Below are positions 1-64,000 of a DNA stretch of 64,000 nt, in pieces. This DNA is from Kineococcus rubinsiae (lineage in GTDB: Bacteria > Actinomycetota > Actinomycetes > Actinomycetales > Kineococcaceae), in NCBI RefSeq assembly GCF_011839805.1, contig NZ_VWPY01000002.1, positions 186,001 through 250,000 on the forward strand. The letters run 5' to 3'. The stretch's first letter is position 1. Each line of letters starts with the position of its first letter. The notes under the pieces were generated by a model that worked only from the letters and a program-made list of their open reading frames with translations, was not told the DNA's origin and searched no databases. The position numbers were made by a program, and so were the translations under genes.

Positions 1-1721
1 GCAGCTACCTGGCCCACGCCACCGACCTGCAGATCAAGGTCGCGCAGGGCGCCAAGCCCGGCGAGGGCGGTCAGCTGCCGGGGCACAAGGTGTACCCGAA
101 CATCGCCAAGACCCGGCACTCCACGCCGGGCGTCGGCCTCATCTCGCCGCCGCCGCACCACGACATCTACTCCATCGAGGACCTCGCCCAGCTGATCCAC
201 GACCTGAAGAACGCCAACCACAAGGCCCGGGTGCACGTGAAGCTCGTGTCCGAGGTCGGCGTCGGCACGGTCGCGACGGGCGTGTCCAAGGCCAAGGCCG
301 ACGTGGTCCTGATCTCCGGGCACGACGGCGGCACGGGCGCGGCGCCGCTGACGAGCCTCAAGCACGCCGGCGGCCCCTGGGAGCTCGGCCTGGCCGAGAC
401 CCAGCAGACGCTGGTCCTCAACGGCCTGCGCGACCGCATCTCGGTGCAGGTCGACGGGCAGCTGAAGACGGGCCGCGACGTGGTCATCGCCGCGCTGCTG
501 GGCGCCGAGGAGTTCGGCTTCGCCACGGCCCCGCTGGTCGTGTCGGGCTGCATCATGATGCGCGTCTGCCAGCTGGACACCTGTCCCGTCGGGGTGGCGA
601 CCCAGAACCCGGAGCTGCGCGCGCGGTTCACGGGCAAGGCCGAGTACGTGGTGACGTTCTTCGAGTACCTGGCGCAGGAGGTCCGCGAGTACCTCGCGAG
701 CCTCGGGTTCCGCTCGCTCGAGGAGGCCGTCGGCCACGTCGAGCTGCTGGACTCCCGCCGCGCCGTGGCGCACTGGAAGGCGTCGGGCCTGGACCTGGCC
801 CCGATCCTGCACGCGCCCACGCCGCCCGAGGGCACGTCCCTGCACCGCACGACGACGCAGGACCACGGCCTGGAGAAGGCCCTGGACCACGTGCTCATCG
901 AGCGCAGCGCCGACGCGCTGCGCGACCGCACCCCGGTGAAGATCGAGCTGCCGGTGCGCAACGTCAACCGGACCATCGGGGCGCTGCTGGGCTACGAGGT
1001 CACGACGCGCTTCGGCGAGGAGGGCCTGCCCGACGGCACGATCGACGTCAAGCTCACGGGCTCCGGCGGGCAGTCGCTCGGCGCGTTCCTGCCGCGCGGC
1101 GTGACGATCCGGCTCTTCGGCGACACCAACGACTACGTCGCCAAGGGCCTGTCCGGCGGCATCGTCGTGGTGCGCCCCGACACCTCGTCGGGTTCGCGCG
1201 AGCGCGACATCGTCGCCGGCAACGTCATCGGCTACGGCGCGACGTCCGGGCAGGTCTTCCTGCGCGGCGAGGTCGGCGAGCGCTTCTGCGTGCGCAACTC
1301 CGGCATGACCGCGGTCGTCGAGGGCGTGGGCGACCACGCGCTGGAGTACATGACCGGTGGCGAGGTCGTCATCCTCGGCCGGGTCGGGCGCAACGTGGCC
1401 GCGGGCATGTCCGGCGGCTACGCGCACGTCCTGGACCTCAAGGAGGGCCGCGTCAACCGCGACATGGTCGACCTGCGCCCGATGGACGACGAGTCCGCCG
1501 CGCGCGTGCACGACCTGCTGGTGGCGCACAAGGGCCACACCGATTCCACCGTCGCCGGGAAGCTGCTGTCCGACTGGGGTGCAGCGCGTTCCCGGTTCAC
1601 CACGATCGTCCCCCGGGACTACCAGCGCGTGCTGGACGTGCAGGCGCAGGCCGTCTCCGAAGGCCTGGCGCCCGACTCCGACGACGTGCTGGCCCGCATC
1701 ATGGAGGCTTCCCATGGTTGA
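1..1721 (+). CDS. gltB: Glutamate synthase large subunit, C-terminal part (5' end outside window)
   Basis: The reading frame is open from the first bases of the window, so the start lies upstream; about 573 residues of a protein normally near 1500 are present. This is the FMN-binding synthase domain followed by the C-terminal beta-helix (GXGXG) domain of ferredoxin/NADPH-type GOGAT, which makes glutamate from glutamine and 2-oxoglutarate. Visible hallmarks are the FMN-site stretch [15 protein letters not shown], the 3Fe-4S cysteine set [13 protein letters not shown] (C-x5-C-x4-C), and repeated Gly-rich turns such as [10 protein letters not shown] and [11 protein letters not shown]. The stop overlaps the gltD start by 8 bp, indicating translational coupling to its partner subunit. 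Confidence 0.97.
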
Positions 1722-3174
1722 TCCCCGCGGCTTCCTGCAGGTCCGCGAGCGTGAGCTCCCGAAGCGCCGTCCCGTGCAGCTGCGGCTCATGGACTGGCGC
1801 GAGGTCTACGAGAAGCAGGACCTGGCGCAGACCGAGCGCCAGGCCGGGCGCTGCATGGACTGCGGCATCCCGTTCTGCCACAGCGCGTGCCCGCTGGGGA
1901 ACCTCATCCCCGAGTGGAACGACCTCGTCAACCGCGGGGACTTCCGCGCGGCCGCCGAGCGCCTGCACCTGACCAACAACTTCCCCGAGTTCACGGGGAA
2001 GCTGTGCCCCGCACCGTGCGAGTCGGCCTGCGTGCTGGGCATCAACCAGCCGCCGGTGACCATCAAGCAGGTCGAGGTGATGATCGCCGAGCAGGCCGCG
2101 GAGAACGGGTGGCTCGAGCCGCGCCCGCCGGAGCGCCTGACGGGCAAGACCGTCGCCGTCGTCGGGTCCGGCCCCGCCGGGCTGGCCGCCGCGCAGCAGC
2201 TGACGCGCGCCGGGCACACCGTCGCCGTCTACGAGCGCGACGACAAGATCGGCGGGCTGATGCGCTACGGCATCCCCGAGTTCAAGATGGAGCGCTCCGT
2301 CCTGGACCGCCGCCTCGCGCAGATGGAGGCCGAGGGCACCCGGTTCCGCCCGGGCACCGCCATCGGCACCGACATCACGGGCGAGCAGCTGCGCGACCGC
2401 TACGACGCCGTCGTGGTGGCGACGGGGGCGACCCAGTGGCGCGACGTGGAGATCCCGGGGCGCGAGCTCGCGGGCATCCACCAGGCCATGGAGTACCTGC
2501 CGCCGACCAACCGGGTCGCCGTGGGGGAGGACCGTCCCGACGACTACATCGACGCGGCCGGCCTCGACGTCGTCATCATCGGCGGCGGCGACACGGGCTC
2601 GGACTGCTACGGCACCGCCCTTCGCCAGGGCGCCCGCTCGGTCACGCAGCTCGACATCTACCCGCAGGCACCGGAGGACCGGGGCGAGGACGAGCCCTGG
2701 CCGACCATGCCCAAGGTGTTCACGGTGTCCTCCTCCCACGAGGAGGGCGGCGAGCGGGTCTTCTCCGCGAGCACGCGCGCGCTCATCGGCGACGACGAGG
2801 GGCGCGTCAGCGCGCTGCGCCTGGTCGAGGTCGAGAAGGTCGACGGCACCTGGACGCCCGTGGAGGGCACCGAGACGGACGTGCCCGCGCAGCTCGTCCT
2901 GCTGGCCATCGGGTTCTCCGGCCCCGAGGCCGGCGGGCTCGTCGAGCAGCTGGGCCTGGCCACGGACGAGCGGACGCGGTTCGCCCGCACCGACGCCTAC
3001 GCCAGCCGCACCCCGGGCGTCTTCGTCGCGGGCGACGCGGGCCGCGGCCAGTCGCTCATCGTGTGGGCCATCGCCGAGGGGCGCGCGTGCGCGGCCGCGG
3101 TCGACGCCCACCTCATGGGGGAGACGGCGCTGCCCTCGCCCATCTCGGCGCACGCCCGGCCGCTGACCGCCTGA
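1714..3174 (+). CDS. gltD: Glutamate synthase small subunit
   Basis: A 486-residue NADPH-dependent GOGAT beta subunit that feeds electrons from NADPH through FAD and two 4Fe-4S clusters to GltB. Cysteine clusters [14 protein letters not shown] and CPAPCESAC lie in the N-terminal 110 residues. A Rossmann FAD motif ([13 protein letters not shown]) follows near residue 150, and a NADPH motif (GGGDTGSDC) near residue 290. The C-terminus carries the FAD-binding [14 protein letters not shown] block. ATG 1714 lies inside the end of gltB (8 bp overlap) and begins MVDPRGFLQ, the usual N-terminus of the family. Length is normal. The operon ends at the hairpin just downstream. Confidence 0.97.
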
Positions 3175-3188
3175 GCGGACGCGACCAC

Positions 3189-3220
3189 GAGCCCGGCACC
3201 CCCTCGGGGGTGCCGGGCTC
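3189..3220 (+). terminator. Terminator of gltBD
   Basis: A perfect 15 bp inverted repeat (arms GAGCCCGGCACCCCC and its complement) with a TC centre begins 14 bp after the gltD stop. There is no U-run; the tail reads CTCGTCGTGC. Confidence 0.85.
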
Positions 3221-3326
3221 CTCGTCGTGCACCGCCCGGGTGCGCGGGTGCCGCGGCCGAGGTGGACGAGCGGTGAACACGCCGCCGCGCAGCGCGCCCC
3301 GCCGCTCGCGGGTGGCGCGGACGGAA

Positions 3327-3332
3327 TAGGGT
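3327..3332 (+). promoter_or_regulatory. -10 element of leaderless pyk
   Basis: TAGGGT ends 6 nt before the ATG of pyk and no Shine-Dalgarno is present, which fits transcription starting at or next to the start codon. Confidence 0.6.
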
Positions 3333-3338
3333 CGGGGC

Positions 3339-4784
3339 ATGCGCAGAGCGAAGATCGTCTGCACCCTCGGGCCCGCTGTGGCCGGCCCCGAGAGGTTGCG
3401 AGCCCTGGTCGACGCCGGGATGGACGTCGCCAGGATGAACCTGAGCCACGGCTCCCAGGACGACCACCGGGCCAACTTCGAGGGCGTGCGGGCCGCCGCG
3501 GAGGCCACCGGCCGCTCCGTGGGCATCCTCGCCGACCTCCAGGGCCCGAAGATCCGGCTGGGGAGGTTCGCCGCCGGCCCGCACGACCTGGCCGTCGGGG
3601 ACTCCTTCACCATCACGACCGAGGACGTCGTGGGCACCAAGGAGGTGTGCTCGACGACCTACAAGGGGCTGACGGGCGACGTCTCCGCGGGGGACCGCAT
3701 CCTCATCGACGACGGCAAGGTCGGCCTGGAGGTCCTCGAGGTCGACGGCCCGCGCGTCGTGACCCGCGTGACCGTCCCCGGGCCCGTCTCGAACAACAAG
3801 GGCATCAACCTGCCCGGCGTGGCCGTCAGCGTCCCCGCCCTGTCGGAGAAGGACATCGACGACCTGCGGTTCGCGCTGCAGCTCGGCGTGGACATGGTCG
3901 CCCTGTCCTTCGTGCGCAACGCGGCCGACGCGGCCGACGTGCACGCGATCATGGACGAGGAGGGCGTCACCGTCCCGATCATCGCCAAGGTCGAGAAGCC
4001 GCAGGCCGTGGACAACCTCGCGGAGATCGTCGCGGCCTTCGACGGGATCATGGTGGCCCGCGGCGACCTGGGCGTGGAGCTCCCGCTCGAGGAGGTCCCG
4101 ATCGTGCAGAAGCAGGTCGTGGAGATGGCGCGCCGCCAGGCGAAGCCCGTCATCGTCGCGACCCAGATGCTCGAGTCGATGATCACCGCCCCCCGGCCCA
4201 CGCGCGCCGAGGCCTCCGACTGCGCCAACGCCGTCCTCGACGGCGCCGACGCGCTGATGCTGTCCGGCGAGACGAGCGTCGGGGCGTTCCCGTACGAGGC
4301 CGTGCGCACCATGGCCCGCATCATCGAGAACACCGAGGCGCACGGCGCCGAGCGCATCGCGCCGCTGGGCTCCGTCCCGCACACCAAGGGCGGCGCGGTC
4401 ACCCTGGCCGCCTCGGAGATCGGCAAGCAGCTCGACGCCAAGCTGCTCGTGACGTTCACGCAGAGCGGGGACTCGGCGCGGCGCCTGTCGCGGCTGCGCT
4501 CGAGCATCCCCCTGCTCGCGTTCACGCCCGAGCACGCGGTGCGCCGCCGCCTGGCGCTCAGCTGGGGCATCGAGCCCGAGTTCGCGCCGTTCATCGAGAC
4601 CACCGACGAGATGGTCGTCCAGGTCGAGAAGCGGCTGCTGGAGATGGGGCGCTGCGAGCAGGGCGACCTCGTCGTCATCGTCGCCGGCGCCCCGCCCGGG
4701 ATCGTGGGCTCGACCAACGCCGTGCGGGTGCACCGCATCGGCGACGCTCTCGACGGGGCCGCGAAGGCGTACACCCAGGCCTGA
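3339..4784 (+). CDS. pyk: Pyruvate kinase
   Basis: A 481-residue pyruvate kinase catalysing phosphoenolpyruvate plus ADP to pyruvate plus ATP, the last step of glycolysis. The N-terminus RRAKIVCTLGPA and MNLSHG are family hallmarks. The active-site signature IIAKVEKPQAV contains the catalytic lysine. The ARGDLGVELP, TQMLESMI and LSGETSVGAFP blocks of the barrel are intact, and a C-terminal regulatory domain follows from about residue 360. Length is standard. The ATG at 3339 is chosen because a -10 hexamer ends 6 nt before it (leaderless pattern). It is a single-gene unit between two strong hairpins. Confidence 0.97.
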   Translation: MRRAKIVCTLGPAVAGPERLRALVDAGMDVARMNLSHGSQDDHRANFEGVRAAAEATGRSVGILADLQGPKIRLGRFAAGPHDLAVGDSFTITTEDVVGTKEVCSTTYKGLTGDVSAGDRILIDDGKVGLEVLEVDGPRVVTRVTVPGPVSNNKGINLPGVAVSVPALSEKDIDDLRFALQLGVDMVALSFVRNAADAADVHAIMDEEGVTVPIIAKVEKPQAVDNLAEIVAAFDGIMVARGDLGVELPLEEVPIVQKQVVEMARRQAKPVIVATQMLESMITAPRPTRAEASDCANAVLDGADALMLSGETSVGAFPYEAVRTMARIIENTEAHGAERIAPLGSVPHTKGGAVTLAASEIGKQLDAKLLVTFTQSGDSARRLSRLRSSIPLLAFTPEHAVRRRLALSWGIEPEFAPFIETTDEMVVQVEKRLLEMGRCEQGDLVVIVAGAPPGIVGSTNAVRVHRIGDALDGAAKAYTQA

Positions 4785-4794
4785 GCCGGACGCA

Positions 4795-4830
4795 CGACGG
4801 GGGACGGACCGGCCGGTCCGTCCCCCGTCG
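4795..4830. terminator. Bidirectional terminator between pyk and the tRNA
   Basis: A perfect 36 bp palindrome (arms CGACGGGGGACGGACCGG) separates pyk on the plus strand from the convergent tRNA gene, and can act on both transcripts. Confidence 0.85.
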
Positions 4831-4853
4831 TCGTCGGTGCCCCGACGCTGCTG

Positions 4854-4927
4854 TGCCCTGGGTGGGATTCGAACCCACACTGGATCGAGTTTGAGTCGAC
4901 TGCCTCTGCCGGTTGGGCTACCAGGGC
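4854..4927 (-). tRNA. tRNA with anticodon CAA (Leu by anticodon), class I short variable loop
   Basis: The minus strand folds into a complete cloverleaf. The 7 bp acceptor stem is GCCCTGG/CCAGGGC and the discriminator is A73. The D arm starts GCCCAACCGG, and the anticodon stem GTCGA/TCGAT encloses the loop CTCAAAC, giving anticodon CAA. The variable loop is CCAGT (5 nt), and the T arm is GTGGG-TTCGAAT-CCCAC. CCA is not encoded. CAA reads UUG leucine codons and A73 is a leucine identity base. However, bacterial leucine tRNAs normally have a long class II variable arm, so charging identity is uncertain even though the tRNA fold is clear. Confidence 0.9.
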
Positions 4928-5052
4928 GTCCGGTGCGCGGCGGCGGGGCCGTCGCGACGGATCCCCACCCTAGCGGGGGGCGGTCGTCGGGCCGCCCCGG
5001 CTCCCGTCCCGGCAGGTGGCGGGAGGTCTCGGCGCCCCGGGGGTGCTCCGTC

Positions 5053-5058
5053 TAGGAT
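5053..5058 (+). promoter_or_regulatory. -10 element of leaderless pdtaR-like gene
   Basis: TAGGAT ends 7 nt before GTG 5066. This supports the GTG over the in-frame ATG at 5057, which overlaps the hexamer. Confidence 0.55.
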
Positions 5059-5065
5059 GCTCCCC

Positions 5066-5683
5066 GTGACCAACACTGCCGACACCCCCAGCACCTCCTC
5101 GACGACCACGCGGCGCGTCGTGGTGGCGGAGGACGAGGCGATCATCCGCCTCGACATCGTCGAGATGCTGCAGGAGGCGGGCTACGACGTCGTCGGTCAG
5201 GCCGGCAACGGCGAGGAGGCCGTGGCCCTCGCCGAGGAGCACAAGCCCGACCTCGTCGTGATGGACATCAAGATGCCCGTCCTGGACGGCATCTCGGCCG
5301 CGGAGCGCATCGTCAAGGCGCGCATCGCCCCGGTCGTGCTCCTCACCGCGTTCTCGCAGTCCGAGCTCGTGGAGCGCGCCCGCGACGCCGGCGCGATGGC
5401 CTACGTGGTCAAGCCGTTCACGTCCGCGGACCTGCTGCCCGCCGTCGAGATCGCCGTCAGCCGCCACCAGCAGATCATCGCCCTCGAGGACGAGGTCGCC
5501 GACCTCGCCGACCGCTTCGAGACGCGCAAGCTCGTCGACCGCGCCAAGTCCAAGCTGCAGACCCAGTTCGGCATGTCCGAGCCCGAGGCGTTCCGCTGGA
5601 TCCAGAAGACCTCGATGGACAAGCGCCTCACCATGCGCGAGGTGGCGACCACCGTCATCAGCGCCGGCGAGGACCGCTCCTGA
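5066..5683 (+). CDS. pdtaR: PdtaR-like response regulator with ANTAR RNA-binding domain
   Basis: A 205-residue two-domain regulator. Residues about 17-130 form a receiver domain with the acidic pair E22/D23, phospho-acceptor D67 in VVMDIKMP, the LLTAF threonine and the VVKPF lysine. Residues about 140-200 form an ANTAR domain (FETRKLVDRAKSKLQ and the GMSEPEAFRWIQKTSM helix), which binds paired hexaloop hairpins in mRNA to antiterminate. Size and architecture match mycobacterial PdtaR, the partner of the histidine kinase PdtaS; no kinase gene is adjacent here. Start GTG 5066 is chosen from the leaderless -10 spacing. It is monocistronic and followed by a strong hairpin. Confidence 0.92.
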   Translation: MTNTADTPSTSSTTTRRVVVAEDEAIIRLDIVEMLQEAGYDVVGQAGNGEEAVALAEEHKPDLVVMDIKMPVLDGISAAERIVKARIAPVVLLTAFSQSELVERARDAGAMAYVVKPFTSADLLPAVEIAVSRHQQIIALEDEVADLADRFETRKLVDRAKSKLQTQFGMSEPEAFRWIQKTSMDKRLTMREVATTVISAGEDRS

Positions 5684-5701
5684 GCGCCCGGCACGTCTGA
5701 C

Positions 5702-5743
5702 CACCACGAGGAGGGGCCCGCCCGCGGGCCCCTCCTCGTGGTG
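5702..5743 (+). terminator. Terminator of pdtaR-like gene
   Basis: A perfect 20 bp inverted repeat (left arm CACCACGAGGAGGGGCCCGC) with a 2 nt centre lies 18 bp after the stop codon. Confidence 0.85.
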
Positions 5744-5922
5744 CATCTGACCAGTTCCGGGCCCTCCCGCCGGGCTCCGTGTGTAACGGACCGGTGAACA
5801 CCTGCACGGCTTGCACCGCGAGCGCACAGTCCTCCCTTACTGTTCACCCCGGCTCCACCGTCCGACGGTGGATCTCGCGGTGCGTGCTGCGCCCCGCGTC
5901 CACGGCTCAGGAGGACATCCCC

Positions 5923-7086
5923 GTGCGCTCGATCGTCAAGCTCGCGACACCGTTCGCGGCCGCCGCCCTCCTCCTCACCGCCTGCGGTGGGACGACCGGT
6001 GGCAGCACCGACGCGGAGTCCTCCGCGGGCGGCGCGTCCGGCTGCCCCGAGGGTGCCAGCATCGGTTTCTTCGGCGCCCTCACCGGCCCGAACTCCAACC
6101 TCGGCAACAACATCCAGAACGGCGTGAAGCTGGCGGTCGACCAGCACAACGCCAAGCCCGACGCCTGCCAGGTGACGGTGACGCCGTACGACTCCCAGGG
6201 TCTGCCCGACCAGGCCTCGGGCCTCGGCACCCAGGCCGTGCGCGACACCAAGGTCCTCGGCATCGTCGGCCCGGCGTTCTCGGGCGAGTCGAAGGTCGCC
6301 GACCCGCTGTTCGCGGAGGCCGGCCTCGTGGGCATCACCCCCTCGGCCACCAACCCGGCGCTGGCGGAGAACGGCTGGAAGACCTTCTTCCGCGTGCTCG
6401 GCAACGACGCGTCGCAGGGCCCGGCCGCGGCCTCCTACATCACGACGACGCTGCAGGCCAAGAAGGTCTACGTCATCGACGACGCGAGCGAGTACGGCAA
6501 GGGCCTCGCGGACATCGTCCGCAGCGACCTCGGCGCCGCCAAGGTCGGCGACGACACCGTCCAGACCGGTCAGACCGACTTCTCGGCCGTGGTCGCGGGC
6601 ATCCGCGCCTCGGGCGCCGACGCGGTGTTCTACGGCGGCTACTACTCCGAGGCCGGCCTGCTGCTGAAGCAGATGCGCGACGCGGGCGTCACCACGACCT
6701 TCGTGACCGACGACGGCGCCAAGGACGAGGGCCTCGTCACCGCCGCCGGTGCGGCGAACGCCGAGGGCACGATCATCACCTGCCCGTGCCTGCCCCCGGA
6801 CAAGGCCGGCGGCTCGTTCGTCGCCGACTACACCGCGGCGTACGGCACGGCCCCCGGCACGTACTCCGCCGAGGGCTTCGACGCGGCCTCGATCCTCATG
6901 GCCGGCATCGAGGCGGGCAAGACCACCCGCGAGGACCTGCTCGCGTTCGTCAAGAGCTACGACGCTCCCGGCGTGACGAAGCAGCTGAAGTTCGACGAGA
7001 AGGGTGAGCCCAGCGACATCAGCGTCTGGGCCTACAAGATCGCGGGCGGCCAGATCGTCGCCGACCAGGAGATCAAGGCCTCCTGA
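5923..7086 (+). CDS. livK: Branched-chain amino acid ABC transporter, substrate-binding lipoprotein
   Basis: A 387-residue type I periplasmic-binding lipoprotein of the LivJ/LivK family that captures leucine/isoleucine/valine-like ligands for the importer encoded next. GTG 5923 has a GGAGG Shine-Dalgarno 8 nt upstream and opens a signal peptide ending in the lipobox LLTAC, so the protein is probably anchored at Cys21. The mature part shows the family landmarks IGFFGALTGPNS, GIVGPAFSGE and DDASEYGKGLA. The frame is also open upstream to 5779, but that stretch has neither signal sequence nor SD. First gene of a five-gene operon; ligand specificity is inferred from the family only. Confidence 0.93.
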   Translation: MRSIVKLATPFAAAALLLTACGGTTGGSTDAESSAGGASGCPEGASIGFFGALTGPNSNLGNNIQNGVKLAVDQHNAKPDACQVTVTPYDSQGLPDQASGLGTQAVRDTKVLGIVGPAFSGESKVADPLFAEAGLVGITPSATNPALAENGWKTFFRVLGNDASQGPAAASYITTTLQAKKVYVIDDASEYGKGLADIVRSDLGAAKVGDDTVQTGQTDFSAVVAGIRASGADAVFYGGYYSEAGLLLKQMRDAGVTTTFVTDDGAKDEGLVTAAGAANAEGTIITCPCLPPDKAGGSFVADYTAAYGTAPGTYSAEGFDAASILMAGIEAGKTTREDLLAFVKSYDAPGVTKQLKFDEKGEPSDISVWAYKIAGGQIVADQEIKAS

Positions 7087-7208
7087 CCCGTGCCACCGGC
7101 CCCGTCGCGCTCGCGGCGGGGCCGGTGCGTGCGTGAGGTGTTCCGACCGTCCGACCCCGGTGCGACCCGGCGCCCTGCGCCGCGCACCCCCTGACCCCCG
7201 GTGGTCTC

Positions 7209-8192
7209 GTGAGTCTTGAAACGTTCATCGACCTGACCTTCACGGGTCTGGTCGTCGGTGCCATCTACGGGCTGTTCGCCCTCGGGTACACCCTCGTCTA
7301 CGGCGTCCTGCGCCTCATCAACTTCGCCCACTCCGAGGTCTTCATGTGGGGCAGCTTCGCCGCCGTCTGGGTGATGATGCTGCTCGGCGGCCGCACCGGG
7401 ATGGGCGTGCTGCCCGCCATCGGCCTGCTGCTGGTGGCCCTCGTGGCGGCGATGCTCGTCAGCGGTGGCGTGGCCCTCGTCGTGGAGCGACTCGCCTACC
7501 GCCGGCTGCGGGCGAAGAACGCCCCGCCGCTCGTGGCGCTGATCTCGGCCATCGGCATGTCGTTCGTGCTGTCCGAGGTCATGGGCCTGCGCGACCGGAT
7601 CGCCGGCTGGGTGGGCCTGCGCGAGCCGCTGGCCCCCTACGTCGAGAAGGCGCGCGAGAACGTCTCCTTCGTCAACCCGCTGCAGTCGGTGACGCTGTTC
7701 TCCATCAGCGGGTTCCAGGTCCGCTCCACGCAGGTGATCGTCCTGGTCGCGGCCATCGTGATGATGGTCGGGCTCGACCAGTTCGTGCGCCGCTCGCGGC
7801 TCGGGCGCGGCGTGCGCGCCGTGTCGCAGGACCCGGAGGCCGCCGCGCTCATGGGCGTCGACAAGAACCGCGTCATCCAGCTGACGTTCCTGCTGGGCGG
7901 CCTCATGGCCGGCGCGGCCGCGGTCCTGTACCTCATGCACATCGGCGTGACGAAGTTCAACGTGGGCTTCATCCTGGGCATCAAGGCCTTCACGGCCGCG
8001 GTCCTCGGCGGCATCGGCAACATCCGCGGGGCCCTGCTCGGCGGCCTCGTCCTGGGCCTGGCCGAGAACTACGGCTCCAACATCTTCGGTTCCAACTGGA
8101 AGGACGTCGTGTCCTTCCTCCTCCTCGTCCTGGTGCTGCTGTTCCGCCCGACCGGCATCCTGGGCGAGTCGCTGGGGAAGGCCCGCGCATGA
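7209..8192 (+). CDS. livH: Branched-chain amino acid ABC transporter permease LivH
   Basis: A 327-residue, highly hydrophobic inner-membrane permease. The N-terminal block GLVVGAIYGLFALGYTLVYG followed by RLINFAHSEVFMWG is the LivH hallmark. The later block KAFTAAVLGGIGNIRGALLGG is the conserved coupling region. GTG 7209 starts the protein, and the stop overlaps the livM ATG (ATGA). The 122 bp gap between livK and livH contains only weak inverted repeats, which may let the binding protein be made in excess. Pairs with LivM to form the translocation pore. Confidence 0.94.
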   Translation: MSLETFIDLTFTGLVVGAIYGLFALGYTLVYGVLRLINFAHSEVFMWGSFAAVWVMMLLGGRTGMGVLPAIGLLLVALVAAMLVSGGVALVVERLAYRRLRAKNAPPLVALISAIGMSFVLSEVMGLRDRIAGWVGLREPLAPYVEKARENVSFVNPLQSVTLFSISGFQVRSTQVIVLVAAIVMMVGLDQFVRRSRLGRGVRAVSQDPEAAALMGVDKNRVIQLTFLLGGLMAGAAAVLYLMHIGVTKFNVGFILGIKAFTAAVLGGIGNIRGALLGGLVLGLAENYGSNIFGSNWKDVVSFLLLVLVLLFRPTGILGESLGKARA

Positions 8193-9367
8193 GCACCTCC
8201 GCCACGTCCGCACGCCCGACCCGACCCGCCCGCCGCGGCCTCGGCGACCGGTGGGCCGCGCTGCCCAAGCCGGCCAAGATCGTCGTCTGGGTCCTCGTCG
8301 CCCTGCTGGTCTACGCGCTGCCGCTGCTGAACCCGCCGATCCTCTCGACGCCGGACTCCGACTTCGGCTCGGTCATGTTCACCGTCGCCTCCTACGCGCT
8401 CGTCGCGCTGGGGCTGAACATCGTCCTGGGCTACGCCGGGCTGCTGGACCTCGGCTACGTCGGGTTCTACGCGATCGGCGCGTACACGGTGGCCGTCTTC
8501 GGCTCCCTGCACGGCAAGGTGCCGTTCGTCCTGCTCATCGTGCTGGCCGTCTGCATCTCCACGGCCTCGGGGCTCCTGCTGGGTGCCCCCACGCTGCGCG
8601 TGCGGGGCGACTACCTCGCCATCGTCACCCTCGGCTTCGGCGAGATCGTCCGCCTGGTCTTCCTCAACACGGAGTGGCTGAACGCGGCGCGCGGCATCAC
8701 CAACGTGCCGCGCCCGCCGAGCCTGGACCTCTTCGACGTCCCGCAGCTGCAGTGGAGCGGGTTCACGGCCACGGTCGACCTGGGGACCCAGTCCACGTTC
8801 CTGAAGTTCGGGCTGCTCGACGGCATCCCGTACTACTGGCTGGCCCTGACGGTCATCATCGTCGTCCTGGTCGCCGACGTGCTGCTGCAGGCCTCGCGCG
8901 TGGGCCGCGCGTGGGAGGCGACCCGCGAGGACGAGGAGGCCGCCGAGCTCAACGGCGTCCCCACGTTCCGCTACAAGCTGCTCGCGTTCGCGATGGGCGC
9001 CTTCATCGGCGGTCTGTCCGGGGCGCTGTACGCGGCCCGCACGGGCGTCGTGAACCCCGAGACGTTCATCATCCAGCTGTCGATGCTGTTCCTCGCCGCG
9101 GTCGTCATCGGGGGCCAGGGCAACCGGTGGGGCGTCCTGCTCGGGGCCGTCGTCGTGGCGTACCTGCCCGAGCGGTTCCGCGAGTTCGCGGAGTTCCGGG
9201 TGCTCGCCTTCGGCCTGCTCCTGCTGGCGCTGGCCAACTTCCGCCCGCAGGGGCTGCTGCCGCCGCGCCGGGCGCGCCGGGCCAAGGCCGCCGCGCAGGA
9301 GCTGGAGGAGCTCGAGCACTCCGGTGCCGCGAGCGGGGACACGAAGGAGGGGGGCATCCGTGCCTGA
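8189..9367 (+). CDS. livM: Branched-chain amino acid ABC transporter permease LivM
   Basis: A 392-residue second permease of the liv importer. A hydrophilic N-terminal tail of about 30 residues is followed by multiple membrane segments. Recognisable LivM blocks are GYAGLLDLGYVGFYAIGAY near residue 85, LRVRGDYLAIVTLGFGEIVR near residue 135 and MLFLAAVVIGGQGNRWG near residue 300. The ATG overlaps the livH stop by 4 bp and the 3' end overlaps livG by 8 bp, so translation is coupled through the operon. The C-terminus is charged and Arg/Glu-rich, on the cytoplasmic side by inference. Confidence 0.94.
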   Translation: MSTSATSARPTRPARRGLGDRWAALPKPAKIVVWVLVALLVYALPLLNPPILSTPDSDFGSVMFTVASYALVALGLNIVLGYAGLLDLGYVGFYAIGAYTVAVFGSLHGKVPFVLLIVLAVCISTASGLLLGAPTLRVRGDYLAIVTLGFGEIVRLVFLNTEWLNAARGITNVPRPPSLDLFDVPQLQWSGFTATVDLGTQSTFLKFGLLDGIPYYWLALTVIIVVLVADVLLQASRVGRAWEATREDEEAAELNGVPTFRYKLLAFAMGAFIGGLSGALYAARTGVVNPETFIIQLSMLFLAAVVIGGQGNRWGVLLGAVVVAYLPERFREFAEFRVLAFGLLLLALANFRPQGLLPPRRARRAKAAAQELEELEHSGAASGDTKEGGIRA

Positions 9368-10199
9368 GCTGACCACCGACGACACGTCGACGGGCGCGCC
9401 GCGCGAGTTCGGCCCGCCGCTGCTGAGCATGGAGGCCGTGACGCTGCGCTTCGGCGGCGTCGTGGCGCTGAACGACGTCTCCTTCGACATCCGCCAGGGG
9501 GAGATCCTCGGGCTCATCGGCCCCAACGGCGCCGGCAAGACGACGTGCTTCAACGCCCTCACGGGCGTCTACCAGCCGACGTCCGGGCAGGTCGTCTTCG
9601 ACGGTCGCCCCCTGGGCAACCGCAAGCGGTACCAGATCAACCGGCTCGGCATCGCGCGCACGTTCCAGAACATCCGCCTGTTCCAGAACATGACGGCGCG
9701 CGAGAACGTCCTCGTCGGGGCCGACTCCCACCACCGCGCGGGCGTCGTCAACTCGCTGTTCCGCCTGCCCCTGCACCGCCGGGAGACCGCGGACGGCAAC
9801 CGCCTGGCGGACGAGCTGCTGGACCTCATGGACCTCGGGCACCGCTCCGAGGACCTGGCGCGCAACCTGTCCTACGGCGAGCAGCGGCGCCTCGAGATCG
9901 CCCGGGCGCTGGCCACCAAGCCGAAGCTGCTGTGCCTGGACGAGCCCGCGGCCGGGTTCAACCCGGTCGAGAAGCAGCGCCTCATGGACCTCATCCGGCG
10001 CGTGCGCGACCTGGGCAACACCGTGCTCCTCATCGAGCACGACATGCGCCTGGTCATGGGCGTCACCGACCGGATCGTCGTCCTGGAGTTCGGCAAGAAG
10101 ATCGCCGACGGCCTGCCGTCGGAGATCCGCAACGACCCGGCCGTCATCGCCGCCTACCTGGGCGTCGACGACGAGACGGACGAGGAGGAGACGCCGTGA
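9360..10199 (+). CDS. livG: Branched-chain amino acid ABC transporter ATPase LivG
   Basis: A 279-residue ABC ATPase. It carries Walker A GPNGAGKTT, the LivG-specific GIARTFQNIRLF Q-loop region, signature LSYGEQRRLEIARAL, Walker B LLCLDEPAAG and the switch histidine in LLIEHDM. GTG 9360 has an excellent Shine-Dalgarno (AAGGAGG, about 8 nt upstream). The frame extends to 9324, but that part overlaps livM and has no SD. It hydrolyses ATP as a heterodimer with LivF to drive uptake. It shares a GTGA overlap with livF. Confidence 0.95.
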   Translation: MPELTTDDTSTGAPREFGPPLLSMEAVTLRFGGVVALNDVSFDIRQGEILGLIGPNGAGKTTCFNALTGVYQPTSGQVVFDGRPLGNRKRYQINRLGIARTFQNIRLFQNMTARENVLVGADSHHRAGVVNSLFRLPLHRRETADGNRLADELLDLMDLGHRSEDLARNLSYGEQRRLEIARALATKPKLLCLDEPAAGFNPVEKQRLMDLIRRVRDLGNTVLLIEHDMRLVMGVTDRIVVLEFGKKIADGLPSEIRNDPAVIAAYLGVDDETDEEETP

Positions 10200-10969
10200 G
10201 CACGGACACCGCCACCGGAGCGGGGGCCGCCGGGCGCGCGCTCGGCGAGGACCTGCTCGTCGTGGACGACCTGAGCGTCAACTACGGGCGCATCGAGGCC
10301 ATCCGCAACGTCTCGTTCCGGGTGCCGCAAGGGGGCATCGCGACCCTCATCGGGGCCAACGGCGCGGGCAAGACGACCACGCTGAAGGCGATCTCCGGGC
10401 TGCGCAGCATCCGGACCGGGCGGATCCTCTTCGAGGGCGAGGACATCACCAAGGTCCCCTCGCACAAGCTCGTCACGCGGGGGATCTGCCAGGCCCCCGA
10501 GGGCCGCGGCATCTTCCCCGGCATGACCGTCGAGGAGAACCTCGACATGGGCGCCTACACGCGCAACGACCGGCGCACGCCCGCCTACGCCGCGGACCTC
10601 GACCGGGTCTTCACGCTGTTCCCGCGCCTGCTGGAGCGCCGCAGCCAGTTCGCGGGGACGATGTCCGGCGGCGAGCAGCAGATGCTCGCCATCGGGCGGG
10701 CGCTGATGTCGCGCCCGAAGCTGCTGCTGCTGGACGAGCCGTCCATGGGGCTCGCCCCCAAGCTGATCCAGCAGATCTTCGCGATCATCCGCGAGATCAA
10801 CGCGCAGGGCACCACGGTGCTCCTGGTCGAGCAGAACGCCGCCCAGGCGCTGCGCACCGCGGACCTGGCCTACGTGCTGGAGACCGGCAGCGTGGTCCGC
10901 GAGGGCACCGGGGCCGCCCTGGCGGCCGACGACTCGATCCGCGCGGCCTACCTGGGCGGCGACGTCTAG
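10196..10969 (+). CDS. livF: Branched-chain amino acid ABC transporter ATPase LivF
   Basis: A 257-residue ABC ATPase, partner of LivG. It shows the LivF-typical VNYGRIEAIRNVSF start of the ABC core, Walker A GANGAGKTT, the CQAPEGRGIFPGMTVEENL Q-loop block, signature MSGGEQQMLAIGRAL, Walker B LLLLDEPSMGLAP and the switch histidine replaced in the usual LivF fashion by VEQNA. GTG 10196 overlaps the livG stop. Last gene of the liv operon; a hairpin lies 51 bp after the stop. Confidence 0.95.
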   Translation: MSTDTATGAGAAGRALGEDLLVVDDLSVNYGRIEAIRNVSFRVPQGGIATLIGANGAGKTTTLKAISGLRSIRTGRILFEGEDITKVPSHKLVTRGICQAPEGRGIFPGMTVEENLDMGAYTRNDRRTPAYAADLDRVFTLFPRLLERRSQFAGTMSGGEQQMLAIGRALMSRPKLLLLDEPSMGLAPKLIQQIFAIIREINAQGTTVLLVEQNAAQALRTADLAYVLETGSVVREGTGAALAADDSIRAAYLGGDV

Positions 10970-11020
10970 GACCGCACGAGCAGCACCCGCGCGCACCGCG
11001 CGAGCAGGACCCGCACGGGA

Positions 11021-11053
11021 CGAGGACCCACCGGCACCGCCGGTGGGTCCTCG
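11021..11053 (+). terminator. Terminator of the liv operon
   Basis: A 14 bp inverted repeat (CGAGGACCCACCGG) with a CACCG loop, followed by TCGTCGTGACGG. Confidence 0.8.
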
Positions 11054-11167
11054 TCGTCGTGACGGGCTCCTCGTCGTCGGGCGTGCGCCGCGAGGTCACC
11101 GGATGGTCACGCGCAGGTCACGGGGGACGACGTGGAGTCAACCTGGGCGCCGACGCGCGGGGCGATC

Positions 11168-11196
11168 TTCCGCCGGCGCGCGGAGCCCGCTATGTT
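11168..11196 (+). promoter_or_regulatory. Possible promoter of the GNAT gene
   Basis: TATGTT (11191-11196) is a good -10, and a weak -35 TTCCGC lies 17 bp upstream. The resulting leader of about 60 nt ends in a GAGGAGGA Shine-Dalgarno. Confidence 0.35.
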
Positions 11197-11259
11197 CCGA
11201 CGCAGCCGCGAGGGCGGTGACCGGTAGCGGGGGCCCCGGACGTTCGAGGAGGACGCGAC

Positions 11260-11943
11260 GTGGCACGTGCTGCCGTAGAGGTGCGCCAGGCGACCGGCGC
11301 CGACGTGGACGACCTGCTGGCGCTGTACAGCTCCGCCCGGCACGGGCGGGAGGCGGCCGGCGCGGCCGCGGACCAGGTCCGCGACCGGCTGCTGCGGGCG
11401 CTGGACGGGGACGAGGTCCGCGTCCTGCTGGCCACCGTCGCCGAGCGCCCCGTGGGCTACGCCCTGCTGACCGCGGCCCCGCTGCTGCCGCTGACGACCT
11501 CCACGGGCCCGAGCATCGAGCACCTGCACGTCCTGCCGCAGTCGCGCCGCCGCGGCGTGGCCCGGGCGCTGCTGGCCCGCGCCGCGACCCTCGCCCACGC
11601 CGAGGGCGCCGAGCAGCTGTGCTGCACCGTGGCCCCCGACGACCGCGAGTACACCCGCTACATGGCCCAGCTGGGCTTCGCGCCCGTCGTGGTGCGCCGC
11701 GCCGTGGCCCTGCCCGTCCTGCGCCGCCGCCTCCTCGTCGACGCGGCCGTCGCCCCGCAGCACGCCGGCGACGTGCTCGCCCACCGCCGCTCCCTGCGCG
11801 AGCGGCTGGCCCGCGGGGCGGCCGACACCCAGCCGATCCCGGCGGTGGCCGAGGAGGTCCCGCTGGCGCGCACCGCGACGGAGCCGCCGCCCGCCGGCGG
11901 CCGCCGCCCGCGCCGCGTGCGCTCGGTGCCGTCGGGCTTCTGA
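11260..11943 (+). CDS. GNAT-family N-acetyltransferase
   Basis: A 227-residue protein with a GNAT fold over residues about 5-155. The acetyl-CoA-binding motif A is visible as IEHLHVLPQSRRRGVARALL, followed by a helix and the ...YTRYMAQLGF motif B. The rest (about 70 residues) is Arg/Ala-rich and probably disordered. GTG 11260 has a strong Shine-Dalgarno (GAGGAGGA), unlike the leaderless genes around it. The substrate cannot be told from sequence. It sits alone between the liv terminator and polA, so context does not point to a pathway. Confidence 0.85.
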   Translation: MARAAVEVRQATGADVDDLLALYSSARHGREAAGAAADQVRDRLLRALDGDEVRVLLATVAERPVGYALLTAAPLLPLTTSTGPSIEHLHVLPQSRRRGVARALLARAATLAHAEGAEQLCCTVAPDDREYTRYMAQLGFAPVVVRRAVALPVLRRRLLVDAAVAPQHAGDVLAHRRSLRERLARGAADTQPIPAVAEEVPLARTATEPPPAGGRRPRRVRSVPSGF

Positions 11944-11965
11944 GCGCCCCCGCCGGCGCCGGGAG

Positions 11966-11988
11966 GTGTCCGGGGTCGCCACTACCCT
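11966..11988 (+). promoter_or_regulatory. polA promoter, PafBC-like element plus -10
   Basis: GTGTCCGGGG (11966-11975), a 7 nt spacer and TACCCT (11983-11988) precede the GTG by 7 nt. The 10-mer differs at two positions from the one shared by the three uvr genes and has the same spacing. Confidence 0.5.
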
Positions 11989-11995
11989 GACGGGC

Positions 11996-14803
11996 GTGAC
12001 CCCTGCTGCCGGCACCCGCTCCCGGGCCGCCACGAAGACCGCCGCTCCCGCCCGGAAGTCGGCGGCCGCCCGCGCCGCCGAGGCCCGCCCGCGGCTCCTG
12101 CTCGTCGACGGGCACTCCCTGGCCTACCGGGCGTTCTTCGCGCTGCCGGTGGAGAACTTCTCCACGACCACGGGGCAGCCGACCAACGCGGTCTACGGCT
12201 TCACGTCGATGCTCATCAACGTCCTGCGCGACGAGGAGCCCACGCACCTCGCGGTCGCCTTCGACATCTCCCGGCAGACCTTCCGCACGGAGGAGTACGC
12301 CGAGTACAAGGCCAACCGCGCCAAGAGCCCCGACGAGTTCCGCGGGCAGGTCGAGCTCATCAAGGAGGTCCTCGACGCCCTGAAGGTGCCGGTCGTCGTG
12401 AAGGACGGCTTCGAGGCCGACGACGTCATCGCGACCCTGACGACGCAGGCCGTGCAGGCCGGCTACGACGTGCTGGTCTCCACGGGGGACCGCGACGCGC
12501 TGCAGCTCGTCAACGACGCCGTGACGGTCCTCTACCCGCGCAAGGGCGTCTCGGACCTGCTGCGCATGACCCCCGAGGTCGTCGAGGAGCGCTACGGCGT
12601 CCCGCCCGAGCGCTACCCGGACCTGGCTGCGCTGGTGGGGGAGACGAGCGACAACCTGCCGGGCGTCCCCGGGGTGGGTCCCAAGACGGCCGCGAAGTGG
12701 ATCACCACCTACGACGGCCTCGACGGCGTCATCGCCAACGCCGACCTCATCAAGGGCAAGGCGGGGGAGAGCCTGCGCGAGCACCTCGACGGGGTGATCC
12801 GCAACCGCCGCCTCAACGCCCTCGTGCGCGACCTGTCGCTGGAGGTGGAGCCGGCCGACCTGCACCGCCGCGCGTGGGACCGCGAGCAGGTGCACACCGT
12901 CTTCGACGGCCTGGAGTTCCGCGTCCTGCGCGACCGCCTCTTCGCGACGCTGGAGTCCGCCGAGCCGGAGGCCGAGGGCGGCTTCGGCGTCGACGGCGCG
13001 ATCCTGCTCGCGGGGGAGGTCGCCCCCTGGCTCACCGACCACGCGCAGGGCCGCACCGGCCTGCACGTCGCGGGGGAGTGGGGCCGTGGGGCGGGCGACG
13101 TCACCGGCCTCGCGCTCGCCGGCGCCGACGGCGTCGCCGCCTGGCTCGACCCGGCCACCCTGGAGCCCGCCGACGAGCAGGCGCTCGCGGCGTGGCTGGC
13201 CGACCCCGAGCGGCCGAAGGTCGCCCACGACGTCAAGGGCCCGACCCACGCCCTGCACGGTCGCGGCTGGGAGCTGCGCGGCCTGGTCCAGGACACCGCG
13301 CTCGCGGCCTACCTGTGCCACCCCGACCAGCGCAGCTACGACCTCGCCGACCTCGCGGTGCGCCACCTCGGCCGCGAGCTGCGCGCCGAGGGCGCGGCCG
13401 TGCCCGTCGCCCCGTCGGAGGACGGCGACCAGCTGACCCTCGACGCGGGCGACGGTCCCCTGGGCGGCGACGACCAGGCGCGGGCCGAGGAGGGCATGGT
13501 CCGGGCGCTCGCGGTGTCCGAGCTCGCCGACGTCCTCGCCACCGAGCTCGACGCCCGCGGCGGCACGCGCCTGCTGGCCGAGGTCGAGCTGCCCCTGGTC
13601 GACGTCCTCGCCCGCCAGGAGCGGGTCGGCATCGCCATCGACGCCGACCTCCTCGCCGAGCTCGAGCAGCACTTCGCCGACCGCGTCGCCGAGGCCCAGC
13701 GCCTGGCCTACGAGGTCATCGGGACCGAGATCAACCTCGGCTCGCCCAAGCAGCTGCAGGTCGTGCTGTTCGAGCAGCTGGAGATGCCGAAGACCAAGAA
13801 GACGAAGACGGGCTGGACGACCGACGCGGACGCGCTCGCCGCGCTCTACGTGAAGACGGAGCACCCGTTCCTGCAGCACCTCCTGGAGCACCGCGACGCC
13901 TCGCGGCTGCGCCAGACGGTCGAGGGGCTGCAGAAGTCGATCGCCGACGACGGCCGCATCCACACGACCTACCAGCAGATGATCGCCGCGACCGGGCGGC
14001 TGAGCTCGACGGACCCGAACCTGCAGAACATCCCCATCCGCACCGACGAGGGCCGCCGCATCCGCGCGGCGTTCGTCGTGGGGCGCGGGGACTCGGGCGA
14101 GGGCTTCGAGAGCCTGCTCACGGCGGACTACTCGCAGATCGAGATGCGGATCATGGCGCACCTCTCGGCCGACGAGGGCCTCATCGAGGCGTTCCGCTCC
14201 GGCGAGGACCTGCACCGCTTCGTCGGCAGCCGCGTCTTCCACGTCGAGCCCGCCGAGGTCACCTCCGCGATGCGGGCCAAGATCAAGGCGATGTCGTACG
14301 GGCTGGCCTACGGCCTGTCGCCCTTCGGCCTGTCGAACCAGCTGAAGATCTCCACCGAGGAGGCCAAGGGCCTCATGGACGAGTACTTCGAGCGCTTCGG
14401 CGGGGTCCGCGACTACCTGCAGGGCGTCGTCGCCGAGGCCCGCCAGTCGGGCTGGACCGAGACGATCATGGGCCGGCGCCGCTACCTGCCGGACCTGACG
14501 AGCGACAACCGCCAGCGCCGGGAGATGGCCGAGCGGATGGCGCTGAACGCCCCCATCCAGGGCTCGGCGGCCGACATCATCAAGGTCGCGATGCTCGGGG
14601 TCGACGCGGGGCTGCGCACGGCCGGGATGCGCTCGCGCCTGCTGCTGCAGGTGCACGACGAGCTCGTGCTCGAGGTCGCCGACGGCGAGCGGGACGCCCT
14701 GGAGCAGCTCGTGCGCGCGGAGATGGCCGCCGCGGCCGACCTCGCCGTGCCGCTGGACGTGTCGGTGGGCATCGGCGCGTCCTGGCACGAGGCCGGCCAC
14801 TGA
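11996..14803 (+). CDS. polA: DNA polymerase I
   Basis: A 935-residue family A polymerase for gap filling and primer removal in repair and replication. Residues about 30-300 form the 5' nuclease (LLVDGHSLAYRAFFALP, DDVIATLTTQA, LPGVPGVGPKTAAKW). Residues about 320-500 occupy the 3'-5' exonuclease position, but no D-x-E, NxxxFD or YxxxD motif of a working proofreading site can be found, as is usual in actinobacteria. The polymerase domain is complete: motif A ADYSQIEMRIMAHLS, motif B RAKIKAMSYGLAYG, motif C QVHDELVLEV. GTG 11996 is preferred over the in-frame GTG 11966, which lies within the promoter. Confidence 0.96.
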   Translation: MTPAAGTRSRAATKTAAPARKSAAARAAEARPRLLLVDGHSLAYRAFFALPVENFSTTTGQPTNAVYGFTSMLINVLRDEEPTHLAVAFDISRQTFRTEEYAEYKANRAKSPDEFRGQVELIKEVLDALKVPVVVKDGFEADDVIATLTTQAVQAGYDVLVSTGDRDALQLVNDAVTVLYPRKGVSDLLRMTPEVVEERYGVPPERYPDLAALVGETSDNLPGVPGVGPKTAAKWITTYDGLDGVIANADLIKGKAGESLREHLDGVIRNRRLNALVRDLSLEVEPADLHRRAWDREQVHTVFDGLEFRVLRDRLFATLESAEPEAEGGFGVDGAILLAGEVAPWLTDHAQGRTGLHVAGEWGRGAGDVTGLALAGADGVAAWLDPATLEPADEQALAAWLADPERPKVAHDVKGPTHALHGRGWELRGLVQDTALAAYLCHPDQRSYDLADLAVRHLGRELRAEGAAVPVAPSEDGDQLTLDAGDGPLGGDDQARAEEGMVRALAVSELADVLATELDARGGTRLLAEVELPLVDVLARQERVGIAIDADLLAELEQHFADRVAEAQRLAYEVIGTEINLGSPKQLQVVLFEQLEMPKTKKTKTGWTTDADALAALYVKTEHPFLQHLLEHRDASRLRQTVEGLQKSIADDGRIHTTYQQMIAATGRLSSTDPNLQNIPIRTDEGRRIRAAFVVGRGDSGEGFESLLTADYSQIEMRIMAHLSADEGLIEAFRSGEDLHRFVGSRVFHVEPAEVTSAMRAKIKAMSYGLAYGLSPFGLSNQLKISTEEAKGLMDEYFERFGGVRDYLQGVVAEARQSGWTETIMGRRRYLPDLTSDNRQRREMAERMALNAPIQGSAADIIKVAMLGVDAGLRTAGMRSRLLLQVHDELVLEVADGERDALEQLVRAEMAAAADLAVPLDVSVGIGASWHEAGH

Positions 14804-14807
14804 CCGG

Positions 14808-14828
14808 GTGACCGGACCCGCCGGTCAC
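14808..14828 (+). terminator. Possible terminator of polA
   Basis: An 8 bp inverted repeat (GTGACCGG...CCGGTCAC) with an ACCCG loop starts 5 bp after the polA stop, between convergent genes. Confidence 0.5.
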
Positions 14829-14930
14829 GGCGGGCGGACGCGGGCGCGGGGAGGGTCGCGGGCGGGCGCGGGGCGGGCGCGGGGCGGGGGAGTGGCGGTC
14901 CGGTGCTCGCGCCGAACGCCGGCGCGCCCG

Positions 14931-16025
14931 TCAGCGCGGTCTCGTGCCCGCGAGCAGCTGCGGGAGCGCCGCGTCCAGGCGCGCCACCAGCCAGCGCGGT
15001 GCCGGCACCCGTCGGCCCCGCTCCCGCGACGCGGCGTCGGCCCCCCACCACGCGACCCGTCGCTGGTCGTCCGGGGTGGCCGCCCCCTCGCGGTCGCCGG
15101 CCGTGCACGCCTGCACCTCGGCCACCGCGCCGGCGGCCTGGACCACGCGCCACGCGTCCAGCGACAGTCCCCGGCGGGACGAGGCGGCGTAGCTGCCGAG
15201 GGCGACGGCCCGCTCCTGGCGCCGCCGGGTGGTGTCCGCCGGGGAGACCGGCGCGGCCCGCACCCGGTGCGCGACGAGGTCGGCCACCTGCTGGCTGACG
15301 ACGACCTCGGGGCCGACGTCGGCGACGCCGATGCTCGCGAGGAAGGCGAGCAGGCCGTCGCCGACGAGCAGCCGCGCGGGCCGGTCCGCCTGCCCCGGTG
15401 CGCCCGGCTCCTCGGCCAGGGCCGAGGCGCCCAGCGTGAGGACGGGGTTGTCCCCGCCCTGCAGCTCGGGCACGGCCGCGACCGCGGCGATCAGCTGCTG
15501 CGCGCGCAGGGCCGCCGCGCGCGGGGCCAGCCCGTCGCGCGCCGTCAGCAGCCGGGTCAGCCGGACGGGGTCGCGCAGCACCCCGCCGTGCACCGCCAGC
15601 AGCCCGACGTCGGCGGCGTCACCGCCCCAGAAGCGCTGCGTGCTGCTCAACGCCCGCTCGAGGTCGGCGCCGGTGGCCGGGTTCGGCGCCCAGGCGCCCT
15701 CCCCGGCGCGCCCGAGCAGCGCGGCCTCGTCGGCGGGGAGGTCCAGGACGCCGTTGGTGAGGAGGAACCGCAGCTGCTGCGGCTCCACCCCGCGCAGCTG
15801 CCAGGCGACGAACCGGGTGAGCCGCGACGGCCGGCACCCCGGCGCGTCGGGGTCCAGCAGCGCCGCCACGGCGGCGGCCACGGGGGAGGCGCCGGCCGCG
15901 GGACGGGCGGGCGCGACGGCACTCCGGCCGGCGGAGCCCGGCGTCCCGGTCACGAGCGCCGTCCCGCCGACGACCAGCAGGACACCCGTGGCGGCGGTGG
16001 CGACCACGCGCGCGAGGGAGGACAC
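14931..16025 (-). CDS. Secreted or membrane-anchored protein resembling an inactivated zinc metallopeptidase
   Basis: A 364-residue protein. GTG 16025 has a GGAGGGAGG Shine-Dalgarno and opens an N-terminal hydrophobic segment (residues 4-26), so it is exported or anchored. From memory of a family of secreted neutral metallopeptidases, the blocks QRFWGGDAADVGLLAVHGG, GGDNPVLTLGA, ARLLVGDGLLAFLASIGVAD and SSRRGLSLDAWRVVQ occur in the family order. The HEFxHH zinc site expected just after them reads SQQVAD (residues 244-249), and the third ligand Glu aligns with Gln270. Family assignment is therefore tentative, and if it is right the protein is not a zinc protease. It converges with polA. Confidence 0.6.
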   Translation of the reverse strand: MSSLARVVATAATGVLLVVGGTALVTGTPGSAGRSAVAPARPAAGASPVAAAVAALLDPDAPGCRPSRLTRFVAWQLRGVEPQQLRFLLTNGVLDLPADEAALLGRAGEGAWAPNPATGADLERALSSTQRFWGGDAADVGLLAVHGGVLRDPVRLTRLLTARDGLAPRAAALRAQQLIAAVAAVPELQGGDNPVLTLGASALAEEPGAPGQADRPARLLVGDGLLAFLASIGVADVGPEVVVSQQVADLVAHRVRAAPVSPADTTRRRQERAVALGSYAASSRRGLSLDAWRVVQAAGAVAEVQACTAGDREGAATPDDQRRVAWWGADAASRERGRRVPAPRWLVARLDAALPQLLAGTRPR

Positions 16026-16199
16026 GGGGTGCCGACCTCCCTCCGCCCCGGCGCCCCCGGCGTCGTCGCCGGGCACCGGCCGGGGCCGTCTCGAGGGTAG
16101 GCGCGTCGGGCGGCGCGCGCAGTCCCCGGCGGGTGCGGCGCCTCCCTCCGCCCCGTCGGCCCCGCGAGCCCCGTCGGCCCCGGCGGCGGGGGTCCGGCG

Positions 16200-17042
16200 T
16201 CAGGCCCGGCGCAGGCAGAGCACGAGCGTGCCGGGCACGAGCTCGCCGCGCAGCCGGCTCCAGCCGCCCCACACCGCCTCACCCGCGTGCCACTCGGGTT
16301 CGGCGAGGTCCTCGACGGTGAACCCGGCGCCGCGGGCCAGGCGCACCCAGTCCCCGACGGTGCGGTGGTGCTCGACGTAGCGGACGCTGCCGTCCTCCTC
16401 GGTCTCCACGTAGGGGCGGCGGTCGAAGTAGGAGTGCGTCACCGTCAGCCCCTCGGGGCCCGGGACGTCGGGCAGCGCCCAGCGCAGGGGGTGCGGCACG
16501 CTCCCCACGAAGCGGCCCCCGGGGCGCAGGACACGCGCGGCCTCGGCCAGCACCCGGTCGGCGTCGGCCACGAAGGGCAGGGCGCCGTAGGACGTGACGA
16601 CCAGGTCGAAGGCGGCGTCGGCGAAGGGCAGGACGCGCGCGTCGCACTGCAGCAGGGGCGTGCGCGGGGAGCCCCCGTCCGCGGCGGCGCGCCGGTCCTC
16701 CAGGGCGGCGCCCTCGCGCAGCATCCCGAGGGAGAGGTCGGTGGCCACCACCGCGGCGCCGCGGGTGGCGAGCCAGCGCGCGCACTGCGCGCCGCCCGCC
16801 CCGACCTCCAGCACCCGCAGGCCGGCGACGTCGCCGAGCAGCGCCGCGTCGGCCTCGCGCCAGCCCTCCGGGCCCCAGACGAGGTCGGAGCCGGGGCGGT
16901 CGTCGCCGAGGAAGGTGCCGTGCTCGCTGCGGTAGCCGGCCGCCTCGGCGTCCCACCAGGTGCGCTGGGCGCGCACGGTGTCGGCGGCCGCCACGGGCCG
17001 GCGCCCCACGGACGGCTGGTCGGGGTGGTTCGCGTCGCTCAC
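16200..17042 (-). CDS. SAM-dependent class I methyltransferase
   Basis: A 280-residue cytoplasmic protein with a Methyltransf_11-type Rossmann core. Motif I is LRVLEVGAGGAQCARWL (about residues 92-108), the acidic motif II is VVATDLSLGML, and motif III/IV reads FDLVVTSYGALPFVADADRVL. The post-core RVLRPGGRFVGSVPHPLRW is typical of small-molecule methyltransferases. The N-terminal WWDAEAAGYRSEHG segment is shared by an actinobacterial subgroup. GTG 17042 is preceded by CAGGAT and 6 nt, the leaderless pattern. The substrate is unknown. It is divergent from rpsA. Confidence 0.85.
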   Translation of the reverse strand: MSDANHPDQPSVGRRPVAAADTVRAQRTWWDAEAAGYRSEHGTFLGDDRPGSDLVWGPEGWREADAALLGDVAGLRVLEVGAGGAQCARWLATRGAAVVATDLSLGMLREGAALEDRRAAADGGSPRTPLLQCDARVLPFADAAFDLVVTSYGALPFVADADRVLAEAARVLRPGGRFVGSVPHPLRWALPDVPGPEGLTVTHSYFDRRPYVETEEDGSVRYVEHHRTVGDWVRLARGAGFTVEDLAEPEWHAGEAVWGGWSRLRGELVPGTLVLCLRRA

Positions 17043-17048
17043 GCGGCC

Positions 17049-17054
17049 ATCCTG
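17049..17054 (-). promoter_or_regulatory. -10-like element of the methyltransferase gene
   Basis: CAGGAT on the minus strand ends 6 nt before GTG 17042. The first base departs from TANNNT. Confidence 0.4.
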
Positions 17055-17091
17055 GCGCGCGCGGCGGGTGGCGCGGTCCCAGCGGGGTGCT

Positions 17092-17120
17092 TTGCCCCCG
17101 ACTTCGCGCCCAGCTATCCT
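17092..17120 (+). promoter_or_regulatory. rpsA promoter (-35/-10)
   Basis: TTGCCC (17092-17097), a 17 bp spacer and TATCCT (17115-17120). This is the best canonical housekeeping promoter in the window, fitting a highly expressed ribosomal gene. Confidence 0.7.
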
Positions 17121-17126
17121 GGAGGA

Positions 17127-17227
17127 GCGAGCGTCTGCCGTCCCACCGACCGGAGGGACGCCGCTCGTGACCGCGAGGTCCCTCGCGCGTCTCCCCTACC
17201 AGTGTCCCTGACGGAGCCCCTACCTCC
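17127..17227 (+). promoter_or_regulatory. Structured rpsA 5' leader
   Basis: The leader of about 100 nt can form hairpins CGTCCC/GGGACG (17139-17160) and CGCGAGG/CCTCGCG (17172-17187). GTCCC occurs three times (17140, 17178, 17204) but GGGAC once (17155), so mutually exclusive pairings are possible. No strong Shine-Dalgarno precedes the ATG. Confidence 0.4.
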
Positions 17228-18754
17228 ATGACCACCACTACGACCGCACCGGCGAGCACGACGCCTCAGATCGCGATCAACGACATCGGGTCGGCTGAGG
17301 ACTTCCTCGCCGCGGTCGATGCCACCATCAAGTACTTCAACGATGGTGACATCGTCTCGGGCACCATCGTGAAGGTCGACCGTGACGAGGTCCTCCTCGA
17401 CATCGGGTACAAGACCGAGGGCGTCATCCCCTCGCGCGAGCTCTCCATCAAGCACGACGTCGACCCCAACGAGGTCGTGGGCGTCGGTGACGAGGTCGAG
17501 GCCCTCGTCCTCCAGAAGGAGGACAAGGAAGGCCGGCTGATCCTGTCCAAGAAGCGCGCTCAGTACGAGCGCGCCTGGGGCACGATCGAGGCCAAGAAGG
17601 AAGCCGACGAGGTCGTCGAGGGCGTCGTCATCGAGGTCGTCAAGGGCGGCCTCATCCTGGACATCGGTCTCCGCGGCTTCCTGCCCGCGTCGCTGGTCGA
17701 GATGCGCCGCGTGCGCGACCTGCAGCCCTACGTGGGCAAGACGATCGAAGCCAAGATCATCGAGCTGGACAAGAACCGCAACAACGTGGTCCTGTCCCGC
17801 CGCGCCTGGCTCGAGCAGACCCAGTCCGAGGTCCGCCAGAACTTCCTCACGACCCTGCAGAAGGGTCAGGTCCGCTCCGGCGTCGTCTCCTCGATCGTCA
17901 ACTTCGGTGCGTTCGTCGACCTGGGCGGCGTGGACGGCCTCGTGCACGTCTCCGAGCTGTCCTGGAAGCACATCGACCACCCGTCCGAGGTCGTCGAGGT
18001 GGGCCAGGAGGTCACCGTCGAGGTCCTCGACGTCGACATGGACCGCGAGCGCGTCTCCCTGTCGCTGAAGGCGACCCAGGAAGACCCGTGGCAGCAGTTC
18101 GCCCGGACCCACGCGATCGGTCAGGTCGTGCCGGGCAAGGTCACCAAGCTCGTGCCGTTCGGTGCGTTCGTCCGCGTGGACGACGGCATCGAGGGCCTCG
18201 TGCACATCTCCGAGCTGGCCGAGCGCCACGTCGAGGTGCCCGAGCAGGTCGTCCAGGTGAACTCCGACATCTTCGTCAAGGTCATCGACATCGACCTCGA
18301 GCGTCGCCGGATCTCCCTGTCGCTCAAGCAGGCGACCGAGTCGCTGGCCGCGGCCGGCGACGAGTTCGACCCGTCGCTGTACGGCATGGCGGCGGACTAC
18401 GACGAGCAGGGGAACTACAAGTACCCCGAGGGCTTCGACCCCGAGACCAACGACTGGCTCGAGGGCTACGACACCCAGCGCGAGGCGTGGGAGACGCAGT
18501 ACGCCCTGGCGCACGAGCGCTGGGAGGCCCACAAGAAGCAGGTCGCCGAGGCCGCCGAGGCCGAGGCGAAGGCCGAGGCCGAGGGCACGAACGTCGCCCC
18601 GGCCGCGAGCTCGAGCAGCTCCAGCAGCAGCTCGTCCTCGTCGTCGTCCTCGACGCCGTCGTCCTACACGTCCGAGGCTCCCGAGGCGGGCGGCACGCTC
18701 GCCTCCGACGAGGCCCTCGCGGCGCTGCGCGAGAAGCTCACCGGCGGCAACTGA
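17228..18754 (+). CDS. rpsA: 30S ribosomal protein S1
   Basis: A 508-residue ribosomal protein S1 with four S1 RNA-binding domains at roughly 36-104, 121-190, 206-276 and 293-362. Examples are GDIVSGTIVKVDRDEVLLDIG and VRSGVVSSIVNFGAFVDLGG. It helps the 30S subunit engage mRNA. Four domains is the actinobacterial number (six in E. coli). The C-terminal tail is acidic, Glu/Ala-rich, then holds 15 consecutive serines (codons 18608-18652) before the conserved end SDEALAALREKLTG. Codon use is noticeably less GC-extreme than in its neighbours, as expected for high expression. Confidence 0.97.
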   Translation: MTTTTTAPASTTPQIAINDIGSAEDFLAAVDATIKYFNDGDIVSGTIVKVDRDEVLLDIGYKTEGVIPSRELSIKHDVDPNEVVGVGDEVEALVLQKEDKEGRLILSKKRAQYERAWGTIEAKKEADEVVEGVVIEVVKGGLILDIGLRGFLPASLVEMRRVRDLQPYVGKTIEAKIIELDKNRNNVVLSRRAWLEQTQSEVRQNFLTTLQKGQVRSGVVSSIVNFGAFVDLGGVDGLVHVSELSWKHIDHPSEVVEVGQEVTVEVLDVDMDRERVSLSLKATQEDPWQQFARTHAIGQVVPGKVTKLVPFGAFVRVDDGIEGLVHISELAERHVEVPEQVVQVNSDIFVKVIDIDLERRRISLSLKQATESLAAAGDEFDPSLYGMAADYDEQGNYKYPEGFDPETNDWLEGYDTQREAWETQYALAHERWEAHKKQVAEAAEAEAKAEAEGTNVAPAASSSSSSSSSSSSSSSTPSSYTSEAPEAGGTLASDEALAALREKLTGGN

Positions 18755-18773
18755 CCTCCGGTGCTCTGATCGA

Positions 18774-18810
18774 CGAGAGCCCCGACCGGCGCTGCCGGTC
18801 GGGGCTCTCG
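18774..18810 (+). terminator. Terminator of rpsA
   Basis: A perfect 17 bp inverted repeat (CGAGAGCCCCGACCGGC) with a GCT loop lies 19 bp after the stop, with tail TGCGTCC. Confidence 0.88.
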
Positions 18811-18902
18811 TGCGTCCGGGCCGTGGTGCGTCGGGCGCTGCTGCGTCCGGGTGCGGAGGCGGTGACGGCTGCGCCGCAGGCGCTGCGAGGTCGTGGTGCC
18901 GC

Positions 18903-20021
18903 TCAGGCGGAGGAGGTCGTGCGGACCTGCGGCGGGACCTCGCCCGCGCCGGCGCGGCCCGGCTCGGGCCGGACGGGGTGCACGTGCAGGCCGGGGGGCG
19001 CCGTGCTGGCGCGCACGACCAGGGCCGGGTTCAGCCCGCCGAGGTCGACGACGCGGTTCGTGATGCGCCCCAGCAGCAGGTGCACGCAGCGGCGGCCGAT
19101 CTCGGCGAAGTCCTGGTGCACGGTCGTCAGCGGCGGGTTGAGGTAGGCGGCCTCGGGGACGTCGTCGAAGCCCACGACGCTGACGTCGCCGGGCACGCTC
19201 AGCCCGTGGTCGACCACGGCGCGGACGGCGCCGATGGCCATGTGGTCGTTGCCCGCGAAGATCGCGGTCGCCCCGGCCGCGAGCAGGCGCCGCCCGCCCA
19301 GGTAGCCGGAGGGGGCCGTCCAGTCGCCGCGCACGGGCGGCGGCACGCGCCGGCCCGCCTCGACCAGCGCGGTGCGCCAGCCGGTGGCGCGCGAGCGGGA
19401 CTCGGCCCAGTCCGCGGGCCCGGCCAGGTGGTGCACGGTCTCGTGGCCGAGCCCCAGCAGGTGCGCGGCGACCGCGCGGGCCGCGGCGACCTCGCCCCAG
19501 TAGGCGTCGGCCACCCCCGCGCCGTCGAGGCCGGGGGCGAGCACGCAGGGGAAGGTCGCCTCGGCGGCCGCGACGGCGGCCTGCGAGGCGTCCTCGGGGA
19601 CGATGGCGACCGCCCCGTCGACGGCCTGGTCGCGCAGCTCCCGCAGCGCCTCGTCGACCGAGGCGGGCTTGAGGTCGCGGACCATGACGACGGCCACGGA
19701 GTAGCCGGCCTCGCGGGCGGCCTCCTGGACCCCCAGCAGGGTCATGGCGGGCCCGTGCAGCGCCGAGCTGGCGGCGACGACGCCGATGCGGCGCGAGCGG
19801 CGGGTGACCAGCGCCCGGGCCGCGGCGTTGGGGCGGTACCCGAGCTCCGCGATGGCGAGCTCGACGCGCTCGCGGGTGCGGCGGGCGACGGCGGGGGAGC
19901 CGTTGACGACGCGGGACACGGTCTGCTGCGAGACACCGGCGCGCTCGGCGACGTCGGCCAGCACGGGCGTTCGCTGGCCCTCGCCGTCCTCCGGGGCACC
20001 GGAGTCGCGGGGCGGAGTCAT
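18903..20021 (-). CDS. LacI-family transcriptional regulator
   Basis: A 372-residue repressor. The N-terminal helix-turn-helix is VLADVAERAGVSQQTVSRVVNG (residues about 19-40) with hinge YRPNAAARALVTRRSRRIGVV. The rest is a sugar-binding periplasmic-like domain. It is divergent from the ChvE-type importer and a LacI-type palindrome lies in between, so it probably represses that operon and is released by an imported sugar. ATG 20021 is preferred over the longer frame to 20222: a CAGGAT -10-like hexamer ends 6 nt before it, and the family N-terminus sits just inside. Effector unknown. Confidence 0.92.
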   Translation of the reverse strand: MTPPRDSGAPEDGEGQRTPVLADVAERAGVSQQTVSRVVNGSPAVARRTRERVELAIAELGYRPNAAARALVTRRSRRIGVVAASSALHGPAMTLLGVQEAAREAGYSVAVVMVRDLKPASVDEALRELRDQAVDGAVAIVPEDASQAAVAAAEATFPCVLAPGLDGAGVADAYWGEVAAARAVAAHLLGLGHETVHHLAGPADWAESRSRATGWRTALVEAGRRVPPPVRGDWTAPSGYLGGRRLLAAGATAIFAGNDHMAIGAVRAVVDHGLSVPGDVSVVGFDDVPEAAYLNPPLTTVHQDFAEIGRRCVHLLLGRITNRVVDLGGLNPALVVRASTAPPGLHVHPVRPEPGRAGAGEVPPQVRTTSSA

Positions 20022-20426
20022 GAGCGCATCCTGACTTCTCGCCCCGTCGACGGCGACGGGGCGGACGGGGGTGCCGGCCCGGGCGGGCCGGCGGGAGCGG
20101 GGGGAGGACACCGGGGCGGCGCGGGAGGCGTCCGTCGCTGGTCGGGGGAAGAGTAGCCCAGCAACCTGGTGGTGGAACCCCTTGCGCGGGTGCCGGTCCG
20201 CCGGACGGGGCACGCAGCGCACGGGGACTGCTCCGCTCGGGGGATCCGGTTGACGGGGCGGGCTGCTAACGCTAACAATGGCTCAGCTGGCCCGCAGTCG
20301 TCGTCCATGGTCGAGGAAGCCGCGGACGCCCTCGTCGGGCTCCCCATCCGCACCGCAGCTGGTGCCCATCCCCCGTCATGAGCCTCGTCGTCCCATGACG
20401 CTCACGAGGTACAGAGGAGTTCCGCC
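20022..20426. other. Divergent regulatory region (405 bp) between LacI gene and sugar importer
   Basis: It holds the leaderless -10 of the LacI gene (20028-20033, minus strand), the importer promoter and operator at 20250-20278, and a leader with inverted repeat GTCATG-N13-CATGAC (20375-20399). A second pair, CCTCGT/ACGAGG (20383-20409), could compete with it. No gene is seen. Confidence 0.6.
20250..20278 (+). promoter_or_regulatory. Promoter and LacI-type operator of the sugar importer
   Basis: TTGACG (20250-20255) and TAACAA (20273-20278) are 17 bp apart. CTGCTAACGCTAACAA (20263-20278) is an imperfect palindrome close to the TTGTTAGCGCTAACAA-type operators of LacI sugar regulators, and covers the -10. 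Confidence 0.6.
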
Positions 20427-21572
20427 GTGAACGTTCGTCGCCCCCTGGCTGTCCTGACCGCCGGCCTGGTGCTGTCCCTGTCCGCCTGTGGCGGTGGTGG
20501 CGCCGGCAGCACCGACGGTGCCAGCAGCTCCTCCGCCAAGCCCGAGGACATCACCGTCGGTGTCGCGATGCCGACCCAGACCTCCGAGCGCTGGATCGCC
20601 GACGGCAAGGCCGTCAAGGAAGGCCTCGAGAAGGCCGGCTACAAGGTCGACCTGCAGTACGCGAACGACGACATCCCCACGCAGGGCCAGCAGATCGACC
20701 AGATGATCACCAAGGGTGACGACCTGCTGATCCTCGCCGCGATCGACGGCACCGCGCTCTCGAGCCAGCTCGACGCCGCCAAGGCCGCGAACATCAAGGT
20801 CATCTCCTACGACCGCCTGATCCGCGACAGCGCGAACGTCGACTTCTACGTCTCCTTCGACAACTACAAGGTCGGCGTCCAGCAGGGCACCGCGCTGCTG
20901 ACCGGCCTCGGGCTACTCAACGCCGACGGGTCCAAGGGCACCGCGACGGGGCCGTTCAACGTGGAGCTCTTCGCCGGCTCGCTGGACGACAACAACGCCG
21001 GGTTCTTCTGGAACGGCGCGTTCGACACGATCAAGCCCTTCATCGACTCGGGCGTCATCAAGATCAAGTCGGGCCAGACGAAGATCGACGAGGCCGCCAC
21101 GCTGCGCTGGCAGCAGGAGGTCGCCCAGAAGCGCATGGAGGACCTGCTGACCTCCGCCTACAGCGACGGCAGCAAGGTCGACGGCGTCCTCAGCCCCTAC
21201 GACGGCATCTCGCGCGGCATCATCACCGCCCTGCAGAACGCCGGCTACGGCGGCAGCGGCAACAAGATGCCGATCATCACCGGCCAGGACGCCGAGATCG
21301 CCTCCGTCAAGCTCATCAACGACGGCGTGCAGTACGCGACGATCTTCAAGGACACCCGCAAGCTCGCCGAGCAGGCCATCACCGTCGCCGAGGCCTACCT
21401 CGACGGCAAGGAGCCCGAGGCGAACGACACCAAGACGTACGACAACGGCGTCAAGGTCGTCCCGTCCTTCCTGCTGCAGTCCGACATCGTCTACAAGGAC
21501 AACATCAAGCCCCTGCTGGTGGACTCCGGCTACTACACCCAGGCCGAGGTCGACGCCGGCCAGGCCAGCTGA
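20427..21572 (+). CDS. chvE: Multiple-monosaccharide ABC transporter, substrate-binding lipoprotein (ChvE-like)
   Basis: A 381-residue sugar-binding lipoprotein. GTG 20427 has a GAGGAG Shine-Dalgarno and a signal peptide ending in lipobox LSLSAC, followed by a Gly/Ser linker. The mature protein has the ChvE-group features VGVAMPTQTSERWIADG, QQIDQMITKGDDLLILAAID, VISYDRLI and SPYDGISRGIITAL. ChvE proteins bind several aldoses (galactose, glucose, arabinose, xylose); the actual ligand is not readable here. A strong hairpin separates it from the ATPase gene, which commonly raises the level of the binding protein. Confidence 0.9.
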   Translation: MNVRRPLAVLTAGLVLSLSACGGGGAGSTDGASSSSAKPEDITVGVAMPTQTSERWIADGKAVKEGLEKAGYKVDLQYANDDIPTQGQQIDQMITKGDDLLILAAIDGTALSSQLDAAKAANIKVISYDRLIRDSANVDFYVSFDNYKVGVQQGTALLTGLGLLNADGSKGTATGPFNVELFAGSLDDNNAGFFWNGAFDTIKPFIDSGVIKIKSGQTKIDEAATLRWQQEVAQKRMEDLLTSAYSDGSKVDGVLSPYDGISRGIITALQNAGYGGSGNKMPIITGQDAEIASVKLINDGVQYATIFKDTRKLAEQAITVAEAYLDGKEPEANDTKTYDNGVKVVPSFLLQSDIVYKDNIKPLLVDSGYYTQAEVDAGQAS

Positions 21573-21587
21573 CCCACCCCGCAACGT

Positions 21588-21619
21588 CGTCCCGCGCCCG
21601 GAAGTCCGGGCGCGGGACG
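21588..21619 (+). terminator. Intercistronic hairpin after chvE-like gene
   Basis: A perfect 14 bp stem (CGTCCCGCGCCCGG) with an AAGT loop lies within the operon. It probably acts as a partial terminator or 3' stabiliser for the binding-protein mRNA. Confidence 0.7.
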
Positions 21620-21674
21620 CGCTGTGCCGCAAGGCATCCCGCGAACCGCTCACGATCGAGGACCCGGCTGGCCG

Positions 21675-23300
21675 ATGACCGACAACATCCTGGAAATGCG
21701 TTCCATCACCAAGACCTTCCCGGGCGTCAAGGCGCTCTCGGACGTCTCGCTCTCGGTCCGCCGCGGTGAGGTCCACGCGATCTGCGGGGAGAACGGGGCC
21801 GGCAAGTCGACCCTCATGAAGGTCCTCTCCGGCGTGTACCCCTTCGGGTCCTACGACGGCGAGATCCACTTCGACGGACAGCTCTCGAAGTTCTCGAACA
21901 TCAGCGACTCCGAGCACGCGGGCATCGCGATCATCCACCAGGAGCTGGCCCTCGTGCCGTTCCTGTCGATCGCGGAGAACCTGTTCCTCGGCAACGAGCG
22001 CAAGGGCCGCGGCGGGCTCATCGACTGGAACCGCGCGAACGGCGAGGCCTCGCGCCTGCTGGCCCGCGTCGGCCTCTCGGAGAACCCCACGACCCCGATC
22101 GGCCAGCTGGGTGTCGGCAAGCAGCAGCTCGTCGAGATCGCGAAGGCGCTCAGCAAGGACGTCAAGCTCCTCATCCTCGACGAGCCGACGGCCGCGCTGA
22201 ACGACACCGACTCGGCGCACCTGCTCGGCCTCCTGCGCCAGCTGCAGGCCGAGGGCATGACCAGCATCATGATCTCGCACAAGCTCAACGAGATCGAGGA
22301 GATCGCCGACACCACGACGATCATCCGCGACGGCCGCACGATCGAGACGTTCGCCATGGCCGGCGAGGCCGTGAGCCAGGACCGCATCATCCGCGGCATG
22401 GTCGGCCGCGACCTCGACAGCCGCTTCCCCGACCGCACGTCGAACCCGGGCGAGGAGGTGCTGCGCGTCGAGCACTGGACCGTGCGCCACCCGCAGCAGG
22501 ACCGACTCGTCGTCGACGACGCCGGGTTCTCCGTCCGCGCGGGCGAGGTCATCGGGATCGCCGGCCTCATGGGCGCGGGCCGCACCGAGCTGGCCATGAG
22601 CGTCTTCGGGCGCTCCTACGGCCGCTACCAGGGCGGGCAGATCTTCAAGCGCGGCGAGCCGATCCAGGCCCGCTCGGTGCAGGAGGCGATCAAGCACGGC
22701 ATCGCCTACGCGACCGAGGACCGCAAGAAGTACGGCCTGAACCTCATCGACGACATCAAGCGGAACATCTCCGCCGCCGCGCTCGACAAGCTCGCCTCCG
22801 GCGGGTTCGTCAACGCGCAGGAGGAGATCCGCGTCGCCGAGGACAGCAAGAAGAGCATGAACATCAAGGCGCCGACCGTGATGTCGCTGACGGGCAAGCT
22901 GTCCGGCGGCAACCAGCAGAAGGTCGTCCTGTCCAAGTGGATCTACTCGGACCCGGACGTCCTGATCCTCGACGAGCCCACGCGCGGCATCGACGTCGGC
23001 GCGAAGTTCGAGATCTACACGATCATCAACCGCCTCGTGGCGGCCGGCAAGGCCGTCATCGTCATCTCCTCGGAGCTGCCCGAGCTGCTCGGCATCTGCG
23101 ACCGCATCTACACCCTGGCCTTCGGCCGGATCACGGGTGAGGTGCAGGTCTCCGAGGCCACGCAGGAGGGCCTGATGAGCCTCATGACGAGGGACCGGAC
23201 GCCGGTCCGCGCCGGGGCGCACAGCGCCTCCGACGCCACGGGCACCGGCACCACGAGCACCACGACCACCCCCGACGACACCCAGGAGCACTCCGCATGA
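21675..23300 (+). CDS. gguA: Sugar ABC transporter ATP-binding protein (GguA-like, two ABC domains)
   Basis: A 541-residue tandem ABC ATPase of the RbsA/GguA sugar-importer class. The first domain has Walker [10 protein letters not shown] and Walker [12 protein letters not shown]. The second has the degenerate [10 protein letters not shown] in place of Walker A, as is normal for this class, then [14 protein letters not shown] and [13 protein letters not shown]. The C-terminal 30 residues are a Thr-rich tail. ATG 21675 is chosen because it opens the conserved [21 protein letters not shown] start. It overlaps the permease gene by 4 bp (ATGA). Confidence 0.93.
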
Positions 23301-24541
23301 GCGGCACCGGCGACCTCCTCAGCAAGGGCCCGGCCACGCCGCCGACGAGCCCGCACACCCCGAAGACGGGCACCGCGAACCCCCTGGTCGCGATGACGCA
23401 GAACCTGCGCACGAGCGGCATCTACATCGCGTTCGTCCTCGTCGTGGCGCTGTTCGCGCTGCTGACCGACGGGCTCTCGCTGAGCCCCGGCAACATCACG
23501 AACATCCTGCTGCAGTACTCCTACGTGCTCGTGCTGGCCATCGGCATGGTCATCGTCATCATCGCCGGCCACATCGACCTCTCCGTCGGCTCGGTGGTCG
23601 CGCTGACCGGCGCGGTCGCGGCGAAGGTGAGCATCTCCGGCGGTCACCCGTGGTGGGTCGGCATCCTCGCCGCCCTCGGCGTCGGCCTGCTGATCGGTGC
23701 GTGGCAGGGCTTCTGGGTCGCGTTCGTCGGGATCCCCGCGTTCATCGTGACCCTGGCGGGCATGCTGCTGTTCCGCGGCCTGACCTACTACGTCCTCGAC
23801 AACGTCTCGCTGTCGCCGTTCCCGGCGCAGTACACCAAGGTCGCCACCGGCTTCATCAACGGCATCATGGGCGGGTACGGCTACGACGCCTTCACCCTGC
23901 TCATCGGCGTGCTGGCCGTCGTCGGCTACGCCGTCAGCCAGGTCCGGACCCGCGTGGCCCGCGTGCGCTACGACCAGGTCGTCGACGCGATGCCGCTGTT
24001 CATCCTGCGCATCGTCCTCATCGCCGTCGTCGTCATGGCGCTGGCGTGGCAGCTCGCCCACAGCCGCGGCCTGCCGGTCGTCCTGATCATCCTGGCCGTG
24101 CTGATCCTGGCCTACTCGGTCGTCACGCGGTCCACGGTCTTCGGCCGCCAGGTCTACGCGATCGGCGGCAACCTCGCCGCGGCCCAGCTGTCCGGCGTGA
24201 ACGTGCGCCGGGTCAACTTCTGGATCTTCGTCAACATGGGCTTCCTCGCGGCCATGGCCGGCGTGATCTTCTCCTCGCGCTCCAACGGCGCCCAGCCCGG
24301 CGCCGGCACGAGCTTCGAGCTCGACGCCATCGCCGCGGCCTTCATCGGTGGCGCGGCCGTCACCGGCGGCATCGGCACCGTCCGCGGCGCGATGGTCGGT
24401 GGTCTCCTCGTCGGCGTGATCTCCAACGGGATGCAGCTGCTCGGCCTCGAGCAGTACCTGCAGCAGGTCATCAAGGGGCTCGTCCTGCTCCTGGCCGTCG
24501 CCTTCGACGTCTACAACAAGCGGCGCGCCGGCGGGCGCTGA
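23297..24541 (+). CDS. gguB: Sugar ABC transporter permease (GguB-like)
   Basis: A 414-residue membrane permease of the RbsC/XylH superfamily. A polar N-terminal tail of about 45 residues is followed by many hydrophobic segments. Family blocks include [36 protein letters not shown] and [20 protein letters not shown]. The long insert around residues 170-260 is typical of the GguB/XylH group and shorter in RbsC. It forms the channel for the ChvE-GguA importer. The stop is followed 31 bp later by a strong hairpin. Confidence 0.92.
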
Positions 24542-24572
24542 CCCCGCCCCGCACCACCCGTCCCGCAGCACC

Positions 24573-24606
24573 CGTCAGGCCCGGCCGTCCTCGGCCGGGC
24601 CTGACG
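24573..24606 (+). terminator. Terminator of the sugar importer operon
   Basis: A perfect 15 bp stem (CGTCAGGCCCGGCCG) with a TCCT loop. Confidence 0.85.
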
Positions 24607-24657
24607 TGCGTCCGGCCCGTCTCGTCTCCGGCCTGCTGCGTCGCCGGTGGGGCGCAC

Positions 24658-24663
24658 TACGGT
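24658..24663 (+). promoter_or_regulatory. -10 element of leaderless coaE
   Basis: TACGGT ends 7 nt before GTG 24671. The 10-mer at the PafBC-box position reads TCGCCGGTGG, a weaker match than those of the uvr genes. Confidence 0.45.
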
Positions 24664-24670
24664 GGTCGGC

Positions 24671-25855
24671 GTGCTGCGCGTGGGACTGACCGGGGGCATC
24701 GGGGCGGGCAAGTCGACCGTCGCGCGGCGCCTCGCCGAGCTGGGTGCGGTCGTCGTCGACGCGGACCTCGCGGCCCGCGAGGTCGTCGAGCCGGGCACGC
24801 CCGGGCTGGCGGCGGTCGTGGAGCGCTTCGGCGCCGGCGTGCTGACCCCCGAGGGCCGCCTCGACCGGCCGGCGCTGGGCCGCGTCGTGTTCGCCGACGC
24901 CGAGGCGCGGGCGGATCTCAACGCGATCGTGCACCCCCTCGTCGCGGCGCGCCGGGCCGAGCTGGCCGCCGCCGCCCCGGCCGGGGCCGTCGTGGTCGAG
25001 GACGTGCCCCTGCTCGTGGAGACGGGGCTCACCCCGGCGTTCCCGCTCGTCGTCGTGGTGCACGCCGACGTCGCCGAGCGCGAGCGGCGCCTGGTGACCG
25101 AGCGGGGCATGACCCCGGCCGACGCCCGCGCCCGGATCGCCGCCCAGGCCGGTGACGACGAGCGCCGCGCCGCCGCCGACGTGTGGCTGGACAACCCGCG
25201 CCGCGACGGCGGGCCCGACCCGCTGCCCGCGCTCGTCGAGGCGCTCTGGCACGAGCGCCTCGTCCCGTACGCCCGGCACCTGCGGGCGGGGGAGCGGGCG
25301 CCGCGCGCGGCGCAGGCCGTCCTCGTCGCCCCGGACCCGGCGTGGCCCGCCGAGGCCGCGCGGGCCGTCGCCCGGGTGCGCCACGTCGCGAGGGACCGGG
25401 CCCTGTCGGTCGAGCACACCGGGTCCACCGCGGTGCCCGGGCTGCTCGCCAAGGACGTCCTCGACCTGCAGGTGGTCACGGCCGACCTCGCCACCGCGGG
25501 GGAGGTCGCCGACGACCTCCTGGCCGCGGGGCTCGTGCGCTCAGGGGGCCGCTGGTACGACCGGACGCCGGGCGGGACGACCGTCGACAAGGCGTTCGCC
25601 GCCAACGCCGACCCCGGCCGCGCGGTCAACTGCCACGTGCGCCCGGCGACGTCCCCGGTGTGGCGCCACGTCCTGCTCTTCCGCGACCGGCTGCGCGCCG
25701 ACGCGGGAGACCGCGAGGCCTACGCCGCCCTGAAGCAGCGCCTCGCCGCCGCCCCGCACGCGGACGTCGACGCCTATGCGGAGGGCAAGTCGGACTTCGT
25801 CGACGCGGTCCTCGAGCGCGCCGCGGCCACGCTGCCCCCGCCGCAGCTGCCCTAG
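24671..25855 (+). CDS. coaE: Dephospho-CoA kinase fused to a GrpB/UPF0157 domain
   Basis: A 394-residue fusion. Residues 1 to about 200 are dephospho-CoA kinase, the last step of CoA synthesis, with P-loop [17 protein letters not shown], the D-A-D metal site [16 protein letters not shown] and the lid region [12 protein letters not shown]. Residues about 215-390 form a GrpB (UPF0157) nucleotidyltransferase-like domain marked by [20 protein letters not shown] and the conserved CHVRP. This fusion is widespread in actinobacteria, including mycobacteria. GTG 24671 is chosen from the leaderless -10 spacing, and it begins [15 protein letters not shown] directly at the fold. Confidence 0.94.
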
Positions 25856-25949
25856 GCGCCCCGGCGACGGCGCCGGACGGGCCCGTCCCGGGCCGGGGCC
25901 GAGGTCGCCGCGCCGGGCCCCGTTCGCCGGCAGCGAGCGCGCGGGGGTC

Positions 25950-25972
25950 GTGTCGGAGGCTCGTCCTACTCT
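25950..25972 (+). promoter_or_regulatory. uvrB promoter, PafBC-like DNA-damage element
   Basis: GTGTCGGAGG (25950-25959), a 7 nt spacer and TACTCT (25967-25972), 6 nt before the ATG. The 10-mer and the spacing are identical at uvrA and uvrC. Confidence 0.7.
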
Positions 25973-25978
25973 GAGGAC

Positions 25979-28108
25979 ATGCGTCCGACGACAGACATCC
26001 AGCGGCGAGTGGCGCCCTTCGAGGTGATCTCGGAGTTCTCCCCGTCCGGCGACCAGCCGACGGCGATCGCGGACCTCACCCGCCGGATCAACGGGGGCGA
26101 GAAGGACGTCGTGCTCCTGGGCGCGACGGGCACCGGCAAGTCGGCGACCACGGCCTGGCTCATCGAGCAGGTGCAGCGGCCCACCCTGGTGATGGCGCCC
26201 AACAAGACGCTCGCGGCGCAGCTCGCCAACGAGTTCCGCGAGCTGCTGCCGAACAACGCCGTCGAGTACTTCGTGTCGTACTACGACTACTACCAGCCCG
26301 AGGCGTACGTCCCGCAGTCGGACACCTACATCGAGAAGGACTCCTCGATCAACGAGGAGGTCGAGCGGCTGCGGCACTCGGCGACCAACTCGCTGCTGAC
26401 GCGCCGCGACGTGGTCGTGGTGGCCACGGTGTCCTGCATCTACGGCCTGGGCACGCCGCAGGAGTACGTCGACCGCATGGTCAACCTCAAGGTCGGCGAG
26501 ACGATGGACCGCGACGACCTCCTGCGCCACTTCGTCGGCATGCAGTACACGCGCAACGACCTGGCCTTCACGCGCGGCACCTTCCGCGTGCGGGGGGACA
26601 CGGTCGAGATCATCCCCATGTACGAGGAGCACGCGATCCGCATCGAGTTCTTCGGTGACGAGATCGACAAGCTCTACACGCTCAACCCGCTGACGGGCGA
26701 GGTGCTGCGCGACGAGGAGCTCGTCTACGTCTTCCCCGCCTCGCACTACGTCGCGGGCCCCGAGCGCCTCGAGCGCGCCATCGGCACCATCGAGGCCGAG
26801 CTCGCCGAGCGCCTGGCCGAGCTGGAGCAGCAGAACAAGCTCCTCGAGGCGCAGCGGCTGCGCATGCGGACCACGTACGACATCGAGATGCTGCGCCAGG
26901 TCGGCACCTGCTCCGGCGTGGAGAACTACTCCCGGCACATGGACGGCCGCGAGCCCGGCTCCGCGTCGAACACGCTGCTCGACTACTTCCCCGAGGACTT
27001 CCTGCTCGTCATCGACGAGTCGCACGTGAGCGTCCCGCAGATCGGCGGCATGTACGAGGGCGACGCCTCCCGCAAGCGCACCCTCGTCGACCACGGCTTC
27101 CGCCTGCCCAGCGCCATGGACAACCGGCCGCTGCGCTGGGAGGAGTTCCTCGAGCGCACCGGGCAGACGGTGTTCCTGTCCGCGACCCCCGGCAAGTACG
27201 AGCTGTCGCGCGGCAAGGGCGTGGTCGAGCAGATCATCCGCCCGACGGGCCTCATCGACCCGGAGGTCGTCGTCAAGCCGACCAAGGGCCAGATCGACGA
27301 CCTGCTGCACGAGATCCGCGAGCGCACGGCCAAGGACGAGCGCGTGCTGGTCACGACGCTGACCAAGAAGATGTCCGAGGACCTGACCGACTACTTCCTC
27401 GACCAGGGCGTGCGGGTGCGCTACCTGCACTCCGAGGTCGACACCCTGCGCCGCGTCGAGCTGCTGCGCGAGCTGCGCCAGGGCGCCTACGACGTCCTCG
27501 TCGGCATCAACCTGCTGCGCGAGGGCCTCGACCTGCCCGAGGTGTCGCTCGTCGCGATCCTCGACGCCGACAAGGAGGGCTTCCTCCGCTCGGCGACCTC
27601 GCTGATCCAGACCATCGGCCGCGCGGCCCGCAACGTCTCGGGCGAGGTCCACATGTACGCCGACAAGATCACCCCGTCGATGGAGCAGGCCATCGAGGAG
27701 ACGAACCGGCGCCGCGAGAAGCAGGTGGCCTACAACAAGTCCAAGGGCGTCGACCCGATGCCGCTGCGCAAGAAGATCGCCGACATCACCGACCTCATCG
27801 CCAAGGAGGACGCCGACACGGCGACCCTGCTCGGCGGGGGCGGCCGCCAGCAGTCGCGCGGCAAGGCGCCCGTGCCGGCGCTCGGCTCCAAGGCGCGCGG
27901 CACCGGCAAGAACATCGGCCGCGAGGTGGGGCCCGAGCCCCGCGAGTCGATGCCGCAGGCCGACCTGGCCGACCTCATCCAGCAGCTGACCGACCAGATG
28001 CACGGCGCCGCGGCCGAGCTGCAGTTCGAGCTCGCCGGGCGGCTGCGCGACGAGATCGGCGACCTCAAGAAGGAGCTGCGGGGGATGCGGGCGGCGCAGG
28101 GCGCCTGA
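25979..28108 (+). CDS. uvrB: Excinuclease ABC subunit B
   Basis: A 709-residue damage-verification helicase of nucleotide excision repair. Walker A GATGTGKS is at residues 48-55. The beta-hairpin tyrosines sit in [20 protein letters not shown], the DEAD-like box is [13 protein letters not shown], and helicase motif VI is [10 protein letters not shown]-terminal UVR coiled motif ([20 protein letters not shown]) binds UvrC. A Gly/Lys-rich linker of about 40 residues precedes it, longer than in E. coli. ATG 25979 is leaderless by spacing. The 3' end is 12 bp from the convergent marR gene, with no room for a separate terminator. Confidence 0.97.
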
Positions 28109-28120
28109 GCCGCCGGCTGT

Positions 28121-28657
28121 TCAGGCGGTGCCGGCGGGCGGCGGCACGGGGGAGACGGCCCCCGTCGCGGTGAGGTGGGCCAGCAGCGTCTGCGAGATCT
28201 TGCCCAGCTGCTCGACCTGCTCGGCGTCCAGGACGTCGAAGAGGTTGCTGCGCACCGTCTCCACGTGACCCGGGGCGGCCTGGTCGAGCGCGGTGAAGCC
28301 CGCGTCGGTGAGCACGGCGAGGTAGCCCCGGCCGTCGGTCTCGCAGGCCTCGCGGCGGATCCACCCGCGCTCCTCCAGGCGGGCCACGGCGTGCGAGACC
28401 CGGCTGCGCGAGGACAGCGAGGAGTCGGCCAGCTGGCTCATCCGCAGGGAGCGCCCCGGCGACTCCGACAGCCGCACGAGCATCTCGTAGTAGGTGTGGG
28501 CGATGCCGGACTCGTGCTGGAGCTGGCGGTCGATGCGGTCGGTGAGCAGCTGGGTCGCGGACAGGTACGCGCGCCAGGTCACCTGCTCCTCGGCGTCCAG
28601 CCAGCGGGTGCCGCCGTCGGCGGGGGAGTCGGTCGGGGCACCAGCGGCGGGAGGCAT
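28121..28657 (-). CDS. MarR-family transcriptional regulator
   Basis: A 178-residue winged-helix regulator. The DNA-binding part includes MSQLADSSLSSRSRVSHAVARL (recognition helix region) and the wing RREACETDGRGYLAVLTDAG, flanked by dimerisation helices. ATG 28657 is chosen over the longer frame (to 28720) because TACCTT ends 6 nt before it. It is wedged between uvrB and uvrA, divergent from uvrA with their start codons about 135 bp apart, so it might influence uvrA. Nothing in the sequence proves that, and the ligand and targets are unknown. Confidence 0.88.
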   Translation of the reverse strand: MPPAAGAPTDSPADGGTRWLDAEEQVTWRAYLSATQLLTDRIDRQLQHESGIAHTYYEMLVRLSESPGRSLRMSQLADSSLSSRSRVSHAVARLEERGWIRREACETDGRGYLAVLTDAGFTALDQAAPGHVETVRSNLFDVLDAEQVEQLGKISQTLLAHLTATGAVSPVPPPAGTA

Positions 28658-28663
28658 GCGCCC

Positions 28664-28669
28664 AAGGTA
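28664..28669 (-). promoter_or_regulatory. -10 element of leaderless marR-type gene
   Basis: TACCTT on the minus strand ends 6 nt before ATG 28657. Confidence 0.5.
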
Positions 28670-28763
28670 CGCGTTCGTCTCAACCACTTCCAGGGGGCGA
28701 GGGCCGTCGGGGTGCTGCACGTCACGTGGTCGCGGTCACCGCCGGAGCTCGCGACGGCGGGCC

Positions 28764-28786
28764 GTGTCGGAGGGGGAGCCTAGGGT
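28764..28786 (+). promoter_or_regulatory. uvrA promoter, PafBC-like DNA-damage element
   Basis: GTGTCGGAGG (28764-28773), a 7 nt spacer and TAGGGT (28781-28786), 6 nt before GTG 28793. Confidence 0.7.
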
Positions 28787-28792
28787 TGGGGG

Positions 28793-31750
<2,958 letters not shown>

Positions 31751-31816
31751 GCCCGGCCGCGCGGTGAGGTCGTGCACTGGGTGACGTCGCGCTCGCGCTG
31801 ACGTCGCCTGCACCCA

Positions 31817-31864
31817 CGAGAGCGCCGGCCCGGTCCCCCGCGGGGGACCGGGCCGGCGCTCTCG
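31817..31864 (+). terminator. Terminator of uvrA
   Basis: A perfect 48 bp palindrome with 24 nt arms beginning CGAGAGCGCCGGCCCGGTCC, with no U-run after it. Confidence 0.85.
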
Positions 31865-31913
31865 CGTTCCCGCCCCTGTCCCCGTCGCTCCGTCGGCCGC
31901 GGCGGTTCGGTCC

Positions 31914-31936
31914 GTGTCGGAGGCGCGACATAACCT
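31914..31936 (+). promoter_or_regulatory. uvrC promoter, PafBC-like DNA-damage element
   Basis: GTGTCGGAGG (31914-31923), a 7 nt spacer and TAACCT (31931-31936), 7 nt before GTG 31944. Confidence 0.7.
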
Positions 31937-31943
31937 GGTGCCC

Positions 31944-34091
31944 GTGCCAGATCCCGCCACCTACCGTCCCAAGCCGGGGGAGATCCCCGTCGAGCCCGGG
32001 GTCTACCGCTTCCGGGACCCGCAGGGCCGGGTCATCTACGTCGGCAAGGCCAAGAGCCTGCGGCAGCGCCTGTCGAACTACTTCCAGGACCTGTCCGCGC
32101 TGCACCCCCGCACGATGACGATGGTGACCACCGCGGCGAGCGTGGAGTGGACCACGGTGTCCACGGAGGTCGAGGCGCTGCAGCTGGAGTACTCCTGGAT
32201 CAAGGAGTTCGACCCGCGCTTCAACGTCAAGTACCGCGACGACAAGTCCTACCCCTACCTCGCCGTGACCATGGGCGAGGAGGTGCCCCGCGTGCAGGTC
32301 ATGCGCGGCGCCAAGCGCAAGGGCACCCGCTACTTCGGGCCGTACACGCACGCCTGGGCGATCCGCGAGACGGTCGACCTGCTGCTGCGGGTCTTCCCCG
32401 TCCGCACCTGCTCCGCGGGCGTCTACAAGCGCGCCGGGCAGGTCGGCCGGCCGTGCCTGCTGGGCTACATCGACAAGTGCTCCGCCCCGTGCGTCGGGAA
32501 GATCTCCACCGAGGACCACCAGGCCCTCGCGCAGGACTTCTGCGACTTCATGGGCGGCAACACCCAGCGCTACGTGCGCCGCACCGAGCTGGCCATGAAG
32601 GAGGCCGCCTCGGAGCTGGACTTCGAGCGGGCCGCCCGGCTGCGCGACGACCTCGGCGCGCTGCAGAAGGCGCTGGAGAAGAGCGCCGTCGTCCTGCCTG
32701 ACGCGACCGACGCCGACGTGTTCGCCATCGCCGACGACGAGCTCGAGGCGGCCGTGCAGGTGTTCCACGTGCGCGGCGGCCGCGTCCGCGGCCAGCGCGG
32801 CTGGGTCGTGGAGAAGGTCGAGGACGTCGGCGCCCCCGAGCTCGTCGAGCAGCTCCTGCTGCAGGTCTACGGCGGGGAGACCGGCGAGAACGTGCCCCGC
32901 GAGGTGCTCGTGCCGCACCTGCCCGCGACCGTCGAGGGCGACGTCGAGGACTGGCTCTCGGAGCTGCGCGGCTCCCGCGTCGACCTGCGCGTGCCGCAGC
33001 GCGGCGACAAGCGCGCGCTGATGGACACGGTGCACCGCAACGCGACCCAGGCCCTGGCGCTGCACAAAACGCGCCGCGGCGGGGACCTCACGGCCCGCAG
33101 CCAGGCGCTGCAGGAGATCCAGGAGGCCCTCGGCCTCGACGAGGCGCCGCTGCGCATCGAGTGCTTCGACGTCTCGCACACGCAGGAGACCAACGTCGTC
33201 GCCTCCATGGTCGTCTTCGAGGACGGGCTGCCCAAGAAGGGCGAGTACCGCCGCTTCGCCGTGCGCGGCGACGAGGGCGGTGTGGACGACACCGCCGCGA
33301 TGCGGGAGGTGCTGCTGCGCCGCTTCCGCCGCATGGGCACCCGGCAGCCCGCCGACGCCCCCGCCGAGGACGCCGTGGCCGACGGCACGGGCGTGGACGC
33401 GGCGGTCCTCGAGGCGTCCGGTCCCGGCGGCGGGGCCGCGACCGAACCCGGCGACGGACCCGACGACGTCGTCGCCCACCCGCTGCGGGAGCCGGCGAGC
33501 GGCCCCGTGAGCGGGGAGGTGCTGAGCGGCATCGACCCCGACACGGGCCGGCCGCGGCGCTTCGCCTACGCCCCCAACCTCGTCGTCGTCGACGGCGGGC
33601 AGCCGCAGGTCGAGGCGGCGGCGCGCGCGCTCGCCGACCTCGGCATCCACGACGTCGCGCTGGCGGGGCTCGCGAAGCGGCTGGAGGAGGTGTGGCTGCC
33701 GGGGGAGGCGCACCCCCTCGTCCTGCCGCGCACCAGCCAGGGCCTCTACCTGCTCCAGCGCGTGCGCGACGAGGCCCACCGGTTCGCGATCACCTACCAC
33801 CGCTCCAAGCGGAGCAAGGCCATGACGACCAGCGCCCTCGACGGGGTGCCGGGGCTCGGGCAGGCGCGGAAGTCCGCGCTGCTCAAGCACTTCGGCTCGG
33901 TCAAGAAGCTGCGCGCCGCCTCGGCGGAGGAGGTCGCGGCCGTGCCCGGCATGGGCCCGCGCACCGCGCAGGCCGTCGTGGCGGCGCTCGCGGAGGGCCC
34001 CGCGACGCCGGGGGCCGGCCCGGACGGGCGCACGGCCGCGGTCGAGACGGTGCCCGCGGTGAACACCGCCACCGGGGAGCTGCTCGACTGA
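31944..34091 (+). CDS. uvrC: Excinuclease ABC subunit C
   Basis: A 715-residue dual-incision nuclease of excision repair. The GIY-YIG domain is [20 protein letters not shown] (near residue 20). The Cys-containing linker [13 protein letters not shown] is present, and the UVR motif is [20 protein letters not shown]. The RNase H-like C-terminal nuclease has [11 protein letters not shown] and [11 protein letters not shown], and tandem helix-hairpin-helices end the protein ([28 protein letters not shown]). A Gly/Ala/Asp-rich insert of about 65 residues lies inside the nuclease domain (33340-33570). GTG 31944 is leaderless by spacing; in-frame GTGs at 31914 and 31938 lie in the promoter. Confidence 0.96.
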
Positions 34092-34163
34092 GGGTGGAGG
34101 TCCGGGTGCGCAGCGTCCCGTTCCCGTCCCCGCGGGCGTGTCGCGGCTGGCAGGATGGAACCC

Positions 34164-35219
34164 GTGGCACAACGACCCGGTGATCCTCGCGGGAACCCCT
34201 CCGGCGCAGCGGCCGGGGAACCCCCCGCGAGCGCCGCGACGGCCGAGGACGCCGAGCAGCTCCTCGCCGGCGGGGACGCCGAGCAGCTGCTGACGGGCGG
34301 GGACGCCGAACCGGCGCCGGCCGCGGACGCCGGGGACCCCGGGGCGGGCGGGCGCGTGCGCCGCCCCGAGCTGCTGATCATCACCGGCATGTCCGGCGCC
34401 GGCCGCTCGACCACGGGCAAGGCGCTGGAGGACCTCGGCTGGTACGTCGTGGACAACCTGCCGCCGCAGATGCTGGAACCCCTGGCCGAGCTCGCGGGCC
34501 GCGCGGGGCTGTCGGTGCCGCGCATCGCGGTCGTCGTCGACGTGCGCGGGCGCACGTTCTTCGCCGAGCTCACGGGGGCGCTGAACTCCCTCGACACCCG
34601 GCACGTCTCCCCGCGCGTGCTGTTCCTCGACGCCACCGACGAGGTCCTGGTGCGGCGCTTCGAGTCCGTGCGCCGCCCGCACCCCCTGCAGGGCGACGAC
34701 CGCATCGTCGACGGCATCGCCCGCGAGCGCGCCCTGACCGGCGACCTGCGCTCGCGCGCCGACGTGGTCGTGGACTCCTCGGCGTTCAACGTCCACCAGC
34801 TCGGCGCCCTCGTGGCGTCGCTGTTCGAGGCCGAGCGCGCCGAGGACCTGCGCGTCACCGTCATGAGCTTCGGGTTCAAGTACGGCACGCCCGCCGACGC
34901 CGAGCACATCGCCGACGTCCGCTTCATCCCCAACCCGCACTGGGAGCCCGACCTGCGCCCGCTGACGGGCAAGGACGAGCCCGTCGCCGACTTCGTGCTC
35001 GCGGCCGAGGGGGCCCGGCCCTTCCTGGACCGCTACACCGACGCCCTCGACCCCGTCTTCGCGGGCTACCGCCGCGAGAACAAGCGCTACGCCACCGTCG
35101 CCTTCGGCTGCACGGGCGGCAAGCACCGCTCCGTCGCCATGGCCGAGGAGCTCGGCAAGCGCCTCACGCGCGCCGGGGTCCCGGTCCGCGTCCTGCACCG
35201 CGACCTGGGGCGGGAGTGA
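34164..35219 (+). CDS. rapZ: RNase adapter RapZ / YvcJ-family nucleotide-binding protein
   Basis: A 351-residue P-loop protein. The Walker A-like [18 protein letters not shown] follows a low-complexity N-terminal extension of about 65 residues containing a tandem DAEQLL(A/T)GG repeat. Walker B-like [35 protein letters not shown] and the C-terminal [17 protein letters not shown] are family hallmarks. It belongs to the conserved rapZ-yvcK-whiA cluster that ties cell-wall metabolism and development to carbon status; its molecular role in actinobacteria is unsettled. GTG 34164 lies 7 nt after CAGGAT; ATG 34155 is an alternative. Stop overlaps yvcK. Confidence 0.92.
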
Positions 35220-36271
35220 CGGCCCGTCCGGGCGCCGCAGGTCTGCCCACCGGTCCCGTGCCCCTCGGGGCGCCGGGCCCGGGGCAGCGCACCGCGCCCT
35301 CGGTGGTCGCCCTGGGCGGCGGCCACGGCCTGTCCGCGTCGCTGTCCGCGCTGCGCCACCTGACCGACCGCCTCACGGCCGTGGTCACGGTCGCCGACGA
35401 CGGCGGGTCCTCGGGACGCCTGCGCCGCGAGCTGGGGGTCCTGCCGCCCGGCGACCTGCGGATGGCCCTGTCGGCCCTGTGCGACGACTCCGAGTGGGGC
35501 CGCACCTGGCGCGACGTGCTGCAGCACCGCTTCGCCTCCGAGGGCAGCCTGCACCAGCACGCCACGGGCAACCTGCTCATCGCGACGCTGTGGGACCTGC
35601 TCGACGACCCGGTGGCGGGCCTCGACTGGGTGGGCCGGCTGCTCGGCGCGCGCGGGCGGGTCCTGCCGATGGCCGCGGTGCCCCTGGACATCGAGGCCGA
35701 CGTCCTCGGCCTCGTGCCCGGCGACGACGACGCCCCCACGAGCGTGCGCGGGCAGGTCGCCGTGGCCTCGACCACCGGGCGCGTCACCGCCGTCCGCCTC
35801 GTGCCGTCGGACCCGCCCGTGCGCCCCGAGGTCCTCGAGGCCATCGCGGCCGCCGACTGGGTCGTGCTCGGCCCCGGGTCGTGGTTCACGAGCGTCCTGC
35901 CGCACCTGCTCGTCCCGGCGCTCGCGGACGCGCTGACCAGCACCGCCGCGCGGCTCTGCGTGACGCTCAACCTGGCCGTGGAGTCGGGGGAGACGGACGG
36001 GTTCTCCGCCGAGGCGCACCTGGAGGTGCTGGCCGCGCACGCGCCGTCCCTGCGGGTGGACGCCGTCGTGGCCGACCCCGTCGCGGTCGGCGACCCGCAC
36101 GCGCTGTCGGAGGCCGCCGCGGACCTGGGGGCCCGGGTGCTGCTGCGGCAGGTGTCCCTGGGCGACGGGACCCCGCGCCACGACGCGCTGCGGCTGGCCG
36201 CGGCCTACCGCGACGTGTTCGGCGGCAGCTACGGCGACGTCGACCCGCGCGGCGCGCCGGGCGGGCCGTGA
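35216..36271 (+). CDS. yvcK: Gluconeogenesis factor YvcK/CuvA-family protein
   Basis: A 351-residue CofD-like Rossmann protein. The nucleotide-site glycines are in [18 protein letters not shown], followed by [25 protein letters not shown], and the C-terminal half carries [18 protein letters not shown]. YvcK/CuvA binds UDP-sugars and is needed for normal wall synthesis on gluconeogenic carbon in several Gram-positive species. The GTG overlaps the rapZ stop (GTGA), and whiA follows after 120 bp. An N-terminal Pro/Gly-rich stretch of about 28 residues is extra. Confidence 0.93.
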
Positions 36272-38606
<2,335 letters not shown>

Positions 38607-38625
38607 GCTGAGCACCGCCGTCCCG

Positions 38626-38666
38626 GGCCCGGGGAGGCCGCACCCTGCGTGCGGGCTCCCCGGGCC
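38626..38666 (+). terminator. Intercistronic hairpin between gap and pgk
   Basis: An 18 bp stem with one mismatch (left arm GGCCCGGGGAGGCCGCAC) and a 5 nt loop. Probably a partial terminator keeping gap mRNA more abundant than pgk. Confidence 0.65.
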
Positions 38667-38714
38667 TCGCGACGACCGGACCACCCCCGCCGCGCCCAGA
38701 AGCGCTGCCCCCCC

Positions 38715-38750
38715 GCACCGCCGCGTCCCGCACCGCCGCGTCCCGCACCG
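38715..38750 (+). repeat. 15 bp tandem repeat upstream of pgk
   Basis: GCACCGCCGCGTCCC occurs twice in tandem (38715-38729, 38730-38744) plus a 6 nt partial copy running into the pgk Shine-Dalgarno (GAGGAG). Confidence 0.8.
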
Positions 38751-38759
38751 AGGAGCCCC

Positions 38760-39989
38760 GTGAAGACGATCGACGACCTGGAAGCCGAGCTCGGGGGGCT
38801 GCGCGGTCGCCGCGTGCTCGTCCGCAGCGACCTCAACGTGCCGCTGGACCACTCCGGTGCGACGCCGCGGATCACCGACGACGGCCGCGTGCGCGCCTCG
38901 GTGCCGACGCTGCGCCGCCTGCTGGACGCGGGCGCCCGCGTCGTCGTCGTCGCCCACCTGGGCCGCCCGAAGGGCGTCCCGGAGGCGAAGTACTCCCTCG
39001 CCCCCGTGCACGCGCGCCTCGCGGAGCTGCTCGCGCCGTCCGCGGTCGCCTTCTGCCCCGAGACGGTGGGCCCCCGGGCCGCGCAGGCCGTGGCCGACCT
39101 CGCCGACGGCGAGCTCGTGCTGCTGGAGAACCTCCGCTTCGCGGCGGGGGAGACGAGCAAGGACGACGCCGAGCGCGGCGCCTTCGCCGACGAGCTGGCC
39201 GCCTTGGCCGACGCCTACGTCTCCGACGGCTTCGGGGCCGTGCACCGCCGTCACGCCAGCGTCTACGACGTCGCCACGCGCCTGCCGCACGCCGCCGGCG
39301 GCCTCGTCGCGACCGAGGTCGAGGTGCTGCGCCGCCTCACCACGTCGCCCGAGCGCCCCTACGCGGTCGTCCTGGGCGGCTCGAAGGTCTCCGACAAGCT
39401 CGGCGTCATCGACAACCTCCTGGGCTCGCTGCTCACGCGCGGTGACCGCCTGCTCGTGGGCGGCGGGATGGTCTTCACCTTCCTCGCGGCCGAGGGGCAC
39501 GAGGTCGGCCGCAGCCTGCTCGAGGCCGACCAGCTGGACCGCGTGCGCGGCTACATCGAGGCCGCCGCCGCCAAGGGCGTCGAGCTGGTCCTGCCCACCG
39601 ACGTCGTGGCCGCCACCGAGTTCTCCGCGGACGCCGACCACGACGTCGTCGCGGCCGACGCGATCCCCGCCGACCGCCTGGGCCTCGACATCGGGCCCGC
39701 CTCCTCCGCCGCCTTCGCGGCGGCCCTGGCCGACGCGCGCACGGTGTTCTGGAACGGGCCCATGGGCGTGTTCGAGATGGAGCCCTACAGCCACGGCACC
39801 CGCGCCGTCGCGCAGGCCCTCGTCGACGGCGGCTCGTTCAGCGTGGTCGGCGGCGGGGACTCCGCCGCGGCCGTGCGCACGCTCGGCTTCACCGACGAGC
39901 AGTTCGGCCACATCTCCACGGGCGGCGGCGCGAGCCTCGAGTTCCTCGAGGGCCGGCAGCTGCCGGGCCTCGACGTCCTCGAGAGCTGA
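38760..39989 (+). CDS. pgk: Phosphoglycerate kinase
   Basis: A 409-residue phosphoglycerate kinase (1,3-bisphosphoglycerate plus ADP to 3-phosphoglycerate plus ATP). The N-terminal signature [11 protein letters not shown] is followed by the basic-patch block [12 protein letters not shown]. The nucleotide-binding part shows [29 protein letters not shown] and the Gly-rich [15 protein letters not shown], then [18 protein letters not shown] 38760 has a GAGGAGCCCC Shine-Dalgarno. Length and all motifs are normal. Confidence 0.97.
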
Positions 39990-40058
39990 CCGCCCCGCCC
40001 GCACCACCGCACGACCGCCCGACCCCGTGACGACGCCGCCGCGACCCTGAGGACTCCC

Positions 40059-40850
40059 ATGAGCACCCCCCGCACCCCGCTGATCGCCGGCAACTGGAAG
40101 ATGGTCCTGGACCACCAGCAGGGCACTCTGCTCGTCCAGAAGCTCGACTGGACGCTCAAGGACGCCAAGCACGACTACTCGGCCGTCGAGGTCGTCGTCC
40201 TGCCCTCGCACACGAGCCTGCGCACGGTGCAGACGCTCATCGAGGGCGACAAGCTCTCGATCGTCCTCGGCGCGCAGGACGTCTCCGCGCACGACGCGGG
40301 CGCCTACACGGGCGAGGTGTCCGGCCCGCAGCTCGCGAAGCTGGGCGTGCGCTACGTGGCCGTCGGGCACTCCGAGCGCCGCCAGTACCACGGCGAGGAC
40401 GACACCCTCGTGGCCGCGAAGACGGCCGCCGCGCTCAAGCACGGGCTCGTGCCGATCGTGTGCGTCGGCGAGGCGCTGGAGGTCCGCCGCGCGGGGCAGC
40501 ACGTGGAGTTCACCGTCGCCCAGGTCGAGTCCGCGCTCGCCGGGCTCAGCCCCGAGCAGGTCGCCGGCCTGGTCCTCGCCTACGAGCCCGTGTGGGCCAT
40601 CGGCACGGGCGAGGTCGCGACCCCCGAGGACGCGCAGGAGGTCTGCGCCGCCCTGCGCGGCGCGGTGGGCCGGGTCTTCGGCGCGGACGCGGCCGCCGCG
40701 GTGCGCGTGCTCTACGGCGGCTCGGTCAAGCCCGCCAGCATCGCCTCGATCATGGCCCAGCCCGACGTCGACGGGGCCCTCGTGGGCGGGGCGAGCACGG
40801 ACGCGGTCGACTTCGCCAGCATCGTGCGCTTCCGCGACCACCCCGCGTGA
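40059..40850 (+). CDS. tpiA: Triosephosphate isomerase
   Basis: A 263-residue TIM-barrel enzyme interconverting dihydroxyacetone phosphate and glyceraldehyde 3-phosphate. It has the substrate lysine in IAGNWKM, the catalytic histidine in [14 protein letters not shown], the catalytic glutamate in [16 protein letters not shown] and the phosphate-binding LYGGSVKP and GALVGGAST loops. ATG 40059 follows a GAGGACTCCC ribosome site, 69 bp after pgk. A hairpin starts 5 bp after the stop. Confidence 0.97.
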
Positions 40851-40855
40851 CCTGA

Positions 40856-40878
40856 CCCCGCCGCCGGACGCGGCGGGG
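40856..40878 (+). terminator. Terminator of gap-pgk-tpiA
   Basis: A perfect 9 bp stem (CCCCGCCGC) with a CGGAC loop, directly after tpiA. Confidence 0.7.
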
Positions 40879-40901
40879 CCCGTCCCCGCCCCCGGATGGC
40901 T

Positions 40902-40907
40902 TACTCT
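40902..40907 (+). promoter_or_regulatory. Likely -10 of secG
   Basis: TACTCT sits about 60 nt before secG and after the tpiA hairpin. No clear -35 was found. Confidence 0.4.
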
Positions 40908-40966
40908 GTGTACGCCCTGGCCCGGCCGCGTCCCCCGTGGGACCGGCCCCGACGAGAAGGATCCGC

Positions 40967-41218
40967 GTGTCTGTTCTGCGCATCGTGCTGCAGGTGCTGC
41001 TCGCCATCTCGAGCCTGTTCCTGACGCTGCTGATCCTCCTGCACAAGGGCAAGGGCGGCGGTCTGTCGGACATGTTCGGCGGCGGCGTGACGACGAGCCT
41101 GTCCGGGTCGAGCATGGCGGAGCGGAACCTCAACCGCTTCACGGTGGGCATCGCCCTCGTGTGGACGGTCTGCATCGTGCTGCTGGGCCTGGTAGAGCGC
41201 TTCACCAACGAGTTCTGA
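40967..41218 (+). CDS. secG: Preprotein translocase subunit SecG
   Basis: An 83-residue membrane protein with two hydrophobic helices (residues about 2-21 and 57-76) joined by the conserved loop LHKGKGGGLSDMFGG. That is the SecG layout, stimulating SecYE-mediated export. GTG 40967 has a GAGAAGGA Shine-Dalgarno; the frame upstream to 40937 is not needed. It sits between tpiA and rbpA as in many actinobacteria. Confidence 0.94.
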   Translation: MSVLRIVLQVLLAISSLFLTLLILLHKGKGGGLSDMFGGGVTTSLSGSSMAERNLNRFTVGIALVWTVCIVLLGLVERFTNEF

Positions 41219-41254
41219 GCTTCTCAGACACGACGGACGAGGGGAGATCAACTC

Positions 41255-41605
41255 GTGGCAGGTGGCAACGCCATCCGGGGTAGCAGGGTCGGCGCCGGCC
41301 CGATGGGAGAGGCGGAACGAGGGGACACCGCGCCCCGCATCCGCATCTCCTACTGGTGCGCCAACGGGCACGAGACGCGGCCCAGCTTCTCCGAGGAGTC
41401 CGGGGTCGAGCCGCCCGAGACCTGGGACTGCCCGCGCTGCGGGTTCCCGGCGGGCACGGACCGGGCGAACCCCCCGGCGCCGCTGAAGAACGAGCCGTAC
41501 AAGACGCACCTCGCGTACGTGAAGGAGCGCCGCAGCGACGCCGACGGCGAGGCCATCCTCAACGAGGCCCTCGAGGGCCTGCGCAAGCGCGGCCTCATCC
41601 GCTGA
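41255..41605 (+). CDS. rbpA: RNA polymerase-binding protein RbpA
   Basis: A 116-residue actinobacteria-specific RNA polymerase partner that stabilises open complexes with the housekeeping sigma factor. The zinc-binding core has YWCANGHETRPSF and WDCPRCGFPAG. Downstream are the basic linker and the C-terminal sigma-interaction helix EAILNEALEGLRKRG. GTG 41255 has a GAGGGGAGA Shine-Dalgarno. Length is normal. It is followed by a 44 bp palindromic terminator shared with the convergent pgl gene. Confidence 0.96.
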   Translation: MAGGNAIRGSRVGAGPMGEAERGDTAPRIRISYWCANGHETRPSFSEESGVEPPETWDCPRCGFPAGTDRANPPAPLKNEPYKTHLAYVKERRSDADGEAILNEALEGLRKRGLIR

Positions 41606-41643
41606 CCCGGCCCACCCGCTGACGCCGGAAGCCGGCGAGCACG

Positions 41644-41687
41644 CACGACGAAGGCCCCCGACCTGCAGGTCGGGGGCCTTCGTCGTG
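41644..41687. terminator. Bidirectional terminator between rbpA and pgl
   Basis: A perfect 44 bp palindrome with 22 nt arms starting CACGACGAAGGCCCCCGACC lies between convergent genes. Confidence 0.88.
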
Positions 41688-41714
41688 TCCGCGCGCGTGC
41701 GCGGACGGCTCGGC

Positions 41715-42461
41715 TCAGAGGTCGCCCGCCGCGGCGGCGTCCACGAGCCAGAGGGTCGTCTCCGTGCCGTGCGCGCCCGCCGCCGGGGTTTCGGCCACGT
41801 CCCCGCCGGCGACCCCGCGGGCCACGGCGGCGGCCTTCTCCGCCCCGGCCGCGACGAGCCACACGGCGCGGGCCCGCGCGAGGGCCCCGAAGCTGAACGA
41901 CAGCCGCACGGGCGGCGGCTTGGGCGACTCGCGGACCCCGATGACGCTGGAGTCGTCGCGGGCCAGCCCCGGGTGCTGCGGGAACAGCGAGGCGACGTGC
42001 CCGTCCGGGCCCATGCCCAGCAGCAGCACGTCGAAGGCGGGCACCTCGGCGCCGTCCGCGGCGGCCGCGAGCGCGGCGGCGTAGCGGGCGGCGGCCGCGT
42101 CCGGGTCGTCGCCGTCCGGACCGTCGGAGGCCGGCGGGACGTGGACGAGCGCCCGGTCCAGGGGCAGGTGGCGCAGCAGCGCCTCCTCGGCCTGGGTGGC
42201 GTTGCGCTCGGGGTCGCCCGCGGGCAGGAACCGCTCGTCGCTCCACCACACGTGCACGCGCGACCAGTCGACGCTGTCGCGGGCGGGGGAGTCTGCGACC
42301 GCCGCGAGCGCCTTGGTTCCGATCGTCCCGCCCGTCAGGGACACGTGCGCCACGCCCCGCAGCGCCTGCGCGTCGGCGAGGGCGGCCAGCAGCCGCCCCG
42401 CGACCGCGTGCGCCAGGACGTCGGGCGTCGGGTGCACGACCACCAGCGCCGAGCCGCTCAC
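41715..42461 (-). CDS. pgl: 6-phosphogluconolactonase
   Basis: A 248-residue DevB/NagB-fold lactonase hydrolysing 6-phosphogluconolactone in the oxidative pentose-phosphate path. Family blocks are HVSLTGGTIGTKALAAV, WSRVHVWWSDERFLPAGDPERN, the active-site LLLGMGPDGHVASLFPQH and VRLSFSFGALARARAVWLV. The GTG overlaps the opcA stop (GTGA), so its translation is coupled. It is the last gene of the tkt-tal-zwf-opcA-pgl group on the minus strand, and meets rbpA tail to tail at a palindromic terminator. Confidence 0.95.
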   Translation of the reverse strand: MSGSALVVVHPTPDVLAHAVAGRLLAALADAQALRGVAHVSLTGGTIGTKALAAVADSPARDSVDWSRVHVWWSDERFLPAGDPERNATQAEEALLRHLPLDRALVHVPPASDGPDGDDPDAAAARYAAALAAAADGAEVPAFDVLLLGMGPDGHVASLFPQHPGLARDDSSVIGVRESPKPPPVRLSFSFGALARARAVWLVAAGAEKAAAVARGVAGGDVAETPAAGAHGTETTLWLVDAAAAGDL

Positions 42462-43909
42462 GCGCTCGCCCCCTTCGCCGCGCCGGCCCCGCGCGCGGTG
42501 CTCCTGCGCGGAGCGGTCCCCGTGGCGGCGGTCTTCGTGGCGGTGGCCGTCTTCGCCGTCGCCTTCTTCGCCGTGGCCCTCTTCGTGGTCCCCGCGGCCG
42601 GCGGCGCGTCCTGCGGGGCGGGGGCCTCCGTCGTCAGAGGTCCGGGCGTGGACGCGGAGGCTGCCTTCTTCCCCGCAGCCCTCTTCGCGGCGGTCCTCGC
42701 GGCCGGCGCCGCCCTCGCCGCGGACGCCTCCTTCGCGGCGGCCCCCGCCCGGGCGCGGCGGACGGCCTGCGTGCCCTGGTCCTGCGGCGGGTTGCCGTCG
42801 GGCGCGTTGGCCGCGACGGCGTTGTTCGGCACCGCGGAGGAGCGCGAGTGCTGCTCGGCGTCCACGGGCTGGGCCCGCTTCATGGCGCGCGAGATGCGCG
42901 AGGACTCCTTCTGCGCCGCGGCCTGGCTGCGGGCGGCGTCGGCGGGCGGGGAGATGCGCCCCTGCGCCTGCGCCTGGGCGACGGACATGGTCCGGCCCCC
43001 CACGGCGGGCAGCCCGTGCACCAGCGTCTCGCCGTAGACCTCGTCCGGGTCGAGCCGGCGCAGCTCCTCGGTGAGGCAGTCCTTGACGGGACGGCGGGCC
43101 AGCGCGATGCGCCGCTCCGGCTGGCCCGGCTGGGTCAGCGTCGCGACCGTCTGGTCGGGGCGGATGAGCTCCACCGCACCGGACTTGCGGTCCAGGCGGA
43201 CGGACTGCACGCCCGTGCCCTTCTTCGTGCGGGCCCGCACCACCGGGGCCTTGAGCTTCACGGCCAGCCACGCCGCGAGCAGCTCCGTGCTGGGGCTGTC
43301 GGGCGCCCCCGCGACCGTCACCTGGGTGACGGGCTCGTAGGGCGGCTGGTCCAGGGCAGCCGCGAGCAGGGCGCGCCAGTTCGTCAGGCGCGTCCAGGCC
43401 AGGTCGGTGTCGCCCGCGCGGTAGTGCGCCCGCCGGTGCTCCAGCGACCGCGCCGGGTTCGACGTCTCCGCCGAGTCGGTGATGCGGCGCTGCGCGATGG
43501 CCCCGATGGGGTCGCTCTGCAGGTCCTCGGGCGCCGCGCCGACCCACCACGCGACGATCGGCGCGTCCGAGAGCAGCAGCGGCACGACGGTGGTCTCGCC
43601 GTGGTCGACGAGCGGCCCGTACAGGCGCAGCACGACGACCTCGCTCGCGCCGGCGTCGCCGCCGACGCGGATCTGCGCGTCGAGGCGCGCCGCGCCCCGG
43701 CGGTTGCCGCGGGCCAGGACGAGCACGCGGCACGGGTGCTCGCGGCTGGCCTCGTTGGCGGCCTCGATCGCGTCCTCGGCGTGGGCGTCGTCGGTGACGA
43801 CGCACAGCGTGAGGACCCGGCCGAGGGCGACCGCGCCGCCGGAGTCGCGGAGGTCGACGAGGGCCTTGTTGACGGCGCTCGTCGACGTGCTGGGCAGGTC
43901 GATGATCAT
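42458..43909 (-). CDS. opcA: Glucose-6-phosphate dehydrogenase assembly protein OpcA with a histone-like C-terminal tail
   Basis: A 483-residue protein. Residues 1 to about 300 are OpcA, an activator or assembly factor of Zwf (MIIDLPSTSTSAVNKALVDL, CRVLVLARGN, VVVLRLYGPLVDHGETTVVPLLLSDAPIVAWW). The remaining 180 or so residues are a low-complexity Ala/Lys/Arg/Pro tail with KRATAKKATAKTATATKTAA-type repeats, like histone H1 or Lsr2/HupB-type tails. Known OpcA proteins of about 300 residues lack this. ATG 43909 has a GGGAGCAG-type site upstream. The gene lies between zwf and pgl. Confidence 0.94.
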   Translation of the reverse strand: MIIDLPSTSTSAVNKALVDLRDSGGAVALGRVLTLCVVTDDAHAEDAIEAANEASREHPCRVLVLARGNRRGAARLDAQIRVGGDAGASEVVVLRLYGPLVDHGETTVVPLLLSDAPIVAWWVGAAPEDLQSDPIGAIAQRRITDSAETSNPARSLEHRRAHYRAGDTDLAWTRLTNWRALLAAALDQPPYEPVTQVTVAGAPDSPSTELLAAWLAVKLKAPVVRARTKKGTGVQSVRLDRKSGAVELIRPDQTVATLTQPGQPERRIALARRPVKDCLTEELRRLDPDEVYGETLVHGLPAVGGRTMSVAQAQAQGRISPPADAARSQAAAQKESSRISRAMKRAQPVDAEQHSRSSAVPNNAVAANAPDGNPPQDQGTQAVRRARAGAAAKEASAARAAPAARTAAKRAAGKKAASASTPGPLTTEAPAPQDAPPAAGTTKRATAKKATAKTATATKTAATGTAPRRSTARGAGAAKGASA

Positions 43910-43946
43910 GAGGTCTGCTCCCGGCTGGAGGTCGGTGCGGCGGTGC

Positions 43947-45488
43947 TCACGGGCGCCGCCAGGTGCGGCCCGTGCGCGCCAGCATGTCGGTGGCCGACTG
44001 CGGCCCCCAGGTGCCGGAGGCGTAGGGCTGCGGCTTGCCGTTCTTCGCCCAGTAGGAGGTGATCGGGTCGAGGATCTTCCACGACAGCTCGACCTCCTCG
44101 TGGCGCGGGAACAGCGGCGGGTCACCCAGCAGGACGTCGAGGATCAGGCGCTCGTAGGCCTCGGGGCTGGACTCGGTGAAGGCGTGGCCGTAGCCGAAGT
44201 CCATGGTCACGTCGCGCACCTCCATCGCGGTGCCCGGGACCTTGGAGCCGAAGCGCATGGTGATGCCCTCGTCGGGCTGCACGCGGATGACCAGGGCGTT
44301 CTCGCCGAGCTCCTCCGTCGCGGTCCGCTCGAACGGCAGGTGCGGGGCGCGCTTGAACACGACGGCGATCTCGGTGACGCGCCGGCCGAGGCGCTTGCCG
44401 GCCCGCAGGTAGAACGGGACCCCGGCCCAGCGGCGGGTGTCGACCTCGAGTTCGATGGCGGCGAAGGTCTCCGTCGTGGAGCTCGCGGGGATCCCGTCCT
44501 CGTCCAGGTAGCCCTTGACCAGGTCCGAGCCCTGCCAGCCGGCGGCGTACTGCCCGCGCGCGGTGGACTTCGACAGGTCCTTGGGCAGCCGCACGGCGGA
44601 GAGGACCTTGGCCTTCTCGGCGCGCAGGTCGGTCGCGTCGAAGGAGACGGGCTCCTCCATCGCCGTCAGCGCCATGAGCTGCAGCAGGTGGTTCTGGATG
44701 ACGTCGCGGGCGGCGCCGATCCCGTCGTAGTAGCCCGCGCGACCGCCGATGCCGATGTCCTCGGCCATGGTGATCTGCACGTGGTCGACGTGGTTGGCGT
44801 TCCACAGCGGCTCGAACATCTGGTTCGCGAAGCGCAGCGCCAGGATGTTCTGGACCGTCTCCTTGCCCAGGTAGTGGTCGATGCGGAACACCGAGTCGGC
44901 GGGGAAGACGTCCTCGACGACAGCGTTCAGCTCGCGCGCGCTCTTGAGGTCGCGGCCGAACGGCTTCTCGATGACCACGCGGCGCCACTGGTCGCCGTGC
45001 TGCGCGCTGAGACCGCTGCGCGCCAGCTGCTTGGCCACCACGGGGAAGAACTTCGGCGGGATCGACATGTAGAACGCGTGGTTGCCGCCGGTGCCGCGCA
45101 CGCGGTCCAGGTCGGCGACCGTGGTCGCGAGCTGGTCGAACGCGTCGTCGTCGTCGAAGTCGCCCGGCACGAAGCGGAAGCCCTCGGCCAGCTGCGCCCA
45201 GACGGACTCGCGGAACGGGGTGCGGGCGTGCTGGCGCACCGAGTCGTAGACGATCTTGCCGAAGTCCTGGTCGACCCAGTCGCGGCGGGCGAAGCCCGTC
45301 AGCGCGAACCCCGGCGGCAGCAGGCCGCGGTTGGACAGGTCGTAGATGGCCGGCATCAGCTTCTTGCGCGCCAGGTCACCGGTGACCCCGAACATCACCA
45401 TGCCGCAGGGGCCGGCGATGCGGGGAAGGCGGCGGTCGCGGGGGTCGCGGAGCGGGTTCTCCCCGGCCACGACGCGGGCGGGGCTCAT
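43947..45488 (-). CDS. zwf: Glucose-6-phosphate 1-dehydrogenase
   Basis: A 513-residue NADP-dependent enzyme, the entry to the oxidative pentose-phosphate pathway. The nucleotide-binding motif is VMFGVTGDLARKKLMPAIYDL. The catalytic signature is RIDHYLGKETVQNILALRF, and substrate-binding VIEKPFGRDLKSARELN is intact. ATG 45488 has an AGGAGGACGC Shine-Dalgarno. It is separated from opcA by 37 bp, so the pair is co-transcribed, matching OpcA's role in Zwf activity. Confidence 0.97.
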   Translation of the reverse strand: MSPARVVAGENPLRDPRDRRLPRIAGPCGMVMFGVTGDLARKKLMPAIYDLSNRGLLPPGFALTGFARRDWVDQDFGKIVYDSVRQHARTPFRESVWAQLAEGFRFVPGDFDDDDAFDQLATTVADLDRVRGTGGNHAFYMSIPPKFFPVVAKQLARSGLSAQHGDQWRRVVIEKPFGRDLKSARELNAVVEDVFPADSVFRIDHYLGKETVQNILALRFANQMFEPLWNANHVDHVQITMAEDIGIGGRAGYYDGIGAARDVIQNHLLQLMALTAMEEPVSFDATDLRAEKAKVLSAVRLPKDLSKSTARGQYAAGWQGSDLVKGYLDEDGIPASSTTETFAAIELEVDTRRWAGVPFYLRAGKRLGRRVTEIAVVFKRAPHLPFERTATEELGENALVIRVQPDEGITMRFGSKVPGTAMEVRDVTMDFGYGHAFTESSPEAYERLILDVLLGDPPLFPRHEEVELSWKILDPITSYWAKNGKPQPYASGTWGPQSATDMLARTGRTWRRP

Positions 45489-45608
45489 GCGCGTCCTCCT
45501 GTGCGTCGGCGGGAGGTCCGCACGGCGGCCTCCCCGTGCTGTGCGGGTGCGTGCTGTCGTGGTGCTCGTCGTGCGGGGGCCGGGCTCGTCCCGGCCGCGA
45601 GGCGCGGC

Positions 45609-45634
45609 CCCGCGGCGGCCGCAGCCGCCGCGGG
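45609..45634 (-). terminator. Hairpin after tal
   Basis: An 11 bp perfect stem (CCCGCGGCGGC) with a CGCA loop, 20 bp beyond the tal stop and before zwf; probably partial termination. Confidence 0.5.
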
Positions 45635-45654
45635 AACGCGCACCTCGGGGTGGA

Positions 45655-46776
45655 TCACGCCTCGACCTGGGTCTTCACACGCTCGAGCTCGTCGGTCACG
45701 GTCTGCAGCAGCTCGCCCCAGGACGCCTCGAACTTCGACACGCCCTCCTTCTCCAGCACCTCGGTGACCTCGGTGTAGGAGACGCCGAGGCGCTCGAGGT
45801 CGTCGAGGACCTGCTTCGACTCGCCGTAGGAGCCGCGGATGGTGTCGCCCGTGACCTCGGCGTGGTCCATCGTCGCGTCCAGCGTCTTGCCGGGCATGGT
45901 GTTCACCGTGTTCGGCGCGACCAGCTCGGTGACGTACAGGGTGTCGGGGAGCTTCGGGTCCTTGACGCCGGTGGACGCCCACAGCGGGCGCTGCGCCTTG
46001 GCGCCGGACTCCGCCAGCACCTGCCAGCGCGGGGTGGAGAAGACCTCCTCGTAGGCCTGGTAGGCCAGGCGCGCGTTGGCGATGCCGGCCTTGGAGCGCA
46101 ACGAGGTGGCCTCCTCGGTCTCCAGCGCGTCGAGGCGCTTGTCGACCTCGGTGTCCACGCGGGAGACGAAGAACGACGCGACGCTCTCGATGAGCGAGAT
46201 GTCGTGGCCGTTCTGCTTGGCCTGCTCCAGGCCCGTGAGGAACGCCTGCATGACGGCGCGGTAGCGGTCGAGGGAGAAGATCAGCGTCACGTTGACGCTG
46301 ATGCCCTCGGACAGCGCGGTGCTGATGGCGCCGAGGCCCTCGACCGTCGCGGGGATCTTGATGTACATGTTGGGCCGGTCGACGGCCTTCCAGAGCTTGC
46401 GCGCCGACTCCTCGGTGCCCGCGGTGTCGTGCGCGAGGCGCGGGTCGACCTCGAGGGACACGCGGCCGTCGAGGCGGTCGGTGCGGTCGTAGACCGGGCG
46501 CAGGAGGTCCGCGGCGTGGCGGACGTCGGCGGTCGTGATCTGGAAGACGGCCTCGTCGACGTCGACGCCCGCGGCGACGAGCTCCTTGACCTGGTCGGTG
46601 TAGGCGTCGCCCTTGGCGAGCGCGCTCGCGAAGATCGTCGGGTTGGTCGTGATGCCGAGGACACCCTCGTCCACGAGCCGCTGCAGCTCGCCCGAGTTGA
46701 TGAGCTCGCGGGACAGGTCGTCCAGCCAGACCGACACCCCGTGCTGCGAGAGCTCCGCCAGGTTGCTGTTCGTCAT
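45655..46776 (-). CDS. tal: Transaldolase
   Basis: A 373-residue transaldolase of the longer actinobacterial type that transfers a dihydroxyacetone unit in the non-oxidative pentose-phosphate branch. Signatures are [30 protein letters not shown], the Schiff-base lysine in [16 protein letters not shown] and [22 protein letters not shown] 46776 has an AGGAGACGGAGAA ribosome site. A hairpin separates it from the upstream tkt, so expression may be partly independent. Confidence 0.97.
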
Positions 46777-46872
46777 GTGCTTCTCCGTCTCCTCGTCCGT
46801 GGATCCGCCCGCGGTCGGCGGGCGGGGGCGCCGAGACGGCGCCCCGTGCTGCTGGCGCCCGGAGGCGCCGGA

Positions 46873-46913
46873 GGACGGGTCCCGGACCGCAGGGCGCGGT
46901 CCGGGACCCGTCC
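46873..46913 (-). terminator. Hairpin between tkt and tal
   Basis: A perfect 18 bp stem (GGACGGGTCCCGGACCGC) with a 5 nt loop starts 6 bp after the tkt stop. Confidence 0.75.
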
Positions 46914-46918
46914 GTGGG

Positions 46919-49012
46919 TCACTGCAGGCCGGCGAGGCTCTCCTTGGCGGCGGTCACGACGGCTTCGTCCGTCAGGCCGAACTCGCGGTAGAGGTCCTGG
47001 TAGTCGGCCGAGGCACCGAAGTGCTCGAGGCTGACGATCCGCCCGGCGTCGCCGGTCAGGTCGTGCCAGCTCTGCGCGATGCCGGCCTCGACCGCGACGC
47101 GCGCCTTGACCTGCGGGAGCAGGACGGTGTCGCGGTAGGACTGCGGCTGCTCGTCGAACCACTCGCGGCACGGCATGGAGACGACGCGCGTGGGCACGCC
47201 CTCCTCCTCGAGGCGGGCGGCGGCCGCGACGGCGATCTGCGTCTCGGAGCCGGTGCCGATGAGGATGACCTGCGGGGTGGCGGCCGACGCCTCGACGAGG
47301 ACGTACCCGCCCTTGGCGACGCCGTCCGCGGCGCCCCAGCCGGGCTGCGAGCGGTCGAAGGTCGGCAGGTTCTGGCGGCTCAGCGCCAGGCCCGCGGGAC
47401 GGTCGGTGTGCTCGAGGATCGTCCGCCACGCCCACGCGGTCTCGTTCGCGTCACCGGGGCGCACGACGTCGAGGCCGGGGATGGCGCGCAGCGCCGAGAG
47501 GTGCTCGATGGGCTGGTGCGTCGGACCGTCCTCGCCCAGACCGATCGAGTCGTGCGTCCACACGTACGTGACCGGCAGCTGCATGATCGCGGCGAGCCGG
47601 ACCGAGGGACGCATGTAGTCGCTGAAGACGAGGAACGTGCCGCCGTAGGGGCGCGTCCCGCCGTGCAGCGCGATGCCGTTGAGGATCGCGCCCATGGCGT
47701 GCTCGCGGATCCCGAAGTGCAGGGTGCGCCCGTACGGGCTGCCCTGCCACGTCTTCGTCTGGCGGCTCTCGGGCAGGAAGCTCGGCTCGCCCTTCATCGA
47801 GGTGAGGTTGGACTCCGCGAGGTCCGCGGAACCGCCCCACAGCTCGGGCAGCGTCGAGGCGAGGGCGTTCAGGACCTCGCCGGAAGCCTTGCGGCTGGCG
47901 ATCGAGGTGCCCGCCTCGAACGTCGGCAGCGCCGACGTCCAGCCCTCGGGCAGCGTGCGGGTGGAGATGCGGTCGAACAGCCCACCGCGCTCGCCGGCGC
48001 CGCTGCGCCACGCGTCGAAGCGGGTCGTCCACGACTCGTGCAGGGTGCGGCCGCGCTCACGGGCGCCGCGCACGTGGGCCAGGACGTCGTCGTCGACCTG
48101 GAAGGTCTGCTCCGGGTCGAAGCCCATGACCTCCTTGGTCGCGCGGACCTCGGACTCGCCCAGCGCGGAGCCGTGCGACTTGCCGGTGTTGTGCGCGTTC
48201 GGGGCCGGCCACGCGATGAGCGTGCGCAGGATGACGATGGACGGGCGCCCGGTCTCCTCCTTGGCCGCCTCGAGCGCCTCGTGCAGGCCCGCGACGTCCT
48301 CGGTGTAGGGGCCCTCGCCACCGTTGGTCCAGTCGATGGTCTGCACGTGCCAGCCGTACGCCTCGTAGCGCTTGCCGGTGTCCTCGGCCAGGGCGATGGC
48401 CGTGTCGTCCTCGATGGAGATGTGGTTGGCGTCGTAGATGACGACGAGGTTGCCGAGCTCCTGCACGCCCGCGATGGACGACGCCTCGGAGGACACGCCC
48501 TCCTGGATGTCGCCGTCGGAGGCCAGCACCCAGATGGTGTGGTCGAACGGGCTGGTCCCGGGGGCTGCCTCGGGGTCGAACAGGCCGCGCTCGCGGCGGG
48601 CCGCCATGGCCATGCCGACGGCGGAGGAGATGCCCTGGCCCAGCGGGCCGGTGGTCATCTCGACGCCGGCCAGGTGACCGTGCTCGGGGTGGCCGGGGGT
48701 CTTCGAGCCCCACTTGCGCAGCGCCTTGAGGTCGTCCAGCTCGAGGCCGTACCCGGCCATGTAGAGCTGGATGTACAGCGTCAGGCTGGAGTGCCCGCAC
48801 GACAGCACGAAGCGGTCGCGGCCCGTCCAGTCCGGGTCGGCGGGGTCGTGCTGGATCATCTTCTGGAACAGCAGGTACGCCACGGGGGCCAGGCTCATGG
48901 CCGTCCCCGGGTGTCCGTTGCCCGATCGTTGGACCGCGTCCATGGCGAGGACCCTGACGGTGTCCACCGCCCGGTCGTCCAGGTCGCTCCACTCGAGGCT
49001 CTGCCGGCTCAC
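46919..49012 (-). CDS. tkt: Transketolase
   Basis: A 697-residue thiamine-diphosphate enzyme moving two-carbon units between sugar phosphates. The ThDP motif runs from [20 protein letters not shown] to VIYDANHIS. The pyrimidine domain has [18 protein letters not shown] and [20 protein letters not shown], and the N-terminus has [23 protein letters not shown] 49012 has a GGGAGGAGACAC Shine-Dalgarno. It is the first gene of the pentose-phosphate group on the minus strand and is divergent from ctaB across 400 bp. Confidence 0.97.
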
Positions 49013-49412
49013 GTGTCTCCTCCCGTGCGAACCAGGTAGCCGTCCAGCGCCGGGTCGGCGGTGGGTGGACCGGCCGTGGTCCGCTCTCTGTCTCCGTCGT
49101 CGCCCCGGGGCCCTCTGCCGGACCCTCGATGCCTCGGTCCGCCACGCCCCGTCGGGGGATGGCGGCGCGGAGGGTCTCTCGACCCGCCGTCACCGTGGCA
49201 CCGTCGTCCGGGGCGTTCGTCCTGTGCGGCGAGCGGGGACGATCACGTGGTCGTCTCCGGATCACCGCGTGTCGAGCCTACTCGCAGCGGGTCCTTCCGC
49301 AGCTCGCGGTGGCGGCGCCCCGCTCGCGGCGCCGGGACGGCCCGGTCAACGACAAGTGGTAGGAGCGGCGTAGAGTCGGGGATGCCCGATGTCGCCTCGC
49401 CCTGAGGACACT
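49013..49412. other. Divergent intergenic region (400 bp) between tkt and ctaB
   Basis: It holds a possible minus-strand -10 for tkt (TAGGCT, 49275-49280), the plus-strand -10 TAGAGT (49371-49376) and a short leader reading frame before ctaB. No gene-sized frame on either strand looks coding. Confidence 0.6.
49382..49405 (+). other. Possible 7-codon leader ORF of ctaB
   Basis: ATG 49382 begins 5 nt after TAGAGT and encodes MPDVASP followed by TGA. That stop overlaps the GAGGA Shine-Dalgarno of GTG 49413. Confidence 0.4.
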
Positions 49413-50438
49413 GTGACTGTCGTCGACCCGCGTCCTTCGGACGCCACCGCGCACGCGCGACCCCGCTGGGGGCTCGGCCGCCGCGGGGGACGTCAGCGTC
49501 CTCCCCGCTTCCCGAAGCTCGCCGCCTTCGTCTCGCTGACGAAGCCCCGCATCATCGAGCTCCTGCTCGTCACGACGATCCCGGTCATGCTCTTCGCGGC
49601 CGGCGGTCTGCCGTCCCCGCTGCTGCTGGTGACCACCTTCGTCGGCGGGGCGCTCGCCGCGGGCTGCGCGAACACCCTGAACTGCTACTTCGACCGCGAC
49701 ATCGACGCGCTGATGAAGCGCACCGAGGGCCGCCCGCTGGTGACCGGTGAGGTGACGCCGCGGCAGGCGCTGCTCTTCGCGGTCGCGCTGGGCGCGGCGT
49801 CGGTGGCGGTCTTCCTCACCTTCGTCAACGCCCTCTCGGCCGTGCTCGCGCTGGCGGCGATCGCGCTCTACATCGTGGGCTACACGCTGCTGCTCAAGCG
49901 CCGGACGTCGCAGAACATCGTCTGGGGCGGCGTCGCCGGCTGCATGCAGGTCCTCATCGGCTGGACCGCCGTGCGCGGGCAGCTGGACTGGGCGCCGTTC
50001 GTGCTCTTCGGCGTCATCTTCCTCTGGACGCCGCCGCACTACTGGCCGCTCTCGGTGCGCTACCGCGAGGACTACGCCAACGCGGGCGTCCCGATGCTGC
50101 CGGTCGTGGCCAAGCCGACGACGGTGGCGCGCCAGATCGTCGCCTACACGTGGGCGATGGTGGCCTGCTCGCTGCTGCTCGTCCCCGTCGGCGGGGCCGG
50201 GATGGTCTACCTGGTCGCGGCCGTCGTCCTCGGGGTCGGCTTCCTGGCCCAGACCTACGGCCTGCTGCGGCGCACCCGCCGCTTCGAGGCGGCCACGGGC
50301 GGCCGCGACGCCGGCACCCTGGAGCAGCTGAAGGCGATCAGCCCCATGGGCGTCTTCCACGGCTCCATCACCTACCTGACGCTGCTGTCGGTGGCCGTGG
50401 CCGTCGACCCGTTCCTGCGGATCGCCTGGCCCTTCTGA
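49413..50438 (+). CDS. ctaB: Protoheme IX farnesyltransferase (heme O synthase)
   Basis: A 341-residue UbiA-type prenyltransferase that adds farnesyl to heme b to make heme O for cytochrome oxidase. The prenyl-diphosphate motif is in [20 protein letters not shown] and the second acidic region in [17 protein letters not shown]. About nine hydrophobic segments are seen after a basic N-terminus ([20 protein letters not shown]). GTG 49413 has a GAGGAC ribosome site; ATG 49389 in the same frame (8 residues longer) is an alternative without SD. It converges with ctaA, the next enzyme of the pathway. Confidence 0.95.
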
Positions 50439-50451
50439 GCGCTCAGCACCG

Positions 50452-50502
50452 CACACGACGACGCCCCCTCGACCGGTCCGGTCGAGGGGGCGTCGTCGTG
50501 TG
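50452..50502. terminator. Bidirectional terminator between ctaB and ctaA
   Basis: A perfect 25 bp stem (starting CACACGACGACGCCCCCTCG) around a single central T. One of the longest hairpins in the window. Confidence 0.9.
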
Positions 50503-50717
50503 CGGGGGAGGGTCGCGGGGGAGGAGCCGGGTCCGGACGTCGTCGTCGCGGTGGTGACCGGCAGCACTCGGGGTGGCGCACGGGTAGGGGAGCTGACCGC
50601 GGGCCCGCCGGGTTCCCCCGGCTCGCACCACCACGGGTCCACGCGGCCGTGGACGCGGTCGGGGAGGCGGGGGAGCGGTCACCCGGGCCGGCCCTGCGGC
50701 CGCCCCGGCGGTCGTCG

Positions 50718-51692
50718 TCAGGCGGTGGCGGCGGCGGGCACCGGCGGCGCGGCGACCTCGGTGCGCGGCGCGGTCAGCGCGCACAGCAGCCGCACCTGGA
50801 GCACGACGAGCAGGCAGGCCATGCCCATGTGGATCGCGACGAGGACCCAGGGCAGGTCGGTGAAGTACTGCGTGTAGCCCACGACGCCCTGGAGCAGGGT
50901 CGCGGCGAGCAGCTGCAGGGAGGCGCGGCGGGCGGCGCGCGGGGCGGCCGTGGCGCGCAGCGCGACGACGATCCCGACGAGCAGGCCGACGTAGGCCATC
51001 ACCAGGTCGGCGTGCAGCCAGCTGACCGCCTGCGGGTCGAGGCCGAAGCGGGCGGGCTCGTCGGCGTCGCCGGAGTGCGGACCGGAGCCCGTGACGACGG
51101 TGCCGACGACGACGACGCCGTAGAGGAGCACCGCGGCCAGCCAGGCGCCGCCGCGGACCTCGCGGCGCACCACGGGCGTGCGCGGGCCGGAGACCTCGCG
51201 CCCGCGCCGCCACAGGATCGTCGAGGCGGTCACCAGGAGCATGGAGACGAGGAAGTGCGTCATGACGTAGCCCGGGGCGAGCTCCATGTGCACCGTGATG
51301 CCGCCGATGACCGCCTGGGCGAGGATCCCGAAGATCACGAGGCCCACGTAGGGCAGCAGGTCGCGGCGGCGGCTGCGCCAGACGGCGATCAGGCAGGCCA
51401 GCGCGATGACGCCGACGAGCCCGGTGAGCGTGCGGTTGCCGAACTCGATCCACTTGTGGAAGCCCTGCTCCTGCTGCACCACGGGCACGTAGGAGCCGGG
51501 CACGCACTGCGGCCAGGTCGGGCACCCGAGCCCGGAGCCGGTCAGCCGGACGACGCCGCCGGTGACGACGATGAGGCACTCCGCCACGACGTTCAGCAGC
51601 AGGACGCCGGAGCCCCAGCGGGGCAGGGCGGCGCGCGGCGCGCGGGCGGGGCGGGCGTTCGTGGTGGTGCTGCGGCCGACGGTGACGCTCAC
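50718..51692 (-). CDS. ctaA: Heme A synthase
   Basis: A 324-residue membrane protein with about eight helices that oxidises heme O to heme A. Conserved features are VVRLTGSGLGCPTWPQCVPG with a C-x5-C pair, HKWIEFGNRTLTGLVG, the heme-ligand histidines in ITVHMELAPGYVMTHFLVSM and the C-terminal LVAIHMGMACLLVV. GTG 51692 is chosen because TACCAT ends 6 nt before it (leaderless); the frame opens upstream to 51719. It faces ctaB tail to tail across a shared terminator. Confidence 0.94.
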   Translation of the reverse strand: MSVTVGRSTTTNARPARAPRAALPRWGSGVLLLNVVAECLIVVTGGVVRLTGSGLGCPTWPQCVPGSYVPVVQQEQGFHKWIEFGNRTLTGLVGVIALACLIAVWRSRRRDLLPYVGLVIFGILAQAVIGGITVHMELAPGYVMTHFLVSMLLVTASTILWRRGREVSGPRTPVVRREVRGGAWLAAVLLYGVVVVGTVVTGSGPHSGDADEPARFGLDPQAVSWLHADLVMAYVGLLVGIVVALRATAAPRAARRASLQLLAATLLQGVVGYTQYFTDLPWVLVAIHMGMACLLVVLQVRLLCALTAPRTEVAAPPVPAAATA

Positions 51693-51698
51693 GCGTCC

Positions 51699-51704
51699 AT
51701 GGTA
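51699..51704 (-). promoter_or_regulatory. -10 element of leaderless ctaA
   Basis: TACCAT on the minus strand ends 6 nt before GTG 51692. Confidence 0.5.
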
Positions 51705-51755
51705 GGTCGCGCCCCGCAAGGGACCCGGTCCGCGGGCGCGCTCACGGGTGTGACA

Positions 51756-52562
51756 TCACTCCCAGCGGAACCAGCGCGAGCACGCGGCGGTCGCGACGGC
51801 GGCCCAGACGGCCAGGACGACGAGCGGCCCGGCGGCGACCGTGCCGCCGGCGAGCGCGGAGCGCAGCGCGCCGCCCAGCGCGCCCGAGGGCAGCAGGTCC
51901 GTGACGCGCGCGATCGGCGACGGCAGCACGAGACCGCCGCCGGCCAGCAGCAGCACCCAGACGAAGTTGGCCAGCGCGAGGGTGCCCTCGGCGCGCACGG
52001 TGCCGGCGAGCAGCAGCCCGAGGGAGGTGAAGGCCGCCACGCCGAGCAGGACGGCCGGCACGGCCGCGAGCACGCGCAGCGCCTCGGGGTGCCAGCCGAC
52101 GGCCAGGGCCACGGCGCCCAGCACGACGACCTGCACGAGCACCAGGAGCAGCACCGCGAGGACCTTGCCCGCCAGCAGCCCGGAGCGCCCCAGGGGGGTC
52201 GTGGCGAGCAGCCGCAGCACGCCGTTGCGGCGGTCGAAGCCCGTGGCGATGGCCTGGCCCGTGAAGGCGGTCGACACCACGGCGACGGCGAGGACGCCGG
52301 CCAGCGCGAGGGACGGCCGGTCGCCCGTGCCGAGGTCGAGCGAGGTCGTGCGGGCGGCGGCGACCAGGACGATCACGGGCAGGACCAGCGTCAGCAGCAG
52401 CTGCTCGCCGTTGCGCAGCGCGATGCGCGCCTCGAACGACCCCTGCCGCAGGGTGCGGCGCCACCAGGGCGCGGCCCCGCCCGCGGGCGTCAGGTCCAGG
52501 GCGAGCGCGCTCGGGGCGGGCGGGCCGTCGGCGCGGGCGGCCAGGGACGCGCTACCGCTCAC
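51756..52562 (-). CDS. ABC-2 type transporter permease
   Basis: A 268-residue membrane protein with about six hydrophobic segments. After a polar N-terminus of about 60 residues it shows ARIALRNGEQLLLTLVLPVIVL, GQAIATGFDRRNGVLRLLATTPLGR (the coupling region of ABC-2 exporters) and ANFVWVLLLAGGGLVLP. The GTG overlaps the ATPase stop (GTGA), so the pair forms one exporter. Actinobacteria often carry this pair between ctaA and sufR. A role linked to heme or respiration is only an inference from position, and the substrate is unknown. Confidence 0.9.
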   Translation of the reverse strand: MSGSASLAARADGPPAPSALALDLTPAGGAAPWWRRTLRQGSFEARIALRNGEQLLLTLVLPVIVLVAAARTTSLDLGTGDRPSLALAGVLAVAVVSTAFTGQAIATGFDRRNGVLRLLATTPLGRSGLLAGKVLAVLLLVLVQVVVLGAVALAVGWHPEALRVLAAVPAVLLGVAAFTSLGLLLAGTVRAEGTLALANFVWVLLLAGGGLVLPSPIARVTDLLPSGALGGALRSALAGGTVAAGPLVVLAVWAAVATAACSRWFRWE

Positions 52563-53509
52563 CGCAGGCTCCGGCCGGTGAGGTCGAGGAACACGTCCTC
52601 GAGGGTACGTCGCTGCGCGCCGAGCCCCTCGGGGAGGACGTCGTGGGTGGCGCACCAGGACGTGACGGTCGCGGCGACGCGCGGGTCGGCGGGGATGCCG
52701 AGGACCGCGTAGTGGCCGGGCTGGTCCTCCACGACGTCGGCGCCGACGGGCAGCGCGAGCCGCAGCGACTCCCGCGGCAGGCCGGGGCGGGCGACGAAGG
52801 TCAGGACGGCGGGCCCGCGGGTGAGGTCCGCCGGGGTGCCGCGGGCCACGACCCGGCCCGCGTCGATGACCACCACGTCGTCGGCGAGGCGCTCGGCCTC
52901 CTCCATGAGGTGGGTGGTCAGGACGACCGCGACGCCGCTGGCGCGGGCCTCGCGCACGACGTCCCACACCGCGAGGCGGGCCTGCGGGTCCAGGCCGGCG
53001 CTCGGCTCGTCGAGGAAGACCAGCTCGGGCCGCCCGACGAGGGCGCACGCCACGGCCAGGCGCTGGCGCTGCCCGCCGGAGAGGCGGCGCACGCGGGTGC
53101 GGGCGAAGGAGGTCAGCCCGAGGCGCTCGGCCAGCGCGTCGACGGGCAGGGGGTGCGTGTGCAGGCCCGCGACGTGGCGCAGGGCCTCGAGCGCGCCGAC
53201 GCCGGTGGGGAGCCCGCCGTCCTGCAGCATGACGCCCACCCGCGGCCGCAGGGCCGCGGCGTCGGCGACCGGGTCCAGCCCGAGCACCTGCAGGCGGCCG
53301 CCGTCGGGGCGCTGCAGGCCCTCGCAGCAGGCGACGGTCGTCGTCTTGCCGGCCCCGTTGGGGCCCAGCAGCGCGGTGACGCGGCCGGGGGCGGCCTCGA
53401 AGCTCAGCCCGTCGAGGACCCGGGTGGCGCCGAAGGACTTGCGCAGGTCCTCGACGAGGACCGCGGGCGCCGTCGTGGCCTTGGCGAGGGAGGGGAGCGG
53501 GCTGGCCAC
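52559..53509 (-). CDS. ABC exporter ATP-binding protein
   Basis: A 316-residue CcmA-type ABC ATPase. Walker A is GPNGAGKTTTV, the Q-loop region is GVMLQDGGLPTGV, the signature is LSGGQRQRLAVACALVG, Walker B is LVFLDEPSAGLDP, and the switch histidine is in LTTHLMEEAERLADDVVVID. The last 80 residues form the regulatory tail typical of drug/lipid-type exporters. GTG 53509 is leaderless by spacing (TAGACT ends 6 nt before). It is coupled to the permease and divergent from sufR. Confidence 0.93.
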   Translation of the reverse strand: MASPLPSLAKATTAPAVLVEDLRKSFGATRVLDGLSFEAAPGRVTALLGPNGAGKTTTVACCEGLQRPDGGRLQVLGLDPVADAAALRPRVGVMLQDGGLPTGVGALEALRHVAGLHTHPLPVDALAERLGLTSFARTRVRRLSGGQRQRLAVACALVGRPELVFLDEPSAGLDPQARLAVWDVVREARASGVAVVLTTHLMEEAERLADDVVVIDAGRVVARGTPADLTRGPAVLTFVARPGLPRESLRLALPVGADVVEDQPGHYAVLGIPADPRVAATVTSWCATHDVLPEGLGAQRRTLEDVFLDLTGRSLR

Positions 53510-53515
53510 GCCCGG

Positions 53516-53521
53516 AGTCTA
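53516..53521 (-). promoter_or_regulatory. -10 element of leaderless ABC exporter operon
   Basis: TAGACT on the minus strand ends 6 nt before GTG 53509. Confidence 0.5.
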
Positions 53522-53586
53522 CGAGCCGCGGTAGTACCCGCCCGCCGTCGGCGGGGCCCCCGGTGTCGCCGCCTGCCCGAATTAGG

Positions 53587-53600
53587 TAACATGGACGTTG
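53587..53600 (+). promoter_or_regulatory. sufR -10 element overlapped by a SufR-like operator
   Basis: TAACAT (53587-53592) ends 7 nt before GTG 53600. TAAC-N6-GTTG (53587-53600) matches the cyanobacterial SufR site CAAC-N6-GTTG at 7 of 8 positions, so SufR would block its own operon. Confidence 0.5.
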
Positions 53601-54406
53601 TGGAAATGGTGAGGGGAGCCTCACCTCGGCCGCCGGTGCACCCGGCCCCGGGGTCGGAGGAGCTGCGGACGCGCACCCGGCTGCGCACGGCCGTGGCCGA
53701 GCACGGCCCGGTGACCGCCGGTGCGCTCGCGAGCCGGCTGGGCCTGACCAGCGCCGCGGTGCGCCGCCACCTGGACGCCATGACCGCCGAGGGCGTCGTG
53801 GAGACCCGCGAGCCGAGCCCGGCGCAGCGCCGCGGCCGCGGCCGCCCGGCGCGGGAGTACGTCGTGTCCTCCGCGGGCCACGACACGCTGCCGGCGGGCT
53901 ACGACGACCTGGCCCTGTCCGCGCTGGCCTACCTGGCCGAGGTGCAGGGCCCCGCGGCGGTGCAGGAGTTCGCCGAGCGCCGCCTCGCCGGCCTCGAGGA
54001 GCGCCTGGGCACCGCGGTGGCCGCGGCCGGCCCCGGCACGGAGGAGCGCGTGGCCGCCCTGGCCGCCGCGCTCACCGGCCAGGGCTACGCGGGCTCGGCC
54101 CGTCCCGTCGCCCGGGGAACAGCCTCGGAGGGCACCCAGTTGTGCCAGGGGCACTGCCCCGTGCGCCGCGCGGCGGAGGCCTTCCCCGAGCTGTGCGAGG
54201 CGGAGGCCAAGGTCTTCGAGCGGGTGCTGGGCACCCGGGTCCAGCGCCTCGCCACCCTGGCCCGCGGCGACCACGTCTGCACCACCTACGTGCCCTCCGA
54301 CCACCCCCCACCGGGTGCGACGACGGGCAGCACGACCAGCACGAGCACGACCCTCGCCGGCACCACCGCGGGGACAGCGACGCCGACGGAAGGACGACGA
54401 CGATGA
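53600..54406 (+). CDS. sufR: SUF operon iron-sulfur regulator SufR
   Basis: A 268-residue DeoR/ArsR-like winged-helix repressor. The HTH is [26 protein letters not shown] with wing [15 protein letters not shown]. The C-terminal cysteines in [21 protein letters not shown] and DHVCTTY are placed to hold a 4Fe-4S cluster, whose loss or gain tunes repression of the suf genes. GTG 53600 is chosen from the leaderless spacing; ATG 53591 in the same frame overlaps the -10. The tail is Thr/Ser/Gly-rich. The stop overlaps the sufB ATG (ATGA), so the regulator heads its own target operon. Confidence 0.92.
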
Positions 54407-55848
54407 CCACCGAACTCACCCCCGAGCTCGTCACCCCCGACACCACGGGACCCGCCGAGCTGGAGGGCATGGACAAGTACCGCTTCGGCTGGGCCGACTC
54501 CGACGTCGCCGGTGCGGCCGCCAAGCGCGGCCTGTCCGAGGCGGTCGTGCGCGACATCTCGGCGAAGAAGTCCGAGCCCGAGTGGATGCTGGAGCTCCGG
54601 CTCAAGGCGCTGAAGATGTTCGGCCGCAAGCCCATGCCCGACTGGGGTTCCGACCTCACGGGCATCGACTTCGACAACATCAAGTACTTCGTGCGCTCGA
54701 CGGAGAAGCAGGCCGCCACCTGGGACGACCTGCCCGCCGACATCAAGGAGACCTACGACCGCCTGGGCATCCCGGAGGCCGAGAAGCAGCGTCTCGTCTC
54801 CGGCGTCGCCGCCCAGTACGAGTCCGAGGTCGTGTACCACCAGATCCGGGAGGACCTCCAGGAGAAGGGGGTCATCTTCGTCGACACCGACACCGCCCTG
54901 CGCGAGCACGCGGACCTGTTCCGCGAGTACTTCGGCACCGTCATCCCCGCGGGCGACAACAAGTTCGCGGCGCTGAACTCCGCGGTGTGGTCCGGCGGGT
55001 CGTTCATCTACGTCCCCAAGGGCGTCCACGTCGACATCCCGCTGCAGGCCTACTTCCGGATCAACACCGAGAACATGGGCCAGTTCGAGCGGACGCTGAT
55101 CATCGCCGACGAGGACTCCTACATCCACTACGTCGAGGGCTGCACGGCGCCGATCTACCAGAGCGACTCGCTGCACTCCGCGGTCGTGGAGATCATCGTC
55201 AAGAAGAACGCCCGCGTGCGGTACACGACCATCCAGAACTGGTCGAACAACGTCTACAACCTGGTCACCAAGCGCGCTACGGCCGCCGAGGGCGCGACCA
55301 TGGAGTGGATCGACGGGAACATCGGCTCCAAGGTGACGATGAAGTACCCGGCGGTCTACCTGATGGGCGAGCACGCCAAGGGCGAGACGCTGTCGATCGC
55401 GATGGCCGGCGAGGGCCAGCACCAGGACGCCGGCGCGAAGATGGTCCACGCGGCGCCCTACACGGCGAGCTCGATCGTCTCCAAGTCGATCGCCCGCGGC
55501 GGTGGCCGCACGTCCTACCGCGGCCTGATCCAGGTCCTCGAGGGCGCGCACCACTCGGCGTCCACGGTGCGCTGCGACGCGCTGCTGGTCGACACGATCA
55601 GCCGCTCGGACACCTACCCCTACAACGACATCCGCGAGGACGACGTCGTCATGGGGCACGAGGCGACGGTCTCCCGCGTCAGCGAGGAGCAGCTGTTCTA
55701 CCTCATGAGCCGCGGCATGGCCGAGGACGAGGCCATGGCCATGATCGTGCGCGGGTTCATCGAGCCCGTGGCGCGCGAGCTGCCCATGGAGTACGCGCTG
55801 GAGCTGAACCGCCTGATCGAGCTGCAGATGGAAGGGGCCGTCGGCTGA
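54403..55848 (+). CDS. sufB: Fe-S cluster assembly protein SufB
   Basis: A 481-residue scaffold subunit of the SufBCD complex. It shows the SufB signatures [33 protein letters not shown], the beta-helix [21 protein letters not shown] and [21 protein letters not shown], with [20 protein letters not shown] near the C-terminus. It is a continuous frame with no intein, unlike the mycobacterial gene. ATG 54403 overlaps the sufR stop, and the stop overlaps the sufD start. Confidence 0.97.
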
Positions 55849-57140
55849 TGACCGCCGTCGACGAGACGACCGATCCGAACCCGACGGACCCGGTGACCGA
55901 GACCCCGGCCAACGGTGCGCGGGCGCACAGCCACGGCGCCGGCACGGTGCCGGACGCGAGCCGCGCGGAGCGGGTGACGTCCTACGACGTCGCCGACTTC
56001 GCCGTGCCCCGCGGCCGCGAGGAGGAGTGGAAGTTCTCCCCGCTGAAGGTGCTCGCGCCGCTGTTCGCCGAGGCCGCGGCCGACGCGGACGAGACCGCGC
56101 ACGTCGAGGTCTCCGGGCCGGACGCCGTGGAGCACCGCACCGGCACCCCCGCGGAGATCGGCGCCGGGGCTGGCTTCCGCCCGGGCGACCGCGCCGCGGC
56201 GGCCAGCTGGGCCGCGACCACGCAGGCCCACCTCGTGCGGATCCCCGCCGAGGCGGAGCTCGACGCGCCCGTGCTCGTCACGGTCCGCGGCGAGGCCGGT
56301 CGCACGACCTCCGGCCACCTGCTGATCGAGGCCGGCCACCACAGCAAGGGCCTCGTCGTGCTCGACCACGTCGGCGGCGGCGCCCACCGCGGCGGCGTGG
56401 AGGTGCGCGTCGGCGACGGCGCGCAGGTCACGGTCGTCTCCCTGCAGGAGTGGGACGACGACGCGATCCACGTCGGTCAGCACGACGTGCTGGTCGGGCG
56501 CGACGCGTTCGCCCGCCACATCGCCGTCAGCCTGGGCGGCAAGGCCGTCCGCATCTCGGCGAACCTGCGCTACGCGGGCCCCGGTGGGGACGCGCAGCTG
56601 CTCGGCGTCTACTTCGCCGACGCGGCCCAGCACCTGGAGCACCGCCAGTTCGTCGACCACGAGGCCACGAACTGCAAGAGCTACGTGGAGTACAAGGGCG
56701 CGCTGCAGGGCGAGGGCGCGCACGCCGTCTGGATCGGCGACGTGCTCATCCGCGCCGCCGCCGAGGGCACCGAGACCTACGAGCTGAACCGGAACCTGCT
56801 GCTGACCGACGGCGCGCGCGCCGACTCGGTGCCGAACCTCGAGATCGAGACCGGTGAGATCGTCGGCGCCGGTCACGCGAGCGCGACGGGACGCTTCGAC
56901 GACGAGCAGCTGTTCTACCTGCAGTCGCGCGGCATGCCCGAGGCCGACGCACGCCGCCTGGTCGTGCGCGGCTTCTTCGCCGACATCATCGGCCGGATCG
57001 GCCTGCCGGACCTGGCCGAGCGCCTGATGGCGACGATCGAGACCGAGCTGGCCGCGACGATGCCCGGCGCGCACGACGCGCTGCAGGCCGTGGCGACCGG
57101 CACGAGCACCACGACGCAGACCACGACTGAGGAGAACTGA
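55848..57140 (+). CDS. sufD: Fe-S cluster assembly protein SufD
   Basis: A 430-residue SufB homologue that pairs with it in SufBC2D and is needed for iron acquisition by the complex. An N-terminal tail of about 40 Thr/Pro/Ala-rich residues precedes the fold. Conserved stretches are RGREEEWKFSPLKVLAPLF, YVEYKGALQGEGAHAVWIGD, TYELNRNLLLTDGARADSVP and the C-terminal DEQLFYLQSRGMPEADARRL. ATG 55848 overlaps the sufB stop by one base; the stop overlaps the sufC ATG. Confidence 0.95.
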   Translation: MTAVDETTDPNPTDPVTETPANGARAHSHGAGTVPDASRAERVTSYDVADFAVPRGREEEWKFSPLKVLAPLFAEAAADADETAHVEVSGPDAVEHRTGTPAEIGAGAGFRPGDRAAAASWAATTQAHLVRIPAEAELDAPVLVTVRGEAGRTTSGHLLIEAGHHSKGLVVLDHVGGGAHRGGVEVRVGDGAQVTVVSLQEWDDDAIHVGQHDVLVGRDAFARHIAVSLGGKAVRISANLRYAGPGGDAQLLGVYFADAAQHLEHRQFVDHEATNCKSYVEYKGALQGEGAHAVWIGDVLIRAAAEGTETYELNRNLLLTDGARADSVPNLEIETGEIVGAGHASATGRFDDEQLFYLQSRGMPEADARRLVVRGFFADIIGRIGLPDLAERLMATIETELAATMPGAHDALQAVATGTSTTTQTTTEEN

Positions 57141-57898
57141 TGGCCACCCTGGAGATCCGCGACCTGCACGTCACCGTGGCCGAGGCCGACGGCGGCGTGA
57201 AGGAGATCCTGCGCGGCGTCGACCTGACCATCCGCTCCGGTGAGGTCCACGCGATCATGGGCCCGAACGGGTCCGGCAAGTCCACCCTGGCGTACTCGAT
57301 CGCCGGGCACCCCAAGTACACCGTCACGAGCGGTTCGGTCACGCTCGACGGCGAGGACGTCCTCGCGATGACCGTCGACGAGCGCGCCCGCGCGGGCCTC
57401 TTCCTGGCGATGCAGTACCCCGTCGAGGTCCCCGGCGTCACGGTGTCGAACTTCCTGCGCACCGCCAAGACCGCGGTCGACGGCGAGGCCCCCAAGCTGC
57501 GCACCTGGGTCAAGGACGTCAAGCAGGCGATGGACGACCTGCGCATGGACCCGACGTTCGCCGAGCGCAACGTCAACGAGAACTTCTCCGGCGGCGAGAA
57601 GAAGCGCCACGAGATCCTCCAGATGGAGCTGCTCAAGCCGAAGTTCGCCGTCCTCGACGAGACCGACTCCGGCCTCGACGTCGACGCGCTGAAGGTCGTC
57701 TCCGAGGGCGTCAACCGCTCGCTGGAGCGCACCGACGTCGGCGTGCTGCTGATCACGCACTACACGCGCATCCTGCGCTACATCAAGCCCCAGTTCGTCC
57801 ACGTGTTCGTCGACGGCCGCGTCGCCGAGCAGGGTGGCCCCGAGCTGGCCGACGCGCTCGAGGAGTCCGGCTACGACCGGTTCCTCGCCAAGGCCTGA
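57140..57898 (+). CDS. sufC: Fe-S cluster assembly ATPase SufC
   Basis: A 252-residue ABC-type ATPase that powers SufBD. It shows Walker A GPNGSGKST, the SufC Q-loop LAMQYPVEVPGV, signature NFSGGEKKRHEILQMELL, Walker B FAVLDETDSGLDVDAL and the switch histidine in LLITHYTRIL. It is a soluble protein without membrane partner. Only 10 bp separate it from sufT; the cysteine desulfurase (sufS) and sufU genes that usually come next are missing. Confidence 0.97.
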   Translation: MATLEIRDLHVTVAEADGGVKEILRGVDLTIRSGEVHAIMGPNGSGKSTLAYSIAGHPKYTVTSGSVTLDGEDVLAMTVDERARAGLFLAMQYPVEVPGVTVSNFLRTAKTAVDGEAPKLRTWVKDVKQAMDDLRMDPTFAERNVNENFSGGEKKRHEILQMELLKPKFAVLDETDSGLDVDALKVVSEGVNRSLERTDVGVLLITHYTRILRYIKPQFVHVFVDGRVAEQGGPELADALEESGYDRFLAKA

Positions 57899-57908
57899 GG
57901 AGCCGAGC

Positions 57909-58265
57909 ATGAGCGAGACGGAGACCCCCGCGGTCCAGGCACCGGCCGGCCCGACGCCCGCGGCGATCGCGGACATCGAGGAGGCGCTGAAGGACGTCGT
58001 CGACCCCGAGCTCGGGATCAACGTCGTCGACCTGGGCCTGATCTACGGCCTCAGCGTCACCGACGACAACGTCGTGACGATCGACATGACGCTCACGAGC
58101 GCGGCGTGCCCGCTCACCGACGTCATCGAGGACCAGACCCGCGAGGCCCTGCTGGACGTCGTGGCCGACCACCGCATCAACTGGGTGTGGATGCCGCCGT
58201 GGGGCCCCGAGAAGATCACCGACGACGGCAAGGAGCAGCTGCGCGCCCTCGGGTTCAACGTCTGA
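57909..58265 (+). CDS. sufT: SufT-like metal-sulfur cluster biosynthesis protein (MIP18/DUF59)
   Basis: A 118-residue DUF59 protein. The core is IEEALKDVVDPELGINVVDLGLIYG, then IDMTLTSAACPLTDVIEDQ with the single conserved cysteine, and a C-terminal VWMPPWGPEKITDDGKEQLR. Such proteins assist Fe-S cluster maturation. ATG 57909 opens a short disordered lead of about 25 residues. It is co-transcribed with sufRBDC and followed by a strong hairpin, so it closes the operon. Confidence 0.94.
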   Translation: MSETETPAVQAPAGPTPAAIADIEEALKDVVDPELGINVVDLGLIYGLSVTDDNVVTIDMTLTSAACPLTDVIEDQTREALLDVVADHRINWVWMPPWGPEKITDDGKEQLRALGFNV

Positions 58266-58298
58266 CCCGATGACCGCCGCGGCGCACCGCCGCAGCAC

Positions 58299-58334
58299 CG
58301 ACGGCCCGTGGAGCACCCGCTCCGCGGGCCGTCG
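58299..58334 (+). terminator. Terminator of the suf operon
   Basis: A 16 bp stem with one G-T pair (left arm CGACGGCCCGTGGAGC) and an ACCC loop, tail TGCGTCC. Confidence 0.85.
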
Positions 58335-58360
58335 TGCGTCCGGCGGGGCACGATCACGGG

Positions 58361-59563
58361 GTGCCCCTGCTCCCGCCCCCGCCGGCCGACCGCGACGACT
58401 GCGTCGACTGGGTCCGCACCCACCTCGGGCACCTCGCCTGCGACGACGTCGCCGCGTCCCCCGTGCGCGGCGGGCAGTCCGCCGCCGACACCGCGCTGGC
58501 CACCCTCGACCTGACCGGCTACGCCGCGAAGCGCAACGAGGTGCTGCCCCGCACCCGGCGCGGCGCGACCCGGCTCTCGCCCTACATCCGCCACGGCCTG
58601 CTGCCGCTGCCGGCCGTGTGGGCGGCCGCCGCGGACGCCCCGCCGCGCGACCGCGCGAAGTTCCGCGACGAGCTGCTGTGGCAGGAGTACGCCCGCCACC
58701 TCTACGCCCGGGTCGGGGCCGCGAACGCCCAGCCGCTGCGCTTCGAGGCGCCCGTGCCCGCGACGCCGTGGACGCGCGAGCCGTGGCCGGAGGAGATGGC
58801 CTGCATGGCCGCGACGACGCAGGAGCTGCACGAGGACGGGTGGCTGGTGAACCAGACCCGGATGTGGCTGGCGTCGCAGTACTCCGTGCGGGCCGGCGGC
58901 GACTGGCGCGAGGGCGCGGTGGAGATGTACCGCCACCTCCTGGACGGCTCCGCTGCCGCCAACCGCCTCGGCTGGCAGTGGGCGGTCGGGACCGGGACCG
59001 GGAAGGTCTACGGGTTCAGCCGCTGGCAGGTGGAGAAGCGCGCCCCGGGGCTGTGCCGCTCGTGCGCGCTGCGCACGGCCTGCCCCGTCCAGGAGTGGCC
59101 CGACGCCGAGACCGGCCCGCGCGTCGAGCCGCCCGCCGGCCTCGCCGGTGGCCCTTCCGGCCCCGGGGGCGACCTGCAGGGCCCGGCCACCGTCGAGACC
59201 ACGGGGGAGCCGGACACCGTGTGGCTGACCGCGGAGTCCCTCGGCGACACCGATCCCGCGCTGCTCGCCCACCCGGACCTGCCCGCCGTGTTCGTCCTCG
59301 ACGAGCCGCTGCTGGCCCGGCTGCGCCTGTCCGGCAAGCGGCTGGTCTTCCTCTCGGAGACCCTCGCCGAGCTCGGGGTCGAGGTGCGCCGGGGCGACCC
59401 CGTCGAGGAGCTGCGGGGGCGTCGCCTGGCCGTCACGCACGCCCCCGTCCCCGGCTTCGCGCGCCGTGCCAGGAGCCTGGACGTCGTCGAGACCCACCCG
59501 TGGCCGTGGCTGCGCCGCCCCGGCAGCGGCTCGCTGCGCTCGTTCAGCGCCTGGGCGCGCTAG
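58361..59563 (+). CDS. Photolyase/cryptochrome-like flavoprotein with permuted domains and four cluster-like cysteines
   Basis: A 400-residue protein. Residues about 35-248 are a photolyase FAD-binding domain: VRGGQSAADTALATLDL, TRLSPYIRHGL, FRDELLWQEYARHLY, GWLVNQTRMWLASQ, GDWREGAVEMYRHLLDGSAA and NRLGWQWAVGTGTG. The antenna-type alpha/beta domain that normally comes first appears instead at residues 285-400 in short form (VWLTAESLGDTDPALLAHP, LVFLSETLAELGVEVRRGDP, SLRSFSAWAR). C148, C232, C235 and C241 match the spacing of the 4Fe-4S cysteines of bacterial (6-4)-type FeS photolyases. GTG 58361 is 6 nt after CACGAT; GTG 58334 is an alternative. DNA repair or light sensing is inferred. Confidence 0.8.
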   Translation: MPLLPPPPADRDDCVDWVRTHLGHLACDDVAASPVRGGQSAADTALATLDLTGYAAKRNEVLPRTRRGATRLSPYIRHGLLPLPAVWAAAADAPPRDRAKFRDELLWQEYARHLYARVGAANAQPLRFEAPVPATPWTREPWPEEMACMAATTQELHEDGWLVNQTRMWLASQYSVRAGGDWREGAVEMYRHLLDGSAAANRLGWQWAVGTGTGKVYGFSRWQVEKRAPGLCRSCALRTACPVQEWPDAETGPRVEPPAGLAGGPSGPGGDLQGPATVETTGEPDTVWLTAESLGDTDPALLAHPDLPAVFVLDEPLLARLRLSGKRLVFLSETLAELGVEVRRGDPVEELRGRRLAVTHAPVPGFARRARSLDVVETHPWPWLRRPGSGSLRSFSAWAR

Positions 59564-59673
59564 GACCCGCGGCCGGCACCGCGGCCGGGCGTTCAGCCGG
59601 GCCCCCCACCGGCCGATGATCCGTTGGTCCCCGCGGTCCACCAGCAGGCCGGGGGCGAGGCGAGAGGTCGGAC

Positions 59674-60834
59674 GTGAACCCCCTGCGGCGTCGGCGCGCC
59701 GCGGCCCCCGACGGGAGGCCGCGGGCCGTGACGACCCCTCCTGCCCTGCGGGCCGCCCCGGCGCCCGCCCCGGGGGGCGCCGACCACCTGGCCGTGCGCG
59801 GGTCGCCCGCGAACCGGCGCTGGGACGGGCGGGCCACCGTCCTCATGGCCGCGCCCGGGTCGCTGGTGCTGCTCGGTCTCGCGCCCTTCGTGCCGGCGCA
59901 CGGGCTCATGCTGCTGGCGGCCCTGGGCGCCGCCGTGGTGGCGGTCTGGGCCCACCTGACCCCGGTCGGGGCGCCCGCGTGGGTGCGGGCGGGGTACTCG
60001 GCGTTCGCCGCCGCGGTCCTCGTCGCGGGCACCGCGGCCGCGGAGTCGCTGCCGTCCCTCGACATCGGCTCGATCGCGCTCCTGTCGCCCGTGCTCGTCA
60101 TCGCCATGACCCGCTCGCGCCGCGAGATCGTCCTGCAGCTGGCGTGGCAGCAGCTCGTGTGGGGCGGCTACCTGCTGAGCACGGGACCCGCGCAGCGCGC
60201 CGTCGTCGGGGTGGTCGTCAGCGCCAGCGTGCTGGGGCTCGTGGCGGGCTGCACCAGCTGGCTGCGGGGGCTGGTCGAGACCGCGCTGCGGGAGCTCACC
60301 GACAGCGCAGGCCGCGACCCGCTCACGGGCCTGCTGAACCGCCGCGGCCTCGCCGCGGCGCCGGCGGCCACGCCGTCCTGCTGGCTGCTGCTGCTCGACC
60401 TCGACCACTTCAAGCGCATCAACGACGAGCACGGCCACGCCGTCGGTGACGAGACGCTCGTCTGGTTCGCGGACCTGCTCAGCGCCGGCACGCGACCCGG
60501 CGAGGTCGCGGCCCGCATCGGCGGGGAGGAGTTCGTGCTGCGGCTGCCCGCCGGGGTCGACGCGGCCGCGCGCGCCGAGGAGCTGCGGGCCGCGGTGGCG
60601 TCGCCGTCGCAGGACCGCCCGGTGCCCGTGACCGTGAGCATCGGCGTCGCCGGCGGCGGGTGGGCGCAGCTGCCGGAGGTCCTGGCGGCCGCCGACGCCG
60701 CCCTGTACGCCGCCAAGCGGGCCGGACGCGACCGCGTCGTGCTGGCGCCCGCCGACGCCGGTGCCGCGGACACCGCCGACGTCACCGTCGCGGCGACCCC
60801 CGGGGAACGGCGCACCCACCGCGCCCGCCCCTGA
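59674..60834 (+). CDS. Membrane-anchored diguanylate cyclase (GGDEF)
   Basis: A 386-residue protein. The N-terminal 55 residues are basic and Pro/Ala-rich, then about five hydrophobic segments (residues about 55-205) form a membrane sensor region of no recognised family. A GGDEF domain follows: GRDPLTGLLNRRGL, LLLLDLDHFKRINDEHGHAVGD and the active-site RIGGEEFVLRL, so it should make cyclic di-GMP. The allosteric I-site reads RPGE rather than RxxD, so product inhibition may be weaker. GTG 59674 has a GAGAGG site upstream. No phosphodiesterase is adjacent. Confidence 0.9.
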   Translation: MNPLRRRRAAAPDGRPRAVTTPPALRAAPAPAPGGADHLAVRGSPANRRWDGRATVLMAAPGSLVLLGLAPFVPAHGLMLLAALGAAVVAVWAHLTPVGAPAWVRAGYSAFAAAVLVAGTAAAESLPSLDIGSIALLSPVLVIAMTRSRREIVLQLAWQQLVWGGYLLSTGPAQRAVVGVVVSASVLGLVAGCTSWLRGLVETALRELTDSAGRDPLTGLLNRRGLAAAPAATPSCWLLLLDLDHFKRINDEHGHAVGDETLVWFADLLSAGTRPGEVAARIGGEEFVLRLPAGVDAAARAEELRAAVASPSQDRPVPVTVSIGVAGGGWAQLPEVLAAADAALYAAKRAGRDRVVLAPADAGAADTADVTVAATPGERRTHRARP

Positions 60835-60881
60835 CCGTCGCCCTCGCGGAACGCGGCGCCCCCGGCGTGCGTCGGAGGGCG

Positions 60882-61796
60882 GTGACCGTCCCGCGCACCG
60901 TCGCCCGGGCCGCGCTGGTCGTGGCCGCCGTCTCCACCCTCGCGCTGCTCGCCGCCGCGTGCGGGCAGCCGGCGTCGGACCCGCGCCGGGCCGCTCCACC
61001 CGTCACCGCAGCGGACCCCGACCCCGGCCCGTTCGAGGTCTCCGGGTTCGTCCTGGAGGACGACAGCCACGGCCCCCAGCTGTGCCTCGGCGCCATCGCG
61101 ATGTCCTCCCCGCCGCAGTGCGGCGGCCCCGACCTCCTGGGCTGGGACTTCGCGAGCCTCCCGGCCGGCTCCTACGACGAGGCGGCCGGCGCCCGCTTCG
61201 GCCCCTTCGTCGTCACGGGCGTCCTCGAGGGCGGGGCCGTCCGGCTCACCGCACCCGCCCGCCCCGGGCGGCTGGAGCCCGCCGACGTGGTGCCCGAGCG
61301 GTCCTTCGCCAGTCCCTGCCCACCGCCGGCGGGCGGGTGGACGGCGCCCGACCCGGCCCGCACGAGCGAGGAGGCGCTGCAGGCCGCGTCGGTGCGGGCG
61401 GAGCAGGTGGCGGGCTACGGCGAGCTGTGGATCGACCAGCTCGTCGACGAGGTCGACCTGACCGGCGACCTCGCGGGCGACCCGCTCCCGTTCGTCCTCG
61501 ACGTCTCCACCGCGGGGGACCTCGCCGCGATGGAGGCCGCGGTGCGCGAGGTGTGGGGCGGCGCGCTGTGCGTGAGCGCCGTGCCGCGCTCGGCGGCCGA
61601 GCTGACCGCGCTGCGGGACCGGCTCGACGGCCCGAGCGCCCGACCCGGGACGGTGCAGGTCGACGTGGACGTGCCGGCGGGGCAGGTCGTCGTCACCGTC
61701 CTGCTGGCGGGTGCCGACGACCAGCGCCGCCTCGACGAGGAGTTCGGGCCGGGTTTCGTGCGCCTGCTGGGGCTCGCCCGCCCGCTCGGTGGCTGA
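60882..61796 (+). CDS. Putative secreted lipoprotein of unknown function
   Basis: A 304-residue protein not recognised as a named family. GTG 60882 has a GGAGGG Shine-Dalgarno and opens a signal peptide ending in the lipobox LLAAAC, so the mature protein is lipid-anchored and extracellular. The first half has a beta-rich part with cysteines (GPQLCLGAIAMSSPPQCGGPD). The second half contains VPAGQVVVTVLLAGADDQRRL and two more cysteines (FASPCPPP, GGALCVSAV). It lies 47 bp after the GGDEF gene and could be co-transcribed. The stop converges on the bio ECF genes with 20 bp between. Confidence 0.8.
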   Translation: MTVPRTVARAALVVAAVSTLALLAAACGQPASDPRRAAPPVTAADPDPGPFEVSGFVLEDDSHGPQLCLGAIAMSSPPQCGGPDLLGWDFASLPAGSYDEAAGARFGPFVVTGVLEGGAVRLTAPARPGRLEPADVVPERSFASPCPPPAGGWTAPDPARTSEEALQAASVRAEQVAGYGELWIDQLVDEVDLTGDLAGDPLPFVLDVSTAGDLAAMEAAVREVWGGALCVSAVPRSAAELTALRDRLDGPSARPGTVQVDVDVPAGQVVVTVLLAGADDQRRLDEEFGPGFVRLLGLARPLGG

Positions 61797-61816
61797 GCGG
61801 CGCCGGCCGGACCGGC

Positions 61817-62476
61817 TCAGTCGTCGACGAGGCCGCGGGCCGCGAGCGCCTCGCTGACGGCGTGCGCGTGGGCGACCGTGCGCAGCACGGTGGGCACCAG
61901 CACGGCGCGCGGGTCGCGCGGCAGGCCGCGGGCCGCGGCCGCGGCGCGGGAGTCGACGAGCAGCCCCGCGACGACGGGGATGCTCGTGACGGCCAGCAGC
62001 AGCGCCAGGCCGATCCGGTCGGGGTCCACCCCGACCCGCCGCAGCGGCCGCAGGGCGCTCACCACGGCGTCCAGCAGCACCGGGACCGGCGTGGTGCCCG
62101 TGACGGTCGCGGCGGCCCACACGCAGCCGACCAGGGCCGCGACGACGGCGACGGCGTCCAGCGGGCCCGCCGTGGCCCACTGCACCGCCGCCAGCAGCAC
62201 CAGGACGACCCAGAGCCGGCGCAGCTGACCGGCCAGGTACGCGGCCCCGAGGCCCGCGGCCAGCGCGACGGCGGCCACGCCCGCGCAGAGCAGGCCGAGC
62301 ACCCCCAGGGCGGCGGGCGCGGGCGCCTGCGCCCGGGCGAGGCCGGCCGCGAGCCCCACGAGCGCGAGGCCGGCGAGCTTGGCACCGGGCCGCGCGCGGT
62401 GCAGCGCGGACGTGCCCCGGTGGTGGCGGCCCAGCAGCGGCGCGTCCGCGTCCAGGCCCCGGCGCGCGGTCCTCAC
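61817..62476 (-). CDS. bioN: ECF transporter transmembrane protein EcfT/BioN
   Basis: A 219-residue membrane protein with about five hydrophobic segments. It starts RGTSALHRARPGAKLAGLAL, the usual T-component opening, and contains the coupling motifs DSRAAAAARGLPRDP and SEALAARGLVDD, which are the Ala-Arg-Gly signatures that grip the ATPases. The GTG overlaps the bioM stop (GTGA). With BioM and BioY it completes an energy-coupling-factor importer dedicated to biotin. Confidence 0.88.
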   Translation of the reverse strand: MRTARRGLDADAPLLGRHHRGTSALHRARPGAKLAGLALVGLAAGLARAQAPAPAALGVLGLLCAGVAAVALAAGLGAAYLAGQLRRLWVVLVLLAAVQWATAGPLDAVAVVAALVGCVWAAATVTGTTPVPVLLDAVVSALRPLRRVGVDPDRIGLALLLAVTSIPVVAGLLVDSRAAAAARGLPRDPRAVLVPTVLRTVAHAHAVSEALAARGLVDD

Positions 62477-63150
62477 GCGGGCACCGACGCCCGGTAGGCC
62501 GCCACGACCGCGGCGGCGGGCCCGTCGAGGCGGACCCGGCCGTCCTCGATCCACAGCGCCCGCTCGGTGCGGGCCGCGAGGTCGAGGTCGTGGGTGGCCA
62601 GGACGAGCTGCGCGGGCGCGGCGAGGAGCACGCCGGCCACCCGGCGGGCGTGGTGCAGGTCCAGCAGCGTCGTGGGCTCGTCGCACACCAGCACGGCGGG
62701 CTCGGTGGCCAGCACCGACGTCAGCGCCAGCAGCTGCCGCTGCCCCGACGAGAGCTCCCGCACGCTGCGGTCGGCGAGCCCCGCGAGGCCCTGCGCGGCC
62801 AGCAGCTCGCGCGCCCGCGCGTCGCGCGCGGCCCGCGGCACGCCCACCCGCCGCAGCGACAGCGCGACGTCCTCCACGGCCGTCGGCATGACCAGCTGCG
62901 CGTCCGGGTCGGTGAAGACGAAGCCCACGCGGCGGCGCACCGCGGCCAGGGCGTGCTCGGGCTCGTCGCCGTCGACCAGGACGCGCCCGCGCGAGGGCAG
63001 GACGAGGCCGTTGAGCAGCCGCAGCAGCGTCGACTTGCCCGAGCCGTTGGGGCCGACGAGCGCCACGGAGCGCTCGCACAGCTCCAGGGTCGCGGGGTGC
63101 AGCACGGCCCGGCCGCCGGCCAGGACCTCCACGGCCTCCAGGCGGATCAC
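62473..63150 (-). CDS. bioM: ECF transporter ATPase BioM
   Basis: A 225-residue ABC ATPase of the ECF A-component type. It has Walker A GPNGSGKSTLLRLLNGL, the Q-loop FVFTDPDAQLVMPTAVEDVA characteristic of ECF ATPases, signature LSSGQRQLLALTSVLA, Walker B VLVCDEPTTLLDL and switch histidine in LVLATHDLDL. GTG 63150 starts immediately at the fold (VIRLEAVEVLAGG). It lies 13 bp after bioY and is translationally coupled to bioN. Confidence 0.92.
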   Translation of the reverse strand: MIRLEAVEVLAGGRAVLHPATLELCERSVALVGPNGSGKSTLLRLLNGLVLPSRGRVLVDGDEPEHALAAVRRRVGFVFTDPDAQLVMPTAVEDVALSLRRVGVPRAARDARARELLAAQGLAGLADRSVRELSSGQRQLLALTSVLATEPAVLVCDEPTTLLDLHHARRVAGVLLAAPAQLVLATHDLDLAARTERALWIEDGRVRLDGPAAAVVAAYRASVPA

Positions 63151-63163
63151 CGGCGGGCGGGCC

Positions 63164-63820
63164 TCAGCGGCCGAGGAGGCGCGGGAACGCCCGGTGCACG
63201 GGCACGGTGACGAGCACGGCCAGGACGAGCTTGACGAGGTCGCCCGGCAGGAAGCGCGCGCAGTACACCGCGGCCGCCCGCAGGCTCAGCGAGCCGTTCA
63301 GCGCCATGCCGGGGATCCCGCCCGCGTAGACGACGACGATCCCGCCCAGGGCGCAGGCCACCGCGAGCCCGGGCACGAGCGCGCGGCCGCCGCGGCGCAC
63401 GACGGCGCGGGCCACGAGCCCGGTGACGAGCGCGGCGAGGGGGTAGGCGAGCAGGAACCCCGCGGAGGGACCGGCCAGGACGCCCAGCCCGCCGGCGCCG
63501 CCCGCGAACACGGGCAGCCCCGCGAGGCCCAGGACGAGGTAGACGCCGGCGGCCAGGGCGCCGCGCCAGGGGCCGAGCACCGCGCCGCACAGCATGATCC
63601 CGAAGGTCTGCAGCGTGACGGGGACGCCGGGGCCGCCCAGCGGCACGCCGCCGGCCAGGGCCAGCGCGGCGACGAGGGCGCCGAAGACCGCGACGAGCGC
63701 GAGGTCGGTGCTGCGGCTCGCGGGGCGCCGGACCCCCTGCCGCGGGTGCGGCGCCGGGGACTGCGCGGCCGCGCGCGCGGGGTGCGCGCGCAGGTCGGAG
63801 CGGCGGGAGAGGGGGGCCAT
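63164..63820 (-). CDS. bioY: Biotin ECF transporter substrate-binding protein BioY
   Basis: A 218-residue membrane S-component that binds biotin. After a basic N-terminus of about 35 residues it shows the BioY blocks VTLQTFGIMLCGAVLGPWRG, VYLVLGLAGLPVFAGG, GVLAGPSAGFLLAYPLAALV and RFLPGDLVKLVLA. ATG 63820 is 7 nt after TAGGTT (leaderless pattern), and an ATG at 63829 is less likely. First gene of a bioY-bioM-bioN operon on the minus strand; the order and content identify the importer as biotin-specific. Confidence 0.93.
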   Translation of the reverse strand: MAPLSRRSDLRAHPARAAAQSPAPHPRQGVRRPASRSTDLALVAVFGALVAALALAGGVPLGGPGVPVTLQTFGIMLCGAVLGPWRGALAAGVYLVLGLAGLPVFAGGAGGLGVLAGPSAGFLLAYPLAALVTGLVARAVVRRGGRALVPGLAVACALGGIVVVYAGGIPGMALNGSLSLRAAAVYCARFLPGDLVKLVLAVLVTVPVHRAFPRLLGR

Positions 63821-63827
63821 GGGCGGC

Positions 63828-63833
63828 AACCTA
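63828..63833 (-). promoter_or_regulatory. -10 element of leaderless bioYMN operon
   Basis: TAGGTT on the minus strand ends 7 nt before ATG 63820. Confidence 0.5.
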
Positions 63834-63864
63834 GCGCGCGGACTCCACCCGCCCGCGCTCCCCG

Positions 63865-63870
63865 TAGAAT
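63865..63870 (+). promoter_or_regulatory. -10 element upstream of the ABC-F gene
   Basis: TAGAAT lies 8 nt before GTG 63879 (leader frame) and 43 nt before the ABC-F start. No clear -35 is seen. Confidence 0.45.
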
Positions 63871-63878
63871 CGGGTCAC

Positions 63879-63917
63879 GTGATGCCCTGCCGCCCGACCT
63901 CTCCGCTGTCCTCGTGA
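63879..63917 (+). other. Possible 12-codon leader ORF coupled to the ABC-F gene
   Basis: GTG 63879 (followed by ATG) reads VMPCRPTSPLSS and its TGA (63915-63917) overlaps the GTG start of the ABC-F frame. The downstream start itself has no Shine-Dalgarno. Confidence 0.4.
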
Positions 63918-64000
63918 TCGTCGCGACCGACCTCGAACTGCGCGCCGGTGCCCGGCTGCTCATGCAGGACGTGACGTTCCGGGTGGCCGCGGGCGACCGC
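63914..64000 (+). CDS. ABC-F family ATPase, N-terminal fragment (runs off the window)
   Basis: 29 codons remain open to the window end. The peptide VATDLELRAGARLLMQDVTF continues RVAAGDR, the first strand pair of an ABC domain just before Walker A, in the form typical of ABC-F ribosome-associated ATPases that begin without a membrane part. GTG 63914 lacks a Shine-Dalgarno but overlaps the stop of the short frame upstream. With so little sequence the subfamily, and any antibiotic-resistance role, cannot be judged. Confidence 0.65.
   Translation, partial: MIVATDLELRAGARLLMQDVTFRVAAGDR

Follow-up and report, generated by a model that had tools for sequence, protein, structure and literature searches.

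The gene and its surroundings

The window, that is, the whole stretch of 64,000 nucleotides of Kineococcus rubinsiae DNA that was analysed, contains near its end an open frame for a protein of the short photolyase-like (SPL) type, in which a helical FAD domain comes first and an antenna-type domain follows after a linker (Table 1).

Table 1. Features of the SPL locus, in window positions
Feature	Position	Strand	Basis
CDS of the 400-aa inverted short photolyase-like (SPL) protein	58361..59563	+	GTG 58361, TAG 59561-59563; open frame
Residues 1-250, helical photolyase FAD domain with candidate Fe-S region	58361..59110	+	Pfam, AlphaFold2, VIA
Gln108, at the Arg287 position of Anacystis nidulans photolyase (listed FAD contact)	58682..58684	+	Alignment
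Cys148, first of four candidate [4Fe-4S] ligands	58802..58804	+	Conservation; match to C169 of RS9916 Phr4
Ser197, at the Asp382 position of A. nidulans photolyase (listed FAD contact)	58949..58951	+	Alignment
Cys232, Cys235 and Cys241 (C-x2-C-x5-C), candidate [4Fe-4S] ligands	59054..59083	+	Conservation; RS9916 Phr4 spacing
Residues 251-282, Gly/Pro-rich linker	59111..59206	+	Sequence; low model confidence
Residues 283-400, shortened photolyase antenna-type alpha/beta domain, five strands	59207..59560	+	Predicted fold, profiles
15-bp hairpin in the stretch that separates the SPL gene from the upstream DUF59 gene	58300..58333	+	Folding of the intergenic stretch

An upstream in-frame stop leaves 29 codons before the SPL start, with ATG, GTG or TTG at 58334 and 58361 only, and an in-frame fusion to an N-terminal antenna domain is therefore impossible. 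A GTG codon with the motif M-P-x-L lies at the same start point in 8 of 14 aligned rows of relatives from the 59-genome search described below. The frame does open at the FAD domain, as the earlier note had claimed, and the motifs which it quoted are all present at about the residues it gave: GGQSAADTALATLDL from residue 37, SPYIRHGL at 73-80, NRLGWQWAVG at 201-210 and, beyond the linker, VWLTAESLGDTDPAL at 287-301, VEVRRGDP at 340-347 and SFSAWAR at 394-400. The AlphaFold2 model of the whole protein, with 52 sequences as input, has a mean pLDDT of 94.4; confidence is lowest in the linker (residues 261-270, mean 67).

Directly upstream, at about 54100-58265, lies what we take to be a suf (Fe-S assembly) cluster, with SufB- and SufD-like genes named by eye, sufC and the DUF59 gene. 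A diguanylate-cyclase-like gene (GGDEF, also named by eye) is found just downstream at 59674-60834. A link to Fe-S assembly as a conserved feature of SPL genes was considered and rejected. Among 94 loci (89 distinct places, five pairs sharing the same DNA), scanned over flanks of 1.5 or 3 kb, some ended by contig ends, close SufC (98-100%) and DUF59 (94-100%) neighbours occur in three, which are two places: our own locus and that of Kineococcus siccus (L002 = L031). In five other congeners (L003-L007) neither gene lies within 1.5 kb of the locus. Weak SufC-like matches of 26-33% in four other loci look like other ABC proteins, and GGDEF-like matches of about 40% were seen in two more; none of the three neighbour genes tested is conserved across the loci. 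Folding of the intergenic stretch (58266-58360) gives a very stable hairpin with no T-run, at -66.5 kcal/mol and z -5.15, which is possibly the end of the suf transcript. Neither a T-run terminator nor a sigma-70-like promoter was found in 58200-59700.

The genome carries three kinds of photolyase. A protein with the usual domain order, encoded on contig C31, groups with the class I-type rows of the tree presented below, and the one match to PF04244, the PhrB-type family, lies on C69; in the SPL protein this family has no match up to E 1. With just two PF03441 matches in the whole genome, no DASH-type gene was seen. According to the excerpted text of PMC9178010, Synechococcus elongatus likewise combines class I, FeS-BCP and SPL enzymes.

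The FAD domain and the candidate Fe-S ligands

Residues 102-217 match the Pfam-A family FAD_binding_7 [PF03441, E 4e-11, 43 bits against a cut-off of 27] over profile positions 2-125 of 203, and the same family was found in all 52 aligned SPL relatives (for reasons of size, 29 of the best 80 loci were left out of this alignment by hand). The SPL protein thus belongs to the photolyase/cryptochrome superfamily. In a profile search of the PDB the class I CPD photolyases came closest [1owl, 4.7e-19], with the (6-4) photolyase PhrB far behind [4dja, 1.5e-4], and Foldseek, run with the whole model against solved structures, ranked the Thermus class I enzyme first, above any Fe-S photolyase. The best VIA rows for residues 1-250 are PhrB [5kcm, Z 16.8], the Vibrio (6-4) photolyase [7ykn, Z 16.4] and the Thermus photolyase [1iqr, Z 15.8], which are tied, rows within Z 1 being counted as ties; the first two are Fe-S enzymes.

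The active site was mapped by alignment to the Anacystis nidulans enzyme, by the multiple alignment and by the list of 13 flavin contacts in the excerpted text of PMC9426592. Eight of the contacts are identical in the SPL protein, namely Y54, L72, S73, W161, N164, D195, A200 and N201; for W161 the published list prints T346, the aligned Anacystis residue is Trp, and Trp was taken. Six of these are invariant in the 52 sequences (Y54, S73, N164, D195, A200 and N201), W161 is kept in 49 and L72 in 34. The remaining five contacts are changed (Anacystis numbering): T240 to Ala, S241 to Thr, W280 to Phe, R287 to Gln and D382 to Ser. At the S241 position the family has Ser in 35 and Thr in 17 sequences; at T240 it has Ala in 51 of 52, and 11 other inverted rows do not have Thr there either. 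The change of W280 to Phe or Tyr was dropped as a departure, Trp being present in just 4 of 20 classical rows. The two deviations that stand out are those of D382 and R287. The former is Ser in 52/52 aligned sequences and, in a comparison of 45 rows, Ser in 13/13 rows of the SPL clade and Asp in 32/32 outside it; the latter is Gln in 51 of 52 (Ala in one) and, outside the clade, Arg in 31 of 32 rows, with Asn in that of Natronomonas. Among the 45 rows, both changes are specific to the SPL clade, and an altered flavin pocket is possible.

E104, W107, R167, W182 and W205 are all invariant in the 52 SPL relatives. From the work on E. coli and Anacystis photolyases we take their roles to be CPD binding and electron transfer, E104 and W107, together with N164, presumably being the contacts to the CPD substrate. 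The earlier note had seen a possible change of catalysis in a GTD motif of the FAD domain that reads GTG here. Its Asp position varies within the family (G 40, S 5, A 3, N 2, D 1, T 1), and the reading as a catalytic change was rejected; E104, W107, N164, R167, D195 and N201 are kept in every sequence.

Four cysteines, absent from that note, are likewise invariant in 52/52 sequences: Cys148, Cys232, Cys235 and Cys241. Their pattern, C-x83-C-x2-C-x5-C (steps 84/3/6), differs by one residue in the first gap from the C-x84-C-x2-C-x5-C (85/3/6) of RS9916 Phr4, whose Fe-S cysteines are given as C169, C254, C257 and C263 in the excerpted PMC9426592; the likeness rests on these published positions. 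All four are present in the 13 clade rows and in the four Deinococcus rows of the 45-row comparison; in the 28 other rows the sole Cys at any of these positions is at the first, in one alphaproteobacterial row. The protein therefore carries the four cysteines of the Fe-S subgroup (SPL, Phr4/Phr6), and by homology it would bind a [4Fe-4S] cluster, the role of which is most likely structural.

The C-terminal antenna-type domain

The part of the protein behind the linker finds no match in Pfam up to E 1, and the antenna family DNA_photolyase matches only two of the 52 aligned members, weakly [best 0.016]. Folded alone, residues 278-400 gave a model of mean pLDDT 88.1 with five strands alternating with helices. 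When this model was compared by VIA, photolyases and cryptochromes filled 50 of the 50 listed rows, 48 of them within chain residues 1 to about 170, the antenna domain, and two extending to 294 and 309; examples are Rhodobacter CryB (Z 8.9, 3.2 Å over 118 residues) and E. coli photolyase (Z 8.8, 2.8 Å over 117). Since Z values of 8-9 are barely above the 7-8 often reached by models without a clear match, and since VIA realigns only Foldseek's 1000 best and many of the rows repeat MmCPDII, CraCRY or Anacystis, the weight lies on the uniform identity of the rows and on their full coverage. Foldseek itself found nothing at E 0.001 for this domain [best 4.2e-3, with class II photolyases and mouse CRY2 on top].

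Profile comparison with hhalign gave a score of 38.6 against class I-like N-terminal domains (83%; 86% under other settings), and none of 100 column shuffles reached it, the highest being 21.7. No profile match was seen between the C-terminal domain and the FAD domain. Relatives from Deinococcus, with the same domain order and a collinear HMM match, form a bridge: the SPL C-terminal domain matches theirs at 99.2%, and theirs matches the class I-like antenna domain at 94.6%. Two of the Deinococcus proteins match Pfam DNA_photolyase directly, both below the cut-off [P0001, residues 301-395, 0.001; P0003, 2e-4].

A fused upstream N-terminal domain in related genomes, which the earlier note had named as a finding that would speak against it, was looked for in the 94 loci, and no ordinary antenna domain was found. 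The search covered 5301 open frames, from these loci, from 55-62 kb of the window and from controls; at default filters and E 0.1 the HMM of ordinary antenna domains reported only two positive controls, themselves among the sequences used to build it, and missed the SPL C-terminal domain. Because of this miss, what is excluded near the SPL loci is an ordinary antenna gene, a diverged one lying outside that exclusion. With the filters off, the 10 best printed rows below the controls were SPL frames without exception [best E 0.0024], and the weak signal of this HMM thus points to the SPL proteins themselves. When domain order was tested by HMM, the SPL C-terminal part found a second match in the first 130 residues of 11 of 21 proteins of classical type [-1.9 to 6.1 bits], a DASH and a haloarchaeal protein being among them; reversed sequences scored no higher than 2.4 bits and never matched at that place, and the test is suggestive only.

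That an unrelated Rossmann-like domain has come to resemble the antenna domain by convergence would agree with the silence of Pfam on this part and the two faint DNA_photolyase matches, with Foldseek's best of 4.2e-3, with the failure of the antenna HMM at default filters and with Z values little above those of no-match models. It is hard to reconcile with VIA rows that are photolyases or cryptochromes throughout and over nearly the whole domain, many repeats notwithstanding, with a profile score well beyond all the shuffles, with the rank of SPL frames directly behind the controls once filters are off, and with the Deinococcus bridge, and we give convergence hardly any credence. The reading of residues 285-400 as the missing N-terminal half, together with the fold check proposed for it, has thus fared well: by profile and by predicted structure, residues from about 283 to 400 are homologous to the antenna domain of photolyases, in reduced form and placed after the FAD domain, and provide by predicted fold the C-terminal accessory domain of SPLs and NewPHLs.

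Relatives, placement and likely function

Full-length relatives with the same domain order are encoded in 14 of 59 genomes, these being our own and relatives up to the order: in 7 of 11 within the genus (our own included) and in 7 of 48 elsewhere, one genome having two. The best match in each other genome is 66-87% identical. Given this recurrence and the mere 29 codons upstream, the permuted order claimed by the earlier note is real. In named genomes, scanning confirmed 326 relatives. The best 80 comprise 79 with names of actinobacteria and a single Myxococcota MAG; the closest named relative among them is Kineococcus siccus (86%), and Rhodococcoides species, to which the former Rhodococcus fascians now belongs, are included. 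On viral contigs 73 pattern matches yielded no confirmed relative, and in phages ten records showed partial FAD-domain matches only, covering at most 38% of the query.

The unrooted tree of the FAD domain comprises 45 rows and 234 columns; rows were labelled classical from their start motif or record annotation, and row L017 was dropped for having no classical start motif in an open frame. The SPL clade contains 13 rows (100/100), among them the Rhodococcoides members, and is joined by the inverted proteins of Deinococcus at 93/86, these being set apart by a single branch in 34% of the 200 bootstrap trees. The classical group has 20 rows (99/92) and the alphaproteobacterial one six (100/100). 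Alphaproteobacterial and Persicobacter rows stand between the SPL/Deinococcus group and DASH plus classical (98/97), so that it is only against DASH plus classical that the inverted rows fall together, the alphaproteobacterial rows lying beyond the Deinococcus branch. DASH, Natronomonas, Persicobacter, Thermus and Deinococcus QL22 have long branches and unsure places. On this tree one change of domain order, in either direction, would suffice.

In Deinococcus sp. QL22 [plasmid NZ_CP097153.1, 1396-2687, L114] the two parts are separate genes with a 4-base overlap, one for a FAD part of 257 aa that has four cysteines, the other for an antenna-type part of 173 aa [DNA_photolyase, E 2e-4, below the cut-off]; this split pair parallels cyanobacterial phr4/phr5. 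A plasmid of Persicobacter psychrovividus (L123) carries a short photolyase of inverted type that is unannotated and lacks the four cysteines, and another photolyase/cryptochrome-like frame overlaps the end of that gene in a different frame. Near the alphaproteobacterial inverted proteins we noted DUF3429 genes in three cases and AarF/ABC1 kinase genes in two.

Contrary to the earlier note, which knew of no described photolyase with such a layout, inverted proteins have been published, as NewPHL/SPL and as Phr4-Phr5/Phr6 (PMC13274461, PMC9649867 and PMC9426592, each in excerpt), and the gene has the look of a typical actinobacterial representative of a class already known. Class I CPD enzymes have an N-terminal antenna domain and then the FAD domain, an order that is reversed here; in our protein the FAD domain comes first and no antenna domain precedes it, as in SPLs and NewPHLs. 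SPLs, summarised in PMC9649867 (excerpt) as short, without an N-terminal alpha/beta domain and with an Fe-S cluster, resemble it in length, in lacking that N-terminal domain and in the Rhodococcoides members of its clade; that summary has the alpha/beta domain as absent, whereas a reduced copy lies here at the C-terminus. With cyanobacterial Phr4-Phr5 and Phr6, for which PMC9426592 gives, in the excerpted text, reverse domain order and Fe-S cysteines, it shares the FAD domain in first place, a photolyase domain in second and four cysteines at near-equal spacing, Phr4-Phr5 of marine Synechococcus being two adjacent genes and the Kineococcus SPL one.

NewPHLs share an N-terminal catalytic FAD domain, a C-terminal accessory domain, the Asn facing N5 (conserved according to the excerpted PMC12083526) and a Trp dyad, as in the Dinoroseobacter NewPHL (PMC8948257, excerpt). 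They differ in that the plasmid-borne alphaproteobacterial rows, which stand in here for the tested NewPHLs as presumed orthologues by layout and taxonomy, do not have the four cysteines and possess a C-terminal domain without a profile match to that of the SPL protein (0.2%, a value that alone is not decisive against the Phr7 type); nor does their domain match the ordinary antenna domain by profile (0.8%). Phr7-type NewPHLs, described in the excerpted PMC9426592 as an FAD domain plus a Z-domain, are without Fe-S cysteines, which our protein has. FeS-BCP or PhrB-type (6-4) photolyases have in common with it the Fe-S cysteines and the FAD-domain fold; unlike it they possess an N-terminal antenna domain of the PF04244 type, their sequence similarity to it is much weaker, and the genome holds a separate PF04244 member.

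We therefore regard the SPL protein, with considerable confidence, as an Fe-S short photolyase-like protein of the inverted-topology (NewPHL) group and as a probable CPD photolyase. From its relatives, and from work on other photolyases, the N-terminal domain would bind FAD, and its Cys148, Cys232, Cys235 and Cys241 would by homology hold a [4Fe-4S] cluster. The shortened, relocated C-terminal domain most likely packs against the FAD domain and seals it, as the C-terminal domain of NewPHL reportedly does (Emmerich 2020), and probably retains little or no ability to bind an antenna chromophore. FADH-, photoreduced through Trp205 and Trp182, would be excited by blue or UV-A light, and the excited flavin would give an electron to a CPD held by Glu104, Trp107 and Asn164, by which the dimer would be split. 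Xu (2021) is said to have found FAD, an Fe-S cluster and CPD repair in the SPL of Rhodococcus fascians. Single-stranded DNA is perhaps the preferred substrate. Repair of CPDs in single-stranded DNA is reported, with inverted topology, for NewPHLs and SPLs in the excerpted PMC13274461, where UniProt A8LJA9 and M7YZC8 are the NewPHLs named, and this specificity may not carry over, since the alphaproteobacterial stand-ins for NewPHL have no cysteines and an unmatched C-terminal domain.

Against assignment to the Fe-S inverted CPD enzymes stand the two clade-wide changes of flavin contacts, Ala at T240 in 51 of 52 sequences and the Thermus class I enzyme as Foldseek's nearest structure. It is improbable, in our estimate, that the protein is instead an Fe-S (6-4) photolyase like FeS-BCP/PhrB with its domains rearranged. 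The four candidate Fe-S cysteines would suit such an enzyme, as would the PhrB and Vibrio rows that head the VIA result for the FAD domain; those rows tie with that of Thermus, which Foldseek puts first, the sequence profile is closest to class I CPD enzymes, the class I-type CPD contacts (with the roles assumed above) are retained, and the genome already has a PhrB-type protein. We think just as little of the chance that it binds FAD without repairing DNA and acts, cryptochrome-like, as a light or redox sensor: the clade-wide changes of D382 to Ser and R287 to Gln in the flavin pocket speak for it, but E104, W107 and N164, presumably substrate contacts, never vary in the 52 sequences, no other Pfam domain is present, none of the tested neighbours accompanies the gene across loci, and a relative in the same clade reportedly repairs CPDs.

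CPD repair by an Fe-S inverted photolyase remains the preferred reading. It is conceivable, if rather unlikely, that the actinobacterial clade consists of functionally shifted members of that class, the changes of D382 to Ser and R287 to Gln and the reduced antenna domain bringing a different flavin redox chemistry and perhaps another range of lesions or light. On that less likely reading, SPLs would moreover carry the antenna domain relocated rather than absent, and would stand one rearrangement away from the classical photolyases. What the present case adds is a link, by sequence and predicted structure, from the C-terminal domain of Fe-S SPLs to the classical antenna domain, for which Deinococcus proteins serve as the bridge, together with two flavin-pocket positions that are changed throughout the clade. 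Each of these findings is relevant to the debate in print over an ancestral standing of SPL-type enzymes with respect to photolyases and cryptochromes.
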